52,726 bases of DNA. Origin: Deltaproteobacteria bacterium (lineage in GTDB: Bacteria; Desulfobacterota; BSN033; UBA1163). The notes beneath the pieces were generated by a model. The model saw only the letters and a list, made by a program, of their open reading frames with translations. It ran no database searches and was not told where the DNA came from. The stretch's first letter is position 1, and every line of letters starts with the position of its first letter. Positions 1 through 52,726 of the stretch are shown in pieces. The DNA is taken from NCBI GenBank assembly GCA_016874935.1, contig VGSS01000004.1, positions 1-52,726 of the forward strand. Direction: 5' to 3'. A program made the translations under genes and the position numbers.

Positions 1-309
1 TTGAAATACCGTTACTTCTTTGTCCGGAAGGTGATGTTTATCAAATATGCCGTGGCCTATATCATCCTCCCTGGCGGTTTTGGAACAATGGACGAACTCT
101 TCGAATCGGTGACGCTCATTCAAACCCGCAAGATCAAACCTTTTCCGGTGATTATGGTTGGATCGAATTATTGGGAGGGACTTTTGGACTGGATCAAAGA
201 GGTGGTCTTGAAGGAGGGCGGAATCTCTCCCACCGATCTGGATATTCTTCAATTGATCGATGACCCGGAAGAAATCGTCAGAACCATCAAGAAGACCGTG
301 ATACTTTAA
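1..309 (+). CDS. LOG family protein (cytokinin riboside 5'-monophosphate phosphoribohydrolase-like), 3' part
   Basis: The reading frame is open at the window edge, so only the C-terminal ~100 residues are seen. The motif PGGFGTMDELFE is the signature of the LOG/lysine-decarboxylase-like family (PGGxGTxxE), which binds nucleoside monophosphates and hydrolyses the N-glycosidic bond to release the base. Full-length members are about 180-250 residues, so the N-terminal half with the nucleotide-binding fold lies upstream of the window. The apparent TTG at base 1 is not a real start. The C-terminus ends normally with a TAA. Bacterial members act in the cytoplasm, and their physiological substrate is often unknown. 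Confidence 0.85.
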   Translation: MKYRYFFVRKVMFIKYAVAYIILPGGFGTMDELFESVTLIQTRKIKPFPVIMVGSNYWEGLLDWIKEVVLKEGGISPTDLDILQLIDDPEEIVRTIKKTVIL

Positions 310-395
310 TAGTTCGGACCTGCCGCAGGATTTAGTTCGGTGTTCGGAGAAATAGATTCTAACTCCGAGCTCAAAACTCTGAACTCCGAACTGTA

Positions 396-599
396 TTAAA
401 TTCTCTCCCCAATCAATTCCAGAATATCCCGCACCCGAATTCGGTCATCCATATTGAGCATTTTTACCGCAGAGTCGAGTTGGGTCAGGCAGAGGGGACA
501 GGCCGTGGCAAGGACTTCAGCCCCTGTCTCCAATGCCTGCCTGATTCTCATCTCATTAATTCGCTTCCCGGCTCTTTCTTCTATTCCACTCGATGTCAC
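396..599 (-). pseudogene. C-terminal fragment of an HdrD-like Fe-S oxidoreductase (CCG domain)
   Basis: The 67-residue frame contains RINEMRIRQALETGAEV followed by LATACPLCLTQLDSAV. This is the last part of the cysteine-rich CCG domain of heterodisulfide-reductase-D or glycolate-oxidase-F-like Fe-S oxidoreductases. The CCGGGG element and everything before it is missing. Upstream on the same strand (about 600-741) the sequence is open in another frame but is not recognisable as this family, so the gene is a decayed remnant rather than a small protein. It lies head-on against a ribokinase fragment that is also truncated, which suggests one deletion or rearrangement hit both. Confidence 0.6.
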
Positions 600-761
600 C
601 CATCAGGTCTTTCTCATCCCCAACTGGATGGAAGAACAGGTCAAACCTCTCAACACCCCTTTTTCCGATTTTCTCATTGAAGCTACAGGATACGGTATGG
701 AAGCACATCTTTTCAAAAACCGTGGGAGTATCTTCCTTCACGATCCACTGAAATCCTTTCT

Positions 762-1175
762 CTGACAGATTTTCTGGTGCCCAATGAACTGGAAGCTCAG
801 GCTCTCACAGGTTTAAAGATGAAGAAAGACCAGGACCTACCGAAGATAGCTACAAAATTGCTGAAGATGGGCGTGAAGAATGTGGTGATCACCCTTGGAC
901 CGGAAGGCCTCTATTTCAAAAATCGTAATGAAGAAATCCGGATGAAAGCCCTCAAGGTGAAGGTGGTCGACACCACAGCCGCAGGAGACGCCTTCCTGGG
1001 AGGTTTTGCCTGCGGCCTTGCCGAGGGAAAACCCATCCAGGAGGCCTTAAGGTTTGCCAATGCCGCCGGCGCCCTCGCCACCACCCAATTGGGCGCCCAA
1101 CCCTCCCTGCCCTCCAGAAAAGAGGTAGAAACCCTTGCTAAAAACAATTTTCGTGAAGGGAAATCCTGTCCATGA
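762..1175 (+). pseudogene. C-terminal fragment of a PfkB-family sugar kinase (ribokinase-like)
   Basis: From about base 762 the translation reads LTDFLVPNELEAQALTG and continues to the family end. It includes the anion-hole and catalytic-base motif DTTAAGDAFLGGFACGLAEG and the conserved tail FANAAGALATTQLGAQPSLP. These are hallmarks of ribokinase-type PfkB kinases, which phosphorylate ribose or a related sugar with ATP. About 170 N-terminal residues with the sugar-binding lid are absent, and upstream in frame there is only non-homologous sequence. A GTG at 777 could initiate translation, but the product would lack the substrate site. It is most likely a pseudogene. Confidence 0.7.
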
Positions 1176-1260
1176 TCAAGAGTCAGGTGTTATTGCCGAT
1201 TCGTTGCCATTTTTAATTCATTATGATAGAAATGTATTGTAATGGAGGAAAAGATTAACC

Positions 1261-1677
1261 ATGAAGCAGAAGGCCTTCTCATTAAACCAGAGCCAGAAAG
1301 AAAGATTGATGGGGCAACTTAAAGACATATTGAGGGGCTACCCGGAAGTTGCATTCGCCTATCTCTACGGGTCCTTTGCAGAAAATCTACCCTCGCATGA
1401 CATCGATGTAGGTGTCTATCTTACAGGGATCGGAAAGGAAGAAACCACTCCTTATAGTCTTACCTTGAGTCAAACCCTCAGCAGGGAAGCCAAAGTTCCT
1501 GTGGACGTCCGTGTCTTAAACTTTGCGCCGGTATCATTTGTGTACCAGGTGATCCGTGGGATTCTGATTTCCGATAGAAATGAAGAATTACGCGTTCATG
1601 TGGTGGAAGAAACGGTCCGGAAATACCTCGATTTAAAGCCAATCATCTATAGAGGGATTAAGGAGGCCTTTGGCTGA
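1261..1677 (+). CDS. MntA-like nucleotidyltransferase antitoxin
   Basis: This 138-residue protein has the minimal nucleotidyltransferase motif: GSFA at residues 37-40, then SHDIDVGVYL with Asp47 and Asp49 as the metal-binding pair. This is the fold of MntA antitoxins, which inactivate HepT toxins by AMPylating a tyrosine near the toxin active site (type VII toxin-antitoxin systems). A GGAGG precedes the ATG at a rather long spacing. The stop codon overlaps the ATG of the next frame (TGATG), the usual coupling of mntA to hepT, but that partner is broken here. The antitoxin itself looks intact. Confidence 0.75.
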   Translation: MKQKAFSLNQSQKERLMGQLKDILRGYPEVAFAYLYGSFAENLPSHDIDVGVYLTGIGKEETTPYSLTLSQTLSREAKVPVDVRVLNFAPVSFVYQVIRGILISDRNEELRVHVVEETVRKYLDLKPIIYRGIKEAFG

Positions 1678-1856
1678 TGAATCTGAACGAGGCGCTTGTA
1701 AGAACCCGCTGTCAGGAGATTGAAGAGAATGAAGCGCGACCTGAAAATTATGTTGACGTGGAATCTCTTTTTTTTATAAATTGCTTTCTGATGATGCATC
1801 TTGACCCCACCGATCACACCCCCGCATCAACCGGGGTAAAAAGGAAGCATAAATGA
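1677..1856 (+). pseudogene. HepT-like toxin remnant
   Basis: An ATG overlaps the stop of the MntA-like gene and opens a 59-residue frame starting MNLNEALVRTRCQEIEEN. The position and beginning fit a HepT/DUF86 ribonuclease partner (normally ~135-145 residues, with an RX4-6H motif near the C-terminus). After about 20 residues the similarity stops and the frame ends at a TGA with no RNase motif. I infer a toxin gene truncated by deletion. A further tiny frame from 1853 (about 20 residues) shows nothing recognisable. Confidence 0.45.
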
Positions 1857-2094
1857 TAACAATCAACTGGAAAGATGTTTGTTACAGGGGCTACGTAGCC
1901 AATATCGAAGAGCTGTGACGCTCTCTTCGGTTAGGCAACAAGGTTTGAATATATTGACGGAATTTCTGTTTTCTTCTATGATTTACACAGGGAGGGATTA
2001 CAATAGAATCTAAATTGAGCGATTCTTTTTGAAATATCCTGCAGCTGAAAATCATATTCGAGGCGGCCAAACGAAGCCTGGAAGGAGAATGAGC

Positions 2095-2331
2095 ATGAGA
2101 CTCACAAGGATTACAATAGATCCCAATATTTGCACCGGAAAACCCTGTATCAGAGGACTACGGTTTCCGGTATCCCGGTTGCTGGGACTATTAGCATCCG
2201 GGGAGACAAAAGAGACTATCCTGAAAGCATATCCCTATATCGAACCCGAAGACATTGACGAAGCTCTGCGGTATGCAGCCTACCTTGCAGAGGAAGAGAC
2301 GGTAGAACTATCAAGTGGAATTTCTCATTGA
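2095..2331 (+). CDS. DUF433 family antitoxin
   Basis: The translation RITIDPNICTGKPCIRGLRF is the conserved core of DUF433, a small winged-helix-like fold found in antitoxins. GTGKPCIRGxR-type motifs and the C-terminal YPYIEPEDIDEAL helix are both present. I place the start at the ATG at 2095, where GAAGGAGA lies about seven bases upstream. An ATG at 2089 and an upstream extension to 2029 are in frame but less likely. It overlaps the following DUF5615 gene by 17 bases, the standard arrangement of this toxin-antitoxin pair. The antitoxin is expected to bind the toxin and repress its own promoter. Confidence 0.85.
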   Translation: MRLTRITIDPNICTGKPCIRGLRFPVSRLLGLLASGETKETILKAYPYIEPEDIDEALRYAAYLAEEETVELSSGISH

Positions 2332-2680
2332 CATGCCCCTTTCTCCTGCCTTGGCGCTTTGGCTTAGAAACCAAGGTCACGACGCAATCCATGCTTCGGA
2401 AATCGGCTTAGACCGGTCACCGGACATTACCATCCTGGAACGTGCCCACAGCGAAAAAAGAATCGTGATCACTGCCGATCTGGATTACCCGCGGCTCTTG
2501 GCTCTTGTCAGGGCTGAAGGACCCGGCCTAATCCTCTTCCGCGGGGGCGAATACAGCGAAACAGAAGTTGTGGAACGTTTGAAAGAGACCTTCATAAAAG
2601 TCCCCGGAGATGAGATTGCAAGTTCCGTTGTGGTCATTGAAAAATGTCGGATTCGACGAAGACGGCTTCCACTTGTTTGA
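2315..2680 (+). CDS. DUF5615 PIN-like toxin
   Basis: This 121-residue protein starts at GTG with VEFLIDMPLSP and contains GHDAIHASEIGL, RIVITADLDY and GLILFRGG. This is the pattern of the DUF5615 family, a reduced PIN-like nuclease fold with conserved acidic residues (Asp6 and the Asp residues in TADLD). It overlaps the upstream DUF433 antitoxin, so the two form a translationally coupled toxin-antitoxin module. The acidic residues appear intact, so the toxin is probably functional. RNA cleavage is inferred from the PIN fold and is not proven for most of this family. Confidence 0.85.
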   Translation: MEFLIDMPLSPALALWLRNQGHDAIHASEIGLDRSPDITILERAHSEKRIVITADLDYPRLLALVRAEGPGLILFRGGEYSETEVVERLKETFIKVPGDEIASSVVVIEKCRIRRRRLPLV

Positions 2681-2705
2681 TTTTTGGGTTCATTTTAATA
2701 AACTT

Positions 2706-2921
2706 CTAAAAAGAAGGGATCCCCCAAATCGAAGACGTTCTCATCCAGATTAAATCAAGGGTCTTTTTGTCAGTAATCCATTTGCCTGCCGAATCAGAAG
2801 GAAGGCCACCCACCATATATAGAATGCCATCTATCAAAGCCCACATCCCAAGCCCGCCAAAGGTGATAAGTTTGAGAATACCCAGTCCTACCTGCCCTCT
2901 TTCGACGGAGACACAAATCAA
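2706..2921 (-). pseudogene. TM2-domain protein remnant
   Basis: The core VGLGILKLITFGGLGMWALID is the second half of a TM2 domain, a pair of membrane helices joined by a short turn. The upstream half, including the first helix and the GxxGxHRFY-type turn, is missing; the frame begins at a TTG in unrelated sequence. The tail after ALIDGILYMVGG looks degraded. From 2922 to 3305 no other gene is seen. A short frame on the minus strand (3016-3237) has no recognisable features, and a GGATTCCCGTTTCCACGGGAA palindrome at about 3245-3265 belongs to a repeat type common in this window. Confidence 0.5.
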
Positions 2922-3305
2922 AAGGCTTCTATTTATAGCCCCTTTAGGGTTAGAACAAATTTACCGTGCGTGGGGTTATAGAATGTCTTGCTTTTCGGTT
3001 CAAACTGTTACATAATTATCCGAAAAGAAATAATTGAGGCTTCCTCGATGATAGGGAGGGCATACCCACTATCTGCAAGAAAGAGGTAGTCTGCCTGCAA
3101 AGTCTTCCAACCCATTTCTGCATGATTTGATCATTGCTTGCCTGCAAGTCGTGTGAAATCATAGAAATCGTTGGTTCGGCATAAAAAAGGAAAGGAATGA
3201 ACTTATTCCTCGAAAGCAGAGGGGAAAAAGCAACCAACCAAACTGGATTCCCGTTTCCACGGGAACGACACCTTTTATGATTGTGTCAATTTTTAAGGAG
3301 AAACA

Positions 3306-4544
3306 ATGAAGTTTTCAGAATTAGATTTAAAACCGGAGATTCTGACAGCCCTGACGAACATGGGTTATCAGGATTTAACACCCATTCAGGAAAAGACCTT
3401 CTCTCCTATCATCAGCGGCAGGGATCTTTTGGCCCGGGCAGAAACGGGTTCGGGTAAAACTGCGGCCTGCGGTATTCCATTAGCCCAGATGATCGATCCT
3501 TCTCTCAATGCCATCCAGGTCCTCATCCTGGTTCCCACCCGTGAATTAGCGCTTCAATATGTGGAAGAGATCCATAGGATTGGAAAGCTTGCAGGGGTTG
3601 TTCCTTTTGCCGTCTTTGGCGGATTCTCAATGGAGATTCAGAAGGCCAAGTTAAGGGACAGGGTTCATCTCCTCGTCGCAACCCCCGGACGGTTGATCGA
3701 TTTCCTCTATAACACCACGGCGATCGACCTCTCTTCTGTCCGCACGCTGGTTCTGGATGAAGCGGACGAGATGCTGAAGATGGGCTTTATTGAAGATATC
3801 GACTTTATCATGTCCAGCCTGATTCACGAACATCAGACACTGTTTTTTGCGGCAACGATGCCCAAAGAGATAGACCGGTTGATCAGCGCCTATCTGAAAG
3901 AGCCCGTCCGGGTGGAATTAAATAAGGAGCAGTTGTCTCCGCAGAGTCTTGTTCACCATTTTCAATATACGGAGCGGCGTGATCGGCTCAATGCCCTGAT
4001 CCAATACCTGAAAAAGGAGAAAATTTCCCAGGCCCTCATCTTTTGCAATTCACGGCATCACGGTGAAAAATTGAAGAAGGAGTTGGAAAGAATATTCAAA
4101 TCGATAGGGTATATCCACGGAGGCCTGGAGCAACCGAAGCGAACCTCGATCTTCGAGCGTTTCCGCCAGAAAAAGATCGACTTAATGGTTGCCACCGACC
4201 TTGCCGGCCGGGGACTCGACTTCAGCCATGTCAGTCATGTGATCAATTATGACTATCCTTTCGGCCAGGAATCCTATACGCACAGGACAGGAAGGACCGG
4301 AAGAATGGGCCGGTCAGGCATTGCCATGACCTTTGTGACCGATGAGGAATTAGGAGTTCTGAAGTCCATGCTGAAGGCAAATCGTATTGACCCTGTGTGG
4401 CACGGCAACATCCCGAACCTCCAGGCTGTTCACAAACAGTATGGGCGGCGGGACGGGAAAAAGCACTTCAAAAGGCGGTCCCAACCGGTTCAAAGAGCCA
4501 AATCCCCCCAATTCACAGGAATGGTCCCCACTCCTCTCTCGTAA
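3306..4544 (+). CDS. DEAD-box ATP-dependent RNA helicase
   Basis: All the core motifs of a DEAD-box helicase are visible in order: Q motif LTPIQEKTF, Walker [24 protein letters not shown], the DEAD box, AAT (the SAT-motif variant FAATMP), and in the second RecA domain [11 protein letters not shown] and [10 protein letters not shown]. At 412 residues it is a compact RhlE/DeaD-like helicase with a short basic tail and no RNA-binding extension. It unwinds structured RNA during ribosome assembly or mRNA decay. AAGGAG precedes the ATG. The TAA is followed within a few bases by typA, so the two are probably co-transcribed. Confidence 0.93.
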
Positions 4545-4551
4545 AATGCTT

Positions 4552-6363
4552 ATGAAACGTGAAGATCTGCGAAACATTGCCCTGATTGCCCATGTCGATC
4601 ACGGAAAGACAACGATCGTCGACGGCCTACTCAAGCAGTCCGGCATTTTCCGTTTGAACGAAAAGGTTCAGGAAAGGGTCATGGACAACATCGATTTAGA
4701 GAGGGAACGGGGAATTACGATCATGGCGAAGAATACAGCCATCGAATACCGGGGAGTGAAAATCAATATTGTCGATACGCCGGGCCATGCCGATTTCGGC
4801 GGAGAGGTGGAAAGGACGCTCAAGATGGTGGATGGCGTCCTGCTCCTCGTTGACGCCTCGGAAGGGCCATTGCCCCAGACCAGGTTCGTTCTGAAAAAAG
4901 CCCTTGAATTCGATCTTCCTCCCATCCTGGTCATTAACAAGATCGACCGGACAGACGCCAGGATCCAGGAGGTGATTAATGAGGTTTACGATCTCTTTAT
5001 TGACCTCGATGCAACGGAGAAACAGCTCGAGTTTCCGATCGTCTACACCAATGCGAAGCTCGGAATTGCAAAACTTCATCCTGATGAGAATACGAAAGAT
5101 TTTCGGTGCCTGTTTGAGCTCATCCTAAATGCTGTTCCGCCGCCGGAAGGGGATAGGGGAGGGCCGCTGAAGCTTCTGGTCACTAACATCGACTATAGCG
5201 ATTATGTAGGCAGGATTGCCATAGGGAGGATCTTCTCGGGCTCGATCAGGGTCGGTGATTGGGTGTCGATGCTAAACGGCAGGGCAGAGCCGGTCAAGAC
5301 GAAGGTGACGTCGCTCTATGGATTTCAGGGGCTCGAAAGAGTGGAGGCCAAAGAGGCCTCGGCAGGGGATATCGTTGCCCTGTCCGGACTTGAAGGGATC
5401 AATATTGGCGATACCATCGCCGATGTTGATGATCCGGAGCCTCTCCCGAGAATTGCAGTGGATGAGCCCACCATCTCCATGGTTTTTTCTGTTAATACAT
5501 CGCCATTCGCCGGCCAGGAAGGGAAGTATGTGACATCGAGAAACCTGAGGGAGCGGCTTGAGAAGGAACTCCTCTATAATGTGTCCATCAGGGTTGACTT
5601 TGATGCGACCGATTCTTTCAAGGTGATGGGAAGAGGGGAGCTTCAGCTTGCCATCCTGATCGAGATGATCCGGAGGGAAGGCTATGAGCTTTCCGTGTCC
5701 ATGCCAGAGAGCATTACAAAAAACATCAACGGCCATGTCCATGAACCCATGGAGCATCTTGTCATCGATGTCCCGGAAGAATTCATAGGAGTGGTGACAC
5801 ACCAGCTTGGGATCCGTAAGGGCAGGATGCAGAAGATGAATAACAATGGCCACGGCAGAGTCCGCCTCGAATTCAGGATTCCATCGAGAGGGCTGATCGG
5901 CTTTCGTTCCCAGTTTCTAACCGACACCAGAGGGACAGGGCTCTTCAACCACATTTTCGATGGCTATGAGCCGTGGCATGGCCCGATTACCAAACGCTCC
6001 ACTGGAACCCTGGTTGCGGACCGGCCGGGCAAGACGACCACATACGCCCTTCATCACCTTCAGCCCCGCGGGACGCTCTTTGTAAAAGAGAATACGCCGG
6101 TCTACGAAGGAATGGTGATCGGCGAGAACTCAAGAGAGAACGATCTGGATGTCAATGTGATCAAAGAGAAAAAACTGACCAACGTCAGGGCCTCAGGGTC
6201 GGACGATGCCTTACAGCTCATTCCTCCCAAAGTCCTCAGCCTTGAACAGGCCATCGAGTTTATCAAAGAAGATGAGCTGGTAGAGGTGGCCCCGCTCTCC
6301 GTCCGAATCAGGAAAAAGATCCTCGAATCGAATAAGCGCCCGAAACATAGGAATGGGAATTGA
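4552..6363 (+). CDS. typA: Translational GTPase TypA/BipA
   Basis: The protein starts [20 protein letters not shown], giving 603 residues, the usual length for TypA. GTP-binding motifs are AHVDHGKTT (G1), the RGITI switch (G2), [12 protein letters not shown] (G3) and NKIDR (G4). EF-G-like domains II, III and V and the TypA-specific C-terminal domain follow ([40 protein letters not shown]). TypA binds ribosomes and helps 50S assembly and translation under stress or cold. The frame is open further upstream through the end of the helicase, but homology begins at 4552 (or the ATG two codons earlier at 4546). Its stop overlaps the start of a ychF remnant. Confidence 0.95.
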
Positions 6364-6817
6364 ACGACCTTCTTTTTGTTGAAAAGCGCCTTGAGAGGCT
6401 CGATAAAGAACAAAAGAAAAAGAGAGACGCTCAAAAGACGGCCATGGAAGCGGATCTTCTCGCCCGCATGAAAAACCATCTTGAAACCGGCTGTTTCCTG
6501 AAGAATTTCCTTTTGACAGAGACCGAAGAGAAACTGATCGCAGGCTATCCTTTGCTGACCCGCAAAGCGATGATCATTGTTCTTAATATTGGAGAGGAGG
6601 CCGCGGAGGCCGAAGGCCTGATGGGTCAATTGAAGGAGGGCTTCGGTCAACAGGACTTTCAATGGATTGCTGTTTCTGCGAAGATTGAACAGAGCTTTCT
6701 CATCTTGATGCGCCGGACCGCCAGACCTTTCTTGAGGAACTCCAGCTCGACCAGCCCGCTCTGGACCGATTGACCCTGCTTTGCTATAAAACCCTCGGCC
6801 TCATCTTTCAGGAATGA
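6360..6817 (+). pseudogene. Remnant of the GTPase/ATPase YchF
   Basis: The first ~100 residues ([19 protein letters not shown], then YPLLTRKAMIIVLNIGEEA and WIAVSAKIEQ) match the coiled-coil and post-coil part of YchF/OLA1. After AKIEQ the match moves to another frame: ELSHLDAPDRQTFLEELQLD, then ALDRLTLLCYKTLGLIFQE, ending at the TGA at 6815. So there is one frameshift near 6690. The N-terminal G domain is absent and the C-terminal TGS domain is also gone. The fragment directly abuts typA. A functional copy of this near-universal gene presumably exists elsewhere. From 6818 to 7114 nothing convincing is seen. Confidence 0.7.
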
Positions 6818-7114
6818 AATCATCATCCAGCCCATCCTTAACCCAACCCGCCTCCCCCAAATGAAAATTGCCATAACATTAAATATTTGGTATATGTAGG
6901 TGAACTTCCGGGGGTGATTGAAACAGGAAGAGATTTCAAGATCGGGGTCGAAAACTAACTCCGTGAGAGTCCGCCTTTTTAGAGATGTTGGATTTGAAAG
7001 TTACTCAATGCATGTAAACCCTTCAAGAAGGTGGAGGCAAAAGCGGAAGGATTCAACAACGTTCGGCCCAAACATGATTCCAATATCTATCATTGAGAAG
7101 AGGAGAATGGGAAA

Positions 7115-7960
7115 ATGAAGCACCAAGAAGGATTCTTCAAAGGTGTTCGAGATGCCAGCATCTATTTCCAAGGCTGGTTGCCGGAAAGTGAACCCAAAGC
7201 AGTATTACTCATTGTTCACGGGTTGGCTGAACATGGTGGGCGATATACGAACGTTGTCAATCACTTCGTCCCACGGGACTACGCTGTTTACGGAATCGAT
7301 CACCTCGGCCATGGCAAATCAGAAGGCACAAGAGTGTACGTCAAACGATTTGATGATTATACAAATACACTCAAGGTTTATTTTGACATGATACACCGTT
7401 GGCAACCCGACAAACCGATCTTCTTGGTTGGGCACAGCATGGGTGGACTGATCAGCGCCGTGTTCCTGCTTGATCACCATGCCGAATTGGCAGGCGCAGT
7501 TCTTTCCGGACCGGCTGTTAAAGTACCCAGCAACATCACACCCGCTATCCTTCTTGTGGGCAAGATGTTTTCAGCTTTGATGCCTAAATTTGGGCTGCTT
7601 GGGTTGGACGCAGATGGGGTATCCCGAGATCCAGCAGTGGTGCAAGCCTATGTCAGTGATCCTCTGGTGTATACGGGAAAAACCACTGCACGTCTTGCCG
7701 CTGAAATGCTCAGAGCGATGCAGCAAGTCAGTCGTCAAGCAAGCCAAATTACATTGCCGATCATGATCGTGCAAGGAAGTGGAGACAAGTTGATCGATCC
7801 GGCTGGCGCTCAGATGCTGTATGATTCGGTCAGCTCTACCGATAAAGAGATCATCATCTATGACGGCTTTTACCACGAGGTGTTTAATGAACCTGAACAT
7901 GACAAGGTGTTGCGTGACATCGAAAGATGGTTAGAAGCGCATCTGGGCTCCCGAAAGTAG
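7115..7960 (+). CDS. Alpha/beta hydrolase, monoacylglycerol lipase-like
   Basis: This 281-residue protein has the oxyanion motif VHGLAEHGGRY, the strand GIDHLGHGKSEG and the nucleophile elbow GHSMGG (Ser108). The acid is in IMIVQGSGDKLIDP and the catalytic His in GFYHEVFNEPE. HGxxEHxxRY with GHSMGG is typical of monoacylglycerol lipases and lysophospholipases (serine hydrolases of the Hydrolase_4 family). It releases glycerol or fatty acid from monoglycerides or acts on related esters. No signal peptide is seen, so it is cytoplasmic. The glycerol kinase gene lies 70 bases downstream on the same strand, consistent with use of the released glycerol. Confidence 0.9.
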   Translation: MKHQEGFFKGVRDASIYFQGWLPESEPKAVLLIVHGLAEHGGRYTNVVNHFVPRDYAVYGIDHLGHGKSEGTRVYVKRFDDYTNTLKVYFDMIHRWQPDKPIFLVGHSMGGLISAVFLLDHHAELAGAVLSGPAVKVPSNITPAILLVGKMFSALMPKFGLLGLDADGVSRDPAVVQAYVSDPLVYTGKTTARLAAEMLRAMQQVSRQASQITLPIMIVQGSGDKLIDPAGAQMLYDSVSSTDKEIIIYDGFYHEVFNEPEHDKVLRDIERWLEAHLGSRK

Positions 7961-8032
7961 ACCTACCGGCAAAGAAGGACTGCGGGGCCCCCAATCCGAA
8001 AGTTCGAGGCAGAACCAGACTGGAGGAGAAAG

Positions 8033-9538
8033 ATGGGCCGCTACATCATGGCTCTCGATCAAGGGACGACCAGCTCGAGAACACTCATTTTCAACAGTGA
8101 AGGCGACATCGTTTCATCGTCCCAGCAGGAATTCAAACAGATCTATCCCCGACCCGGCTGGGTGGAACACGATCCCGAGCAGATATGGACCTCCCAGCTC
8201 CAAACGATCCGGGAGGCGCTCGACAGGGCAAACTTAAAGGCCGGCGATATCTCTGCGATCGGGATCGCCAACCAGCGGGAGACCATGGTCCTCTGGGACC
8301 GCCGAACGGACAAGCCGATATACAACGCCATCGTCTGGCAGTGCCGAAGGACCGCTAACTTCTGCAAAGAGCTTCAGGAGGAAGGATTCGATACCAAACT
8401 GAGGGAGAAAACCGGACTGGTCACAGACGCCTATTTTTCCGGGACCAAGCTCAAATGGGTCCTCGACCATGTACCCGGGGCGAGAAGAGATGCGGAGAAA
8501 GGCCACCTCGCCTTCGGCACCATCGATAGTTGGCTTGTAAACAGGCTCTCGGGGGGCAAGGCACACGTCACTGATTACTCTAACGCCTCTCGAACGCTCC
8601 TGTACAATATCCATGATCTGAGATGGGATGACGAGATCCTGAGGCGCTTTGGCATTCCTCCGTCCCTCCTTCCCGAGGTTGTGCCTTCCAGCCATCCCGC
8701 GGCTTTCACCGACCTAAAAATCTTGGATGCAACCATTCCTATTGCCGGGATCGCCGGAGATCAGCAGGCGGCCCTCTTTGGCCAGTGCTGTTTCGATCCG
8801 GGCATGGTTAAGACCACTTACGGGACAGGCTGTTTCATGCTCATGAACACCGGCCAGGAGGCTAAACCCTCGGAATCCGGCCTCCTGACCACCATCGCCT
8901 GGGGGATGGGAGGGGAAATCACCTACGCGCTTGAAGGAAGCACTTTCATCGCCGGCGCCCTCATCCAGTGGCTGAGAGACGAACTGAAGCTGATCCGCTC
9001 TGCCGAGGAGAGCGAACAGTTGGCATCGATGGTAGAGGATTCAAATGGAGTTTATATCGTCCCAGCCTTTGTCGGATTGGGCGCTCCCCATTGGGATCCC
9101 CATGCCCGCGGCGCTATCCTGGGACTGACGAGGGGCGTCAACCGGAGCCATCTCGTGCGGGCGGCGATTGAATCGATTGCTTTTCAGACCAAGGAGGTTG
9201 TTGACTGCATGGTCCACGATTCCGGCCTTGGCCTAACGGAGCTGAGGGTAGATGGGGGTGCCGCCGCCAATAATCTGCTCTGCCAGTTTCAAGCCGACCT
9301 TCTTGGCATCCCCATCAGGCGGCCGAAGGTTCTCGAAAGCACGGCTCTGGGAGCCGCTTACTTAGCCGGGCTTGCCGTCGGGTTCTGGGGAAATAGAGAA
9401 GAAATCTCAGCCAACTGGACCATGGGGCGGGAATTCATTCCCCGGATGTCTGAGGATAGGCGGAGGAAGCTTGTCATGGGGTGGGAACGGGCAGTAGACC
9501 GCTCGAAGAGCTGGGTCTCTCCAGAGCAGGAAGGATGA
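8033..9538 (+). CDS. glpK: Glycerol kinase
   Basis: This 501-residue FGGY-family kinase starts [17 protein letters not shown] and has the expected length. Glycerol-kinase hallmarks include [38 protein letters not shown] and [20 protein letters not shown]. It phosphorylates glycerol with ATP to sn-glycerol 3-phosphate in the cytoplasm. GGAGGAGAAAG lies just upstream of the ATG. It follows a lipase-like gene, and the pair suggests glycerolipid or glycerol use. No glycerol facilitator or glycerol-3-phosphate dehydrogenase is in the window. Confidence 0.97.
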
Positions 9539-9854
9539 AGACAGGACAAAACCCCCTTGGCAGAAGAAACTTAATTTGAGTCTATTGATAAATGACCTTG
9601 TCGTTATTCCCGTAAAACTTGTCATCGCGAAAACTTACAAAACAGGCTCGGCCGATTAAATAATCTCCACATAGGGACAATTTGCGCCCGGTTAAGTAAC
9701 TTGAATTAACGGGGTAATTCTTGGAAACATAAATTTTTTCAATGGGTTAGGCTAATTCAAATGATATGGCACAATGATTGCGCAAATTTAAAGCATTCTT
9801 TTAGTGGAATGATTATGGCAATTACCTTAATGGCCAAAGGGGATTAGTGGGGAA

Positions 9855-9974
9855 ATGGTAAAAAACAAAGTTCTACTCATGCTGTCCCTTTACTTAATCC
9901 TTGGTGTGATAGCCTTCTTTAATTTCAATTTTCACCATCTTTTGATAAAAAAAATGGCGAGATCAAAACCGTGA
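9855..9974 (+). CDS. Very small putative membrane protein
   Basis: This 39-residue frame begins MVKNKVLLMLSLYLILGVIA after GTGGGGAA. One hydrophobic segment (about residues 6-22) has a basic N-terminus and a basic tail, which looks like a single-pass membrane peptide. Its TGA overlaps a GTG that opens the next small frame (GTGA overlap), suggesting coupling. No family is recognised. It sits in the 600-base space between glpK and tRNA-Thr, where no larger gene is seen, so it could also be chance. Confidence 0.35.
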   Translation: MVKNKVLLMLSLYLILGVIAFFNFNFHHLLIKKMARSKP

Positions 9975-10069
9975 ATAAAGTGACTGCAATTGAGTTGCAA
10001 AAAAATGTAGACGAAAACCAAAGGGAGGATCCAAGGGAACCCAAAATCTCATCATCAGATCAAGATTAG
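9971..10069 (+). CDS. Very small hydrophilic ORF coupled to the preceding one
   Basis: A GTG overlapping the stop of the preceding small membrane ORF opens a 32-residue, charged frame (VNKVTAIELQKN through KISSSDQD). No family is recognised. The only support is the GTGA overlap, which is typical of co-translated genes, and the contrast between a hydrophobic first product and a hydrophilic second one. Confidence 0.25.
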   Translation: MNKVTAIELQKNVDENQREDPREPKISSSDQD

Positions 10070-10097
10070 ATGAGGAAGTTGTCAAATTTGTAACACA

Positions 10098-10141
10098 AAA
10101 AGGGGACAGGCTACTTTTCTAAAAGTAGCCTGTCCCCTTTT
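10098..10141. repeat. Perfect 21-bp palindrome (REP/IS200-type end or terminator)
   Basis: Two 21-base arms, each containing GGGGACAGGCTACTTTT or its complement, are separated by two bases. They form a very stable hairpin that ends in T4 on both strands. Similar GGGGACAGG/GGGGTCAGG hairpins are known at the ends of REP elements mobilised by IS200-like (Y1) transposases. A related one occurs at 42803-42887. It lies just beyond the 3' end of the minus-strand tRNA-Thr, so it may also serve as a terminator. Confidence 0.6.
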
Positions 10142-10147
10142 ACTTTT

Positions 10148-10222
10148 TGGAGCCCACGGACGGATTTGAACCGCCGACCCGCTGATTACAAATCAGCAGC
10201 TCTACCACTGAGCTACGTGGGC
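10148..10222 (-). tRNA. tRNA-Thr (anticodon UGU)
   Basis: Read on the minus strand, the gene begins GCCCACG and closes with CGTGGGC, a fully paired acceptor stem, and CCA is encoded. The D arm is AGCTCAGTGGTAGAGCT. The anticodon arm is GCTGA-TTTGTAA-TCAGC, giving anticodon UGU (threonine, ACA). The T arm contains GGTTCAAATCC. It is alone here, whereas tRNA-Tyr, tRNA-Gly and the other tRNA-Thr cluster upstream of tuf at the far end of the window. Confidence 0.95.
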
Positions 10223-10520
10223 CTATCAATCAAATTCCAAAAACCAAATTCCAATCCCGCCAAGGCGGGACCAAATAAGTTCCAATAACAAAATGATCAA
10301 ACAATGCTCGACTGACTCTTAATTTATCATATTTTATGCAAAGGATCAAATGCCTCTACCTGCTTACCTCCGTCCTCTCCCGCCAAGAGACTGTGCCATA
10401 AGTTCGGTCATGGCTCGACAGGGCCTGTCAAGAGTCGCGCGCTTCGCGGGATTCACCCTTCGAAAGCCTCAGAGTGAACGGCTCGTTGTGACACGGTTTC
10501 TAAAAAAGGGCGACAAGGGA

Positions 10521-10610
10521 TTACTTCGGTCCTACGAGCAGAATGACGATTGTCCATCCAAAGAGGAGGATTAAAAAAGTGATGAACTGTTTAACCAATT
10601 TGGGATCCAT
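10521..10610 (-). CDS. Small single-helix membrane protein
   Basis: This 29-residue frame begins MDPKLVKQFITFLILLFGW and continues through a hydrophobic stretch to VGPK and TAA. AAAGGAG lies six bases before the ATG, an excellent ribosome-binding site for such a short frame. The design (short charged N-terminus, one transmembrane helix, basic end) is typical of small inner-membrane peptides. No family name is assigned. A short hairpin AAGCAA/TTGCTT next to a T run lies just upstream (10628-10653). The rest of 10223-10809 holds AT-rich repeat sequence and no other convincing gene. Confidence 0.45.
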   Translation of the reverse strand: MDPKLVKQFITFLILLFGWTIVILLVGPK

Positions 10611-10809
10611 AAGAGCTCCTTTGCTACAAGCAATGAGATAGGTTGCTTTTTTTCATAAGATGATGTATTGAACATCTAAACCCTGTGCCTATTATGAAAA
10701 ATTTATGAGATTATTTCAAGAAGGAAAGGTTGCACCAGGATAGATCATTTTCTTTGCTTCCGTAGAGATTTCTGAACTTTTTCAGATCTCAGGAGAAAGG
10801 AGAAGGAGG

Positions 10810-11109
10810 ATGGGATTGGGATTGGCTCTGATCGTGATGGGAGCGCTGATCTTCCTGGATCGGATGGGAACGGGTTATGGATTAAGAGAAGGATGGCCCT
10901 GGGTCGTCATCGCGATCGGAGTAGGAGGCCTTTTTCGAAACCGGAGATCCATTGCTGCGTGGGTGACAACGATCGTCGGAATCTTGATTCTGGGCGGGAA
11001 GTATTACTCGATCCATATTTCGGTCCCCGGTGTGATCAGGCTCTATTTTCTACCGGTTCTTCTGATCGTCATCGGTCTCCTCTGGCTGTTGAGGCATAAG
11101 AAAGATTAG
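10810..11109 (+). CDS. Small integral membrane protein (DUF5668/LiaF-TM-like)
   Basis: This 99-residue protein has three or four hydrophobic segments: GLALIVMGALIFL, WPWVVIAIGVGGLF, TTIVGILILGG and FLPVLLIVIGLLWLL. The paired-helix layout with GxxLIxxGxxxFL and PxxLIxxGxxWL resembles the LiaI/LiaF-TM (DUF5668) group. Function is unknown; such domains occur in envelope-stress proteins. The ATG at 10810 is directly against AAGGAGG, so translation may start at the TTG six bases later. It is a stand-alone gene convergent with the cupin gene. Confidence 0.6.
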   Translation: MGLGLALIVMGALIFLDRMGTGYGLREGWPWVVIAIGVGGLFRNRRSIAAWVTTIVGILILGGKYYSIHISVPGVIRLYFLPVLLIVIGLLWLLRHKKD

Positions 11110-11141
11110 AGGTTAAGGCTAAGGGAAAATATCAGGTCTTT

Positions 11142-11486
11142 CTAAGCTGGAATAAGCCCGGCCACGACCAGCAGAGTCAATTCCTCATCCCCTGTATTGG
11201 TCAATTCGTGGTAATGACCGATGGGGATGTGGATGGCGTCTCCGGGTTTTACCTCACAGATCTCCTTACCCACCTGCATGAGCCCCCGGCCCTTCTGGAC
11301 GATGTAGATCTCTTCCATGGGATCTTCATGGCCAAGGAGTTTGTTGCCCGGAGGTACGGAGGCATGAGCGAGGAACATCATGGTTCTCAGGCATTGGGTG
11401 GTGAGGACCATATGGGCGATTCCCCCGCCATGAGCTATATAACGGGTAGCCTTCACTTCGTAATGGTCGAGGTTTCGACGTATCAT
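11142..11486 (-). CDS. Cupin-domain protein
   Basis: This 114-residue single-cupin protein has both cupin motifs: GHEDPMEEIYIVQKGRG (motif 1, with His and Glu metal ligands) and PGDAIHIPIGHYHELTNTG (motif 2). Small cupins of this type bind a divalent metal and act as sugar isomerases, dioxygenases or ligand sensors; the substrate cannot be told from sequence. It lies 30 bases downstream of the nitronate monooxygenase gene, so it is probably the last gene of that minus-strand operon. Confidence 0.85.
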   Translation of the reverse strand: MIRRNLDHYEVKATRYIAHGGGIAHMVLTTQCLRTMMFLAHASVPPGNKLLGHEDPMEEIYIVQKGRGLMQVGKEICEVKPGDAIHIPIGHYHELTNTGDEELTLLVVAGLIPA

Positions 11487-11518
11487 GTGTTTTCCTTCCT
11501 TAATCCAATCCCCCGTCT

Positions 11519-12553
11519 TCAGGAAGCGGTTTTTTTTCTTACAGCCTCCACCAGTTCCTGGGTTTCGGCAACGATTTGCTCAAGGAGTTCTTTGCAAGTC
11601 GGGATATTTTTGATCAAACCGATGGCCTGGCCGATGGGTAAAACCCCGGTCTCTAAGTCGCCGTTTTCAATAGCGACCTGCAATCCTTTGAGACTGAGCG
11701 CCTGGCGAGCAAGGTCCTGAACACTCCGTTGTTTCAAACCGCCGAGAAAAAGCTTAAAAAAGGGAACATCGATCATGCGTTTCATGCGGAGACCGCTTGA
11801 GAAGGCATGAAAGAGTGAGGGTCTTTTCTCTGCCATCTTGATGGCAGCCTTATTCTTGAGCCATCGTCCGGGCAAACCGTCGATCTTCTCTGAGCAGATT
11901 GTATCTTCCATTCCTGCTTTCAGAGAAATTTCTTTCGCTTTTTCGTGCATCTCGCATTCCTGGACCAACATGAACCGGGTTCCCATGGAGATTCCATCCG
12001 CCCCGAGGACCAGAGCGGCGGCCAATCCCCGGCCATCACAAAAACCACCGGCCGCAATGATCGGAAGTTTTGTTTGACCGGCGATCGAAGGAATCAATAC
12101 CAAGGAACCGACATCCGCTCCATGAGCGGCTGCCTCATGACCTGTCACCACAAGGCCATCCGCTCCATCCATCTCTGCTCGACGAGCATGCTTCTCTATG
12201 GCCACCGTTGCCAAAACCTTACCGCCATATTGATGGACTGCTTTAATGATCCAATCCCCTTTTCCCAAAGCAAAATTGATAATGGGAACCTTTTCTTCAA
12301 GAGCGACTTCCAGATTTTCTCTGGCATTGGGCATTATCAGGGTGGCATTGACCCCGAAGGGCTTATCTGTGAGGGATTTCACCTGTTTGATGACATCTTT
12401 CATTTGGTCGGGAGTATAGGCAACAGAGTTCAACATGCCAATCCCCCCAGCATTCGAAACGGCAGCTACAAGTTTTGGTAAACTGATGAAGGCCATTCCT
12501 GCAAGCATGATGGGATGTCTGATTCCCAAGAGTTCAGTCATTCTCGTTTTCAT
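11519..12553 (-). CDS. Nitronate monooxygenase family flavoprotein
   Basis: The protein of 344 residues starts MKTRMTELLGIRHPIMLAGM, after GGAGGG at proper spacing. The frame extends 33 codons further upstream into repeat sequence, but that part is not conserved. Family marks are GGIGMLNS, the catalytic-His region VTGHEAAAHG and the FMN phosphate site AAGGFCDGRGLAAALVLGADG. Members oxidise alkyl nitronates with FMN, but in anaerobes many act as enoyl reductases or have unknown roles. It lies downstream of AOR in the same direction, separated by an insertion-element end. Confidence 0.9.
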   Translation of the reverse strand: MKTRMTELLGIRHPIMLAGMAFISLPKLVAAVSNAGGIGMLNSVAYTPDQMKDVIKQVKSLTDKPFGVNATLIMPNARENLEVALEEKVPIINFALGKGDWIIKAVHQYGGKVLATVAIEKHARRAEMDGADGLVVTGHEAAAHGADVGSLVLIPSIAGQTKLPIIAAGGFCDGRGLAAALVLGADGISMGTRFMLVQECEMHEKAKEISLKAGMEDTICSEKIDGLPGRWLKNKAAIKMAEKRPSLFHAFSSGLRMKRMIDVPFFKLFLGGLKQRSVQDLARQALSLKGLQVAIENGDLETGVLPIGQAIGLIKNIPTCKELLEQIVAETQELVEAVRKKTAS

Positions 12554-12585
12554 TGAATTCCCTCCATATGCTGAAAGTGGAAAGT

Positions 12586-12683
12586 GAAGCCCCCCGCCCT
12601 CCGGGTGGGGCTTCCGGGTTAAGGTAATCTCATTAATATTGTCGGCTTTCATCCCCGACTACAAGGCGGGGCATTCAGCCGAC
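12586..12683 (-). mobile_element. IS200/IS605-type right end (omega-RNA-like structure) without transposase
   Basis: On the minus strand this reads as two hairpins in tandem. The first has an outer 7-bp stem (GTCGGCT/AGCCGAC at 12677-12683 and 12641-12647) around an inner CCCCG/CGGGG stem. The second has the perfect 8-bp stem GAAGCCCC/GGGGCTTC (12607-12614 with 12586-12593), followed by ACTTTCC. This architecture (GAATGCCCCGCC...CGGGG, then a GGAAGCCCC hairpin ending ...GGGGGCTTCAC) is that of the right end of IS200/IS605 elements, where the TnpB guide RNA is encoded. No tnpA or tnpB is nearby. It lies between AOR and the nitronate monooxygenase gene. Assignment is by pattern only. Confidence 0.55.
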
Positions 12684-12801
12684 TCGCCCGTAAAAGATTG
12701 ACAGTGGAGATTATCCCAGAATCAGGATCGTTTTTCAATCTTCAATCAGAGAAAGATTTTTTGCGGCCGCTTTTTGGGATTTTGTTTTGATCCGAAGGTA
12801 T

Positions 12802-14682
12802 TTAATTCTCTTCAGATAACCAGTCCAGATCGAGCTCGGCAAGTTTTTCTTTCTTGGGCACACCTGTCTCTGCGTCCCAGTCCATCATTTCATAGTAAGT
12901 TTCCAGTGCCTTTGAAAATTGTTCCCTGTCAATCCTCTTTCCCTTCAGAGTCCCTCCTTCCATGGGCTGAAAAAAGCGATCAGGAAGGGTGTCATCTTTT
13001 GCTGTAAATCCCTCTCTGAGATTGAATATCCTAGCCATATTGGCATGTCTTTCAGCTACCTTGAGGAGATCAAACAGACTCGTCTCCCAACCGGTGACAG
13101 CCTTTACATAATCGACAATCCCGTTGACCGTTTGGGGTCCAAAGGGTTTGGCTGTGAACATGCAGACTCCGAGAGTATTCAAGAGGTCCCAGTATTGTTG
13201 AAGATAGATGAAGAGTCTCACTTTTTTAGGACCGATATCAAGGACATCAAGGGATTCAAGGATTCCCAGAGGCCGAAGCATGGCAATGCCTGCCTCTGTG
13301 GACCACCAGGGATCATGAGGGAATTCCATATGATCGGGTCCAGTGGCTGAGACAGCATAACCAAGTCCCACCCCCACCTTTCCCCTGGGTTCATGAAAAG
13401 GAACCGGCATCCCTTTCACATGGATGGCAAAGCGGTCTGCTCCTTTTCCAAATTTTTCTGCGGCCTGGCAGATTCCCTCGGCGAGAATATCTCCCAACCC
13501 CTCACGCTTTCCGATTCTCTCCACCAATTTGAGCATGGCCTCTGTGTTGCCAAACCGAAGTTCGAGGCCATCGGTATCCTGCTGGGTCAGGATACCCGTC
13601 TCAAAACATTCCATGGAAAAGGCGATCAGACCTCCCGTAGAGATGGTGTCAAGACCATAGGCATTGCAAAGTTGGTTTGCCTTTGCAATAGCCTTCAAAT
13701 CGTCAATGCCACACATGGAGCCAAAGGCAGCCACGGTTTCATACTCCGGGCCTCCATATATAGGATCTACAGAATAAGGTTCTCTTACCTCCACCTCTCT
13801 CTTGCAACGGACAAAGCAGGCGTAACAGGTGCCCCTGCGAACGAGAATCGTCTTTGACATCGTTTCGCCACTGATGGCATCGGCTCCTTTAAAAGATCCT
13901 TCCCTGAAATTAAGGGTGGGTAATATCCCCTGCTCGCTAAACATGGTTGTGATGCGGGATGTTCCTAAATTGCCAACGCTGAAATAAGGTTCCTCATAGG
14001 TATCCTTGAGTCGCTTGCTTAACCGCTGAACGGCCTCCCCATCAGCCACTTCCATCCTCTTTTTGCCCCTGACGGCAATTGCCTTGAGGTTTTTCGATCC
14101 CATGACAGCGCCCAAACCCGTTCTGCCATTGGCATGTTTGATCTCGTTGATGATACAGGCAACCTTCGCTAACTTTTCCCCCGCCGGGCCGATCAGGGCA
14201 ATCCGAATTCGATCATCTCCCAGTTCCCTTCGGATTTCGTCCTGTGTTTCTTTGGAAAACTTCCCCCACAGGTGACCGGCATCACGAATCTCAGCCTGAC
14301 CCTCATGGACCCAGAGATAGACAGGCCTTCTGGCACGTCCTTTGATGACGATGGCGTCAAATCCGGCAAATTTTAATTCCGGGATCCACCAACCCCCTGC
14401 TTCTGTCTCTCCAAAAGCACCGGTTTCAGGCGATTTGGACGCGACAGAGAAGCGGCTCAATCCAGCGGCAGGCGTCCCAGAGATGACCGATCCTGCAAAA
14501 ATCAGGATGTTTTCTGGCCCCAGAGGATCTGATTTTGGTTTCAGTTCCCTGAGCAGATAATAGAGAGCAAGGGTTCCTCCTCCAAGATAGCGGCTGTACA
14601 GGATTTCCTGAGGTTCTTCTATACCTATGGATTCACTATTCAAATCGACCCTGAGTATCTTTCCATTGTAACCGTACGGCAT
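12802..14682 (-). CDS. aor: Aldehyde:ferredoxin oxidoreductase (tungsten/molybdenum-bis-pterin)
   Basis: This 626-residue protein belongs to the AOR family. The N-terminal pterin-binding domain contains YLGGGTLALYYLL and AAGLSRFSVASKSPETGAFGE. The [4Fe-4S] ligands are Cys286, Cys289, Cys293 and Cys507 (CxxCxxxC ... GVC). GPEYET (Glu313) and GPDHMEF match the catalytic Glu and His region. It oxidises aldehydes to acids, reducing ferredoxin, in the cytoplasm. It follows a sugar ABC importer and an SDR, so the aldehyde may come from sugar or sugar-acid breakdown. GAGGGAAGAG precedes the ATG. Confidence 0.93.
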   Translation of the reverse strand: MPYGYNGKILRVDLNSESIGIEEPQEILYSRYLGGGTLALYYLLRELKPKSDPLGPENILIFAGSVISGTPAAGLSRFSVASKSPETGAFGETEAGGWWIPELKFAGFDAIVIKGRARRPVYLWVHEGQAEIRDAGHLWGKFSKETQDEIRRELGDDRIRIALIGPAGEKLAKVACIINEIKHANGRTGLGAVMGSKNLKAIAVRGKKRMEVADGEAVQRLSKRLKDTYEEPYFSVGNLGTSRITTMFSEQGILPTLNFREGSFKGADAISGETMSKTILVRRGTCYACFVRCKREVEVREPYSVDPIYGGPEYETVAAFGSMCGIDDLKAIAKANQLCNAYGLDTISTGGLIAFSMECFETGILTQQDTDGLELRFGNTEAMLKLVERIGKREGLGDILAEGICQAAEKFGKGADRFAIHVKGMPVPFHEPRGKVGVGLGYAVSATGPDHMEFPHDPWWSTEAGIAMLRPLGILESLDVLDIGPKKVRLFIYLQQYWDLLNTLGVCMFTAKPFGPQTVNGIVDYVKAVTGWETSLFDLLKVAERHANMARIFNLREGFTAKDDTLPDRFFQPMEGGTLKGKRIDREQFSKALETYYEMMDWDAETGVPKKEKLAELDLDWLSEEN

Positions 14683-14809
14683 CTCTTCCCTCTTTATACT
14701 AAGAAAGTTAGATTAGGCATACCCGAGTTCTCTGTCGTCGACAGAATTTTCTCAGCTACGGACCAAGTCGTTTGCTATTCGTGAATAGCTTCTTTACTGT
14801 GTTGTTGCG

Positions 14810-15922
14810 TTAAGCCTCCGTTTTAACTCGAAGGTTGGGAGGATCTTTCTCAAAGAGGTGCATCTTATTGAGATCCATGACGAGTTCGATTTCCTGATGA
14901 ACCTGGACAGAGGTCTGCACGTCCACACGTGCAATGAGGTTATGCTTGCCTGCCGTCACATTGAGATGGATCTCTGAACCCAATGGTTCAATCACATCCA
15001 CCACTGCACGAATCGTATTTCCCTTGGCATGTTCCGGTGCATGAAGACGGTCATAGATATCATTCGGCCTTATTCCAAAGATGGCCTCTGAGCCAGTCAG
15101 AGATTGATAATAGGGAGACTTTTTCTCCGGGATGGGGAGTTGGAAGGCTTCTGCATCGATGAAGAGACGGCTATCCTTCTGAAGAACACGGCAGGGGAAA
15201 AAGTTCATCACCGGGCTTCCGATGAAACCGGCTACAAATTGATTAATGGGAAAATTGTAGACCTCCAGGGGAGCACCCACTTGGTGAATCCATCCATCCT
15301 TCATCACCACAATCTTCGACCCCATGGTCATCGCCTCCACCTGGTCGTGGGTAACATAGATGATGGTGGTCTGAAGGCGGTCGTGAAGTTTGGAGAGCTC
15401 TGCCCGCATCTGAACCCGGAGCTTGGCATCTAAGTTCGAAAGAGGCTCATCAAAGAGAAAAACAGCCGGTTTACGAACAATGGCTCTTCCCACCGCCACA
15501 CGCTGGCGCTGCCCCCCTGAGAGTTGTTTCGGTTTGCGGCTGAGGAGCTCTTGAATTCCTAAAATTTCTGAAGCGTCTCTAACCCTCTGATCGATCTCAC
15601 TTTTGGGAAACTTTCTCAGTTTTAGACCAAAAGCCATATTCTTATAGACCGACATGTGGGGATAGAGGGCATATTCCTGAAAGACCATAGCAATGTCCCG
15701 ATCCTTTGGAGGGAGATCATTGACTATCCGGTTACCGATGTAGATATTTCCACCCGAAGGCTCTTCCAGGCCGGCCACCATCCGGAGGGCCGTCGATTTT
15801 CCGCACCCGGAAGGCCCTACCAGAATGGCGAATTCTTTGTCTTCAATTGAAAGATTAAAGTCCCTTACCGCCGGAACCGTTCCAAAATGTTTCGAAATAT
15901 TTTCCAATACGACTTTCGCCAT
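14810..15922 (-). CDS. Sugar ABC transporter ATP-binding protein (MalK/UgpC/MsmK type)
   Basis: This 370-residue ATPase has Walker A GPSGCGKST, signature LSGGQRQRVAVGRA, Walker B VFLFDEPLSNLDAKLR, the H-loop YVTHDQVEAM and a C-terminal TOBE/MOP region (about residues 240-365). The tail is typical of CUT1 importers that power uptake of oligosaccharides or glycerol phosphate. It works with the two permeases and the binding protein encoded upstream on the same strand, from which it is separated by an SDR gene. In the 240 bases upstream (15923-16162) there is a GGGCAAT/ATTGCCC-type repeat but no gene. Confidence 0.93.
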   Translation of the reverse strand: MAKVVLENISKHFGTVPAVRDFNLSIEDKEFAILVGPSGCGKSTALRMVAGLEEPSGGNIYIGNRIVNDLPPKDRDIAMVFQEYALYPHMSVYKNMAFGLKLRKFPKSEIDQRVRDASEILGIQELLSRKPKQLSGGQRQRVAVGRAIVRKPAVFLFDEPLSNLDAKLRVQMRAELSKLHDRLQTTIIYVTHDQVEAMTMGSKIVVMKDGWIHQVGAPLEVYNFPINQFVAGFIGSPVMNFFPCRVLQKDSRLFIDAEAFQLPIPEKKSPYYQSLTGSEAIFGIRPNDIYDRLHAPEHAKGNTIRAVVDVIEPLGSEIHLNVTAGKHNLIARVDVQTSVQVHQEIELVMDLNKMHLFEKDPPNLRVKTEA

Positions 15923-16162
15923 AGTTCATTCCTCACTTCTAAAATTTGACGCTATTATGATGAAGTGGTCATATGTTGTCAACCCTGTTGAATAAATCTG
16001 GGTTCGAAATATTCTCATCCTCTTAATGCAAACGCGTCAAATATCTTGTAGGGCAATCCTTCAGGGTTGCTTGAAACAGGGCTAAGGCCTTGCCCTACGT
16101 TTCAATTTATTTATTACTGTTTCAAACTTTTTTATGCTATGCGCTTTGCTCCATGCCTTTTG

Positions 16163-16909
16163 TTATTTGAGGCTAAACCCTCCGTCAACAAGGAGAACTT
16201 GGCCTGTTATAAAATTGGCGTCCTCCGAGGCAAGGAACAAGATAGCCTTGGCAATATCCTCAGGTTGGGCCATTCTCTTGAGATAAGACCCCTCGATCAT
16301 CGATCTTTTAACTTCCGCCGGAAGAGATTGGGTCATCTCTGTTAAGGTGTGACCCGGCGCAACCGTATTCACGTTGATATGAGGAGCTAACTCCTTGGCC
16401 ATCGTCTTGGTCAAATTGATGACCGCTCCCTTGGAGGCGCTGTAGTCCATGACCCCTTCCCGGCCGCAGTGGTCAATACCACGAATCGAGGAGATGTTCA
16501 CGATCTTTCCCGATTTCTGCTGGAGCATATATCTCGCCGCAGACTGGGAGCAGAGGAAGACACCGATGAGGTTTACCTTTAAGGTCTTCATCCAGTCCTC
16601 AACGGTCTTTTCCATGAAGGGTCTGGAGATGGCAATCCCTGCATTATTGACTAAGATATCGATCCTGCCGAATTCTTTTACAAAATCCCCCACGAGGTTT
16701 TCAACCTGCACCTTCTCTGTCACATCTCCAACGAGAGGCTTCAGAAAATAACCCATGGACTGAGCGGTCTCCAGGGTCTTCTTCATAGAGTCTTCGTTTA
16801 TATCCGCAATCCCCACCTTGGCCCCTTCAGAGAGCATCATCAGGGCCGTGGTTGCGCCGATTCCCCTTCCTCCCCCTGTAATTAAAGCGGTTTTGTCTTT
16901 GAATCGCAT
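16163..16909 (-). CDS. SDR-family oxidoreductase (FabG-like dehydrogenase)
   Basis: This 248-residue classical short-chain dehydrogenase has the cofactor motif TGGGRGIG, NNAGIA, the catalytic triad in NISSIRGID and YSASKGAV (Ser, Tyr, Lys) and the C-terminal FITGQVLLVDGG. Asp at the end of the second strand (GIADINED) suggests a preference for NAD(H). The gene sits inside a sugar ABC-transporter operon, so a sugar or polyol dehydrogenase (for example to a lactone or keto-sugar) is more likely than fatty-acid synthesis. That role is inferred from context. Confidence 0.9.
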   Translation of the reverse strand: MRFKDKTALITGGGRGIGATTALMMLSEGAKVGIADINEDSMKKTLETAQSMGYFLKPLVGDVTEKVQVENLVGDFVKEFGRIDILVNNAGIAISRPFMEKTVEDWMKTLKVNLIGVFLCSQSAARYMLQQKSGKIVNISSIRGIDHCGREGVMDYSASKGAVINLTKTMAKELAPHINVNTVAPGHTLTEMTQSLPAEVKRSMIEGSYLKRMAQPEDIAKAILFLASEDANFITGQVLLVDGGFSLK

Positions 16910-17051
16910 GTTAAGCTTCTCCTTTCTATAAGAGGGTTCAAGGATCCCAGGGGTCCAGGGTTCAAGTTTTTCTTAGAAAGAGTTGTGTTTGAGTTTCCAC
17001 TTCCGAACGTATTACACTTAAACCCTTGGCCCCTTGAGCCCTAATTAATGA

Positions 17052-17894
17052 TCAGCCTTTCACGGCGCCGGCACCCCAACCGCGAATCAGATAACGTTGC
17101 ACAGTGACGAAGAAGAGCAGGGCCGGAATCGTGATCATCATGCCTGCGGACATGATCAACCCCCAATCAATCAGGGCTGAGTGAAAGAGGTCCTGCACCC
17201 CAACCGGCAGTGTCTTCAGCTCGTCCGAGGTGATGAGAATTCGCGTGAAGATGTAGTCATTCCAGGCCAGAATGAACGTGAAGATAGAGGTGGCGATAAT
17301 CCCTGGAAGGGCCAGTGGCATGACCACATAGATCACTGCCCGAATGCGTCCTGCGCCGTCCACCATAGCCGCCTCCTCTAATTGAACAGGAATGGTTTTA
17401 AAGAAAGCCCTCATCAACCAGAGCGTAAATGGGAGACAGAAAGAGGTAAAAGCCAGGATAAGGGCAAGGTGGGTATTCTCAATGCCCCCCTTCTTTACCA
17501 GGATGAAAAAGGGGATTACGACCATGATAGGGGCGAACATGTAAGTGCAAAGGATGAGGCCTGCGATCTTCTCCCTGCCGTAGTATTGGTACCGGGTTAG
17601 GCTATAGGCTCCGGCAGTACTGACCACCATGGTCAGAAGGACGGCAAGGCCAGATACGATTAAACTATTCCTGAAATAGGTGAGAAAATTTGTGGCGGTG
17701 AAGAGTCGTTTGAAGTTGTCCAAGGTCGGCTGATGAGGAATAAATGAGGGAGGTTGGGCAAATACTTCTACATGCGGCTTCAATGAAGTTGATACCATCC
17801 AGAAGAAGGGAAATACGGCTTGGAGCACAAAGAGTCCAGCGCCTATATATAATAGGATACGGTTCGAGATTCGTTGGAACCGCCAGCGGTTCAT
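17052..17894 (-). CDS. Sugar ABC transporter permease (MalG type)
   Basis: This 280-residue inner-membrane protein has six predicted helices and the EAA loop EEAAMVDGAGRIRAVIYVVMPLALP, characteristic of MalG-type CUT1 permeases. The N-terminus FWMVSTSLKPHVEVF is also family-typical. It forms the channel with the MalF-type permease. Its ATG overlaps that gene's stop (ATGA), so the two are translationally coupled. Confidence 0.93.
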   Translation of the reverse strand: MNRWRFQRISNRILLYIGAGLFVLQAVFPFFWMVSTSLKPHVEVFAQPPSFIPHQPTLDNFKRLFTATNFLTYFRNSLIVSGLAVLLTMVVSTAGAYSLTRYQYYGREKIAGLILCTYMFAPIMVVIPFFILVKKGGIENTHLALILAFTSFCLPFTLWLMRAFFKTIPVQLEEAAMVDGAGRIRAVIYVVMPLALPGIIATSIFTFILAWNDYIFTRILITSDELKTLPVGVQDLFHSALIDWGLIMSAGMMITIPALLFFVTVQRYLIRGWGAGAVKG

Positions 17895-18892
17895 CCGATG
17901 TCTGCCTCCTCTCGGAACAGTCGAAAGTAGATCACAGTGGTTACGACCAGGATGCCAAACATAATCACTGCAAGCGCAGCCCCAAGGCCTGCCTGGTAAT
18001 AGGTCAGGGTTCTCATGTATGCATAAACCGGCAGTGTGCGGATAAAGCGCCCTGCCCCTGCTCCTTCGCCCATAAGCCAGACGGTGTCAAATTTAGTGAA
18101 CATCCAGATGCTCCGAAGCAGGATGACAACAAACAGAATGCCCCGGATCTGGGGCAGGGTAATGTGAATGAAGCGGCTGAACGCTGATGCTCCATCCACC
18201 TTGGCGGCTTCGTAAAGCTCTGGAGAAATGGTCTGGAGCCGGGCTAGGATACTTAGAAGGACAAAGGGGAAGAACTGCCAGATACTCATCAGGATAACGG
18301 AGAGCATGATATGATCGGCCCCCAGCCAGCAGAATGGATCCATAATGATTCCTATGGCCATTAGCCAATAGTTTACAATTCCATAGGTATCGTTAAGAAG
18401 CCATTTCCAGAGAATAACTGCCACGATCGTTGGGATCATGTAAGGAAAGAGGACGATTGCGCGAGCCAGACCCCTTCCCCAAAAGGTTTCATTTAAAATC
18501 AGAGCGGCTGCCACTCCCAAGACTACCTGGAAGAGGATCGTCCATCCTGAATAGACTATCCCGAGCCAGAGGCTGGTCCAAAATTCCGGATCTTTCCAGA
18601 GGTAAATATAATTCTCCAGACCGACAAAACGTTCCTGGGGGAAGAAGGAATGTTTTTCAAGAAGGCTGAGCCAGATAGAGTAGGCAACAGGGTAAAGGGT
18701 TAGAGCAAGGATCAGGAGGAGTGCTGGTGAAATGGTCAGGTACCCTGCCAGTTGATCCCGACGCTTTGGCCCTGTTTTGGCAATCGAGCTTTTCCATAGG
18801 TAAGCCCCAGATTCTTCGGCCATATTTCCTGATGGTGTCTTTGTCCGGGATGAGGGCACAGGTTGAAATTCAGGATTGACCTGCCTCTTCAT
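17891..18892 (-). CDS. Sugar ABC transporter permease (MalF type)
   Basis: The conserved part begins at about GYLTISPALLLILALTLYPV and contains six membrane helices and the EAA loop ELYEAAKVDGASAFSRFIHIT. I start at MKRQVNPEF (18892). An ATG at 18823 (MAEESG), preceded by CAGGAAAT, is equally possible, and the frame is open 14 codons upstream. It pairs with the MalG-type permease encoded next. It lies between the binding-protein gene and that permease, in the usual CUT1 order. Confidence 0.9.
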   Translation of the reverse strand: MKRQVNPEFQPVPSSRTKTPSGNMAEESGAYLWKSSIAKTGPKRRDQLAGYLTISPALLLILALTLYPVAYSIWLSLLEKHSFFPQERFVGLENYIYLWKDPEFWTSLWLGIVYSGWTILFQVVLGVAAALILNETFWGRGLARAIVLFPYMIPTIVAVILWKWLLNDTYGIVNYWLMAIGIIMDPFCWLGADHIMLSVILMSIWQFFPFVLLSILARLQTISPELYEAAKVDGASAFSRFIHITLPQIRGILFVVILLRSIWMFTKFDTVWLMGEGAGAGRFIRTLPVYAYMRTLTYYQAGLGAALAVIMFGILVVTTVIYFRLFREEADIG

Positions 18893-18992
18893 AATCCATA
18901 TCCTAACAACCAGTGGTGTTAGGGCCGGGCACACACCCGCCTCGAGATTGATAAGCAGACCTGTCCCCGGCCAGTGATCCTTAGAGGAACGT

Positions 18993-20333
18993 TTACCAGC
19001 GTTTGTGACCGAGCTTCGTGATCAACTCCTCTGCCCGGGCCTGAGCCCTGCCTGCAGCCTGTGCAGAGGGCATCCCTCGAACGGCATCGGTGACCATGTC
19101 AGGAATGATTCCCGAGCCAAGGATCTCGAGACCAAAGGGAAGCTTTAAATCATCCCACTCGATGATCAGGGTTGGCTTCGCCTGACCTGTGTCGAAGTAA
19201 CGGTATTGCATATCTTGCCATTCCTTCCACTTTCGGACCATCTCATTGGCCTGGTAGGTAGGGTTGTTCCGGACTGACTTAAGGGTGGGCAGAAGGTGGA
19301 TTGGCACTGTGTGGAGGTATTTGATATAATTTTCTTCCTTAAAAAAGAACTTCAGGAATTCAGCTGCCTCTTCGGGATACTTTGCGTTTTTGAAAATCAT
19401 CCATGGCTCTGCATCGATCTGAGCCGCAGTCTCTTTACCGGATGGCCCACGGGGTTTGACCAGCACACCGAAATGGTCAGAATTAGCCATTTCCTTTGGG
19501 GCGTACCTCTCGATGTATCCCGCTCCTCGGCCATAGCCCTGGTAGAGCATGGCGGCTTTACCGGTGGCAAGGTTGGCGAAGGTATCTAAGTATCCATGGC
19601 CTAACCAGCCAGGTGGAAGGACTGTTGCACTGAGTTTTTTATAGAAATCTAATACCTCGACGACCTCCTTTGAGGTAAATGTGGGGCGCCCCGTCTTCGG
19701 GTCGAAAAGACGTCCACCGTTTACCTTGGTCAGTTCTCCAACCGCAATATTGATGAAAAGGCCCACTCCAGGAAGGGATAAGCCGTAGCGTGTTACACGA
19801 CCGTCTTTGTCTCGCTCCATTAAAGCTTCTGCTACTTTGATAAATTCATCCCAGGTCTCCGGTGGCTTTAGTCCTTTGGTCTTAAAGATGTCCTTTCGGT
19901 AGATCAGGAGTGAGGTTACCGCTGAGTGAGGGATTCCATAGTACTTCCCATCATGAAAGCATTGTCTCCGGACAGCCTCCCAGATGTTATCCCGGCCAAT
20001 AGCCATTGCAATATCTTCCTGATCGCGTAAGAGGCCCTTTGCGTAAAAAGAAGCACAGGTTACAGCCTGTCCATGGCTTGCGTCTGGGGGCGCGCCTGCG
20101 GCCAGGGCTGCTGTGAGTTTGGCCTCGAGATCACCCCAAGCCAGCGCTTCCTGCTTTACCGTGATGTCCGGCCGCAATTTCTCGAAGTCGTTAATAATCT
20201 GCTGAAAGGCCGCTACAGTTGCCGGCTCTGTCTCCGTATGCCAGATCCGAACGACCTTCTTCTCAGTACCCCATGCGAACGATATTAACCCCAGAACCAA
20301 TCCCAAACATAGAATTGAAGTCCACCGTTTCAT
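18993..20333 (-). CDS. Extracellular sugar-binding protein of a CUT1 ABC importer
   Basis: This 446-residue protein has a signal peptide, MKRWTSILCLGLVLGLISFA, with cleavage probably after AWG; no lipobox cysteine is seen, so it should be periplasmic. The mature part has SBP_bac_1 features: VVRIWHTETEPATVAAFQQI, the hinge motif YGIPHSAVTSLLIYRKDIFK, PPETWDEFIKVAEAL and GKAAMLYQGYGRGAGY. It captures a carbohydrate and delivers it to the permeases encoded just downstream. The substrate cannot be read from the sequence. AAGGAGGGAG precedes the ATG. Confidence 0.93.
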   Translation of the reverse strand: MKRWTSILCLGLVLGLISFAWGTEKKVVRIWHTETEPATVAAFQQIINDFEKLRPDITVKQEALAWGDLEAKLTAALAAGAPPDASHGQAVTCASFYAKGLLRDQEDIAMAIGRDNIWEAVRRQCFHDGKYYGIPHSAVTSLLIYRKDIFKTKGLKPPETWDEFIKVAEALMERDKDGRVTRYGLSLPGVGLFINIAVGELTKVNGGRLFDPKTGRPTFTSKEVVEVLDFYKKLSATVLPPGWLGHGYLDTFANLATGKAAMLYQGYGRGAGYIERYAPKEMANSDHFGVLVKPRGPSGKETAAQIDAEPWMIFKNAKYPEEAAEFLKFFFKEENYIKYLHTVPIHLLPTLKSVRNNPTYQANEMVRKWKEWQDMQYRYFDTGQAKPTLIIEWDDLKLPFGLEILGSGIIPDMVTDAVRGMPSAQAAGRAQARAEELITKLGHKRW

Positions 20334-20554
20334 GATTCTCCCTCCTTTTTAAATGAAGAATAAATAGGACTTAAACTGAGCTATGCTTTTAAAAGAAACC
20401 TATAGCCATCCCAGGTTTTTCAGGACATAAAAAAAGACAGTTACCGAGTGAGGACCAAGAAGACCAAATCCTCGCACACTGAAATGGGCGGCTACACTTC
20501 ATAAAAGAAATCGCCCAACATCGGTAGAGAACAAAATGACTATTCGAGACGCCA

Positions 20555-22477
20555 CTAAATTTTGAGGGCGATCTCTTCTGCCTCAAACACCGCTTCCATC
20601 ACCTCCCTCGGTTTTGAGGCATCACCCACCACATAGACCTCCTGAACTTTTCCTTTAACCGATTCCGCCAGTTCATTATTTGATACCGACCCCAGAGAGA
20701 TAACCATGGAATCAAATCCTTCAAGCCTCCTGATGCCCTGTGCATCCTCTACCCACAATCCTTCTTTTTCGAAGCGGGTAGCCTTGGTGTTGACTAAAAT
20801 CTGGACTCCCTTTTCCCTCAACCTCTTATTTAAGAAATGCTGAAGGTGTCCTACCAGATCGAGGGCAATTCCCTCTCTCATTTCAATTAAAGTGACTTCT
20901 TTTCCATCTTCGGAAAGATAATCCGCCACCTCCGATCCGATTCCTCCCCCGCCCACGACGATGGTCTTCCTGCCGTGAGAAGCAGACCCTGATAGAGCCC
21001 CTTCCACCGAGAGGGCAGGAGATCCTTCAATCCCCTCGATGGGGGGAAAGAAAGGTTTGGCCCCTGTTGCAATGATGATTACGTCAGGCGCGTCCTTTTC
21101 CAACAGGCTTGGGTCGAAGGGTTTTCCCAAGATCATCTTGACGGGTAATCTCTCGATTTGCCTGACGAGATAGTCTGCAAACTCCATCAAAACTTGTTTC
21201 TTAGGAGGAATGGCAGCTAAAAGAAATCGGCCACCTAATTTTCCGTTCTTTTCATATAGAGTCACCTTATGGCCCCGCCGTGAAGCAATCTCAGCAGCCT
21301 TCATTCCTGCCGGGCCTCCCCCCATAATCCAGACTTTTTTCGGGTGATCTGTCTTTTTAAGTTTAAAAATTCCCTCCCGGCCTGCCTCCGGATTGACCGC
21401 ACACTGAAGAGCCCCCTTTCGAATGCTTTGGATACAGCGGTTACAGGAGATACACGGCAGGATTTCATCCATCCTTCCCTGTGACGCTTTCATGGGGAAG
21501 TGGGGGTCGGCAATTAAAGCTCTTCCCATAGAGATGAGGTCGGCTTTGTTTTCTTTCAGTATTCGATTGGCCAGTTCAGGGGTGCGGATTCGACCCACGG
21601 CGATGATAGGAATGGAGACCGTAGATTTGATTCCCTGGGCGAGGTGAACAAAAACACCCTCCTCGGCATAATAAGGAGGGTGGTTCAAATATCCCGATGC
21701 CGCCACACAGGCCGAGATATGGAGCCCATCGGCTCCATTCCTCTCCAATGCCTTTGCGATTTCTTTTGTGTCTTCGAGTTTCAATCCGCCTTCCACATAT
21801 TCATCGGCGCTGAGACGGCAGAGGACCGTAAAATCGGGACCCACTTGATTTCGAACGGTTCTCAATACTTCAATGGCCATTCGCATGCGTCGATCCGCAT
21901 CGCCTCCATATTCATCCTCCCTTTTGTTAGAAAAAGGAGAAAGGAATTGATTGATCAGATATCCGTGGGCCATATGGATTTCCACGCCATCAGCCCCTGT
22001 CTCCTTAACCCGCCGTGCTGCTTCCCCAAAGGCTTCCACGATCCTTTGAATCTCCTCAAGGGAAAGGGCGTGGGGCATCTCCTTTCTGACAGGGCAGGGG
22101 ATGGCCGAAGGAGCAACAATGGGAGAACCCGTGACCGAGGAAGAGGTCTGACGGCCGGCGTGATTGATCTGAATCACAATCTTTCCAGATTCTTGATGGA
22201 TGGCCTCCACCAATTTTTTAAACGACGGGATCTGTTGATCGGCATCGATGAGCGCCATATTGGGAAAAGCCCTGCCTTGTTTTAGAACGCTGGTGTGTTC
22301 CGAGGTGATATAGCCCACCCCACCTCTTGCCCGCTCGACATAATAAGCGATGTGCCGGACATTGATGGAGCCATCCAGATCGGCAAAGTGGGTCGCCATG
22401 GGCGGCATCACGATCCGGTTTTTCATTTCTAAATTTCCAATTTGAAAAGGGTTGAAAAGGTTTTTAAATTGGGTCAT
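20555..22477 (-). CDS. NADH:flavin oxidoreductase / 2,4-dienoyl-CoA reductase-like (FadH type)
   Basis: The 640 residues comprise an old-yellow-enzyme FMN barrel (about 1-340; MKNRIVMPPMAT, GADGVEIHMAHGYLINQFLSP), a [4Fe-4S] site with Cys342, Cys345, Cys348 and Cys359, and an FAD/NAD(P) reductase part (KVWIMGGGPAGMKAA, TIVVGGGGIGSEVADYL). This is the FadH/BaiCD/trimethylamine-dehydrogenase architecture, in which electrons pass from NAD(P)H via FAD and Fe-S to FMN to reduce an activated C=C bond. The Cys spacing is one residue tighter than in E. coli FadH. It is divergent from the GntR regulator and shares a 100-base control region with it. Confidence 0.93.
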   Translation of the reverse strand: MTQFKNLFNPFQIGNLEMKNRIVMPPMATHFADLDGSINVRHIAYYVERARGGVGYITSEHTSVLKQGRAFPNMALIDADQQIPSFKKLVEAIHQESGKIVIQINHAGRQTSSSVTGSPIVAPSAIPCPVRKEMPHALSLEEIQRIVEAFGEAARRVKETGADGVEIHMAHGYLINQFLSPFSNKREDEYGGDADRRMRMAIEVLRTVRNQVGPDFTVLCRLSADEYVEGGLKLEDTKEIAKALERNGADGLHISACVAASGYLNHPPYYAEEGVFVHLAQGIKSTVSIPIIAVGRIRTPELANRILKENKADLISMGRALIADPHFPMKASQGRMDEILPCISCNRCIQSIRKGALQCAVNPEAGREGIFKLKKTDHPKKVWIMGGGPAGMKAAEIASRRGHKVTLYEKNGKLGGRFLLAAIPPKKQVLMEFADYLVRQIERLPVKMILGKPFDPSLLEKDAPDVIIIATGAKPFFPPIEGIEGSPALSVEGALSGSASHGRKTIVVGGGGIGSEVADYLSEDGKEVTLIEMREGIALDLVGHLQHFLNKRLREKGVQILVNTKATRFEKEGLWVEDAQGIRRLEGFDSMVISLGSVSNNELAESVKGKVQEVYVVGDASKPREVMEAVFEAEEIALKI

Positions 22478-22507
22478 TGAAGCGCTCCCAGAGGAAAGTG
22501 AAGAGAG

Positions 22508-22546
22508 TTGACATCAAGATTTTGAAAATGGTATACAATATTGTAT
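22508..22546 (+). promoter_or_regulatory. Promoter and palindromic operator before the GntR gene
   Basis: TTGACA (22508-22513), 18 bases, then TATACA (22532-22537) form a good sigma-70 promoter reading toward the GntR gene. The perfect 14-bp palindrome ATACAATATTGTAT (22533-22546) covers the -10 box. FCD-type GntR regulators bind short palindromes of this TTGTATACAA-like kind, so autorepression and control of the divergent flavoprotein gene are likely. Confidence 0.6.
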
Positions 22547-22581
22547 TAACTTTTCGTCCATTTTAGAAAAAGACAAAGCTT

Positions 22582-23229
22582 ATGTCAAGTGTTAATTCCA
22601 TCAAAGTTTCCAAAGAGATCGAAGAGGCTATCCTCTCAGGCTACCTCAAGCCGAGAGAACGTCTGGTCGAAATCGATCTCATTTCGAAGTTTGGTGTGAG
22701 CCGCACGGTGATCCGGGAAGCCTTAAAGAGGTTGGAGGCGAAAGGGTTGATCAGAAACACTCCCTATCGGGGGGCTGTCGTGGCTGATCTAACCCTTGAG
22801 GAGATTGAGGAGATATATTTTGTTCGCACCGAGTTAGAAAAGATAGCGGCCCGGTTGGTTATAGCGCACATCGCCCGGAAAGAGATTCAGGAATTAAAGA
22901 AATTCTCCAAAGAGGTGGAAAAGCATCTTCGAGAAAAGACACATCAGATGATTGAGAAAGATTCTGAATTTCATCGGATGGTCTTCAGGGCATGCAGAAA
23001 TAATTACCTCTGTGACATGATCGACTTCCTTCGGACAAAAGCTCATATCGTCCGGTTTAACGCCTGGTCGCTACCCCATCGAGTCGAAGAATCTATCGTT
23101 GAGCATCGGGAGATGGTAAAGGCCATTGAGGAGAGGAATCTATCACAATTTGAAAAACTGATTGTCAAACATCTCACTTTCTCTAAAAATAGTTATATGT
23201 CCCAACTGAAAGGGATGACTGGGATGTAA
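22582..23229 (+). CDS. GntR-family transcriptional regulator (FCD/FadR subfamily)
   Basis: This 215-residue protein has an N-terminal winged helix (LVEIDLISKFGVSRTVIREALKRLEAKGLI, about residues 30-60, and the wing TPYRGAVVADLT) and an all-helical FCD domain with the metal-ligand pattern Asp/His...His...His (DSEFHRMVFRAC, EHREMVKAI, VKHLTFS). Such regulators respond to organic acids or sugar acids. It probably controls the dehydrogenase-KorDABC-AbfD block that follows and the divergent flavoprotein gene. The next gene overlaps its stop region. Confidence 0.92.
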   Translation: MSSVNSIKVSKEIEEAILSGYLKPRERLVEIDLISKFGVSRTVIREALKRLEAKGLIRNTPYRGAVVADLTLEEIEEIYFVRTELEKIAARLVIAHIARKEIQELKKFSKEVEKHLREKTHQMIEKDSEFHRMVFRACRNNYLCDMIDFLRTKAHIVRFNAWSLPHRVEESIVEHREMVKAIEERNLSQFEKLIVKHLTFSKNSYMSQLKGMTGM

Positions 23230-23246
23230 TGGGAGGCAGCGGGGAT

Positions 23247-24212
23247 ATGAAAAAATTTAAAATTCTACTTTACGAGGAGATGCATGAGGTCGGAAAGGCC
23301 CTCTTGAGGGAGAAGGGGGAGGTCTTTTTTGCCAAGTCGTTTGAAGAAAATTCCTTGATCGATGAGGCGAAGGAGATCGACGGGATGATCATCCGGGCCA
23401 ATGGAAAGGTTAACCGAAAGTTGATGGAATCCGCTCCCAGATTGAGAGTCATCGGACGACATGGGGTTGGGGTTGAGAATATCGATCTGGAAGCGGCCAC
23501 AGAGAAGGGGATATGGGTGGTCAACACGCCGGATGCCAATGACATCTCGGTGGCGGAGCATTTTTTCGGGCTGGCCCCGATGCTTTCGAAGATGCTCAAG
23601 AAAGGAGATATTGCCCTTCGGGAGGGAAGATGGGAGGCCCGTTACCAGTATATCGGAAATGAACTTCATGGGAAGACCCTGGGGATCCTCGGTTTTGGTC
23701 GAATCGGTAAAGCAGTAGGCCGCATTGGATATAAAGGTTTTGACATGAAGGTGCTCTATTACGATGCTGTGCGTTACGGGGAGGAGGAGAAAGAGCTCAA
23801 AGCAGTCAAAGTGAGCCTGGAGGAGTTATTGTCACAATCCGATTTTATCTCCATCCATCTTCCCATGTTGCCTGCTACCAAAGGTTTGATCGGAGAGAAA
23901 GAATTCGGGATGATGAAATCCACGGCCTATATCATCAATCTCGCCAGAGGACCGATCTGGGATGAGAAGGCTCTTTATAAGATTCTAAAAGAAGGAAGGA
24001 TCGCCGGAGCAGGAGCCGATGTCTTTGAGGTGGAACCGGCCGGAAAGGAACATCCCCTGTTTGAACTTGAAAATTTCATCGGCACGCCCCACATGGCGGC
24101 CCATACTGAGGAAGCTTTAAAGAAGATGAGTCTGGTGGCAGAAGATGTCATTCGGGTTCTGGAAGGGAAAGCGCCTCTCCATCCGGTCAACCAACCGAGG
24201 TTGAGAGAATGA
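23247..24212 (+). CDS. D-isomer-specific 2-hydroxyacid dehydrogenase (phosphoglycerate dehydrogenase-like)
   Basis: This 321-residue protein starts at ATG 23247 (MKKFKILLYEEM), after GGAGGCAGCGGGG; an ATG six codons upstream touches the regulator's stop. The NAD site is LGILGFGRIGKAVG, and the catalytic Arg, Glu and His are in NLARGPIWDE, ADVFEVEP and FIGTPHMAAHTEEA. It interconverts a D-2-hydroxyacid and a 2-oxoacid with NAD. The regulatory ACT domain of SerA is absent, so it is probably catabolic. A 2-oxoacid:ferredoxin oxidoreductase is encoded right after, so its 2-oxoacid product could feed that complex. Confidence 0.92.
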   Translation: MKKFKILLYEEMHEVGKALLREKGEVFFAKSFEENSLIDEAKEIDGMIIRANGKVNRKLMESAPRLRVIGRHGVGVENIDLEAATEKGIWVVNTPDANDISVAEHFFGLAPMLSKMLKKGDIALREGRWEARYQYIGNELHGKTLGILGFGRIGKAVGRIGYKGFDMKVLYYDAVRYGEEEKELKAVKVSLEELLSQSDFISIHLPMLPATKGLIGEKEFGMMKSTAYIINLARGPIWDEKALYKILKEGRIAGAGADVFEVEPAGKEHPLFELENFIGTPHMAAHTEEALKKMSLVAEDVIRVLEGKAPLHPVNQPRLRE

Positions 24213-24225
24213 AAGGAGAAGAAAG

Positions 24226-24462
24226 TTGGCTACTTTGAGAATTTATAACGAGTTATGCAAAGGCGCTGAGGAATGCGGGATCTGCCTCTATGTCTGCAAG
24301 GAGGAGGTCTTTCAGCCTTCGGAGACAATGAATCAGAAGGGCTACAGGCCGCCTGTTATTGTCAACGAGGATCAGTGCACTCAGTGTGAGAACTGCATGA
24401 TCTTCTGCCCTGATCTGGCGATCGTCGTATCTGAAAAAAAACAGAAAAAAGGGAGTCAATAG
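24226..24462 (+). CDS. korD: 2-oxoacid:ferredoxin oxidoreductase, delta (ferredoxin-like) subunit
   Basis: This 78-residue two-cluster ferredoxin has Cys motifs CKGAEECGICLYVC and CTQCENCMIFCP, each supporting a [4Fe-4S] cluster. Translation starts at TTG (LATLRIYNELC), with AAAGGAGAAG about nine bases upstream; no ATG fits. It carries electrons between the thiamine-diphosphate catalytic subunits and ferredoxin. It is the first gene of the order D-A-B-C and ends directly before the alpha-subunit ATG. Confidence 0.92.
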   Translation: MATLRIYNELCKGAEECGICLYVCKEEVFQPSETMNQKGYRPPVIVNEDQCTQCENCMIFCPDLAIVVSEKKQKKGSQ

Positions 24463-25617
24463 ATGGATGAGAAACGAGTCTGCACCGGAAGATATTTTAT
24501 GATGGGAAATGTGGCCTGTGCCGAAGGGGCCATGGCTGCGGGATGTGAATTTGCGGCAGGCTATCCGATCACGCCGGCCACGGAGGTTGCAAACCATCTG
24601 GCCGAGAAACTTCCTCAGGTGGGAGGGGCCTTCTTTCAGATGGAAGACGAAATCAGCTCGATCGCCGCAGTCATAGGCGCTTCCTGGGCCGGAAAGAAGG
24701 CCATGACCGTCACTTCAGGTCCTGGGATCAGTCTGATGCTGGAGAATATCGGGTTTGCGATCGGGGTGGAAACCCCCTGTGTGATCGTCAACGTTCAGCG
24801 AGGAGCCCCCTCGACAGGGATGCCCACCATCGGGATTCAGGGAGATATGGTGCAGGCGAAGCATGGATCTCATGGAGACTATGAAATCATTGCTCTGTGT
24901 CCCTCATCGCCGCAGGAGATGTTCGAACACACGGTGATCGCTTTTAATTATGCGGAGAAATATCGAACGCCTGTCTTCCTTCTCTCCGATGCCTTCGTGG
25001 GGCATATGCGGGAAGAGGTGGTCATTCCAGAAGCGGACAAGATCAAAACAATTTACCGAAAAATTCCCGAATTAGGGACAGACCCTCTGAAGCTAAAGGG
25101 GTTCCTGGACGAGAATGTGGCGCCCATGCCCATTTTCGGAAAAGGGTTTAAAGCTCATGTGACCAGTTCCTGCCATGACGAATATGGGAAACGGAATCTG
25201 ATCGATATCTCCGCCCTGGACAAATTTGTTCGGAAGTTGAGCGATAAGATCCTCAAGCACAAAGAGGAGATCACCCTGGTAGAGCGGGATTATGAAGGCG
25301 CCGAGGTTGTCCTGGTATCTTATGGAGGAGTATCCCGTGCCGCAGCAGAGGCTGTATTGCAGGCAAGAAAAAAGGGAATTGCAGCGGGGACCCTTCGATT
25401 GATCACGGTTTGGCCCTTTCCAGGAGAAGAGATCGAGAAGATGGCGAGGAAAGCCAAGCATGTCATTGTTTTGGAAAATAACCTGGGTCAGATCTATCCT
25501 TACATCAAAGCCGAAGCAGCCCATTTTTCGGAAGTTTCGTTTCTCCCTCCAAAGCTGGTGGGCGAGATTCAGGATCCAGAAGATATTTTGAAAAAGATTG
25601 AGGAGATTTCAAAATGA
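24463..25617 (+). CDS. korA: 2-oxoacid:ferredoxin oxidoreductase, alpha subunit
   Basis: The 384-residue protein contains the pyrimidine-binding domain I (GYPITPATEVANHLAEKLP, FFQMEDEISSIAAVIGASWAG, TVTSGPGISLM) and domain II (VVLVSYGGVSRAAAEAVLQA, LRLITVWPFPGEEI). This is the KorA/VorB-type subunit of enzymes that oxidatively decarboxylate 2-oxoacids to acyl-CoA with reduction of ferredoxin. Substrate (2-oxoglutarate, branched chain or other) cannot be settled from sequence. The beta-subunit ATG overlaps its stop (ATGA). Confidence 0.93.
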   Translation: MDEKRVCTGRYFMMGNVACAEGAMAAGCEFAAGYPITPATEVANHLAEKLPQVGGAFFQMEDEISSIAAVIGASWAGKKAMTVTSGPGISLMLENIGFAIGVETPCVIVNVQRGAPSTGMPTIGIQGDMVQAKHGSHGDYEIIALCPSSPQEMFEHTVIAFNYAEKYRTPVFLLSDAFVGHMREEVVIPEADKIKTIYRKIPELGTDPLKLKGFLDENVAPMPIFGKGFKAHVTSSCHDEYGKRNLIDISALDKFVRKLSDKILKHKEEITLVERDYEGAEVVLVSYGGVSRAAAEAVLQARKKGIAAGTLRLITVWPFPGEEIEKMARKAKHVIVLENNLGQIYPYIKAEAAHFSEVSFLPPKLVGEIQDPEDILKKIEEISK

Positions 25618-26474
25618 GTGAACTTGTCCACCCCTATCACCGTTTTATTCGCCCTACTGTAACCCATTCCTCATTCTGTCCGGGCTGTGGAGACGGGACG
25701 ATCGCCCAGAGCATTTTACGAGCGATTGACGGTCTGGACATGGACATGGATGATTTTGTTTTTGTGTCAGGGATCGGGTGTGCTGCATGGATCCCCAGTC
25801 CTCTCTTCAATGCCGATGTGCTTCATACCACTCATGGCAGGCCAATCGCCTTTGCCTTTGGAATCAAGATGGGATTGACCGAGAAGAAGGTGATGGTGGT
25901 GAGCGGAGACGGAGATCTCGTAGCCATTGGCGGAAATCACCTGATTCAGAATGCCCGACGGAATATTGAAATGGTGGTGATCTGCTCCAATAACGGGATC
26001 TATGGCATGACCGGGGGACAGGCGGCTCCGACCACACCCATGGGGGTGAAGACGACCACGACCCCCTATGGCACGTTTGAGAATGTTTTCGAGGATATCT
26101 CGGGGCTGGTGATTGCGGCGGGAGCTTCGTTTGTCGCTCGCTGGACCACTGGACACCCCAGGCAGCTTACGGCCTCCATCAAAAAGGCAATACAGAAAAA
26201 AGGGTTTGCTTTCATCGAAGTGATTTCTCAATGTCCGGTTCAGTTCGGGAGGAAGATGGGGGTAGGAAATGCGGTCCAGATGCTTGAGGATTACAAAAAT
26301 AGATCAATTTCCATCCAGGAAGCTAAGAAACTTTCTAAAGAAGAATTAAAAGGTCGAATCGTTGTTGGAGAATTGGTTGACCTGGATAAGCCTGAAATGG
26401 TGGAAGAGGTCACCAGAATGAGGAAGAAGGCCATGGGAGGGGCCGAGGCAGCGGTTGATACAGGAAGAAGTTAA
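25614..26474 (+). CDS. korB: 2-oxoacid:ferredoxin oxidoreductase, beta (ThDP) subunit
   Basis: The 286-residue protein binds thiamine diphosphate through GDGDLVAIGGNHLIQNARRN and NNGIYGMTGGQ. The N-terminal FCPGCGDGTIAQSIL includes cluster-ligand cysteines, and Cys55 lies in SGIGCAAWIP. It forms the catalytic site with the alpha subunit. It is followed by a 240-base gap with a repeat before the gamma gene, which is unusual since the other subunits overlap or abut. Confidence 0.93.
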   Translation: MSELVHPYHRFIRPTVTHSSFCPGCGDGTIAQSILRAIDGLDMDMDDFVFVSGIGCAAWIPSPLFNADVLHTTHGRPIAFAFGIKMGLTEKKVMVVSGDGDLVAIGGNHLIQNARRNIEMVVICSNNGIYGMTGGQAAPTTPMGVKTTTTPYGTFENVFEDISGLVIAAGASFVARWTTGHPRQLTASIKKAIQKKGFAFIEVISQCPVQFGRKMGVGNAVQMLEDYKNRSISIQEAKKLSKEELKGRIVVGELVDLDKPEMVEEVTRMRKKAMGGAEAAVDTGRS

Positions 26475-26555
26475 TTACCATTAAAAGGAAGGCAGGTGTA
26501 CTTACAAACTTTTACAATTGCGGATCATTCAAAAATTAAAGCTACCTCTAAAAAT

Positions 26556-26633
26556 GTCATTCCGGTACCGATCTTTATCGGGAGAATCCAGAAGATACTG
26601 ATATTCCTAGACTCCGGTTTTCACCGGAGTGAC
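26556..26633. repeat. Bipartite palindromic repeat, copy 1
   Basis: The first module is GTCATTCCGG...ATCTTTATCGGG and the second ACTCCGGTTTTCACCGGAGT with GAC at the end. The same two-module element (about 78-100 bases, GTCATTCCGG at one end and CCGGAGTGAC at the other) recurs at 40305-40404 and, inverted, at 45962-46061. It separates korB from korC and is probably a non-autonomous mobile repeat. Confidence 0.7.
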
Positions 26634-26716
26634 AAATTTGGAATTATTCGAGGTCCCCATAGGGAGTAAACAAAGAGTTCGTGGACAGGAGTGAAATAAA
26701 GTTCGGGAGGAATTGA

Positions 26717-27247
26717 ATGGGTCGAACAGAGATATTGATCGGAGGAGTAGGGGGACAGGGTGTGGTATTGTCCGGGATTCTATTGGGGACAGCTGCTTCT
26801 CTCTATGATGGTAAACAGGCGGTTCAAACACAGTCCTATAGTTCGGAGTTAAGAGGCGGATCAGCAAGGGCAGAGGTGATCATCTCAGAGCAACGGGTGA
26901 CTGATCCAGAAGTGAGAAAAGCCGATATTCTCATTCTGATGGCAGAAGATGCAGTCGGCAGGTATCTGCCCAAGATCAAACCCGGAGGACTTCTGGTCAT
27001 CGATTCGGATCTGGTAAAAGGGGTAAAACCTGGAGAGTATGAGATCCTCTCTGTTCCTGCTACGAGTATTGCAGACAAAGAGATGAATAATATTGTTGTG
27101 GCAAATCTCATCATCCTGGGTGCACTCCTGAAGAAAACGGGCCTTCTCTCTATTGCATCAATGGAGAAGGCTATTGAGGTGAGCGTGCCCCAAAAGGCAA
27201 AGGCCCTAAACCTGAAAGCCTTCCAGAGGGGGTTGGAGCTTACCTAA
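26717..27247 (+). CDS. korC: 2-oxoacid:ferredoxin oxidoreductase, gamma subunit
   Basis: The 176-residue protein has the family start EILIGGVGGQGVVLSGILLG and the conserved QTQSYSSELRGGSARAEVIIS, which contribute to the CoA-binding part of the complex. It completes the four-subunit enzyme D-A-B-C. GGGAGGAATTG precedes the ATG. About 90 bases of AT-rich repeat-like sequence separate it from the dehydratase gene downstream. Confidence 0.93.
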   Translation: MGRTEILIGGVGGQGVVLSGILLGTAASLYDGKQAVQTQSYSSELRGGSARAEVIISEQRVTDPEVRKADILILMAEDAVGRYLPKIKPGGLLVIDSDLVKGVKPGEYEILSVPATSIADKEMNNIVVANLIILGALLKKTGLLSIASMEKAIEVSVPQKAKALNLKAFQRGLELT

Positions 27248-27339
27248 TTGCGGATGGCAGATTTCGGATTGAGGATTTAAAAAGATCAAATTTTGAAATC
27301 TACAATCTGAAATCTAGAATTTAGTGAGGGAGGATAAAG

Positions 27340-28776
27340 ATGGCTGTAAAAACGTTTGAGCAATATATATCAAGCTTGAGAAGACTGAAGCCTACGATCT
27401 ATATGTTTGGAGAAAAAATAGAGAATGTAGTGGATCATCCTCGAATTCGTGCGGGAATCAATGCCACCGGAGCCACCTATGAACTGGCGCAACATGAGAA
27501 GTACAAACATCTCATGACAACCGTATCTCCTTTGACGGGGGAGCCTATCAACCGGTTCACCCTCCCTCCTCAATCGATCGAAGATCTGGTAGCCAGAGTG
27601 AAGATCAACCGGGCTCTGGGAGGTTATGTGGGGACATGCCATCAGCGATGCACGGGCCTCGACTGTCTCTGCACCCTGTCCATTGTGACCTATGACATCG
27701 ATAAAAAATACGGGACTCAGTACAACAATCGCTTTAACGAATTCCTAAAGTATATGCAGAAGAATGATCTCACCGCAAATGCCAGCGTGACCGATGTCAA
27801 AGGGGATCGCAGCCTGGGCCCGCATGAACAGCCGGATAAGGATATGTACCTTCGGGTGGTCGACCAAACCAAAGAAGGGATTATCGTCAGGGGAGCTAAG
27901 TCCCACCAGACGGGGTCGGTTAGTTGCCATGAGATCATTGTCCTTCCAACGCGTGCGATGGGAAAGGGGGATGAGGATTATGCCCTGGCCTTTGCCATCC
28001 CTTCCGACACAAAGAATCTCATTCATGTGGTGGGAAGAAATTCGATGGACACCCGCGAGATCGAAGGAGTCGATTGTGGAAATATCCGATACAGCAAGTA
28101 TTGCCCGACCCTCATCTTTGACGAGGTTTTGGTGCCCTGGGACCGGGTCTTCATGTTTAGAGAAGTTGAATTTGCCGGAGAGATGGTGAATCGCTTTTCT
28201 GCCTTTCACCGTCAATCTCATGGCGGCTGTAAATCGGGAAAGATCGATGCCATGACCGGCGCCGCCCTGATGATGATGGAGTATAACGGGACGTTGAAAA
28301 TGAGCCACCACAAGGAGAAAGTGATCAACATGATCCATATGGCGGAGACCCTTTATGGTTGCAGCCTGGCGGCCTCGTATGAGGGAAAGAAAGAACCCTC
28401 AGGGACTTATTTCATCGATCCGGTTTTGGCCAATGCCTCCAAGATTCATGAGGGAAAGGAGATGGCCGAGGCTACCCGCCTGATGATCGATATCGCCGGC
28501 GGATATGTGGCCGACCTGCCTTCGGACAGGGACTTTGAAAATCCTGAGATCGGTGAACTTTTAAAAAAATATTTAAAGGGAGCAACCGGCGTGCCGGTTG
28601 AAAAAAGGATCAAGATGCTCCGGTTGGTTGAGAAGATGGCTATGGAGAGCGCTGATACGATCTCTGACATTCATGGAGGAGGTTCGCCGGCAGCCCACCG
28701 GCTGACGATTTACAGGGAGTCGGATATCGACTACAAAAAGAACTGCGCCAAACGTCTGGCCTGCATTGAGGATTAG
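27340..28776 (+). CDS. 4-hydroxybutyryl-CoA dehydratase/vinylacetyl-CoA isomerase-like flavoprotein (AbfD)
   Basis: This 478-residue member of the HpaB/AbfD family has the [4Fe-4S] ligands that mark AbfD rather than a flavin monooxygenase: Cys100 and Cys104 in GTCHQRCTG, and His290 and Cys297 in FHRQSHGGC. In Clostridium AbfD the ligands are Cys99, Cys103, His292 and Cys299, almost the same numbering. These enzymes use FAD and the cluster for a ketyl-radical dehydration of 4-hydroxybutyryl-CoA to crotonyl-CoA. Lying in a block with KorDABC, it probably acts on an acyl-CoA derived from a 2-oxoacid. The exact substrate is uncertain because many deltaproteobacteria carry several paralogues. GGGAGGATAAAG precedes the ATG. 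Confidence 0.85.
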   Translation: MAVKTFEQYISSLRRLKPTIYMFGEKIENVVDHPRIRAGINATGATYELAQHEKYKHLMTTVSPLTGEPINRFTLPPQSIEDLVARVKINRALGGYVGTCHQRCTGLDCLCTLSIVTYDIDKKYGTQYNNRFNEFLKYMQKNDLTANASVTDVKGDRSLGPHEQPDKDMYLRVVDQTKEGIIVRGAKSHQTGSVSCHEIIVLPTRAMGKGDEDYALAFAIPSDTKNLIHVVGRNSMDTREIEGVDCGNIRYSKYCPTLIFDEVLVPWDRVFMFREVEFAGEMVNRFSAFHRQSHGGCKSGKIDAMTGAALMMMEYNGTLKMSHHKEKVINMIHMAETLYGCSLAASYEGKKEPSGTYFIDPVLANASKIHEGKEMAEATRLMIDIAGGYVADLPSDRDFENPEIGELLKKYLKGATGVPVEKRIKMLRLVEKMAMESADTISDIHGGGSPAAHRLTIYRESDIDYKKNCAKRLACIED

Positions 28777-28902
28777 TCTCTTAGGAATAAAATTGTGCGC
28801 AAAATGGTCACCGGCATTAGCAGAATGTCTGAATTCCAGAAAGAAACATTCACCATTTGGAGAACAACTATGAGGCCTCGATTACAGTTTCCTCAACGCT
28901 TT

Positions 28903-29817
28903 TCACCGGTCGCCCTCTTCAACCATGATACCGTAGACATTCTGCGAAAGGGGCTTACCTCTTTTTTCGGTTCCAATTGTCAACTCCCTGTAATCGGGTC
29001 TGGACTTTCGGTTACGAGCAATCAGCGCCTTAACCACATCCCATCTTAATTTGTTATTTTTGGCCATTTCAATGATTTGTTCAAGGGCGGCCCTATTGTC
29101 AAAGGCTGCAGATCGGTAAGGCCTGGGTCTGATCAGCGCATCATAAACGTCACTTACCGCAATGATTTCCACCATGGGATCGTTAAGAATAATCCCCTGT
29201 GGATATCCTGACCCGTCACTCCTCTCGTGATGCTCCAGAGCCACCTTACAGGCGGGGTGCTCCGGGTCTTTATAGTAATAGCAGAGCAGGATATAGCCTG
29301 AAACGGCGTGATGTTCTATGAAGTCCCGCTCCATCTCGGTGAGAGGGGCGGTCTTTCTAAGAATGTTCAGGGGCACACAAATCTTCCCAATGTCGTGGGT
29401 GAAGCCACTCGCTGACGATTCGATATACTCCTGGAAGTCCGGCAGCAAATCTCTTGCCAGAAGTGCGGACAGGGCAAACACCATCAGAATATGGGCGTAC
29501 GTGAGAAAGTCGTACCGTTTGAAATAATCCATCGTCAGCCCAATAGGGATGGGAACCCGAACTCTCTCCAAAAGATTTAGGATAGCATCGAGTTGTTCTC
29601 TCTTAGGAAAAAATTTTACGTAGGGTTCCATTTTAAGAAGACTTACCCAGTCTTTTATGAACGAACCGCGGGAGACGAGTGGATATGAGCGATAGGAGTA
29701 TGTTGTGCGGGAGTGGACAAAGGCATCCAATGTCTCCTTCGTCAAAAGTGTGCCTTTGGAGAACAATAACCGCCTATCCAGCGTATGAATCGGATGTCGG
29801 AGCGTCAATGTCTTCAT
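28903..29817 (-). CDS. HD-GYP domain protein (probable cyclic-di-GMP phosphodiesterase)
   Basis: Residues ~120-290 form an HD-GYP domain: FTHDIGKICVP (HD), the helix FIEHHAVSGYILL, EHHERSDGSGYPQG (the GYP motif) and VSDVYDALIRPRPYR. The first ~100 residues have no recognised sensor domain and no membrane helix. HD-GYP proteins hydrolyse cyclic di-GMP, using two or three metal ions. All metal ligands seem present. It is convergent with the dehydratase gene and stands alone. The gap after it (29818-30263) contains AT-rich sequence and no recognisable gene. Confidence 0.9.
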   Translation of the reverse strand: MKTLTLRHPIHTLDRRLLFSKGTLLTKETLDAFVHSRTTYSYRSYPLVSRGSFIKDWVSLLKMEPYVKFFPKREQLDAILNLLERVRVPIPIGLTMDYFKRYDFLTYAHILMVFALSALLARDLLPDFQEYIESSASGFTHDIGKICVPLNILRKTAPLTEMERDFIEHHAVSGYILLCYYYKDPEHPACKVALEHHERSDGSGYPQGIILNDPMVEIIAVSDVYDALIRPRPYRSAAFDNRAALEQIIEMAKNNKLRWDVVKALIARNRKSRPDYRELTIGTEKRGKPLSQNVYGIMVEEGDR

Positions 29818-30263
29818 AAAGGAACACCCTTGAAGCTTAATTTATCTCCATAAATCAACAGATGTCAACAGCGCCTCTGCCATCAAAAAGCAACTCAGGA
29901 CTCCACGAAATTGAAAATAGGGTCATAAATTATAGAAAATTTATCAAAAAAAGGATAGGCGTGTCAAGATATTTAAACAGATTTTGACCACAGAATATGG
30001 AGTGCATTGCCGATCATTGTGCGAGTGATGTATCGAGTCGGCTGACTTTTTGATTTCCGATTGAAATAATGTATGCCTATCAAAATCACCGGATGCTTGA
30101 CTATAGGAAGAAAGAATTGGGAAATCGGGATTGGTTAGGTAAGAACTGCAGTTTATATCGCCATGCATCAATATTGAAAAAGATTTAAATCTACAACCTC
30201 AAGGCAAACCCTTAAGCACATTAAGCTCGGAGCGAAGCGGTCTTCTATCCTTTATCAGCGAAG

Positions 30264-31034
30264 CTACGGTCGTTTCATTTCCTCGATGGTTGACTTTGAA
30301 GCATTGTACATGAAGCCGATATCCGTGGAGCAGGCCAGAACCGTCATTCCTTTTGATTTCCACTTCCTGATGAGTTCGGTATTTCCGATGTGAATGCCTG
30401 AGGCTTTGCCTTTCTTCTTGGCAGTCTCAACGACCTTCTCAATGGCTTGTCCTAATGCCTCAGACGCAAGCTGGTCGGGAATGCCCATAGAGATGGAGAG
30501 GTCGTTGGGACCGATCAAGCCGACATCAATTCCATCTGTGCTGAGAATGGCATCGACATTCTCAATGGCCTCACGGGTCTCAATCTGGGCAATGATCAGG
30601 GTATGTTCATTTGCCTCTTTCATAAACTCAAGGGCTTTCAGAGGTTTGTAGTCTGTTTGACCGGTCTGGGTTCCAAATCCTCTCTGTCCGATCGGTGTAT
30701 ATTTGCTGTAACGGACAATTGACTCGGCCTGTTCTTTTGTTGAGGTCATGGGAACCATGATTCCTTCGGCACCGGCATCGAGGACCCTTGAGATGAAGTG
30801 GGTTTCCAAGTGAGGGATTCTGATGACAGGTGCAATCCCCGCAGACTTGGCCCCTCGTATGAGATCGGCCACCGTTTCCATGGAATAGTTGCCGTGTTCC
30901 ATGTCGATCAAGACGAAATCATAACCCACAGAGGCAAAGATGACCGGAGTTCCGGGGTCCCGGGCCTGTCGTATCATCATCCCATAAACACACTCTCCTG
31001 CCAGCACTCTCTTTCGTAAACCAGCCCAAACCAT
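30264..31034 (-). CDS. HpcH/HpaI-family aldolase
   Basis: This 256-residue class II aldolase of the HpcH/HpaI family starts MVWAGLRKRVLAGECVYGMM after GGGAGGCACTT; the longer frame runs into repeat sequence. Motifs: DFVLIDMEHGNYS (catalytic His and base), PVIRIP, GAEGIMVPM, IAQIETREAIENVDAIL (metal Glu) and GLIGPNDLSISMG (metal Asp). Such enzymes reversibly split 4-hydroxy-2-oxoacids (for example 2-keto-3-deoxy sugar acids) into pyruvate and an aldehyde. A DapA-family aldolase and a LarA-type racemase are encoded just upstream on the same strand, pointing to sugar-acid breakdown. Confidence 0.9.
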   Translation of the reverse strand: MVWAGLRKRVLAGECVYGMMIRQARDPGTPVIFASVGYDFVLIDMEHGNYSMETVADLIRGAKSAGIAPVIRIPHLETHFISRVLDAGAEGIMVPMTSTKEQAESIVRYSKYTPIGQRGFGTQTGQTDYKPLKALEFMKEANEHTLIIAQIETREAIENVDAILSTDGIDVGLIGPNDLSISMGIPDQLASEALGQAIEKVVETAKKKGKASGIHIGNTELIRKWKSKGMTVLACSTDIGFMYNASKSTIEEMKRP

Positions 31035-31245
31035 AAGTGCCTCCCAAAAGAAAAATTCGAAATTCGAATATCGGGCGAAGCGTCCGTCTCGGACCAATCC
31101 GAAACAATATCAAAATTCAAATGTTCAAATGTCCCAAAACAGTTGTAATTTGTTTGGTATTTTGGTCATTCGAAATTGTTTCGAAATTCGCCCGCCTGCG
31201 CGTAGCCGCTTCGGCGAAGGCAGGGATTTCGTGCTTCGAGTTTAC

Positions 31246-32133
31246 TCATTTAAGCAATTCCATATTCTTCAATATCTCCTTCAATTCCTCCTTTGCCTTC
31301 GGAGTGATTCCCCCCACCGGAGCAATTCCCACTCCCGCATCGATACCGATCAGGTTTAATGCCTCTTTGATCACCACGGGAAAAGTTCCTAAATCGAATG
31401 CCAATCGCAGAGGAGCCAGACGGAACTGAGCTGCGAGAGATCGCTTCATATCCCCCGCTTTGAAAGCCTCATAAATCTCAACGATCACTTTGGGCGCCAC
31501 ATTGGCTGTGGCAGCAATTGCCCCCTTTCCTCCATAGCATAGTGTTCCGTAGATGAGGGTGTCCCGGCCGGCCAGAACAGAGAAATTCTCATCCGTTCTC
31601 CGTATATATTCAGCCGTGAGCGTGAGATCTCCGGAGGAGTCCTTAATGCCGACGATGTTATCCACCTGAGAGGCCCGGACGACAAAATCGGCTGAGATAT
31701 TAACCCCTGTTCTTCCAACATTGTTATAGAGAAGGACCGGTAACCGTGTGGCCTTTGCAACAGCCGTGAAGAATTCCATCAACTCCGCATCATTGGGTTT
31801 GATGAAATAGGGGGTGACCACAGAAACAGCACTGACTCCGGCGGCCTCAGCCATCTGGGTCAGCGAAATGGCCTCACGGGTCGTGATGGCTCCTGTTCCT
31901 GCATAAACCGGAACCCGGCCACGGGTCTCCTCGACCACGACCTCAATGATCCTTTTCTTCTCCTCGAAAGTGAGGGCATAGAACTCTCCCTGACTTCCGA
32001 CCGGGAAGAGACCATGGACTCCTCCTTCGATCAGATAGTTGGTCAGTTTCCGTAGGGCTGACTCATTGATCTTCCCATCTTTGGTGATCGGTGTAACCAT
32101 TGCCGGGATGATTCCTTTTGGTTGAAAATTCAT
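31246..32133 (-). CDS. DapA/KdgA-family pyruvate aldolase
   Basis: This 295-residue class I aldolase has Lys164 in VGIKDSSGDL for the Schiff base with pyruvate and Tyr136 in LLYNNVGRTG. The usual GTTGE signature is replaced by GSQGEFYALT. The fold covers biosynthetic DapA and catabolic 2-keto-3-deoxygluconate or 4-hydroxy-2-oxoacid aldolases. Position between an HpaI aldolase and a LarA-type protein, away from lysine genes, favours a catabolic role. The 211 bases downstream (31035-31245) hold AAATTCGAAATT-type repeats. Confidence 0.88.
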   Translation of the reverse strand: MNFQPKGIIPAMVTPITKDGKINESALRKLTNYLIEGGVHGLFPVGSQGEFYALTFEEKKRIIEVVVEETRGRVPVYAGTGAITTREAISLTQMAEAAGVSAVSVVTPYFIKPNDAELMEFFTAVAKATRLPVLLYNNVGRTGVNISADFVVRASQVDNIVGIKDSSGDLTLTAEYIRRTDENFSVLAGRDTLIYGTLCYGGKGAIAATANVAPKVIVEIYEAFKAGDMKRSLAAQFRLAPLRLAFDLGTFPVVIKEALNLIGIDAGVGIAPVGGITPKAKEELKEILKNMELLK

Positions 32134-32196
32134 TTTTTCCTCCAGTTTTAAAGGTTGAGGTTGAGGGTAAAGAGAAACTTAACCTAAGCCTCAGCA

Positions 32197-33471
32197 TTAA
32201 CCTTTTTTTATAATAGGCAATGTCAACAACCCATCCGGTATAAGGACCACTCTTGCCCTTGGATTCTTATTCAGCTCTCGATCCAAAGCTTCCTGCAAAG
32301 TGGGAACCGTTTCGAGATACAATTCTTTCAACGTCTCCTCAGGAAGGAGACAGTCCGTCATCACGATCCTTGCCTGTTTTAGAATCTGTGCCAGGATGAG
32401 GGCCTTCTGTTCTCCTGGGGCAAAGCCTTCTTCGCGGGAGATGGCGATGATATCATCCACATCCTGAGCTCTCTTCATGATATCGCAATACCCCGGGTGC
32501 CCGCAGCCGTCTTCACAGGGGGCAGGGATGAGAATGACGCCGCCCTTTGTAACCACTGGTTGGGGGCCGAAGACGATCACATTGGCGGCACGGGTGGCCT
32601 GATAAAGATCGAGGGACTTCGGATGACTGACTCCGCTGACGACAATCTCTCCGGGCTGATCGATTTCAACTTCATAGAGATTTCGAGCGATCTTCACTCC
32701 CTCCTGGAATGCTTCCACCGGATCTCCAGCCACTACCTTCACCACTTCCTTCTTCCCCGTCTGAACCACATTGACAATGAAATGGAGTCCCAGGACATGG
32801 GTTGCTTCAGTGAGGAATTTCCGAAAACGATTTCCCTCTATTACGCCGAGTCGGGTTTCTTCCATCATTTGGTAATTATGCGTCGCCCCGATGGTCTCCT
32901 CACCTGCCACTCCCACTGCAATGCTCTTCACCCCTCCGCTGTAACCTGCGAAAAGATGGGTTTCAATCACTCCCGTGGAGATTCGGATGTCTGCTTGGGC
33001 TACGGTGCGGTTGAAGACCAGAGGAATCCCGCTTTTTGTCGTTCCCAGAGAGATAAGTTCTTCCTTATTGTATGAGTTGTGATTGATAAAAGAGATTTCA
33101 TCCACGATCTTTCCAAACTTCTCCCTCAGCTCTTCAGGAGTGTTTGGACGGTGGGTTCCAGTAGCCACAACAGCGGTGGTATCCTCTTTTCTGATCCCCC
33201 CTTGCTTCAGTTCTTCAAGAAGAAGGGGCACAATCGTCTCTTCGGGGAGCTGACGCGTGATGTCCGTAACGATGATCGCAGCGGTCTGGCCAGCTTTTAC
33301 CATGTTGCGAAGTCGCGCGGAATGGATGGGATGATAAAGAGCATCCTCGACAGCACTTTTCACATCCGGAACCGGCGCTATCTCATGAGATTCCACCCAC
33401 TGCACAAAAACGCGATCTGGTATCTCAAGATGGGTCGTCTTTTTACCGCAAGGGATTGGATAACGCTTCAT
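32197..33471 (-). CDS. LarA-type nickel-dependent 2-hydroxyacid racemase/epimerase
   Basis: This 424-residue protein aligns with lactate racemase LarA. It has His107 in VVATGTHRPNT, His172 in ETHLFAGYSGG, Lys182 in GGVKSIAVG (site of attachment of the nickel-pincer cofactor) and His198 in GATHNY; these match His108, His174, Lys184 and His200 of the Lactobacillus enzyme. All are conserved, so it should be active if the LarB, LarC and LarE cofactor proteins are made; their genes are not in the window. LarA homologues are known for lactate, malate, other 2-hydroxyacids and gluconate-type epimerisation. Context favours a sugar acid. Confidence 0.88.
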   Translation of the reverse strand: MKRYPIPCGKKTTHLEIPDRVFVQWVESHEIAPVPDVKSAVEDALYHPIHSARLRNMVKAGQTAAIIVTDITRQLPEETIVPLLLEELKQGGIRKEDTTAVVATGTHRPNTPEELREKFGKIVDEISFINHNSYNKEELISLGTTKSGIPLVFNRTVAQADIRISTGVIETHLFAGYSGGVKSIAVGVAGEETIGATHNYQMMEETRLGVIEGNRFRKFLTEATHVLGLHFIVNVVQTGKKEVVKVVAGDPVEAFQEGVKIARNLYEVEIDQPGEIVVSGVSHPKSLDLYQATRAANVIVFGPQPVVTKGGVILIPAPCEDGCGHPGYCDIMKRAQDVDDIIAISREEGFAPGEQKALILAQILKQARIVMTDCLLPEETLKELYLETVPTLQEALDRELNKNPRARVVLIPDGLLTLPIIKKG

Positions 33472-33516
33472 CCTATTCCAACTTATTAATCAGTCCACAA
33501 TTGTATAGATAAGTGT

Positions 33517-33772
33517 CCCCCTCTTTGGAGACTGTGTCGTAATATGAAAAAACCCCATTTTTGAAAAGGGGGAGAGGCGGTCGGGTGGAAAAGGTTTAGG
33601 GCGGTTACCTTTAGCCGTTCGGATTCAGGCGTGCCAAGCATATGAAAACATTTGATTTTATACAAGTGACAATTTCCCATCATCTAAAAGACCCGCATCC
33701 TAAAACTTTGGAACCTGACTGCCTCTTCCCCTTTGCTCGCGATTGCGACACAGTCTCTTGGCAAAGAGGGGG
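33517..33772. repeat. MITE-like element with GACTGTGTCG inverted ends
   Basis: The left arm at 33517-33543 (CCCCTCTTTG-GAGACTGTGTCGTAAT) and right arm at 33742-33772 are imperfect inverted repeats of about 27 bases; the right arm adds CCAA in the middle. A related pair (GACTGTGTCATAAT and GTTACGACACGGTC) encloses 44431-44560. The interior has no ORF. The rest of the 558-base gap between larA and the transposase remnant holds nothing recognisable. Confidence 0.6.
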
Positions 33773-34029
33773 TTGACCTGCCTGCCGGACAGTCAGGGGC
33801 AGATTTTCAGAAGATGTTTTATCAATTAGAGACTCCTTAGACATGTTGAATGCTTTAATTAATTTTTCGATCTTCTTTCTCTCCTTGTTGAAATGAGATT
33901 AACATCAGTTTAGTCCCTAAACAAGTGTAATTATTTTGGGAGAAAGTGAGAAAGTACTCGAAATGCCCTCCAGATAAGACTATTATCGTTTTGTCAAAAA
34001 ACAAAACCAATCAGAAAGGAGCATTTTGA

Positions 34030-34400
34030 GTGAAAAAATTAAACCACAAAATACTGGGGAAGCGCAAGAGAAAAATTGAGAAACGTTTGGAGCGCAGGAA
34101 CTGGGAGAACCCAGAGAGGGCGATGTTCAAGGGAGTCAGCATTGGATATGAGATGGATGATCGCCATAAGGGGATTGCCTGCGGAGGAATTGGTGTGATT
34201 CATTTGATAGCGAAGCGGCTGGGACTTGCCAAACAGATCGATAAGCATCTGCATCTGCTCAAGCGACATCTTCCTTACCATGAGTAGGACCATGTTTTGA
34301 ATCTGACCTATAATGTGCTTGCGGGGGGGACGCGGTTAGGGGACATTGAGTTACAGTGGCAGGGTAAGGGTTGGATGGATGCGTTGGGGGCGGAGAGGAA
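34030..34400 (+). mobile_element. IS1380-family transposase N-terminal remnant
   Basis: The frame from 34030 (KGVSIGYEMDDRHKGIACGG, then GLAKQIDKHLHLLKRHLPYHE) ends at an in-frame TAG at 34285. After the TAG the same frame resumes with DHVLNLTYNVLAGGTRLGDI and WMDALGAER. The whole is the start of an IS1380-type transposase (YHESDHVLNLAYN...GG...DIE...DALGAER) and it stops near 34400. The DDE catalytic core is missing. The second half is in frame with rsmE, which follows immediately. Confidence 0.7.
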
Positions 34401-34437
34401 GCCAAGGAGAAGAAGAAAAAAAAGGGGAAACCCTCTT

Positions 34438-35256
34438 GTGAAGGATAGAATTGTTTTAAATCAGAAGCTTGAAACAGACAAAGAAATCACCCTCGAAGGG
34501 CCTCCTCTGGAGGCCTTCCGAGTTCAGAGCGCCCATGTGGGAAGCATCATCACCCTGACCGATTCTGAAGGGAAGGGCTTTCGGGGAAGAGTCCTTCGAC
34601 TTTCAAAAGAGAAGGCATCCGTTCTCATCTTCGATTCATTTCCTTCCCCTACGGAATCTCCTATCGAGATCATCCTCCTCCAAGCTCTCCCAGAGAAAGA
34701 ACGAATGGAATGGATCATTCAGAAAGCTACCGAGTTGGGCGTTGCAGCGATCATCCCTTTTAAATCCGAAAGGTCGATCTCTCTAGAAGAGAGGGAGTCC
34801 AAACAGAAGAAGGCTCACCGCTGGCAGGAGATTGCAGTGAAAGCGGTCCAGCAGTCGAGAAGGGCAAGAGTCCCTTCAGTGGAGGACTATTGTTCCTTTG
34901 AGGGGGCGCTGGAATATTGCCGGGAAGATGGACTGAAGATTCTCCTCTGGGAAAAAGACGGGAAAAAACTCAAAGAGGTTCTTGAAAGCTTCCTAAAATT
35001 TCATCCCTCATTAGAAAAAGAATTTTTATCAAGACCCCCCTTAGAAAAAGGGGGGGAGGGGGGATTTAAGTGCGATCGGCCGGAAAAAGTCTATCTCATG
35101 GTCAGCCCCGAAGGAGGGTTTAACGAAGAAGAAGTAAGATTAGCCATAGATCAGGGATTCGTCCCCGTGAAACTGGGACAGCGTATCTTAAGAACCGAAA
35201 CCGCCGCCATCACTTTTGTCGGCATCCTACAATATGAACTCGGCGACCTTTGCTAG
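34438..35256 (+). CDS. rsmE: 16S rRNA m3U1498 methyltransferase RsmE
   Basis: The SPOUT-fold C-terminal domain is clear: ERMEWIIQKATELGVAAIIP, QEIAVKAVQQSRRARVPSVE, SPEGGFNEEEV and LGQRILRTETAAI (knot and SAM site). The N-terminal PUA-like part begins around VKDRIVLNQKL. The frame is open upstream through the IS1380 remnant to 34297 without a stop, so I use the GTG at 34438, with AGGGGAAA before it. The usual M-x-R-F-F start is not seen, so the first residues may have been replaced by insertion-sequence DNA. Between about residues 197 and 212 a dispersed repeat is inserted in frame. It methylates U1498 of 16S rRNA. Confidence 0.85.
   Translation: MKDRIVLNQKLETDKEITLEGPPLEAFRVQSAHVGSIITLTDSEGKGFRGRVLRLSKEKASVLIFDSFPSPTESPIEIILLQALPEKERMEWIIQKATELGVAAIIPFKSERSISLEERESKQKKAHRWQEIAVKAVQQSRRARVPSVEDYCSFEGALEYCREDGLKILLWEKDGKKLKEVLESFLKFHPSLEKEFLSRPPLEKGGEGGFKCDRPEKVYLMVSPEGGFNEEEVRLAIDQGFVPVKLGQRILRTETAAITFVGILQYELGDLC
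35033..35070 (+). repeat. G/C-run palindromic repeat inserted in frame within rsmE
   Basis: CCCCCCTTAGAAAAAGGGGG followed by GGAGGGGGGATTTAAG is a dispersed palindromic repeat normally found between genes in deltaproteobacteria. Here it is translated as RPPLEKGGEGGFK inside RsmE, between the FHPSLEKEFL segment and the conserved YLMVSPEGGF strand. It likely forms a surface loop. Confidence 0.6.
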
Positions 35257-35282
35257 AAGAGAATCGAAGCCGAGGAAGGAGG

Positions 35283-35600
35283 ATGATAGGAGATGCTCTT
35301 ATGGGTGATCATGGTTGTTTTCGGTATATGCATGGTTGTGAGTTTCCACCTAACCTTTCTGACCATAATAGCCCCTGGCTTTTCATCAGCTTTGGTCTGC
35401 TGTTCAGCATTCCCTTCCTCATAGGGGCATTAAAATTGGCTGCAAAGAAATGGCCTTTTTTTAAGAGTGCCGAAAGAACCATTTTGGGACACTCCGAGCC
35501 TAAAACAACTTTTGTCCCGCACTGGTTTATGATGGCAGCGATCATTCTCACGGGAATCCTTATCCTGGCTGCCATCCTCATACCGATTTTTTTTAAATGA
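35283..35600 (+). CDS. Hypothetical membrane protein, possibly frameshifted
   Basis: The C-terminal part has two hydrophobic segments, PWLFISFGLLFSIPFLIGAL and HWFMMAAIILTGILILAAIL, separated by a basic, polar loop. In this frame the N-terminus (MIGDALMGDHGC) is not hydrophobic. In the next frame an ATG at 35293 gives MLLWVIMVVFGICMVVSFHL, a good membrane helix, which runs to a stop at about 35424. The natural protein may therefore start at 35293 and change frame near 35370. No family is recognised. AAGGAGG lies at 35276-35282. Confidence 0.4.
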   Translation: MIGDALMGDHGCFRYMHGCEFPPNLSDHNSPWLFISFGLLFSIPFLIGALKLAAKKWPFFKSAERTILGHSEPKTTFVPHWFMMAAIILTGILILAAILIPIFFK

Positions 35601-35712
35601 GATGTATCTGCTTCCAATCCAATACCATTCGATGTCACCTAAGATGACATTTATGGCTGGCTTGAAAAATAGACAATCCATCCGTAGTTGATTATACTTC
35701 CTGTGTAATGCC

Positions 35713-37365
35713 ATGAAGATCCTTCTCATTCAACCTCCTGTACAAGATTTTTACCAGACCTCTATTCGGACGCAGCCGATCGGGCTGGCCTATCTTGCAG
35801 CTTCATTAATAAAAGAAGGCCATGAAGTAGAAATCCTCGATTGTCAGACTGAGAAGAGAAAATCCATATCCATTCCTTCCGAACTTTCTTACCTCAAAGA
35901 TATTTATCCGTTCCATGATCGAAGTTGTTTCAAACTCTATACGGGTTTTTATCATTTCGGGATGGGGTGGGAAGAGATCAGAAAGGAGATCGAGAAGCCG
36001 AAAGCAGATGTTTTCGGAATCTCATCTTCCTTTACCCCGTATCATGGAGAGGCACTTAAGATCGCCCAACTCATAAAGGAATGGAACTCGAAGAAAATTG
36101 TCGTGATGGGAGGCTCTCATGTGAGTTGCGATCCCGAAGGGGTTTTAAAGAGTCCCTTTGTAGACTATGTCATCATTGGGGAAGGGGAGCATCGCCTCTC
36201 ATTTCTTGTCCACTGTTTAAGGAATGGAAAGGAGGCGGAAATTGGTCTGATGGACGGAACTGGATTCAAGCGAAACGGGGAGATCCAAATTAACCATCTC
36301 CAGAACTTTATTCCTGACCTTAACTCCATCCCGCCCCCCGCAAGAGATCTCCTCGATCTGGACCGGTATCGGATCAATCAAAAGAAATCCACCATGATCA
36401 TCACAAGCAGGGGCTGTCCACATGGATGCGCTTATTGTTCAGCTCATCTCGTGATGGGATCTTCCTTTAGAGTGCGAAGTCCGGAAGATATCATTCGGGA
36501 AATGGTGGCATGTCAAGAGAGATATGGGATAGAGGCATTCGATATTGAGGATGACAATTTCACGTTTGATCAAGATCGAGCAAAAAGATTGATGAGGTCT
36601 ATCATAGAAACATTCGGTGAGGGGAGAATTGAACTTTCTGCGATGAATGGCATCTCCTTTGCGGTTCTGGATGGAGAACTCATCCATTTGATGAAAAAAG
36701 CTGGTTTCCACACACTTAACCTCTCCTATGTAAGCACAGACCCTGCAACCAAACAAAGGATGAAAAGACCTCAGCCCACCACTGAATTTGGTTCTATCAT
36801 GAAGGAAACAGAAAAAGCTGGACTGAATGTAGTGGCCTACGCCATCCTGGGGATACCCGGTCAGACCCTTGATGAGATGATTGACACCCTCATCTATTTA
36901 ATGGGGGAGAGGGTTCTCATCGGCCCGAGCATCTATTATCCTACTCCAGGGACTTCCCTCTTTGAGAGATGCAGGAGAGACAGTATCTTGCCATCCCACC
37001 TCTCTCAATGGCGATCCAGTGCGTTTCCGATCGAAACGAAAGAATTTGACTGCCTTGATCTTGCCACACTGCTTCGATTGGCAAGGGTTATCAATTTCAT
37101 TAAAGGAAAGATGGATCAAGGGGAGTTGGAAGAGGGGACGACCTCCAAAGGCTTATTCCGGGGACTAAAAGATGAAATTAAGACCGGCACTTACACATGG
37201 GCTGATTTGCTTTTGATGCTTTTTGAGGAGAGAACTGTTTTCAGCCTGAGAAAAAATCGAAGTGGAGAATTTTCAATTCAAAAAGAGAAGACTTCGAAGA
37301 GGGTTTTGGACTGTTTTTTTGAAAAGGCCCTGGAAAAGCCTATTATGGGAAGTCGAAATGATTGA
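35713..37365 (+). CDS. B12-binding-domain radical SAM protein
   Basis: The 550-residue protein begins with a cobalamin-binding-like Rossmann domain (KILLIQPPVQ...PIGLAYLAASLIKEGHEVEI, VMGGSHVSCDPEGVL, YVIIGEGEH) and then a radical SAM barrel with Cys235, Cys239 and Cys242 in TSRGCPHGCAYC. A C-terminal extension is of unknown role. The DxHxxG cobalamin motif is not evident, so B12 may bind base-off in another way or not at all. Relatives include BchE-type cyclases and methylases of unknown substrate. It stands alone between a membrane protein and an alcohol dehydrogenase. Confidence 0.88.
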   Translation: MKILLIQPPVQDFYQTSIRTQPIGLAYLAASLIKEGHEVEILDCQTEKRKSISIPSELSYLKDIYPFHDRSCFKLYTGFYHFGMGWEEIRKEIEKPKADVFGISSSFTPYHGEALKIAQLIKEWNSKKIVVMGGSHVSCDPEGVLKSPFVDYVIIGEGEHRLSFLVHCLRNGKEAEIGLMDGTGFKRNGEIQINHLQNFIPDLNSIPPPARDLLDLDRYRINQKKSTMIITSRGCPHGCAYCSAHLVMGSSFRVRSPEDIIREMVACQERYGIEAFDIEDDNFTFDQDRAKRLMRSIIETFGEGRIELSAMNGISFAVLDGELIHLMKKAGFHTLNLSYVSTDPATKQRMKRPQPTTEFGSIMKETEKAGLNVVAYAILGIPGQTLDEMIDTLIYLMGERVLIGPSIYYPTPGTSLFERCRRDSILPSHLSQWRSSAFPIETKEFDCLDLATLLRLARVINFIKGKMDQGELEEGTTSKGLFRGLKDEIKTGTYTWADLLLMLFEERTVFSLRKNRSGEFSIQKEKTSKRVLDCFFEKALEKPIMGSRND

Positions 37366-37417
37366 AAACAGATATTTGATGTTATAGGATGGGCACGAAG
37401 AGGAGGAGAATGACGAG

Positions 37418-38422
37418 ATGAAGGCCATGGTGCTGAGAGAGATAGCAGCCATTGAAGAAGCACCCTTGAACATGGAAGACCTCCCTGTTCCAAATTCAGG
37501 TCACAAAGAGATTTTAGTCAAAGTCTCTGTCTGCGGTCTTTGCCATACGGAACTGGATGAAATCGAAGGAAGGCTTCAGCCTAAACTTCCTGTAGTTTTA
37601 GGTCATCAGGTTGTTGGAAGGGTGGCTGGTCTGGGTTCGGGAATAAAACGGTTCAAGTTGGGAGATCGGGTTGGCATTGCCTGGATCCATTCGGCCTGTG
37701 GCAGGTGCGATTTCTGCATGGCAGGGAATGAGAACCTGTGTCCAGATTTTAAGGGAACAGGATGTGACGCCCATGGGGGTTATGCTCAATATATGGCGAT
37801 TGGTGAGAAGTATGCCTATCTCATTCCGGAAAGGTTTTCTGATTCTCAAGCCGCTCCGCTTCTCTGTGCTGGCGCGATCGGATACCGGGATTTGATGCTC
37901 TCGGGTATTAAAAAGGGTCAAACGTTGGGACTTTTCGGATTTGGAGCATCAGCTCACATCGTCATTCAGGTTGCAAAGCATTGGGGATGTGAGGTCTTTG
38001 TTTTTACCAGAGGGAAGGAGCATCAACATTTGGCAAGACGATTGGGGGCTTCATGGGTGGGAGGACCTCAGGATCAACCTCCTCAAAAACTCCATTGTGC
38101 CATTGATTTTACTCCGGTTGGAGAGACAGTACCTTATGCATTACAGTTATTGGAAAAGGGTGGAAGACTGGTGATGGCAGTGATTCGAAAGAGGAACCCT
38201 ATTCCGCCGCTGGACTATTCCAAACATCTCTGGGATGAAAAGGAGATCAAGAGCGTGGCCAATATTACCAGGAAAGACGCCGAAGATTTCCTATCACTGG
38301 CGGCTGAAATTCCCATTGTCCCCGAGGTTCAAGAGTTTGAATTGACCGAAGCAAACAAAGCTCTTCTTCTATTAAAACAGGGCAAGATTCAAGGCTCGGG
38401 GGTGTTAAGGGTGGGGGATTAG
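37418..38422 (+). CDS. Zinc-dependent alcohol dehydrogenase (MDR family)
   Basis: This 334-residue medium-chain dehydrogenase has catalytic zinc ligands in VCGLCHTELDE (Cys39) and LGHQVVGRV (His63) and the structural zinc site Cys94, Cys97, Cys100, Cys108 in CGRCDFCMAGNENLC. The cofactor loop is LGLFGFGASAHI, a form seen in a distinct bacterial ADH group. It oxidises alcohols or reduces aldehydes with NAD(P)H. A GAGGAGAATGACGAG stretch precedes the ATG. No operon partner is evident. Confidence 0.92.
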   Translation: MKAMVLREIAAIEEAPLNMEDLPVPNSGHKEILVKVSVCGLCHTELDEIEGRLQPKLPVVLGHQVVGRVAGLGSGIKRFKLGDRVGIAWIHSACGRCDFCMAGNENLCPDFKGTGCDAHGGYAQYMAIGEKYAYLIPERFSDSQAAPLLCAGAIGYRDLMLSGIKKGQTLGLFGFGASAHIVIQVAKHWGCEVFVFTRGKEHQHLARRLGASWVGGPQDQPPQKLHCAIDFTPVGETVPYALQLLEKGGRLVMAVIRKRNPIPPLDYSKHLWDEKEIKSVANITRKDAEDFLSLAAEIPIVPEVQEFELTEANKALLLLKQGKIQGSGVLRVGD

Positions 38423-38612
38423 GCAGAAAATAAAAGTTGTTGGTTTGAAGGCTAAGATGCCGGTTTTGTCAATAGGTTAGGTCATTAGTCTATATTTCAC
38501 TTAGCCTCTTCACCTTGCCCAAACTGGCTCCCTAACCCTAACCCTAACCTAAATAAATTTTGATGATTCCAAAGTGCCCTCCGAGCATGGGGCATTTATT
38601 AAGAAAGGGATC

Positions 38613-39254
38613 ATGATGACTTCGATCTATCTGGTACGACACGGTCAAACCGCGTGGAATAAAGAAGAGATTTTCCGGGGGAGGACTGATATCCCTCTCG
38701 ATGAGACAGGCCTGAAACAGGCAGAACTGGCGGGGAAATATTTCGAACAGATGAAGATCGATGGAATTTACTCAAGCCCTCTCTCCCGTGCCTTACAGAC
38801 CGCGCACCAGATTGCACGGTTTCTCCGCATGGAAGTTCAATCCTTAGACGGGTTGATCGATATGAGCTTTGGAAGCTGGGAAGGGCACGCCCATCAGGAG
38901 ATAAAGGAGATTGATCCTGAAGCCTATCGCCGGTGGAGAGAAGAGCCTCATTTGGTCAGACTTCCTGGTGGAGAGACGCTCGATGATGTTCGTAAAAGAG
39001 CAATGGCTTCACTCGAAGGGGTCATCGAGAGACATCCGGAACAGACGCTTGTTCTTGTTTCGCACCGGGTTGTCAACAAGGTGCTCCTCTGTGGAGTCCT
39101 GGGGATAGACAATTCCCATTTCTGGCAGATAGCACAGGATACGACTGCAATCAATTTGATTCAGTTTAAAAGAGAAAGATATGTTCTTTCTTTAATGAAT
39201 GAGACCTGTCATCTAAAGGCTTTGAAAGAGGAAAGGATCAAAGTGGATTTCTGA
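38613..39254 (+). CDS. Histidine phosphatase family protein (phosphoglycerate mutase-like)
   Basis: The conserved start SIYLVRHGQTAWNKEEIFRG holds the phospho-acceptor His in RHG. Further motifs are SSPLSRALQTA, the second-His region LVSHRVVNKVLL and a Glu in MSFGSWEG. I start at the ATG at 38613 (MMTSIYLV); the frame extends 13 codons upstream without conservation. Members include cofactor-dependent phosphoglycerate mutases and CobC or acid phosphatases; SHRVVNKVLLC resembles the CobC/phosphatase side. Upstream (38423-38612) is a CCCTAA-type simple repeat at 38530-38550. Confidence 0.9.
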   Translation: MMTSIYLVRHGQTAWNKEEIFRGRTDIPLDETGLKQAELAGKYFEQMKIDGIYSSPLSRALQTAHQIARFLRMEVQSLDGLIDMSFGSWEGHAHQEIKEIDPEAYRRWREEPHLVRLPGGETLDDVRKRAMASLEGVIERHPEQTLVLVSHRVVNKVLLCGVLGIDNSHFWQIAQDTTAINLIQFKRERYVLSLMNETCHLKALKEERIKVDF

Positions 39255-39258
39255 GCGG

Positions 39259-39687
39259 CTAAGATGATTCAGATTTTAAGAATACCTCGATCTTTGCCTT
39301 AATCGCATCTCTCACTTTTCGAAACACCAACAGCCTCTCTTCAATCGTCCCGATGGCGGCCGCAGGGTCTTCAAAGGACCAGGCGACCCGTTTCCCCTGA
39401 CCGGGAAAATTTGGGCAGGCCATGGCCGCATGGTCGCATAGGGTGATGATGTAATCGAACTCTTCTTTGAGAAATTCATCCGTAGATTTGGAAGTCTGTC
39501 CGGAGATGTCGATCCCGATCTCTTCCATGGCACGGATGGCCAGAGGATGGACATAGGATGGAAAGATTCCAGCGCTCCTGACTTTCCAATCCGCTTCACC
39601 GATGGCCCTCATCAACCCCTCTGCCATCTGGCTCCGTGCAGAATTGCCGGTACAGAGGAAAAGAATTTTTTTCATTTTTTGATTCAT
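39259..39687 (-). CDS. Arsenate reductase / low-molecular-weight phosphotyrosine phosphatase family
   Basis: The P-loop FLCTGNSARSQMAEG (CX5R) opens the protein, with later ITLCDHAAMACPNFPG giving further cysteines, the pattern of thioredoxin-coupled ArsC (three catalytic Cys: CTGNSAR, and the pair in LCDHAAMAC). It reduces arsenate to arsenite in the cytoplasm. Start is taken at MNQKMKKILF (39687); an ATG at 39675 fits equally. The longer frame upstream is translated repeat. No arsR, acr3 or arsB gene is adjacent. Confidence 0.88.
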   Translation of the reverse strand: MNQKMKKILFLCTGNSARSQMAEGLMRAIGEADWKVRSAGIFPSYVHPLAIRAMEEIGIDISGQTSKSTDEFLKEEFDYIITLCDHAAMACPNFPGQGKRVAWSFEDPAAAIGTIEERLLVFRKVRDAIKAKIEVFLKSESS

Positions 39688-39709
39688 AATGATGGTTCTG
39701 TAAAAGGTT

Positions 39710-39798
39710 GTCATTCCCGTGGAAACGGGAATCCAGATGGAAAAGACTGGATTCCCCCGCATCAAGTGCGGGGCAGGCTAAATCAGGTCCGCAATGAC
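39710..39798. repeat. Palindromic intergenic repeat (GTCATTCCCGTGGAAACGGGAAT type)
   Basis: Two palindromes, TTCCCGTGGAAACGGGAA and TTCCCCCGCATCAAGTGCGG, are flanked by GTCATT and AATGAC. It is a relative of the elements at 3243-3270 and 40305-40404. It lies between the ArsC-like gene and queF and explains the false N-terminal extension of the former. Confidence 0.6.
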
Positions 39799-39813
39799 AA
39801 AATTGTAAGGCCA

Positions 39814-40215
39814 TTACATCTTTTTTCTGATAGAGGCTGATTGATAGGTGGCCTCAATGGTACTCTTCATTCCTCCCCGGACGTTGAATTCACCGGTCAC
39901 CCTGGCCCAAACCGGTTTTGAGGCGTTCACCACGTCCCTGAGGATCCGATTAACCGCATTTTCGTAGAAGATTCCCAGGTTTCGGTAAGCGAGGATATAT
40001 TCCTTTAGAGATTTTAATTCCACACACCGCTTTCCAGGAATATATCGGATGGTGATCGTTCCAAAATCGGGCAGCCCTGATTTCGGGCAGACTGAGGTGA
40101 ACTCCGGGATGGAGATGGTGATCTCATAATCTTTAAATTGGTTCTCGAAGCATTCAATCTTGGGGAGCGGAGCATCAATCCCCGCCCGGGCATGCGTGTC
40201 TGTATATCCTGCCAT
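39814..40215 (-). CDS. queF: NADPH-dependent 7-cyano-7-deazaguanine reductase
   Basis: This 133-residue protein is a type I (short) QueF. It has the nucleophile Cys43 in EFTSVCPKSGLPDFGTI, the substrate-binding region CVELKSLKEYI with its Glu, and ARVTGEFNVRGG. It reduces preQ0 to preQ1 in queuosine biosynthesis. It is T-fold and cytoplasmic. No other queuosine gene is in the window. Confidence 0.95.
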   Translation of the reverse strand: MAGYTDTHARAGIDAPLPKIECFENQFKDYEITISIPEFTSVCPKSGLPDFGTITIRYIPGKRCVELKSLKEYILAYRNLGIFYENAVNRILRDVVNASKPVWARVTGEFNVRGGMKSTIEATYQSASIRKKM

Positions 40216-40304
40216 TTTCGACCTCTTTTGACTGCATCATAATTCAAAAAATATGAATAATCAATATTGATGAACTTGTAAAAAGTCCGAAAGCCTCTTT
40301 CCCC

Positions 40305-40404
40305 GTCATTCCGGCCCCGATTTTCATCGGGATAAACTCCAGCCGGAATTCAGTTATTTCAAGAATTTATCAAACCTCTGGACTCCGGTTTTTACCGGAG
40401 TGAC
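40305..40404. repeat. Bipartite palindromic repeat, copy 2
   Basis: GTCATTCCGGCCCCGATTTT followed by CATCGGGATAAACTCCAGCC, a spacer, then CTCCGGTTTTTACCGGAGTG and AC. Copy 3 at 45962-46061 is the same element inverted, with matching module sequences. It lies upstream of the rhodanese gene. Confidence 0.75.
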
Positions 40405-40505
40405 GACTTTTTACGAGACAATCAATATTCAAGTAGAGTCAAAAATAAAGTGCATTTGATTAAACTGTGGGTTATAAAAAATAATCCCAACAAAGGAGGA
40501 TGAAT

Positions 40506-40862
40506 ATGACCGAACCTGAACGCATCTCACCGGAGGAAGCTCACCAGAAGCTGAAAGCCGGCGAAGCCCTGCTTGTCTGCGCCTACGAGGATGAGGAGAA
40601 GTTTAAGAAGGTGAGGCTGGAAGGGGCCATCTCACTTGGCGAGTTTAAATTGAGACTGGACTCTCTCACCAAAGATCAGGAAATTGTTTTTTACTGCGCG
40701 TGACCCCAGGAAAAGAGCGCTGCCCGTGAGGCAGTAAAACTGATTGCCTTGGGATTCGAGAAGGTTGAATGCCTCGCCGGGGGCGTGGAGGCATGGAAAA
40801 GATCTGGCTACCCCATCATCAAAATCGGAGAGCCTGAATCTCTACTGTCCTCAGACAAATAA
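40506..40862 (+). CDS. Rhodanese-domain protein with in-frame UGA (probable selenoprotein)
   Basis: AAAGGAGG is directly before an ATG at 40500, so the ATG at 40506 is the better start. The frame reads MTEPERISPEEAHQKLKAGE up to VFYCA, then TGA at 40701. It continues without loss of homology as PQEKSAAREAVKLIALGF, then VECLAGGVEAWKRSGYP, to a TAA at 40860. Together this is a complete 118-residue single-domain rhodanese. Homologues have Cys at the UGA position (YCxCP), so residue 66 is probably selenocysteine, two residues after Cys64 in the active-site loop. A SECIS-like hairpin follows at the correct distance. Sulfur, selenium or redox chemistry is inferred. The alternative is a nonsense-mutated gene. 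Confidence 0.75.
40705..40753 (+). promoter_or_regulatory. Candidate bacterial SECIS element
   Basis: Fifteen bases after the UGA an upper stem GCTGCC/GGCAGT (40719-40724 with 40730-40735, five Watson-Crick pairs plus one G-U) carries the loop CGTGA, with G in the second loop position. A lower stem CCCAGG (40705-40710) can pair with CCTTGGG (40747-40753) with one bulge. Size, distance and loop G fit the loose consensus of bacterial SECIS elements, which lie inside the coding region just after the UGA. Confidence 0.55.
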
Positions 40863-40863
40863 T

Positions 40864-41098
40864 TTAACCCTAAATTGGGCGATTCACCCTATTTCACAAG
40901 GGAGGCAGAGACGCCTCAAACGCTTTTAGAATGCGATACGTTCAAAGTTTGGGCAATTGAGCATTAGCTTCACCAAACAGGTGATCATTGAACTATTCCC
41001 ATGGTTAATTCAAACAATCAAAGGAGATCGCTCTAAAAGGCTTTTCGGCCTCCCCGCCCCCGTTGTGAAGGGTGAAAAAATCGCTCAATTTGGGTTAA
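40864..41098. mobile_element. MITE-like element with AACCCAAATTGAGCGATT inverted ends
   Basis: The left end (40864-40890, TTAACCCTAAATTGGGCGAT...CACCCT) and right end (41069-41098, GGGTGAAAAAATCGCTCAAT...) are inverted repeats of about 27 bases with a few differences and a short indel. The interior (~180 bases) has no ORF. The left end starts two bases after the stop of the selenoprotein gene. A single related end, TAAATTGAGCGATTCTTTTT, lies at 2011-2030. The following 41099-41495 shows no recognisable gene. Confidence 0.55.
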
Positions 41099-41495
41099 CA
41101 TAAAAAAGAAAAATGGGTATAATGTTGTCAAATTTCAATGAAATATGACAACATGGGTCGCTCATTATGCTGGAAAGGATACTAAAAGCCCATCAATAAT
41201 ACTTTGTGTCGTCGGATCATCATTTATCCTCGTGGACCGGTTCTGCGAACAGAGGACGGCATTGATGTTTTTCCCTTTCAAAACCTCTCCGAACTCCTGG
41301 CTACCAACAGTCTCTAAATGCAGATATTGCACCCGAATAGAGTGTTCAGCAAAATCAGGGTTCTTCTTCCCGCAGGTCTTCTTAAAGAGAATAGTTAGTT
41401 GCTGACTGACACTGACACTCGCGCTGACACTTTTATTTTCTATCCTATTAAGGGCTCAGTTTGGCAATGTATACTCGATCCTCTGCTCTTCGCGC

Positions 41496-42644
41496 TTAGC
41501 GGAGATCCTTTGGTAAGGTAGTGATATTCTTCATAGGCCAGACGGATATCTGCTTTGAAAGGGGATAGGGATGTTTACCGGGATAGATGATCCATAGATG
41601 GGCGAGGCTCAAACTTTCAACAGCCTGGTTCATCGATTTTGTTATTTTTGGAGTTTCGCTGAATTTGGACTCAATTCCATATCGGCGACCGCGATGGATG
41701 AAAAAGAGATCAATCTCGGCACCGCTATGGGTAGCCCAGAAAAATGCTTGGGATGGTTTAATGATCTGTAAAACCTGTTCGATGGCAAAGCCCTCCCATG
41801 ATGCCCCCATCCGGGGATATCCATGCAGAGCTTTAAAGTCGGGGAGGTTAAGCAAAGCGTGAAGGAGGCCTGAATCACGCAGGTATATCTTGGGTGCTTT
41901 GACCTGACGTTTACTGAGGTTTTCATACCACGGTTGAAGTTGCCGGATCATAAAAGTCCCGGTGAGAATATCAAGATAAGATCTAACCGTTTTATCCGAC
42001 AGATCGAGGGACCGGCTGAGCTCCGAAGCATTCCATGTTTGACCATGATAGTGGGCTAACATCGTCCAGAAACGACGCATCGCTGCAGGTGGAATTGAAA
42101 TACCGAGCTGGGGGATGTCGCGAGCCAGGAAGGTTTGAATAAAGCCCTCACGCCAGGCGAGACTATCTTCATCGCTCCGGGCGAGAAAAGAACGGGGGAA
42201 TCCACCCCTTAGCCAGAGAACATTGGAAGCGTCTGTTCCCGTTTCCTGAAGACCAAAACCGGAGAGCTCCACGAACTCGACACGACCAGCAAGAGTCTCA
42301 GAAACATTTTTAACAAGATCAGGGGATGCACTCCCCAGAATAAGAAAACGAGCTTTATTTTCAGGGCGGTCGACCAGCACTCGCAGCACGCTGAATAGAT
42401 CGGGCATCGCCTGAATTTCATCAATGATCACGAGACCTCTTAAGGGACTAAGCATCAGTTGCGGATTCTGGAGACGGTTTAAATCAAGTTGGGATTCAAG
42501 ATCAAAAAAGGCCTCAGTTTTTTCTTTTGCAAACAGATGGGCGAGTGTTGTTTTACCGCACTGTCTTGGGCCAACCAGGGCCGTGACAGGGGAGCGTCTC
42601 ACAGAGCGGGAGAGTTGGTTGAGATATGCAGGGCGGTCAATCAT
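41496..42644 (-). CDS. ATP-binding protein, AAA_14/DUF4143 family
   Basis: This 382-residue protein has an N-terminal P-loop (ALVGPRQCGKTTLAHLFA, Walker B GLVIIDEIQAMPDL, sensor FLILGSASPDL) and a C-terminal DUF4143 domain (LSRSLDLSDKTVRSYLDIL, winged-helix; KIYLRDSGLLHALL, ATHSGAEIDLFF, nuclease-like fold with ExD). These ATPases are common in accessory regions and show restriction-endonuclease-like C-termini; their function is unknown. It is flanked by mobile-element debris, consistent with horizontal transfer. Confidence 0.9.
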   Translation of the reverse strand: MIDRPAYLNQLSRSVRRSPVTALVGPRQCGKTTLAHLFAKEKTEAFFDLESQLDLNRLQNPQLMLSPLRGLVIIDEIQAMPDLFSVLRVLVDRPENKARFLILGSASPDLVKNVSETLAGRVEFVELSGFGLQETGTDASNVLWLRGGFPRSFLARSDEDSLAWREGFIQTFLARDIPQLGISIPPAAMRRFWTMLAHYHGQTWNASELSRSLDLSDKTVRSYLDILTGTFMIRQLQPWYENLSKRQVKAPKIYLRDSGLLHALLNLPDFKALHGYPRMGASWEGFAIEQVLQIIKPSQAFFWATHSGAEIDLFFIHRGRRYGIESKFSETPKITKSMNQAVESLSLAHLWIIYPGKHPYPLSKQISVWPMKNITTLPKDLR

Positions 42645-42802
42645 GGAGCAAATATATCATTGAAAATTCGGAATGTCAATCCGAATTTTCAATAAAACAG
42701 CACTTCCGGTTTGGAATAGGTTTGAAAGTTTGATAAACATTTAAAATTAACTATTGACAAATTTTAATTATCTGTATTAATTGAAAGAAAAAGGAAAGAA
42801 AA

Positions 42803-42887
42803 AGGGGTCAGATCTCAACATTTGACAAAATGGAATTGTGCAAATGTTGGCATCATGATGAATGTTGAATGTTGAGACCTGACCCCT
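42803..42887. repeat. REP-like element with 20-bp inverted ends
   Basis: AGGGGTCAGATCTCAACATT (42803-42822) and AATGTTGAGACCTGACCCCT (42868-42887) are inverted repeats with one mismatch in 20. They enclose 45 bases with further ATGTTG/CAACAT-like repeats. The arms resemble the GGGGTCAGG ends of REP elements linked to IS200-like REP-associated transposases. The element abuts and truncates a methyltransferase gene. Confidence 0.65.
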
Positions 42888-42889
42888 AA

Positions 42890-43037
42890 GCCTCCCCATA
42901 TTGTAAGGTGGTGATGTTACAACGAGCTTTAATGACTCATCCGGGATGGTCTTAAGCAATTCCAAGCAGTCGCCGTGATAAATGACGATGTGCTCTGACA
43001 CACCAAATTTCTCAACTATTTTCCTTTTGTCGAACAT
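42890..43037 (-). pseudogene. N-terminal remnant of a DNA methyltransferase
   Basis: The frame starts at MFDKRKIVEKFGVSEHIVIY and reaches GDCLELLKTIPDESLKLVVTSPPYNMG. TSPPYN is motif IV of N4/N6 amino-methyltransferases of restriction-modification systems. The match ends exactly where the REP-like element at 42887 begins, so the rest of the gene was lost. A longer open frame upstream (to 43088) is not conserved. The 43089-43415 stretch holds GC-rich repeat sequence and no recognisable gene. Confidence 0.65.
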
Positions 43038-43415
43038 AGCCTTATGATAACAAGACAGTGGTCTTGAGTCAATGAATTCATTTTTCAATTCAGTAAACGT
43101 TATTTTTGATAATGTCGATTTCCAGGTGTAATATACACCTTTTTTTGAATTATTATAGAAGTGCGGATTTCAGGAAGTTATCCTCCTTTTTCAAAGTCCA
43201 GCGGCTTCGAAAGTTCCAATTTGACGCTTCCAGGAAGTACTCATTTGGCGGGGTAGTGAAAATTTGACGTGAGGCAAACCCTTCGACTGCCCCCAAGCAG
43301 GCGAAGGGCGCGCTCAGGGTCAATCCCTGCTTGCGGCTGGTAGTCTGAGTTTTAGGCTTAGCCTTTGGCCCGATGTCAGGCTGAGGGTTCACGTCGAAGG
43401 ATTGACTTTTAAATT

Positions 43416-43799
43416 CTATATAATTTCTACTTCTAAATCCTCTCCTGCTTTTAGGGAAAGGGTTTTTTTTATATTCTGGAAGGCGATCAATTCCATTTTA
43501 TTTTCGGGGTAACCCTCCACCAGGGGTAGGACGATGGCGGCTTTTAATTGGCCATTGATGAGGACGGGGTAACATTTAGCACTGCAAAAGGAAGGGTCTT
43601 CAGGTTCAATTTCGAACCCCTTTTGGGCTTTGAGCTCTTTAAAAGATTGGAAAGATTCTGGATCAATGACTTCCAGATTCAGGGTACCAGGATAGGGATC
43701 AATTGAGAGTTTTTCTATAAACTGCCTTTTCACCCAGGAAATCTGGGTAAATTGGCCTGCCTCCCTGAGCCCTTCGACAATTTTCCCCCGGATTCTAAT
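43416..43799 (-). CDS. CTP-dependent riboflavin kinase-like protein (DUF120, archaeal type)
   Basis: The translation from IRIRGKIVEGLREAGQFTQI through IDPYPGTLNLEVID to CYPVLINGQLKAAIVLPLVE and ELIAFQNIKKTLSLKAGEDL covers the whole DUF120 fold. The archaeal RibK has the same order: GxVxxGLGEGxYF, FxPYxGTLNLKL, VLIGxxxxxGAIVVP and EIIAPxxLRxxxxLKDGD. Thr and Asn of GTLN, which bind magnesium in RibK, are kept. It would phosphorylate riboflavin to FMN using CTP. No ATG, GTG or TTG precedes the conserved start: the only in-frame options are an ATT overlapping the UbiX stop (ATTAG, 43799), with AAAGGA before it, or a GTG at 43733 that would remove the first motif. UbiX directly upstream uses FMN. 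Confidence 0.8.
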   Translation of the reverse strand: MRIRGKIVEGLREAGQFTQISWVKRQFIEKLSIDPYPGTLNLEVIDPESFQSFKELKAQKGFEIEPEDPSFCSAKCYPVLINGQLKAAIVLPLVEGYPENKMELIAFQNIKKTLSLKAGEDLEVEII

Positions 43800-44394
43800 G
43801 GTTCAATCCTTTCTTTTTCAGGGTCTTTTTGATCTTGGCGCTTCCCCAACGGGCAAAGAGATCGTGCTCGATATGGAAGAGATCGAGGACTTTCCCGACG
43901 GTATGGTTGACCAGGTCGTCCATGGTCTTGGGATGGAAGTAGAAGGCGGGGATGGGTGGAAGAATGATCACCCCCAGATCGGCAAGATTCATCATCAGGT
44001 TGAGGTGTCCCTTGTGAAGGGGGGTTTCCCTCACAGCGAGAACCAATTTTTTTCTTTCTTTGATTATCACATCTGCGGCGCGTATAAGAAGGTTTACATT
44101 AAATGAATTGGCAATGGCCGACAGGCTCTTGATGGAACAGGGCATCACGACCATTCCGTCGGTGTGGAAAGAACCACTGGCAATGTCGGCTCCTACATCT
44201 TTGATATCATAAACGACCTTTGCCAAAGATTTTACTTTCTCTATGCTCCAATCGGTCTCCATACGAATCGTTCTTTCAGCGGCCTCGGTGATGAGCAGAT
44301 GGGTCTCCACATTCGATTTTGAGAGGACTTCAAGAAGCCTTATCCCATAGATGGCTCCGGTGGCCCCAGAGATTCCCACGATTATTTTCTTCAT
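43795..44394 (-). CDS. ubiX: UbiX family flavin prenyltransferase
   Basis: This 199-residue protein starts at MKKIIVGISGATGAIYGIRL, after AGGAGATAAG; the frame extends 12 codons further upstream. The FMN-binding SGATGAIYG, the core MVVMPCSIKSLSAIANSF and LVLAVRETPLHKGHLNLMMN are typical of UbiX/Pad1. UbiX attaches a dimethylallyl group to FMN to make prenyl-FMN, the cofactor of UbiD-type enzymes, three of which are encoded directly upstream. It is followed by an overlapping riboflavin kinase-like gene. Confidence 0.95.
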   Translation of the reverse strand: MKKIIVGISGATGAIYGIRLLEVLSKSNVETHLLITEAAERTIRMETDWSIEKVKSLAKVVYDIKDVGADIASGSFHTDGMVVMPCSIKSLSAIANSFNVNLLIRAADVIIKERKKLVLAVRETPLHKGHLNLMMNLADLGVIILPPIPAFYFHPKTMDDLVNHTVGKVLDLFHIEHDLFARWGSAKIKKTLKKKGLNH

Positions 44395-44430
44395 CTTATC
44401 TCCTGAATCAATTTTCCCTTCCCTCATCAA

Positions 44431-44560
44431 GGGACTGTGTCATAATAGGGCAAATTATAAAAATGTCATCCTGAACTTGGTTCAGGATCTAATTCATTCA
44501 ACCAATTACGAGACCCTGAAATAAATTCAGGGTGACAAAATAGTAGTTACGACACGGTCT
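44431..44560. repeat. MITE-like element with GACTGTGTC ends, copy 2
   Basis: GGGACTGTGTCATAAT (44431-44446) and GTTACGACACGGTCT (44546-44560) are imperfect inverted ends related to the element at 33517-33772. The interior contains GTCATCCTGAACTTGGTTCA and GAAATAAATTCAGGGTGAC, a second palindromic repeat nested inside. It separates the third UbiD gene from ubiX without another gene. Confidence 0.5.
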
Positions 44561-44576
44561 TTAAGGGGGAGGGAAT

Positions 44577-45920
44577 CTATTTTAGATTTTTCAATATGGA
44601 AGCAACCCTTTTTTTCACCTCTTCAGGGATCCCCACCTTTTCAAAGCCTTCAGATCTGGGTTTTGTTGCATCCAAGCCCATCTTTGCCGTTAAGAACCCA
44701 TTACCTGAAGAGGGATCGATGGGTTGTCCCCTCAGGTTGATCATGACCATCAGGTCTTTGTCTGCCTGGAATCGGGTTGCCAGAGCCCATTCCAGTTCCT
44801 GATCGTCCTGTATGTTTATATCGGTATTGACGGCAATAATCTTTTTAATATTGGTAAAGGAGAGAGCAAGCGATAAGGCCCTTCGGATTTCGCCTTTATT
44901 CTCCGTATCCATACTCATCACGGCGTGCGAACCGAATGTTCCGGGGATGAGGCGAATCTCCTTAATGGACGGGATTTCCCTCTTCATCTTTGGAACAAAG
45001 TCGAGACCATGAACGAGATAGAGAAGGTTATCCACCTCGAGGCTCCAGGGAACAATGGCATGATAAAGAGGTTTTTTTCGGAAAGTGATGGCTATGACCT
45101 GGATGGTAGGGCTTTTTGAGAACCCCATATAGTATCCGCTCGATTCTCCAAGAACGCCATCCTCTTCCTTACCTTTGGGGTCGATAAAACCTTCGATCAC
45201 GATTTCGGCAAAGGCAGGAATTTCAAGATCAATGTTTTCAGCCTTTGCCATTGGCACAGCTTTTCCTCTGATGCCTCCGGCTATGGAGAGTTTGTCCACC
45301 CCTGCAGGCGCTTTCAGGATTGAGGCAAGGAAGATGAGAGGGTCCATGCCGATGACCGTGGCGATCTCCATCCGCCGGCGCATCCTCTTATATTTTCCGT
45401 AGATTTCCGCAAGGGGAGGGTTGAGCAGTGATATGCCGAGTCGATTTTTTCCCCTCATCTGCATTCTGTGAAGGCCCCTTCCGATCACACCGGTCTCCGG
45501 ATCCCTGGCCGATGAGAAGCCCGAGGTGATATAAGGTCCGGAATCTCCTGCGTAGTGAGTCAGGACAGGGAGAAGTTTTTTCAAATCTATTCCTTTTTTA
45601 AACACCGTTCTTGGAGAAGAATCCCGGATCAGAATAGGAGAAAGCCTCTTCTCCATCCGTTTCGGGAATTCTTCAAAAAGTTTCTCAGGGTCGATTCCCA
45701 GGGCAAGGCTGAGGCGTTTCCTCGTTCCGAGAAGATTGCCCACCACAGGCAAGCGATGGCCCCTGACCCGTTCAAAAAGAATGGCCGGCGCCTCTCTCTT
45801 TCCCATCTCAGATAAGACGGCTGAGATTTCATATTTTGGATCGAGAGGGGTTGAGAGCGAGATGAGGTCTCCCCGAGACCTCAGATTGTCAATGAAACTT
45901 TTTATTCCTGCTGGCGCCAT
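44577..45920 (-). CDS. UbiD family (de)carboxylase, divergent third copy
   Basis: This 447-residue protein of the UbiD family starts MAPAGIKSFIDNLRSRGDLI. Typical features are APAILFERVRGH, ISLLNPPLAEIYGKYKR, the prFMN/metal region AEIVIEGFIDP and GVLGESSGYYMG (corresponding to EGE...GPFGEYTGYY in most UbiDs), so the catalytic Glu of LGESSG is kept although the motif is changed. It needs prenyl-FMN, made by the UbiX encoded next. It could act on a different arene acid than the two larger UbiDs. The ribosome-binding site is weak. Confidence 0.92.
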   Translation of the reverse strand: MAPAGIKSFIDNLRSRGDLISLSTPLDPKYEISAVLSEMGKREAPAILFERVRGHRLPVVGNLLGTRKRLSLALGIDPEKLFEEFPKRMEKRLSPILIRDSSPRTVFKKGIDLKKLLPVLTHYAGDSGPYITSGFSSARDPETGVIGRGLHRMQMRGKNRLGISLLNPPLAEIYGKYKRMRRRMEIATVIGMDPLIFLASILKAPAGVDKLSIAGGIRGKAVPMAKAENIDLEIPAFAEIVIEGFIDPKGKEEDGVLGESSGYYMGFSKSPTIQVIAITFRKKPLYHAIVPWSLEVDNLLYLVHGLDFVPKMKREIPSIKEIRLIPGTFGSHAVMSMDTENKGEIRRALSLALSFTNIKKIIAVNTDINIQDDQELEWALATRFQADKDLMVMINLRGQPIDPSSGNGFLTAKMGLDATKPRSEGFEKVGIPEEVKKRVASILKNLK

Positions 45921-45961
45921 ACAATGTTACTTTTGCAGTATTGATGGTTTCGTAAAAAGTC

Positions 45962-46061
45962 GTCTCACCGGTGAAAACCGGTGTCCAGAGTTTTCATAAT
46001 TATCAGAAACTACTGGATTCCGGCTGGAGTTTATCCCGATGAAAATCGGGGCCGGAATGAC
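45962..46061. repeat. Bipartite palindromic repeat, copy 3 (inverted)
   Basis: CTCACCGGTGAAAACCGGTG, a spacer, then GGATTCCGGCTGGAGTTTAT and CCCGATGAAAATCGGGGCCG with GAATGAC. This is the reverse of the copy at 40305-40404. It splits the third UbiD gene from the 10-kDa gene. Confidence 0.75.
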
Positions 46062-46101
46062 AATCAATAGCCTTTTTTGACTTTTAACAACTTCCTCAGT
46101 A

Positions 46102-46359
46102 TTAACCAAATTTATTCACTTCTTTTATGATTTTGATCGACCAGGGCTTTTCCTGAAGCTGGCCCCTTCCCAGGCGAACCCAGAGGCGATCGGGATATTT
46201 CGATTCAGATTTTGAAATCATCGCAGTTGCATAGAAACTTCGGTATTTATATCTTCGATCCGCCGGCATGAGGTTGCGAACGATCATTTCCATTTCCTGA
46301 TCTTCTGGGAACTGCGAAAGTTCTGTCAGGATAAACGTATCATACTCTTTTTGTGCCAT
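46102..46359 (-). CDS. 10-kDa protein, phenylphosphate carboxylase gamma subunit-like
   Basis: This 85-residue protein starts MAQKEYDTFILTELSQFPED, with GGAGGAATCAT before the ATG. It is rich in charged residues and has no known domain: YRSFYATAMISKSESKYPDR, then LWVRLGRGQLQEKPW. In Thauera the phenylphosphate carboxylase complex contains a small unique gamma subunit of about 10 kDa along with two UbiD-like subunits and a HAD-like delta subunit. Gene position, right after a 54-kDa UbiD, and size support the same role here. The assignment rests on context more than on motif. Confidence 0.65.
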   Translation of the reverse strand: MAQKEYDTFILTELSQFPEDQEMEMIVRNLMPADRRYKYRSFYATAMISKSESKYPDRLWVRLGRGQLQEKPWSIKIIKEVNKFG

Positions 46360-46370
46360 ATGATTCCTCC

Positions 46371-47816
46371 TCAATCCTTGAATCCATAGGATTTCCAGTT
46401 TTTTAGAACTTTTTCCTGGACCTCTTTGGGGTAGACATTGTTAAAGGAGACTTTAATGGGAAGGTCAGACTTAGGCCAACTCAGCGGGAAGGTGCAGTCG
46501 AAAAGCACCTGGGAGCCGCGGCTCCATTTCCGCTCCTCCGGATCGGCAAAAGGATAGAGAGGGGTGCCCGGGGCCTGTTCATATTTTCGGATCCCGCGTA
46601 TCGGATGGCATTTGGTGCAGAGGGCGTGGATCACCTCGTCTTTATTATAGATATCGGTTTCATTGTCCACAACCACCACCATCGTGAACCAAGGGCTCAA
46701 TTTGCTTCCAAAGACGAGATTGGCAATCTGGCTTGCAATGCCGCTATAGGCAGGTCTAACGCCTACCACCACGAGGTGATGGGTCGATTCAGGAAGCATA
46801 TAGACCCCGGTAATCGGAATGCCCTGACTCTCCAGAAGTTTCCGCATCTCAAGCCCGAGGGAGAAGGATCGGAGAAGTTGGCCTTCATCGGTTGGGACTC
46901 CCATGTTGGAGACCGTCACTATGGGGTTATTCCGGAAGGTAATGGCGGTAACCCGATAGACCGTCCTGGGTTCTCTCGGAGAGGTGCGGTATCCTGTATA
47001 TTCACCAAAAGGAGCTTCATCAATCTGAATGCCCGGAATCACCTCGCCTTCTATGATGATCTCGGCATATGCTGGAACGTAGAGATCATTGGTTTCACAC
47101 TTTACCAGCTCCACGGGAGCGCCCATCAACATTCCGGTGAACTCATCTTCGGGAATGGGTGAAGGAGCACAAGCCGCCACGCCGGACAGAGGATCGCAGC
47201 CAATGACCGTTGCGAAAGGCATGGGCTTGTTTTTCGGAACATACTTTCCATAAAACATCTTTCCCATATCGGAAAAGGGAAGCACCGGGCCCACCATGGT
47301 CTTTTCGTCGAAGACCATCTGCCGGTACATTCCCCAGTTGACAAATTCCGTATCCAGATCCTTCGATACCACAAAATGCCATGTCGCCAGATACCTTCCC
47401 CCATCGCCATCATGGACCATAGGGCCCGGGAGCTTAAAGAGGTCTGCATCTTTCCCTGTCCAGATGTTCTCTTTGCAGGGCGCTTTCTTTTTGTCCACGA
47501 GGATAGATTTAATGGGGTCGCCGGTTGTCCTCTTCACATATTCGTTCGATATCTCCGGCACAGAGGCATCCGGGTTCATCCCCATTGCAATCGCCAATCT
47601 TTTGTAAGTGGAAAGGGGAGCCCCAAAAGCCTCAAATCCAGGATAGTCCTTGATCCTTTTAAAATAAGGAGAAGCCGACTTCTTCTCGCAGACCCTCCTG
47701 ACAATGGCTCCCATCTCAAGGTCCCAGTCCACCTCCTGTTCGATGGTTACGAGATCGTTGTTTGCTTTAAGCGCTTCGATAAACTCACGGTTGTCTTTAT
47801 AAAACTTATAAGCCAT
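46371..47816 (-). CDS. UbiD family carboxylase (phenylphosphate carboxylase alpha/beta-like)
   Basis: This 481-residue UbiD-family protein (about 54 kDa) has EQEVDWDLEMGAIVRRVCEK, MVHDGDGGRYLATWHFVVSK, the site AEIIIEGEVIPG with EAPFGEYTGY, and CDPLSGVAA. EGE and GEYTG carry the catalytic and metal-binding glutamates. GGAGGAGGAAATGG precedes the ATG. Together with the 471-residue UbiD, the HAD proteins and the 10-kDa protein it matches the subunit list of phenylphosphate carboxylase, which carboxylates phenylphosphate to 4-hydroxybenzoate. The true substrate is not certain. Confidence 0.9.
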   Translation of the reverse strand: MAYKFYKDNREFIEALKANNDLVTIEQEVDWDLEMGAIVRRVCEKKSASPYFKRIKDYPGFEAFGAPLSTYKRLAIAMGMNPDASVPEISNEYVKRTTGDPIKSILVDKKKAPCKENIWTGKDADLFKLPGPMVHDGDGGRYLATWHFVVSKDLDTEFVNWGMYRQMVFDEKTMVGPVLPFSDMGKMFYGKYVPKNKPMPFATVIGCDPLSGVAACAPSPIPEDEFTGMLMGAPVELVKCETNDLYVPAYAEIIIEGEVIPGIQIDEAPFGEYTGYRTSPREPRTVYRVTAITFRNNPIVTVSNMGVPTDEGQLLRSFSLGLEMRKLLESQGIPITGVYMLPESTHHLVVVGVRPAYSGIASQIANLVFGSKLSPWFTMVVVVDNETDIYNKDEVIHALCTKCHPIRGIRKYEQAPGTPLYPFADPEERKWSRGSQVLFDCTFPLSWPKSDLPIKVSFNNVYPKEVQEKVLKNWKSYGFKD

Positions 47817-47840
47817 TTCCTCCTCCTTCTTTTCCTTCAG

Positions 47841-48380
47841 TTATGGCGATTTTGAAAACTTGTCAATAATTTCTTCCCACTTTCCCTGGGCTTTCAGAAT
47901 GAATTCAGCCACCTCCCTAACGACCCCTTTTCCACCTCCGGCCTGGGTAATATAATCTGCCACTTCCTTTGCCTCGATTGCCCCATCGGAAGGCGCTGCG
48001 GAAAATCCGACCCTTTTCATGACACCCAAATCGATCATCTCATCTCCCACATAGCATAAATCTCCATCTTTAAACCCTGACTCTTTCTCAAACTCGTCCA
48101 GTTTTCCGATCTTTGCGGAAGTCCCCCAAAGTTTTTCAAGAGGTATCCCATAGATTTTGCCTACTTGTTCATCTGTTCTTGTGATTTTACTGGTCAGGAA
48201 TGCCACCTCAATCCCACCTTCCCGCAGCGCCATACAGCCCAGGCGGTCCCGCAGGGAGAAACATTCCGACTTTTTCCCGTCATCCGTATAGTAGAGGGTG
48301 TTATCAGTCAATATTCCATGGATATCGAGAATGACGAACTTCACCTTTTTTGCTTTTTCAATGGCTACTGCCTTGTTCAT
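47841..48380 (-). CDS. KdsC-like HAD protein, phenylphosphate carboxylase delta-like, copy 1
   Basis: This 179-residue protein has the fold of KdsC-type HAD phosphatases: KFVILDIHGILTDNTLYY (motif I), VAFLTSK (motif II), LCYVGDEMIDLGVMKRVGFS (motif IV) and GGGKGVVREVAEFIL. The nucleophile Asp is kept but the +2 Asp that acts as acid/base in KdsC (DVDG) is His (DIHG). The delta subunit of phenylphosphate carboxylase is a HAD protein of this size. AGGAGGTCATGAG precedes the ATG. It follows a second HAD gene in the same direction. Confidence 0.85.
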   Translation of the reverse strand: MNKAVAIEKAKKVKFVILDIHGILTDNTLYYTDDGKKSECFSLRDRLGCMALREGGIEVAFLTSKITRTDEQVGKIYGIPLEKLWGTSAKIGKLDEFEKESGFKDGDLCYVGDEMIDLGVMKRVGFSAAPSDGAIEAKEVADYITQAGGGKGVVREVAEFILKAQGKWEEIIDKFSKSP

Positions 48381-48405
48381 CTCATGACCTCCTGATGGAA
48401 TGCCA

Positions 48406-48510
48406 AATGACGAAGTTCAAATGCCAAATCAAATTCAAGGTTCAAATTTTCTAAATTTATTTCTTTTGAAATTTAACATTGATTTGGGTTTTGATATTTG
48501 GATTTAAAAA
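48406..48510. repeat. AT-rich intergenic repeat
   Basis: Runs such as GTTCAAATGCCAAATCAAAT and AAATTTAACATTGATTTGGG form a degenerate repeat also present at 49110-49210 and 31050-31160. It separates the two HAD genes; no gene is seen in it. Confidence 0.5.
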
Positions 48511-48519
48511 TTTCGGTTT

Positions 48520-49077
48520 TTACTTATATCCCATCTTGGTCACCTTCTCGACCCATGACTGCCATTGGCCCATCGCTCGCAGGATGAATTCACAGGTTTC
48601 TCTGATGGGGCCTCTTCCACCAGGAGCATTGGTAATGTAGTCGGCAATCTCCTTTGCGTCATCGATGGCATCAGCTGTTGCTACAGCAAACCCAACCTGC
48701 TTCATAAGAGCGATATCGGTCACCTCGCATCCGATGTAGCCGACATTCTCGTCACCGATCCCTAGCTCCTTTTTGAGTTCGTCAATCTTCGCTATCTTAT
48801 CTTTGACTTTGTAATAGAATTTATCGAGCTTCAGTTCGCGGGCGCGAAACATGCCTTCCTCATCGATGGAGGTTGAGTCAAGAAAGGCAACCTGGATTCC
48901 ATTTGCCGTCAGGGAGAGGTCGCCAAACCCATCCATATGCCAGAACGCATATTTGCGTTTCCCTTCAATATCACATAAGAAAGTATTCGGTGTGAGCACG
49001 CCGTGGATATCATGAGCAAAGAGCTTAACCTTCTTTGCCTTCTCTCTTGCCCTCTCCAAATTTTTCTCGAAAGTCAT
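48520..49077 (-). CDS. KdsC-like HAD protein, phenylphosphate carboxylase delta-like, copy 2
   Basis: This 185-residue paralogue of the neighbouring HAD protein has LFAHDIHGVLTPNTFLCD (motif I, again DIHG), VAFLDST (motif II, weakened), and VGYIGCEVTDIALMKQVGFA, where the usual GDxxxD is GCEVTD. The end GGRGPIRETCEFILRAMGQW is conserved. It is more degenerate than copy 1 and may be structural or regulatory. GGAGGAAAACCT precedes the ATG. AT-rich repeat-like DNA flanks it on both sides. Confidence 0.83.
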   Translation of the reverse strand: MTFEKNLERAREKAKKVKLFAHDIHGVLTPNTFLCDIEGKRKYAFWHMDGFGDLSLTANGIQVAFLDSTSIDEEGMFRARELKLDKFYYKVKDKIAKIDELKKELGIGDENVGYIGCEVTDIALMKQVGFAVATADAIDDAKEIADYITNAPGGRGPIRETCEFILRAMGQWQSWVEKVTKMGYK

Positions 49078-49109
49078 AGGTTTTCCTCCATTACAATCGA
49101 AGATCTAAA

Positions 49110-49210
49110 GGTCAAAGCCTAAATGGCAAATCAAATCCAAAGTTCAAATGTCAATAATTCTTAGTTTTGTAATTTGGCATTCCTTTGACATTTGAATTTT
49201 GAAATTTGAA
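49110..49210. repeat. AT-rich intergenic repeat
   Basis: AAATGGCAAATCAAATCCAA and GACATTTGAATTTTGAAATT elements, of the same kind as at 48406-48510. It lies between the large UbiD gene and the second HAD gene. Confidence 0.5.
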
Positions 49211-49225
49211 CTTTATCACTTGCAA

Positions 49226-50641
49226 TTATTCTTCCAACCCATATTCCTTCCAGCGGGATTTCACTTTTGCCAGCATACTTTCCGAGAGCTTGATTTCAGT
49301 GGGTTTAACCTTCCATTCAAAAGGAATTGTCGCATCGAGGATGACCCGCGAGGTGATGAATTTGTTGTCATCCGGTCCGAGGGATGGATCGAGAGGCGTG
49401 GACCTTCCTCTATTGATGATCTGCGTCCCCCGTGCGGGATTGTAACGGGTGCCGAGGGCCCACCATACTCTCGGAAGATCATCTGCATCGATATCGTCAT
49501 CAACGATGATCACACACTTGATCCCGTACATCCCTGTATTGCTTGCGATGACCGCCGCCCCTACCTGGTCCGCGTGACCCGGATACATCTGTTCTACGGA
49601 GACGACCACAATGAAACGTCCGGATGCTTCCGGCAGGGTATAGACCGACTTGATTCCCGGGATCTCCATCTTGACCAAGTCCGTCCACAAGCTTGCGTTG
49701 CGCGTAAATGCGTAGAGAATATGCTGGTCACCCACGGGTCTCCCCACGCTCGTCTCCCAGAGGACCGGATTGTTTCTGTAGTAAATGCGCTTTACTTCAA
49801 GGGCTGGTTTTGGAATCGGCTTAATCAGCTCTTCGGTGTAGTAGCCCGTATACTCGCCGAAGGGCCCCTCGTTTCTCAGATTCTGAGGATCGACTTCCCC
49901 TTCGAGTACGATCTCAGCGGCCGCAGGAATGGGAAGACCGGTGAGCTGGCCCTTTACGATTTCAACAGGTTCGCCGCGCAATGAGCTTACGACATCGTAT
50001 CCGCTCTTGGCTTTGAATGTGGCGGCGCTTGCAAAGATATGCAGGGGATCACCGCCTATAATTGCACAGGCAGGCATCTTCTTGCCTGCCTTCCCATACT
50101 TCTTCATAATCCTGTCACCCTTCTTACCCTTGAGGATCTGGACGCCCACGGTTTTGTCATCGAGGATTCCCATGCGATAGGTACCAAGGTTGATGTCACC
50201 TGTGTCCGGGTCCTGCAACACCATGAATACAGCGGTACCGAAGTATCGGCCTCCGTCTAGTTCGTAGAATCTCGGTGAAGGAAAGGCAAGGGTATCGACC
50301 TTGTCGCCTTCGAGGATATTCTCGAAGATGGGGCCATCCTTCTGTTCTTTTGCCCTGATGACCTCCTTGACAGCGACATTGACCCATTCCTTCGTAAGCT
50401 GGACCATGGAGAAATCGGGGTTCTTCCCGAGGATTATTGCCAGCCTCTTAGTAGTGCCGAATGCACCGGTCAAGACCGGGCTTTTGTATCCCTTGACGTT
50501 TTCGAAGAGCAGCGCCGGACCGCTTTTCTCTTCAACAAACTTCGCAATGTGAGAAATCTCAAGGTCCCAGTCCACCTCAGCCTTGATCCGTTTCAACTCT
50601 CCTTCTTTTTCGCACTTCTTTATGAAATCCCTGAGGTCCAT
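49226..50641 (-). CDS. UbiD family carboxylase (phenylphosphate carboxylase alpha/beta-like), first gene of operon
   Basis: This 471-residue UbiD-family protein (about 53 kDa) contains KAEVDWDLEISHIAKFVEEK, PALLFENVKGYKSPVLTGAF, SPRFYELDGGRYFGTAVFMV, and the active-site region AEIVLEGEVDP...EGPFGEYTGYY with intact glutamates. It binds prenyl-FMN, potassium or sodium, and manganese in the family. It is the promoter-proximal gene, transcribed away from a LysR gene, and starts the run UbiD-HAD-HAD-UbiD-10 kDa-UbiD-UbiX-DUF120. GGAGGAGGCT precedes the ATG. Confidence 0.92.
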   Translation of the reverse strand: MDLRDFIKKCEKEGELKRIKAEVDWDLEISHIAKFVEEKSGPALLFENVKGYKSPVLTGAFGTTKRLAIILGKNPDFSMVQLTKEWVNVAVKEVIRAKEQKDGPIFENILEGDKVDTLAFPSPRFYELDGGRYFGTAVFMVLQDPDTGDINLGTYRMGILDDKTVGVQILKGKKGDRIMKKYGKAGKKMPACAIIGGDPLHIFASAATFKAKSGYDVVSSLRGEPVEIVKGQLTGLPIPAAAEIVLEGEVDPQNLRNEGPFGEYTGYYTEELIKPIPKPALEVKRIYYRNNPVLWETSVGRPVGDQHILYAFTRNASLWTDLVKMEIPGIKSVYTLPEASGRFIVVVSVEQMYPGHADQVGAAVIASNTGMYGIKCVIIVDDDIDADDLPRVWWALGTRYNPARGTQIINRGRSTPLDPSLGPDDNKFITSRVILDATIPFEWKVKPTEIKLSESMLAKVKSRWKEYGLEE

Positions 50642-50736
50642 AGCCTCCTCCTTTTTATGGGTTAAGTAATGGGATAAATATCTATCATTATCTTTTCTTA
50701 GCCCCCCCTTGTCAATTCATTTGTTTTTATGTTTAA

Positions 50737-50751
50737 ATAACTTAAAGTTAT
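50737..50751. promoter_or_regulatory. LysR-type operator palindrome
   Basis: ATAACTTAAAGTTAT is a perfect 15-bp palindrome with a T-N11-A core, the standard LysR recognition box. It lies midway between the divergent LysR and UbiD genes (96 bases from the UbiD start, 120 from the LysR start), where activator binding and autorepression are expected. Confidence 0.7.
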
Positions 50752-50870
50752 AGAGAGATCTGAAAAACCATTAAACACTCTCTTGATTTCACACCTGCCT
50801 GCCGTAGGCAGGGATTTCAAAAAGTGATTAAAGAGTTTTTAGGACTTTTTCAGAACCCTCTTATAATCGA

Positions 50871-51788
50871 ATGGACAAGAGAAAGCCTTTACATAATTCA
50901 ATCAATTCTTTGCTCGTCTTCCATGAGGTGGTAAGACACAGGAGTTTCTCTAAGGCCGCAGAGGAGTTATTTGTCTCCCAGCCCGCCGTAACCAAACAGA
51001 TCAAGGGGCTTGAGCATAAGATGGGAACAAGGCTCATTGAGAGGGGCAGGGGCGGGTTTCAACTGAGCGAGGCGGGTAAAATCCTTTTTAAATCCGCTCA
51101 AAAAATTTCTAATCATCTCAGAGAGGTCGAAAATCACCTCGGGAGATTTCAAAAGGAGCACCATGGTCTTTTGAGAATAGGGACGACCGAATCCTACTCA
51201 AGATGCCTGATGCCGAAACTTCTCTCCGGATTTCAAAATCTCTTTCCCTCCATCAAAATCGCACTGGATGTGGGGAATTCGGAGGAAATCGAAAAAAGCC
51301 TTACGGCTTACCGGAATGATCTGGCGCTCATCGGGATGACAAAGGTTCCCTCTAAATTTGAGTCGATTCCGTTCTTAAAAGAAGAGCTTGTTCTCATCGT
51401 TTCTCCTTCCCATCCCATGGCAAAAAGAGAGAAAATCTCTTTAAAAACTATTAGGGAATTCCCTTTTATCATTCGGGCGAAAGGGTCGACGACAAGAAGA
51501 ATCGTCCTTAAGGCCTTTCAGGAGCTGGGGATTCGCCCTTCCCTGCTCATTGAAGCAGGCAGTTCGGAGTTTATCAAACAGTGGGTTTCGGAAGGGAAGG
51601 GGATTTCGATTGTTGTCAGGAGAATTGCAGAAGAAGAGGCGAGAAGAGGACTGCTCAAGACGGTCTCCCTGGATGAGAAAATCTACCTTCAGGTTGTCCT
51701 TCTCTTTTTAAAGGAAGAGCGGGCGAACCCCGTCATTAAAACCTTCACCCATTTCATTGAAGACAGGGGGAAGGAATGGATTGCCTAA
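50871..51788 (+). CDS. LysR-family transcriptional regulator
   Basis: The 305-residue protein has an N-terminal winged helix (LLVFHEVVRHRSFSKAAEEL, FVSQPAVTKQIKGLEHKMG, RLIERGRGGFQLSEAG) and a C-terminal type 2 periplasmic-binding-like effector domain (LRIGTTESYSRCLMPKLL onward, VLIVSPSHPM). It is divergent from the UbiD operon with a LysR box in between, so it is probably its activator, responding to the aromatic substrate or an intermediate. Confidence 0.93.
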   Translation: MDKRKPLHNSINSLLVFHEVVRHRSFSKAAEELFVSQPAVTKQIKGLEHKMGTRLIERGRGGFQLSEAGKILFKSAQKISNHLREVENHLGRFQKEHHGLLRIGTTESYSRCLMPKLLSGFQNLFPSIKIALDVGNSEEIEKSLTAYRNDLALIGMTKVPSKFESIPFLKEELVLIVSPSHPMAKREKISLKTIREFPFIIRAKGSTTRRIVLKAFQELGIRPSLLIEAGSSEFIKQWVSEGKGISIVVRRIAEEEARRGLLKTVSLDEKIYLQVVLLFLKEERANPVIKTFTHFIEDRGKEWIA

Positions 51789-51821
51789 GGTATGGAAAAT
51801 GAGCGTTTTTTTTAAAATCTC

Positions 51822-51850
51822 TTGACAAAAGAATTGTATTTTGTTAAATA
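51822..51850 (+). promoter_or_regulatory. Promoter for the tRNA-tuf operon
   Basis: TTGACA (51822-51827), 17 bases, TAAATA (51845-51850) form a strong sigma-70 promoter about 114 bases before tRNA-Tyr and just after the LysR gene. Confidence 0.65.
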
Positions 51851-51963
51851 TATTAAGTTATAATTCATGTTGATCTTTGTTCCACTTATGTAACTCATTG
51901 ATTTCCCAATCTTTTTCTTTGCCGGGAGGAATTTGCTCAATCCAAAAAAAGTTATTTCGGTTC

Positions 51964-52048
51964 GGAGAGGTTCCCGAGCGGCCAAAGGGGACAGACTGTA
52001 AATCTGTTGGCGATGCCTTCGGAGGTTCGAATCCTCCCCTCTCCACCA
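51964..52048 (+). tRNA. tRNA-Tyr (anticodon GUA)
   Basis: The acceptor stem GGAGAGG pairs with CCTCTCC, followed by ACCA. The anticodon arm ACAGA-CTGTAAA-TCTGT gives GUA. The long variable arm (TGGCGATGCCTTC region) is typical of bacterial tyrosine tRNA, and the T arm is GGAGGTTCGAATCCTCC. Confidence 0.96.
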
Positions 52049-52222
52049 GTTTTACTCGTCAGAAAGTGGATGATATGAGAATGAAAATCTTTCCCCGACG
52101 AGAGGAGGGGGATGAGGTCAAGTGATCGGTCGAGCCAAATATTATTTTGAATTATTAAAAAGGTTTTCGTGAGTTTAGTAATCGGGTACTTTTCAGTCAA
52201 AGGGTTTGTATGTTTCGATGAG

Positions 52223-52298
52223 GCGGGAGTAGCTCAGTTGGTAGAGCATCAGCCTTCCAAGCTGAGGGTCGCGGGTTCGATCCCCGTTTCCCGCTCCA
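52223..52298 (+). tRNA. tRNA-Gly (anticodon UCC)
   Basis: The acceptor stem GCGGGAG pairs with TTCCCGC (one G-U pair), followed by TCCA. The D arm is AGCTCAGTTGGTAGAGCA. The anticodon loop CTTCCAA gives UCC. The T arm is GCGGGTTCGATCCCCGT. Confidence 0.96.
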
Positions 52299-52342
52299 AA
52301 GCATCCAATTTATATTGTTAATTTTATGAATATATCTGGGAG

Positions 52343-52370
52343 CCTGTCTTTGCTTTTTGGCAGGTTTTTT
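52343..52370 (+). terminator. Intrinsic-terminator-like hairpin inside the tRNA-tuf cluster
   Basis: CCTGTC pairs with GGCAGG (six pairs, one G-U) around a ten-base loop, followed by TTTTTT. It lies between tRNA-Gly and tRNA-Thr(GGU), so it may attenuate transcription into tuf. Confidence 0.5.
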
Positions 52371-52380
52371 CTTTGGTTTT

Positions 52381-52456
<76 letters not shown>

Positions 52457-52509
52457 TAGGGAGTGGCAGATTCGATAATCTTTTTCAAGAAACAAGGAGG
52501 GAATGAGCC

Positions 52510-52726
52510 ATGTCGAAGCCGAAATTTGAGAGGACGAAGCCGCATGTGAATGTGGGGACGATTGGGCACGTGGATCATGGGAAGACGACGTTGACCTCAG
52601 CGATCACGAAGGTGTTGGCGGGCAAGGGGTTGGCCTCGTATATGGCGTTTGATCAGATCGACAAGGCGCCTGAGGAGAAGGAGCGCGGGTTGACGATAGC
52701 GATTGCGCATGTGGAGTATGAGACGG
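52510..52726 (+). CDS. tuf: Elongation factor Tu, 5' part
   Basis: The frame starts [20 protein letters not shown] and continues [20 protein letters not shown], with [20 protein letters not shown] as the switch I region. The G1 motif GHVDHGKT is intact. The gene runs off the window end after 72 residues. GGAGGG lies nine bases before the ATG. EF-Tu delivers aminoacyl-tRNA to the ribosome as a GTP complex. Confidence 0.97.

Follow-up and report, generated by a model that had tools for sequence, protein, structure and literature searches.

A probable SelB-decoded rhodanese with selenocysteine two residues past the catalytic cysteine, and its clade of C-x-U and U-x-U relatives

The analysed window, i.e. 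the whole stretch of 52,726 nucleotides from contig VGSS01000004.1 of an uncultured bacterium of the Desulfobacterota, contains an open reading frame of a 118-residue single-domain rhodanese (positions 40506-40862) with one in-frame TGA and a terminal TAA, which very probably represents a functional selenoprotein gene decoded with the participation of SelB. The probability of this reading is estimated at about 0.92, a figure that refers jointly to the gene, its decoding, and the position of selenocysteine (Sec), the catalytic role being outside it. The conceptual translation reads MTEPERIS...VFYCA-U-PQEKSAA...LSSDK, where Sec66 is located two residues past the canonical catalytic Cys64 and forms with it the C-x-U motif of the active-site loop. 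At UGA codon 66 the ribosomes would insert Sec owing to the SECIS hairpin, which lies 15 nt past this codon and serves to recruit SelB together with tRNA-Sec. A selenocysteine-containing rhodanese was already proposed in a preliminary description of this DNA, and the proposal is now supported by the TGA of the homologues, by covariation within the SECIS hairpin, and by the presence of selA, selB, and selD.

Table 1. Sequence features of the Sec-rhodanese locus (window positions).
Feature	Position	Strand	Basis and remarks
Shine-Dalgarno GGAGG	40495..40499	+	6 nt upstream of ATG 40506; direct reading
Sec-rhodanese gene, 118 residues, TAA stop	40506..40862	+	Frame, Pfam profile, homologues
Cys25 codon, VCAYED motif	40578..40580	+	Clade-invariant; replaces Asp of the usual rhodanese DxR
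Cys64 codon, canonical rhodanese catalytic position	40695..40697	+	TGA in 15/81 homologues
Sec66, in-frame TGA, codon 66	40701..40703	+	TGA in 81/81 homologues
Bacterial SECIS-type hairpin	40719..40735	+	Begins 15 nt past the UGA; invariant loop G, covariation; stem GCUGCC 40719-40724, loop CGUGA 40725-40729, GGCAGU 40730-40735

The preliminary description placed the in-frame TGA inside the rhodanese active-site loop and followed the homology on both sides of it to a proper TAA. Both statements were borne out, as the frame is unbroken and the Pfam rhodanese profile PF00581 crosses the TGA without interruption (residues 8-99, 41.1 bits versus a cut-off of 22.2). Homologue searches among relatives, in 395 genomes of the phylum, and in 84,980 species genomes resulted in 81 distinct members of a subfamily, which was recognised by VCAYED on the N-terminal side and by FYC-A-U in the active-site loop; the query carried Cys at codon 66, and this codon lay outside the patterns used in the widest scan. 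In the phylum search 26 genomes contained a clear member (at least 90 bits), the next matches being other rhodaneses at about 71 bits. Codon 66 was TGA in all 81 distinct homologues, which belong to several phyla, and Cys at this codon was found in 0/81 subfamily members. Thus, of the two residues anticipated for the homologues, Cys or Sec, the comparison returned Sec throughout, with no unrelated residue, while the claim that relatives have Cys at the TGA position had to be corrected: close relatives have Sec, and Cys occurs only outside the subfamily, for example in L027 (match 1498-1812), a Cys counterpart with the motif YCDCP from the wider CxU-type group.

The closest same-genus homologues revealed purifying selection on both sides of the TGA, with pN well below pS: for L013 these values were 0.046 and 0.33 in the 5' part and 0.151 and 0.56 in the 3' part, respectively, and for L014 they were 0.061 and 0.38 in the 3' part. 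The hairpin with a loop G 15 bases after the UGA, noticed earlier in the single sequence, proved to be present, conserved, and covarying across the homologues. The window hairpin does not stand out by folding energy alone (z = -0.91; a competing fold exists), so the case for it rests on comparison. In the homologues the spacing between the UGA and the stem is constant, and the loop G is retained in 80/80 sequences. Pair 17-29 is formed by two silent third codon positions and was paired in 78/80 sequences (types T-A, C-G, G-C, A-T, and T-G), while the expectation from 1000 shuffles was 53.6 on average and 60 at maximum, these shuffles ignoring relatedness and the rarer types G-C and A-T falling in different phyla. 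Such covariation would be hard to explain otherwise than by an RNA element.

According to these data the supposition that an ordinary Cys rhodanese was damaged by a nonsense mutation or a sequencing error, and is thus a pseudogene or an artefact, has a negligible probability. A single change converts TGC or TGT to TGA, and selC is missing from the bin, which would fit it; but the TGA shared by 81/81 homologues in independent assemblies, the covarying hairpin, and the purifying selection past the TGA refute both the pseudogene and the sequencing error, the latter being very unlikely already because the same TGA recurs in independent assemblies from many organisms.

The host genome was also to be checked for the Sec genes: it contains selA (626 bits), selB (371 bits), and selD (388 bits), while the 91%-complete bin yielded no selC. 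In the host selD (L055:1840-2766, G000:C187) residue 11 of the match is encoded by an in-frame TGA, so that the gene probably specifies a Sec-containing selenophosphate synthetase. In the host bin selC was detected neither by Rfam nor by ARAGORN, the latter run on the stretches with selA and selB; a selC query taken from the same genus, a pattern (too strict by one base for the genus), and the region syntenic with that of G003 gave negative results as well. In eight same-genus genomes tRNA-Sec was detected with 76-83 bits, and since the bin consists of 206 contigs and is 91% complete, the missing gene is most simply explained by a gap. Further, selB was present in 20/20 high-quality genomes carrying the Sec-rhodanese gene and was not detected in two other carriers, G005 (88% complete) and G099 (85%). 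In the latter genome, without detected selB, the frame of the clade member (L080, G099:C18) breaks soon after the TGA and the remainder lies in another frame, so this is a frameshift or decay.

A reading of TGA as some other amino acid, e.g., Trp, due to an altered genetic code or to general readthrough has in its favour solely that the frame is open once the TGA is read. This explanation was rejected and is given almost no weight, since 13/30 long open reading frames of the window end in TGA, which argues against global reassignment, while selA, selB, and a Sec-containing selD are present and in the wider family Cys is the residue aligned with codon 66 (L027).

Among the named families the closest one is NF041203 (rhodanese_LYCAU, CxU), which corresponds to the "rhodanese-like domain-containing protein form 3" (CxU, TKB26178.1) and is a listed predicted selenoprotein (PMC13188914, PMC9312934). 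The single rhodanese domain and Sec two residues past the catalytic Cys are common to this family and the window protein; however, its cut-off of 115 bits was reached neither by the window protein (64.6) nor by five clade members (51-64), while L030, L081, and L031 exceed it. Also, the clade has Cys25-Ala-Tyr where L030 and L081, which pass the NF041203 cut-off, possess the usual Asp-Val-Arg. A tree computed after masking of residues 64-66 places seven outgroup rows, of LYCAU and related types, outside the clade with an SH-aLRT value of 99, a separation that holds for the outgroup sampled; the inner forks are weak due to the few alignment columns. Since standard gene calling would stop at residue 65 and the NF041203 cut-off is unreached, genes of the clade are likely to be mis-annotated.

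Other Sec rhodaneses include forms 1, 2, and 4 (UxxS, UxxG) and TsoB (UxxxxU) (PMC13188914). They share with the window clade a rhodanese domain containing Sec and differ in its position and motif, as the clade has its Sec at C+2 and mostly retains Cys at the catalytic position. The string "UxU" has zero occurrences in the text of the 2026 review (PMC13188914). GlpE and other Cys rhodaneses (PDB 1gmx, 3nhv, 3tp9) have the same fold by sequence and model comparison but contain neither Sec nor a Cys/Sec pair in the active-site loop, and their Asp-x-Arg (aligned for 3nhv) stands where the clade has Cys25-x-Tyr27.

Codon 64 encodes Cys in 66 and is TGA in 15 of the 81 homologues, giving C-x-U and U-x-U forms, respectively. 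The distribution of Cys and Sec at this position requires nine changes on the tree; the starred branches alone force only one change, so repeated switching between Cys and Sec is likely, not proven. Records of the clade members belong to Thermodesulfobacteriota, Nitrospirota, Acidobacteriota, Methylomirabilota, Planctomycetota, and Synergistota, and those of the U-x-U members to the last five of these phyla as well as to the phylum of the host; as most U-x-U records are metagenome bins, single odd placements may reflect contamination. In G005, a genome of the same genus, a C-x-U and a U-x-U (NUGU) copy (L015/L056) are located about 730 bases apart (G005:C127:7849-8163 and 8894-9208). Cys25 is kept in 81/81 members, always as TGC or TGT, in a set defined partly by CAY/CGY/CAH; in a check of all matches above 85 bits no other residue at position 25 was found among members.

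Two further rhodaneses with YUAU and YCAU motifs, L031 (match 1501-1824) and L036 (match 1501-1761), are followed by in-frame CxxCH-type haem motifs (CVDCHTK, CIDCHTK) and may be Sec rhodaneses fused to a multihaem cytochrome; L031 combines the double-Sec motif with a score above the NF041203 cut-off.

CxU-type Sec rhodaneses as such have been known before, so the finding is less surprising, while the features that appear as new at the level of sequence are the separate clade, the added invariant Cys, the lack of a Cys form at the Sec position, and the substantial U-x-U minority. The chances are about even that these proteins constitute a distinct family with an obligatory Sec at C+2, with either Cys or Sec as the catalytic residue (C-x-U, U-x-U), and with an invariant third Cys.

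The AlphaFold model (pLDDT 85.5) has a rhodanese fold, and its top PDB matches are rhodaneses, including GlpE and 3nhv. Rhodanese active sites sit at strand ends, and in the predicted model strand 21-25 ends with Cys25 and strand 59-63 is immediately followed by Cys64, so both residues are placed where such sites are expected; by sequence alignment Cys25 stands in place of Asp and Tyr27 in place of Arg of the usual DxR. In this single-domain rhodanese three chalcogen residues are conserved: Cys64, which is the usual nucleophile of rhodaneses, Cys25, and Sec66. In the proposed mechanism Cys64 would take up sulfane sulfur or an oxidised group, Sec66 would resolve it with formation of a Cys64-Sec66 selenenylsulfide, and Cys25 might act as a relay or a third ligand. 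Tentatively, the protein may thus be a reducing sulfur-transfer or persulfide-type oxidoreductase and not a simple thiosulfate:cyanide sulfurtransferase.

This sulfane-sulfur or persulfide redox role is preferred, with the same caution, to soft-metal binding and to selenium delivery, for both of which the gene neighbourhood has to be considered. Within the genus the gene lies divergently beside queF and an arsenate-reductase-like gene, while no conserved neighbour was found outside the genus in 53 loci; the best neighbour cluster, an ABC-type ATPase, occurs at merely 5-6 loci of these 53 neighbourhoods and at variable distance. The Sec-rhodanese gene behaves as a stand-alone gene, and its neighbourhood, not being conserved outside the genus, gives no pointer to the substrate. 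Upstream of the gene, window positions 40263-40429 are repeat-like, and pieces of them match a repeated stretch found on many contigs of the same genome.

A soft-metal or metalloid binder, in which Cys25, Cys64, and Sec66 form a thiolate/selenolate site for mercury, arsenic, copper, or similar elements and the rhodanese scaffold is devoid of sulfurtransferase activity, seems rather unlikely. The location of a third invariant Cys where the neighbouring strand ends, the Cys/Sec swap at position 64, tolerable for a ligand, and the adjacent arsenate-reductase-like gene and queF within the genus would agree with it, as would the fact that Sec may serve as a metal-binding ligand in other families (2026 review, PMC13188914); however, the arsC-like neighbour is not kept outside the genus. 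Less probable still is a carrier of selenium or sulfur passing Se on to selenophosphate synthetase, i.e. a selenoprotein supporting the supply of its own element. A carrier function for selenium has been discussed for rhodanese-type proteins, the SelD of the host likewise contains Sec, and the gene is accompanied by selB, but no recurrent neighbour tied to the Sec machinery was observed in the 53 neighbourhoods, and several same-genus genomes with tRNA-Sec have no match to the gene at E <= 1e-15.

Many bacterial selenoprotein families have Cys versions, suggesting that Sec is often an improvement and not a need, while the fact that none of the 81 members has Cys at the Sec position suggests a chemistry in which sulfur may be insufficient. 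If the family is truly obligate for Sec, this would mean a sulfur or redox chemistry strictly needing selenium at a second, non-canonical position, and the natural Cys/Sec switch at the catalytic position would provide C-x-U and U-x-U enzymes ready for comparison.
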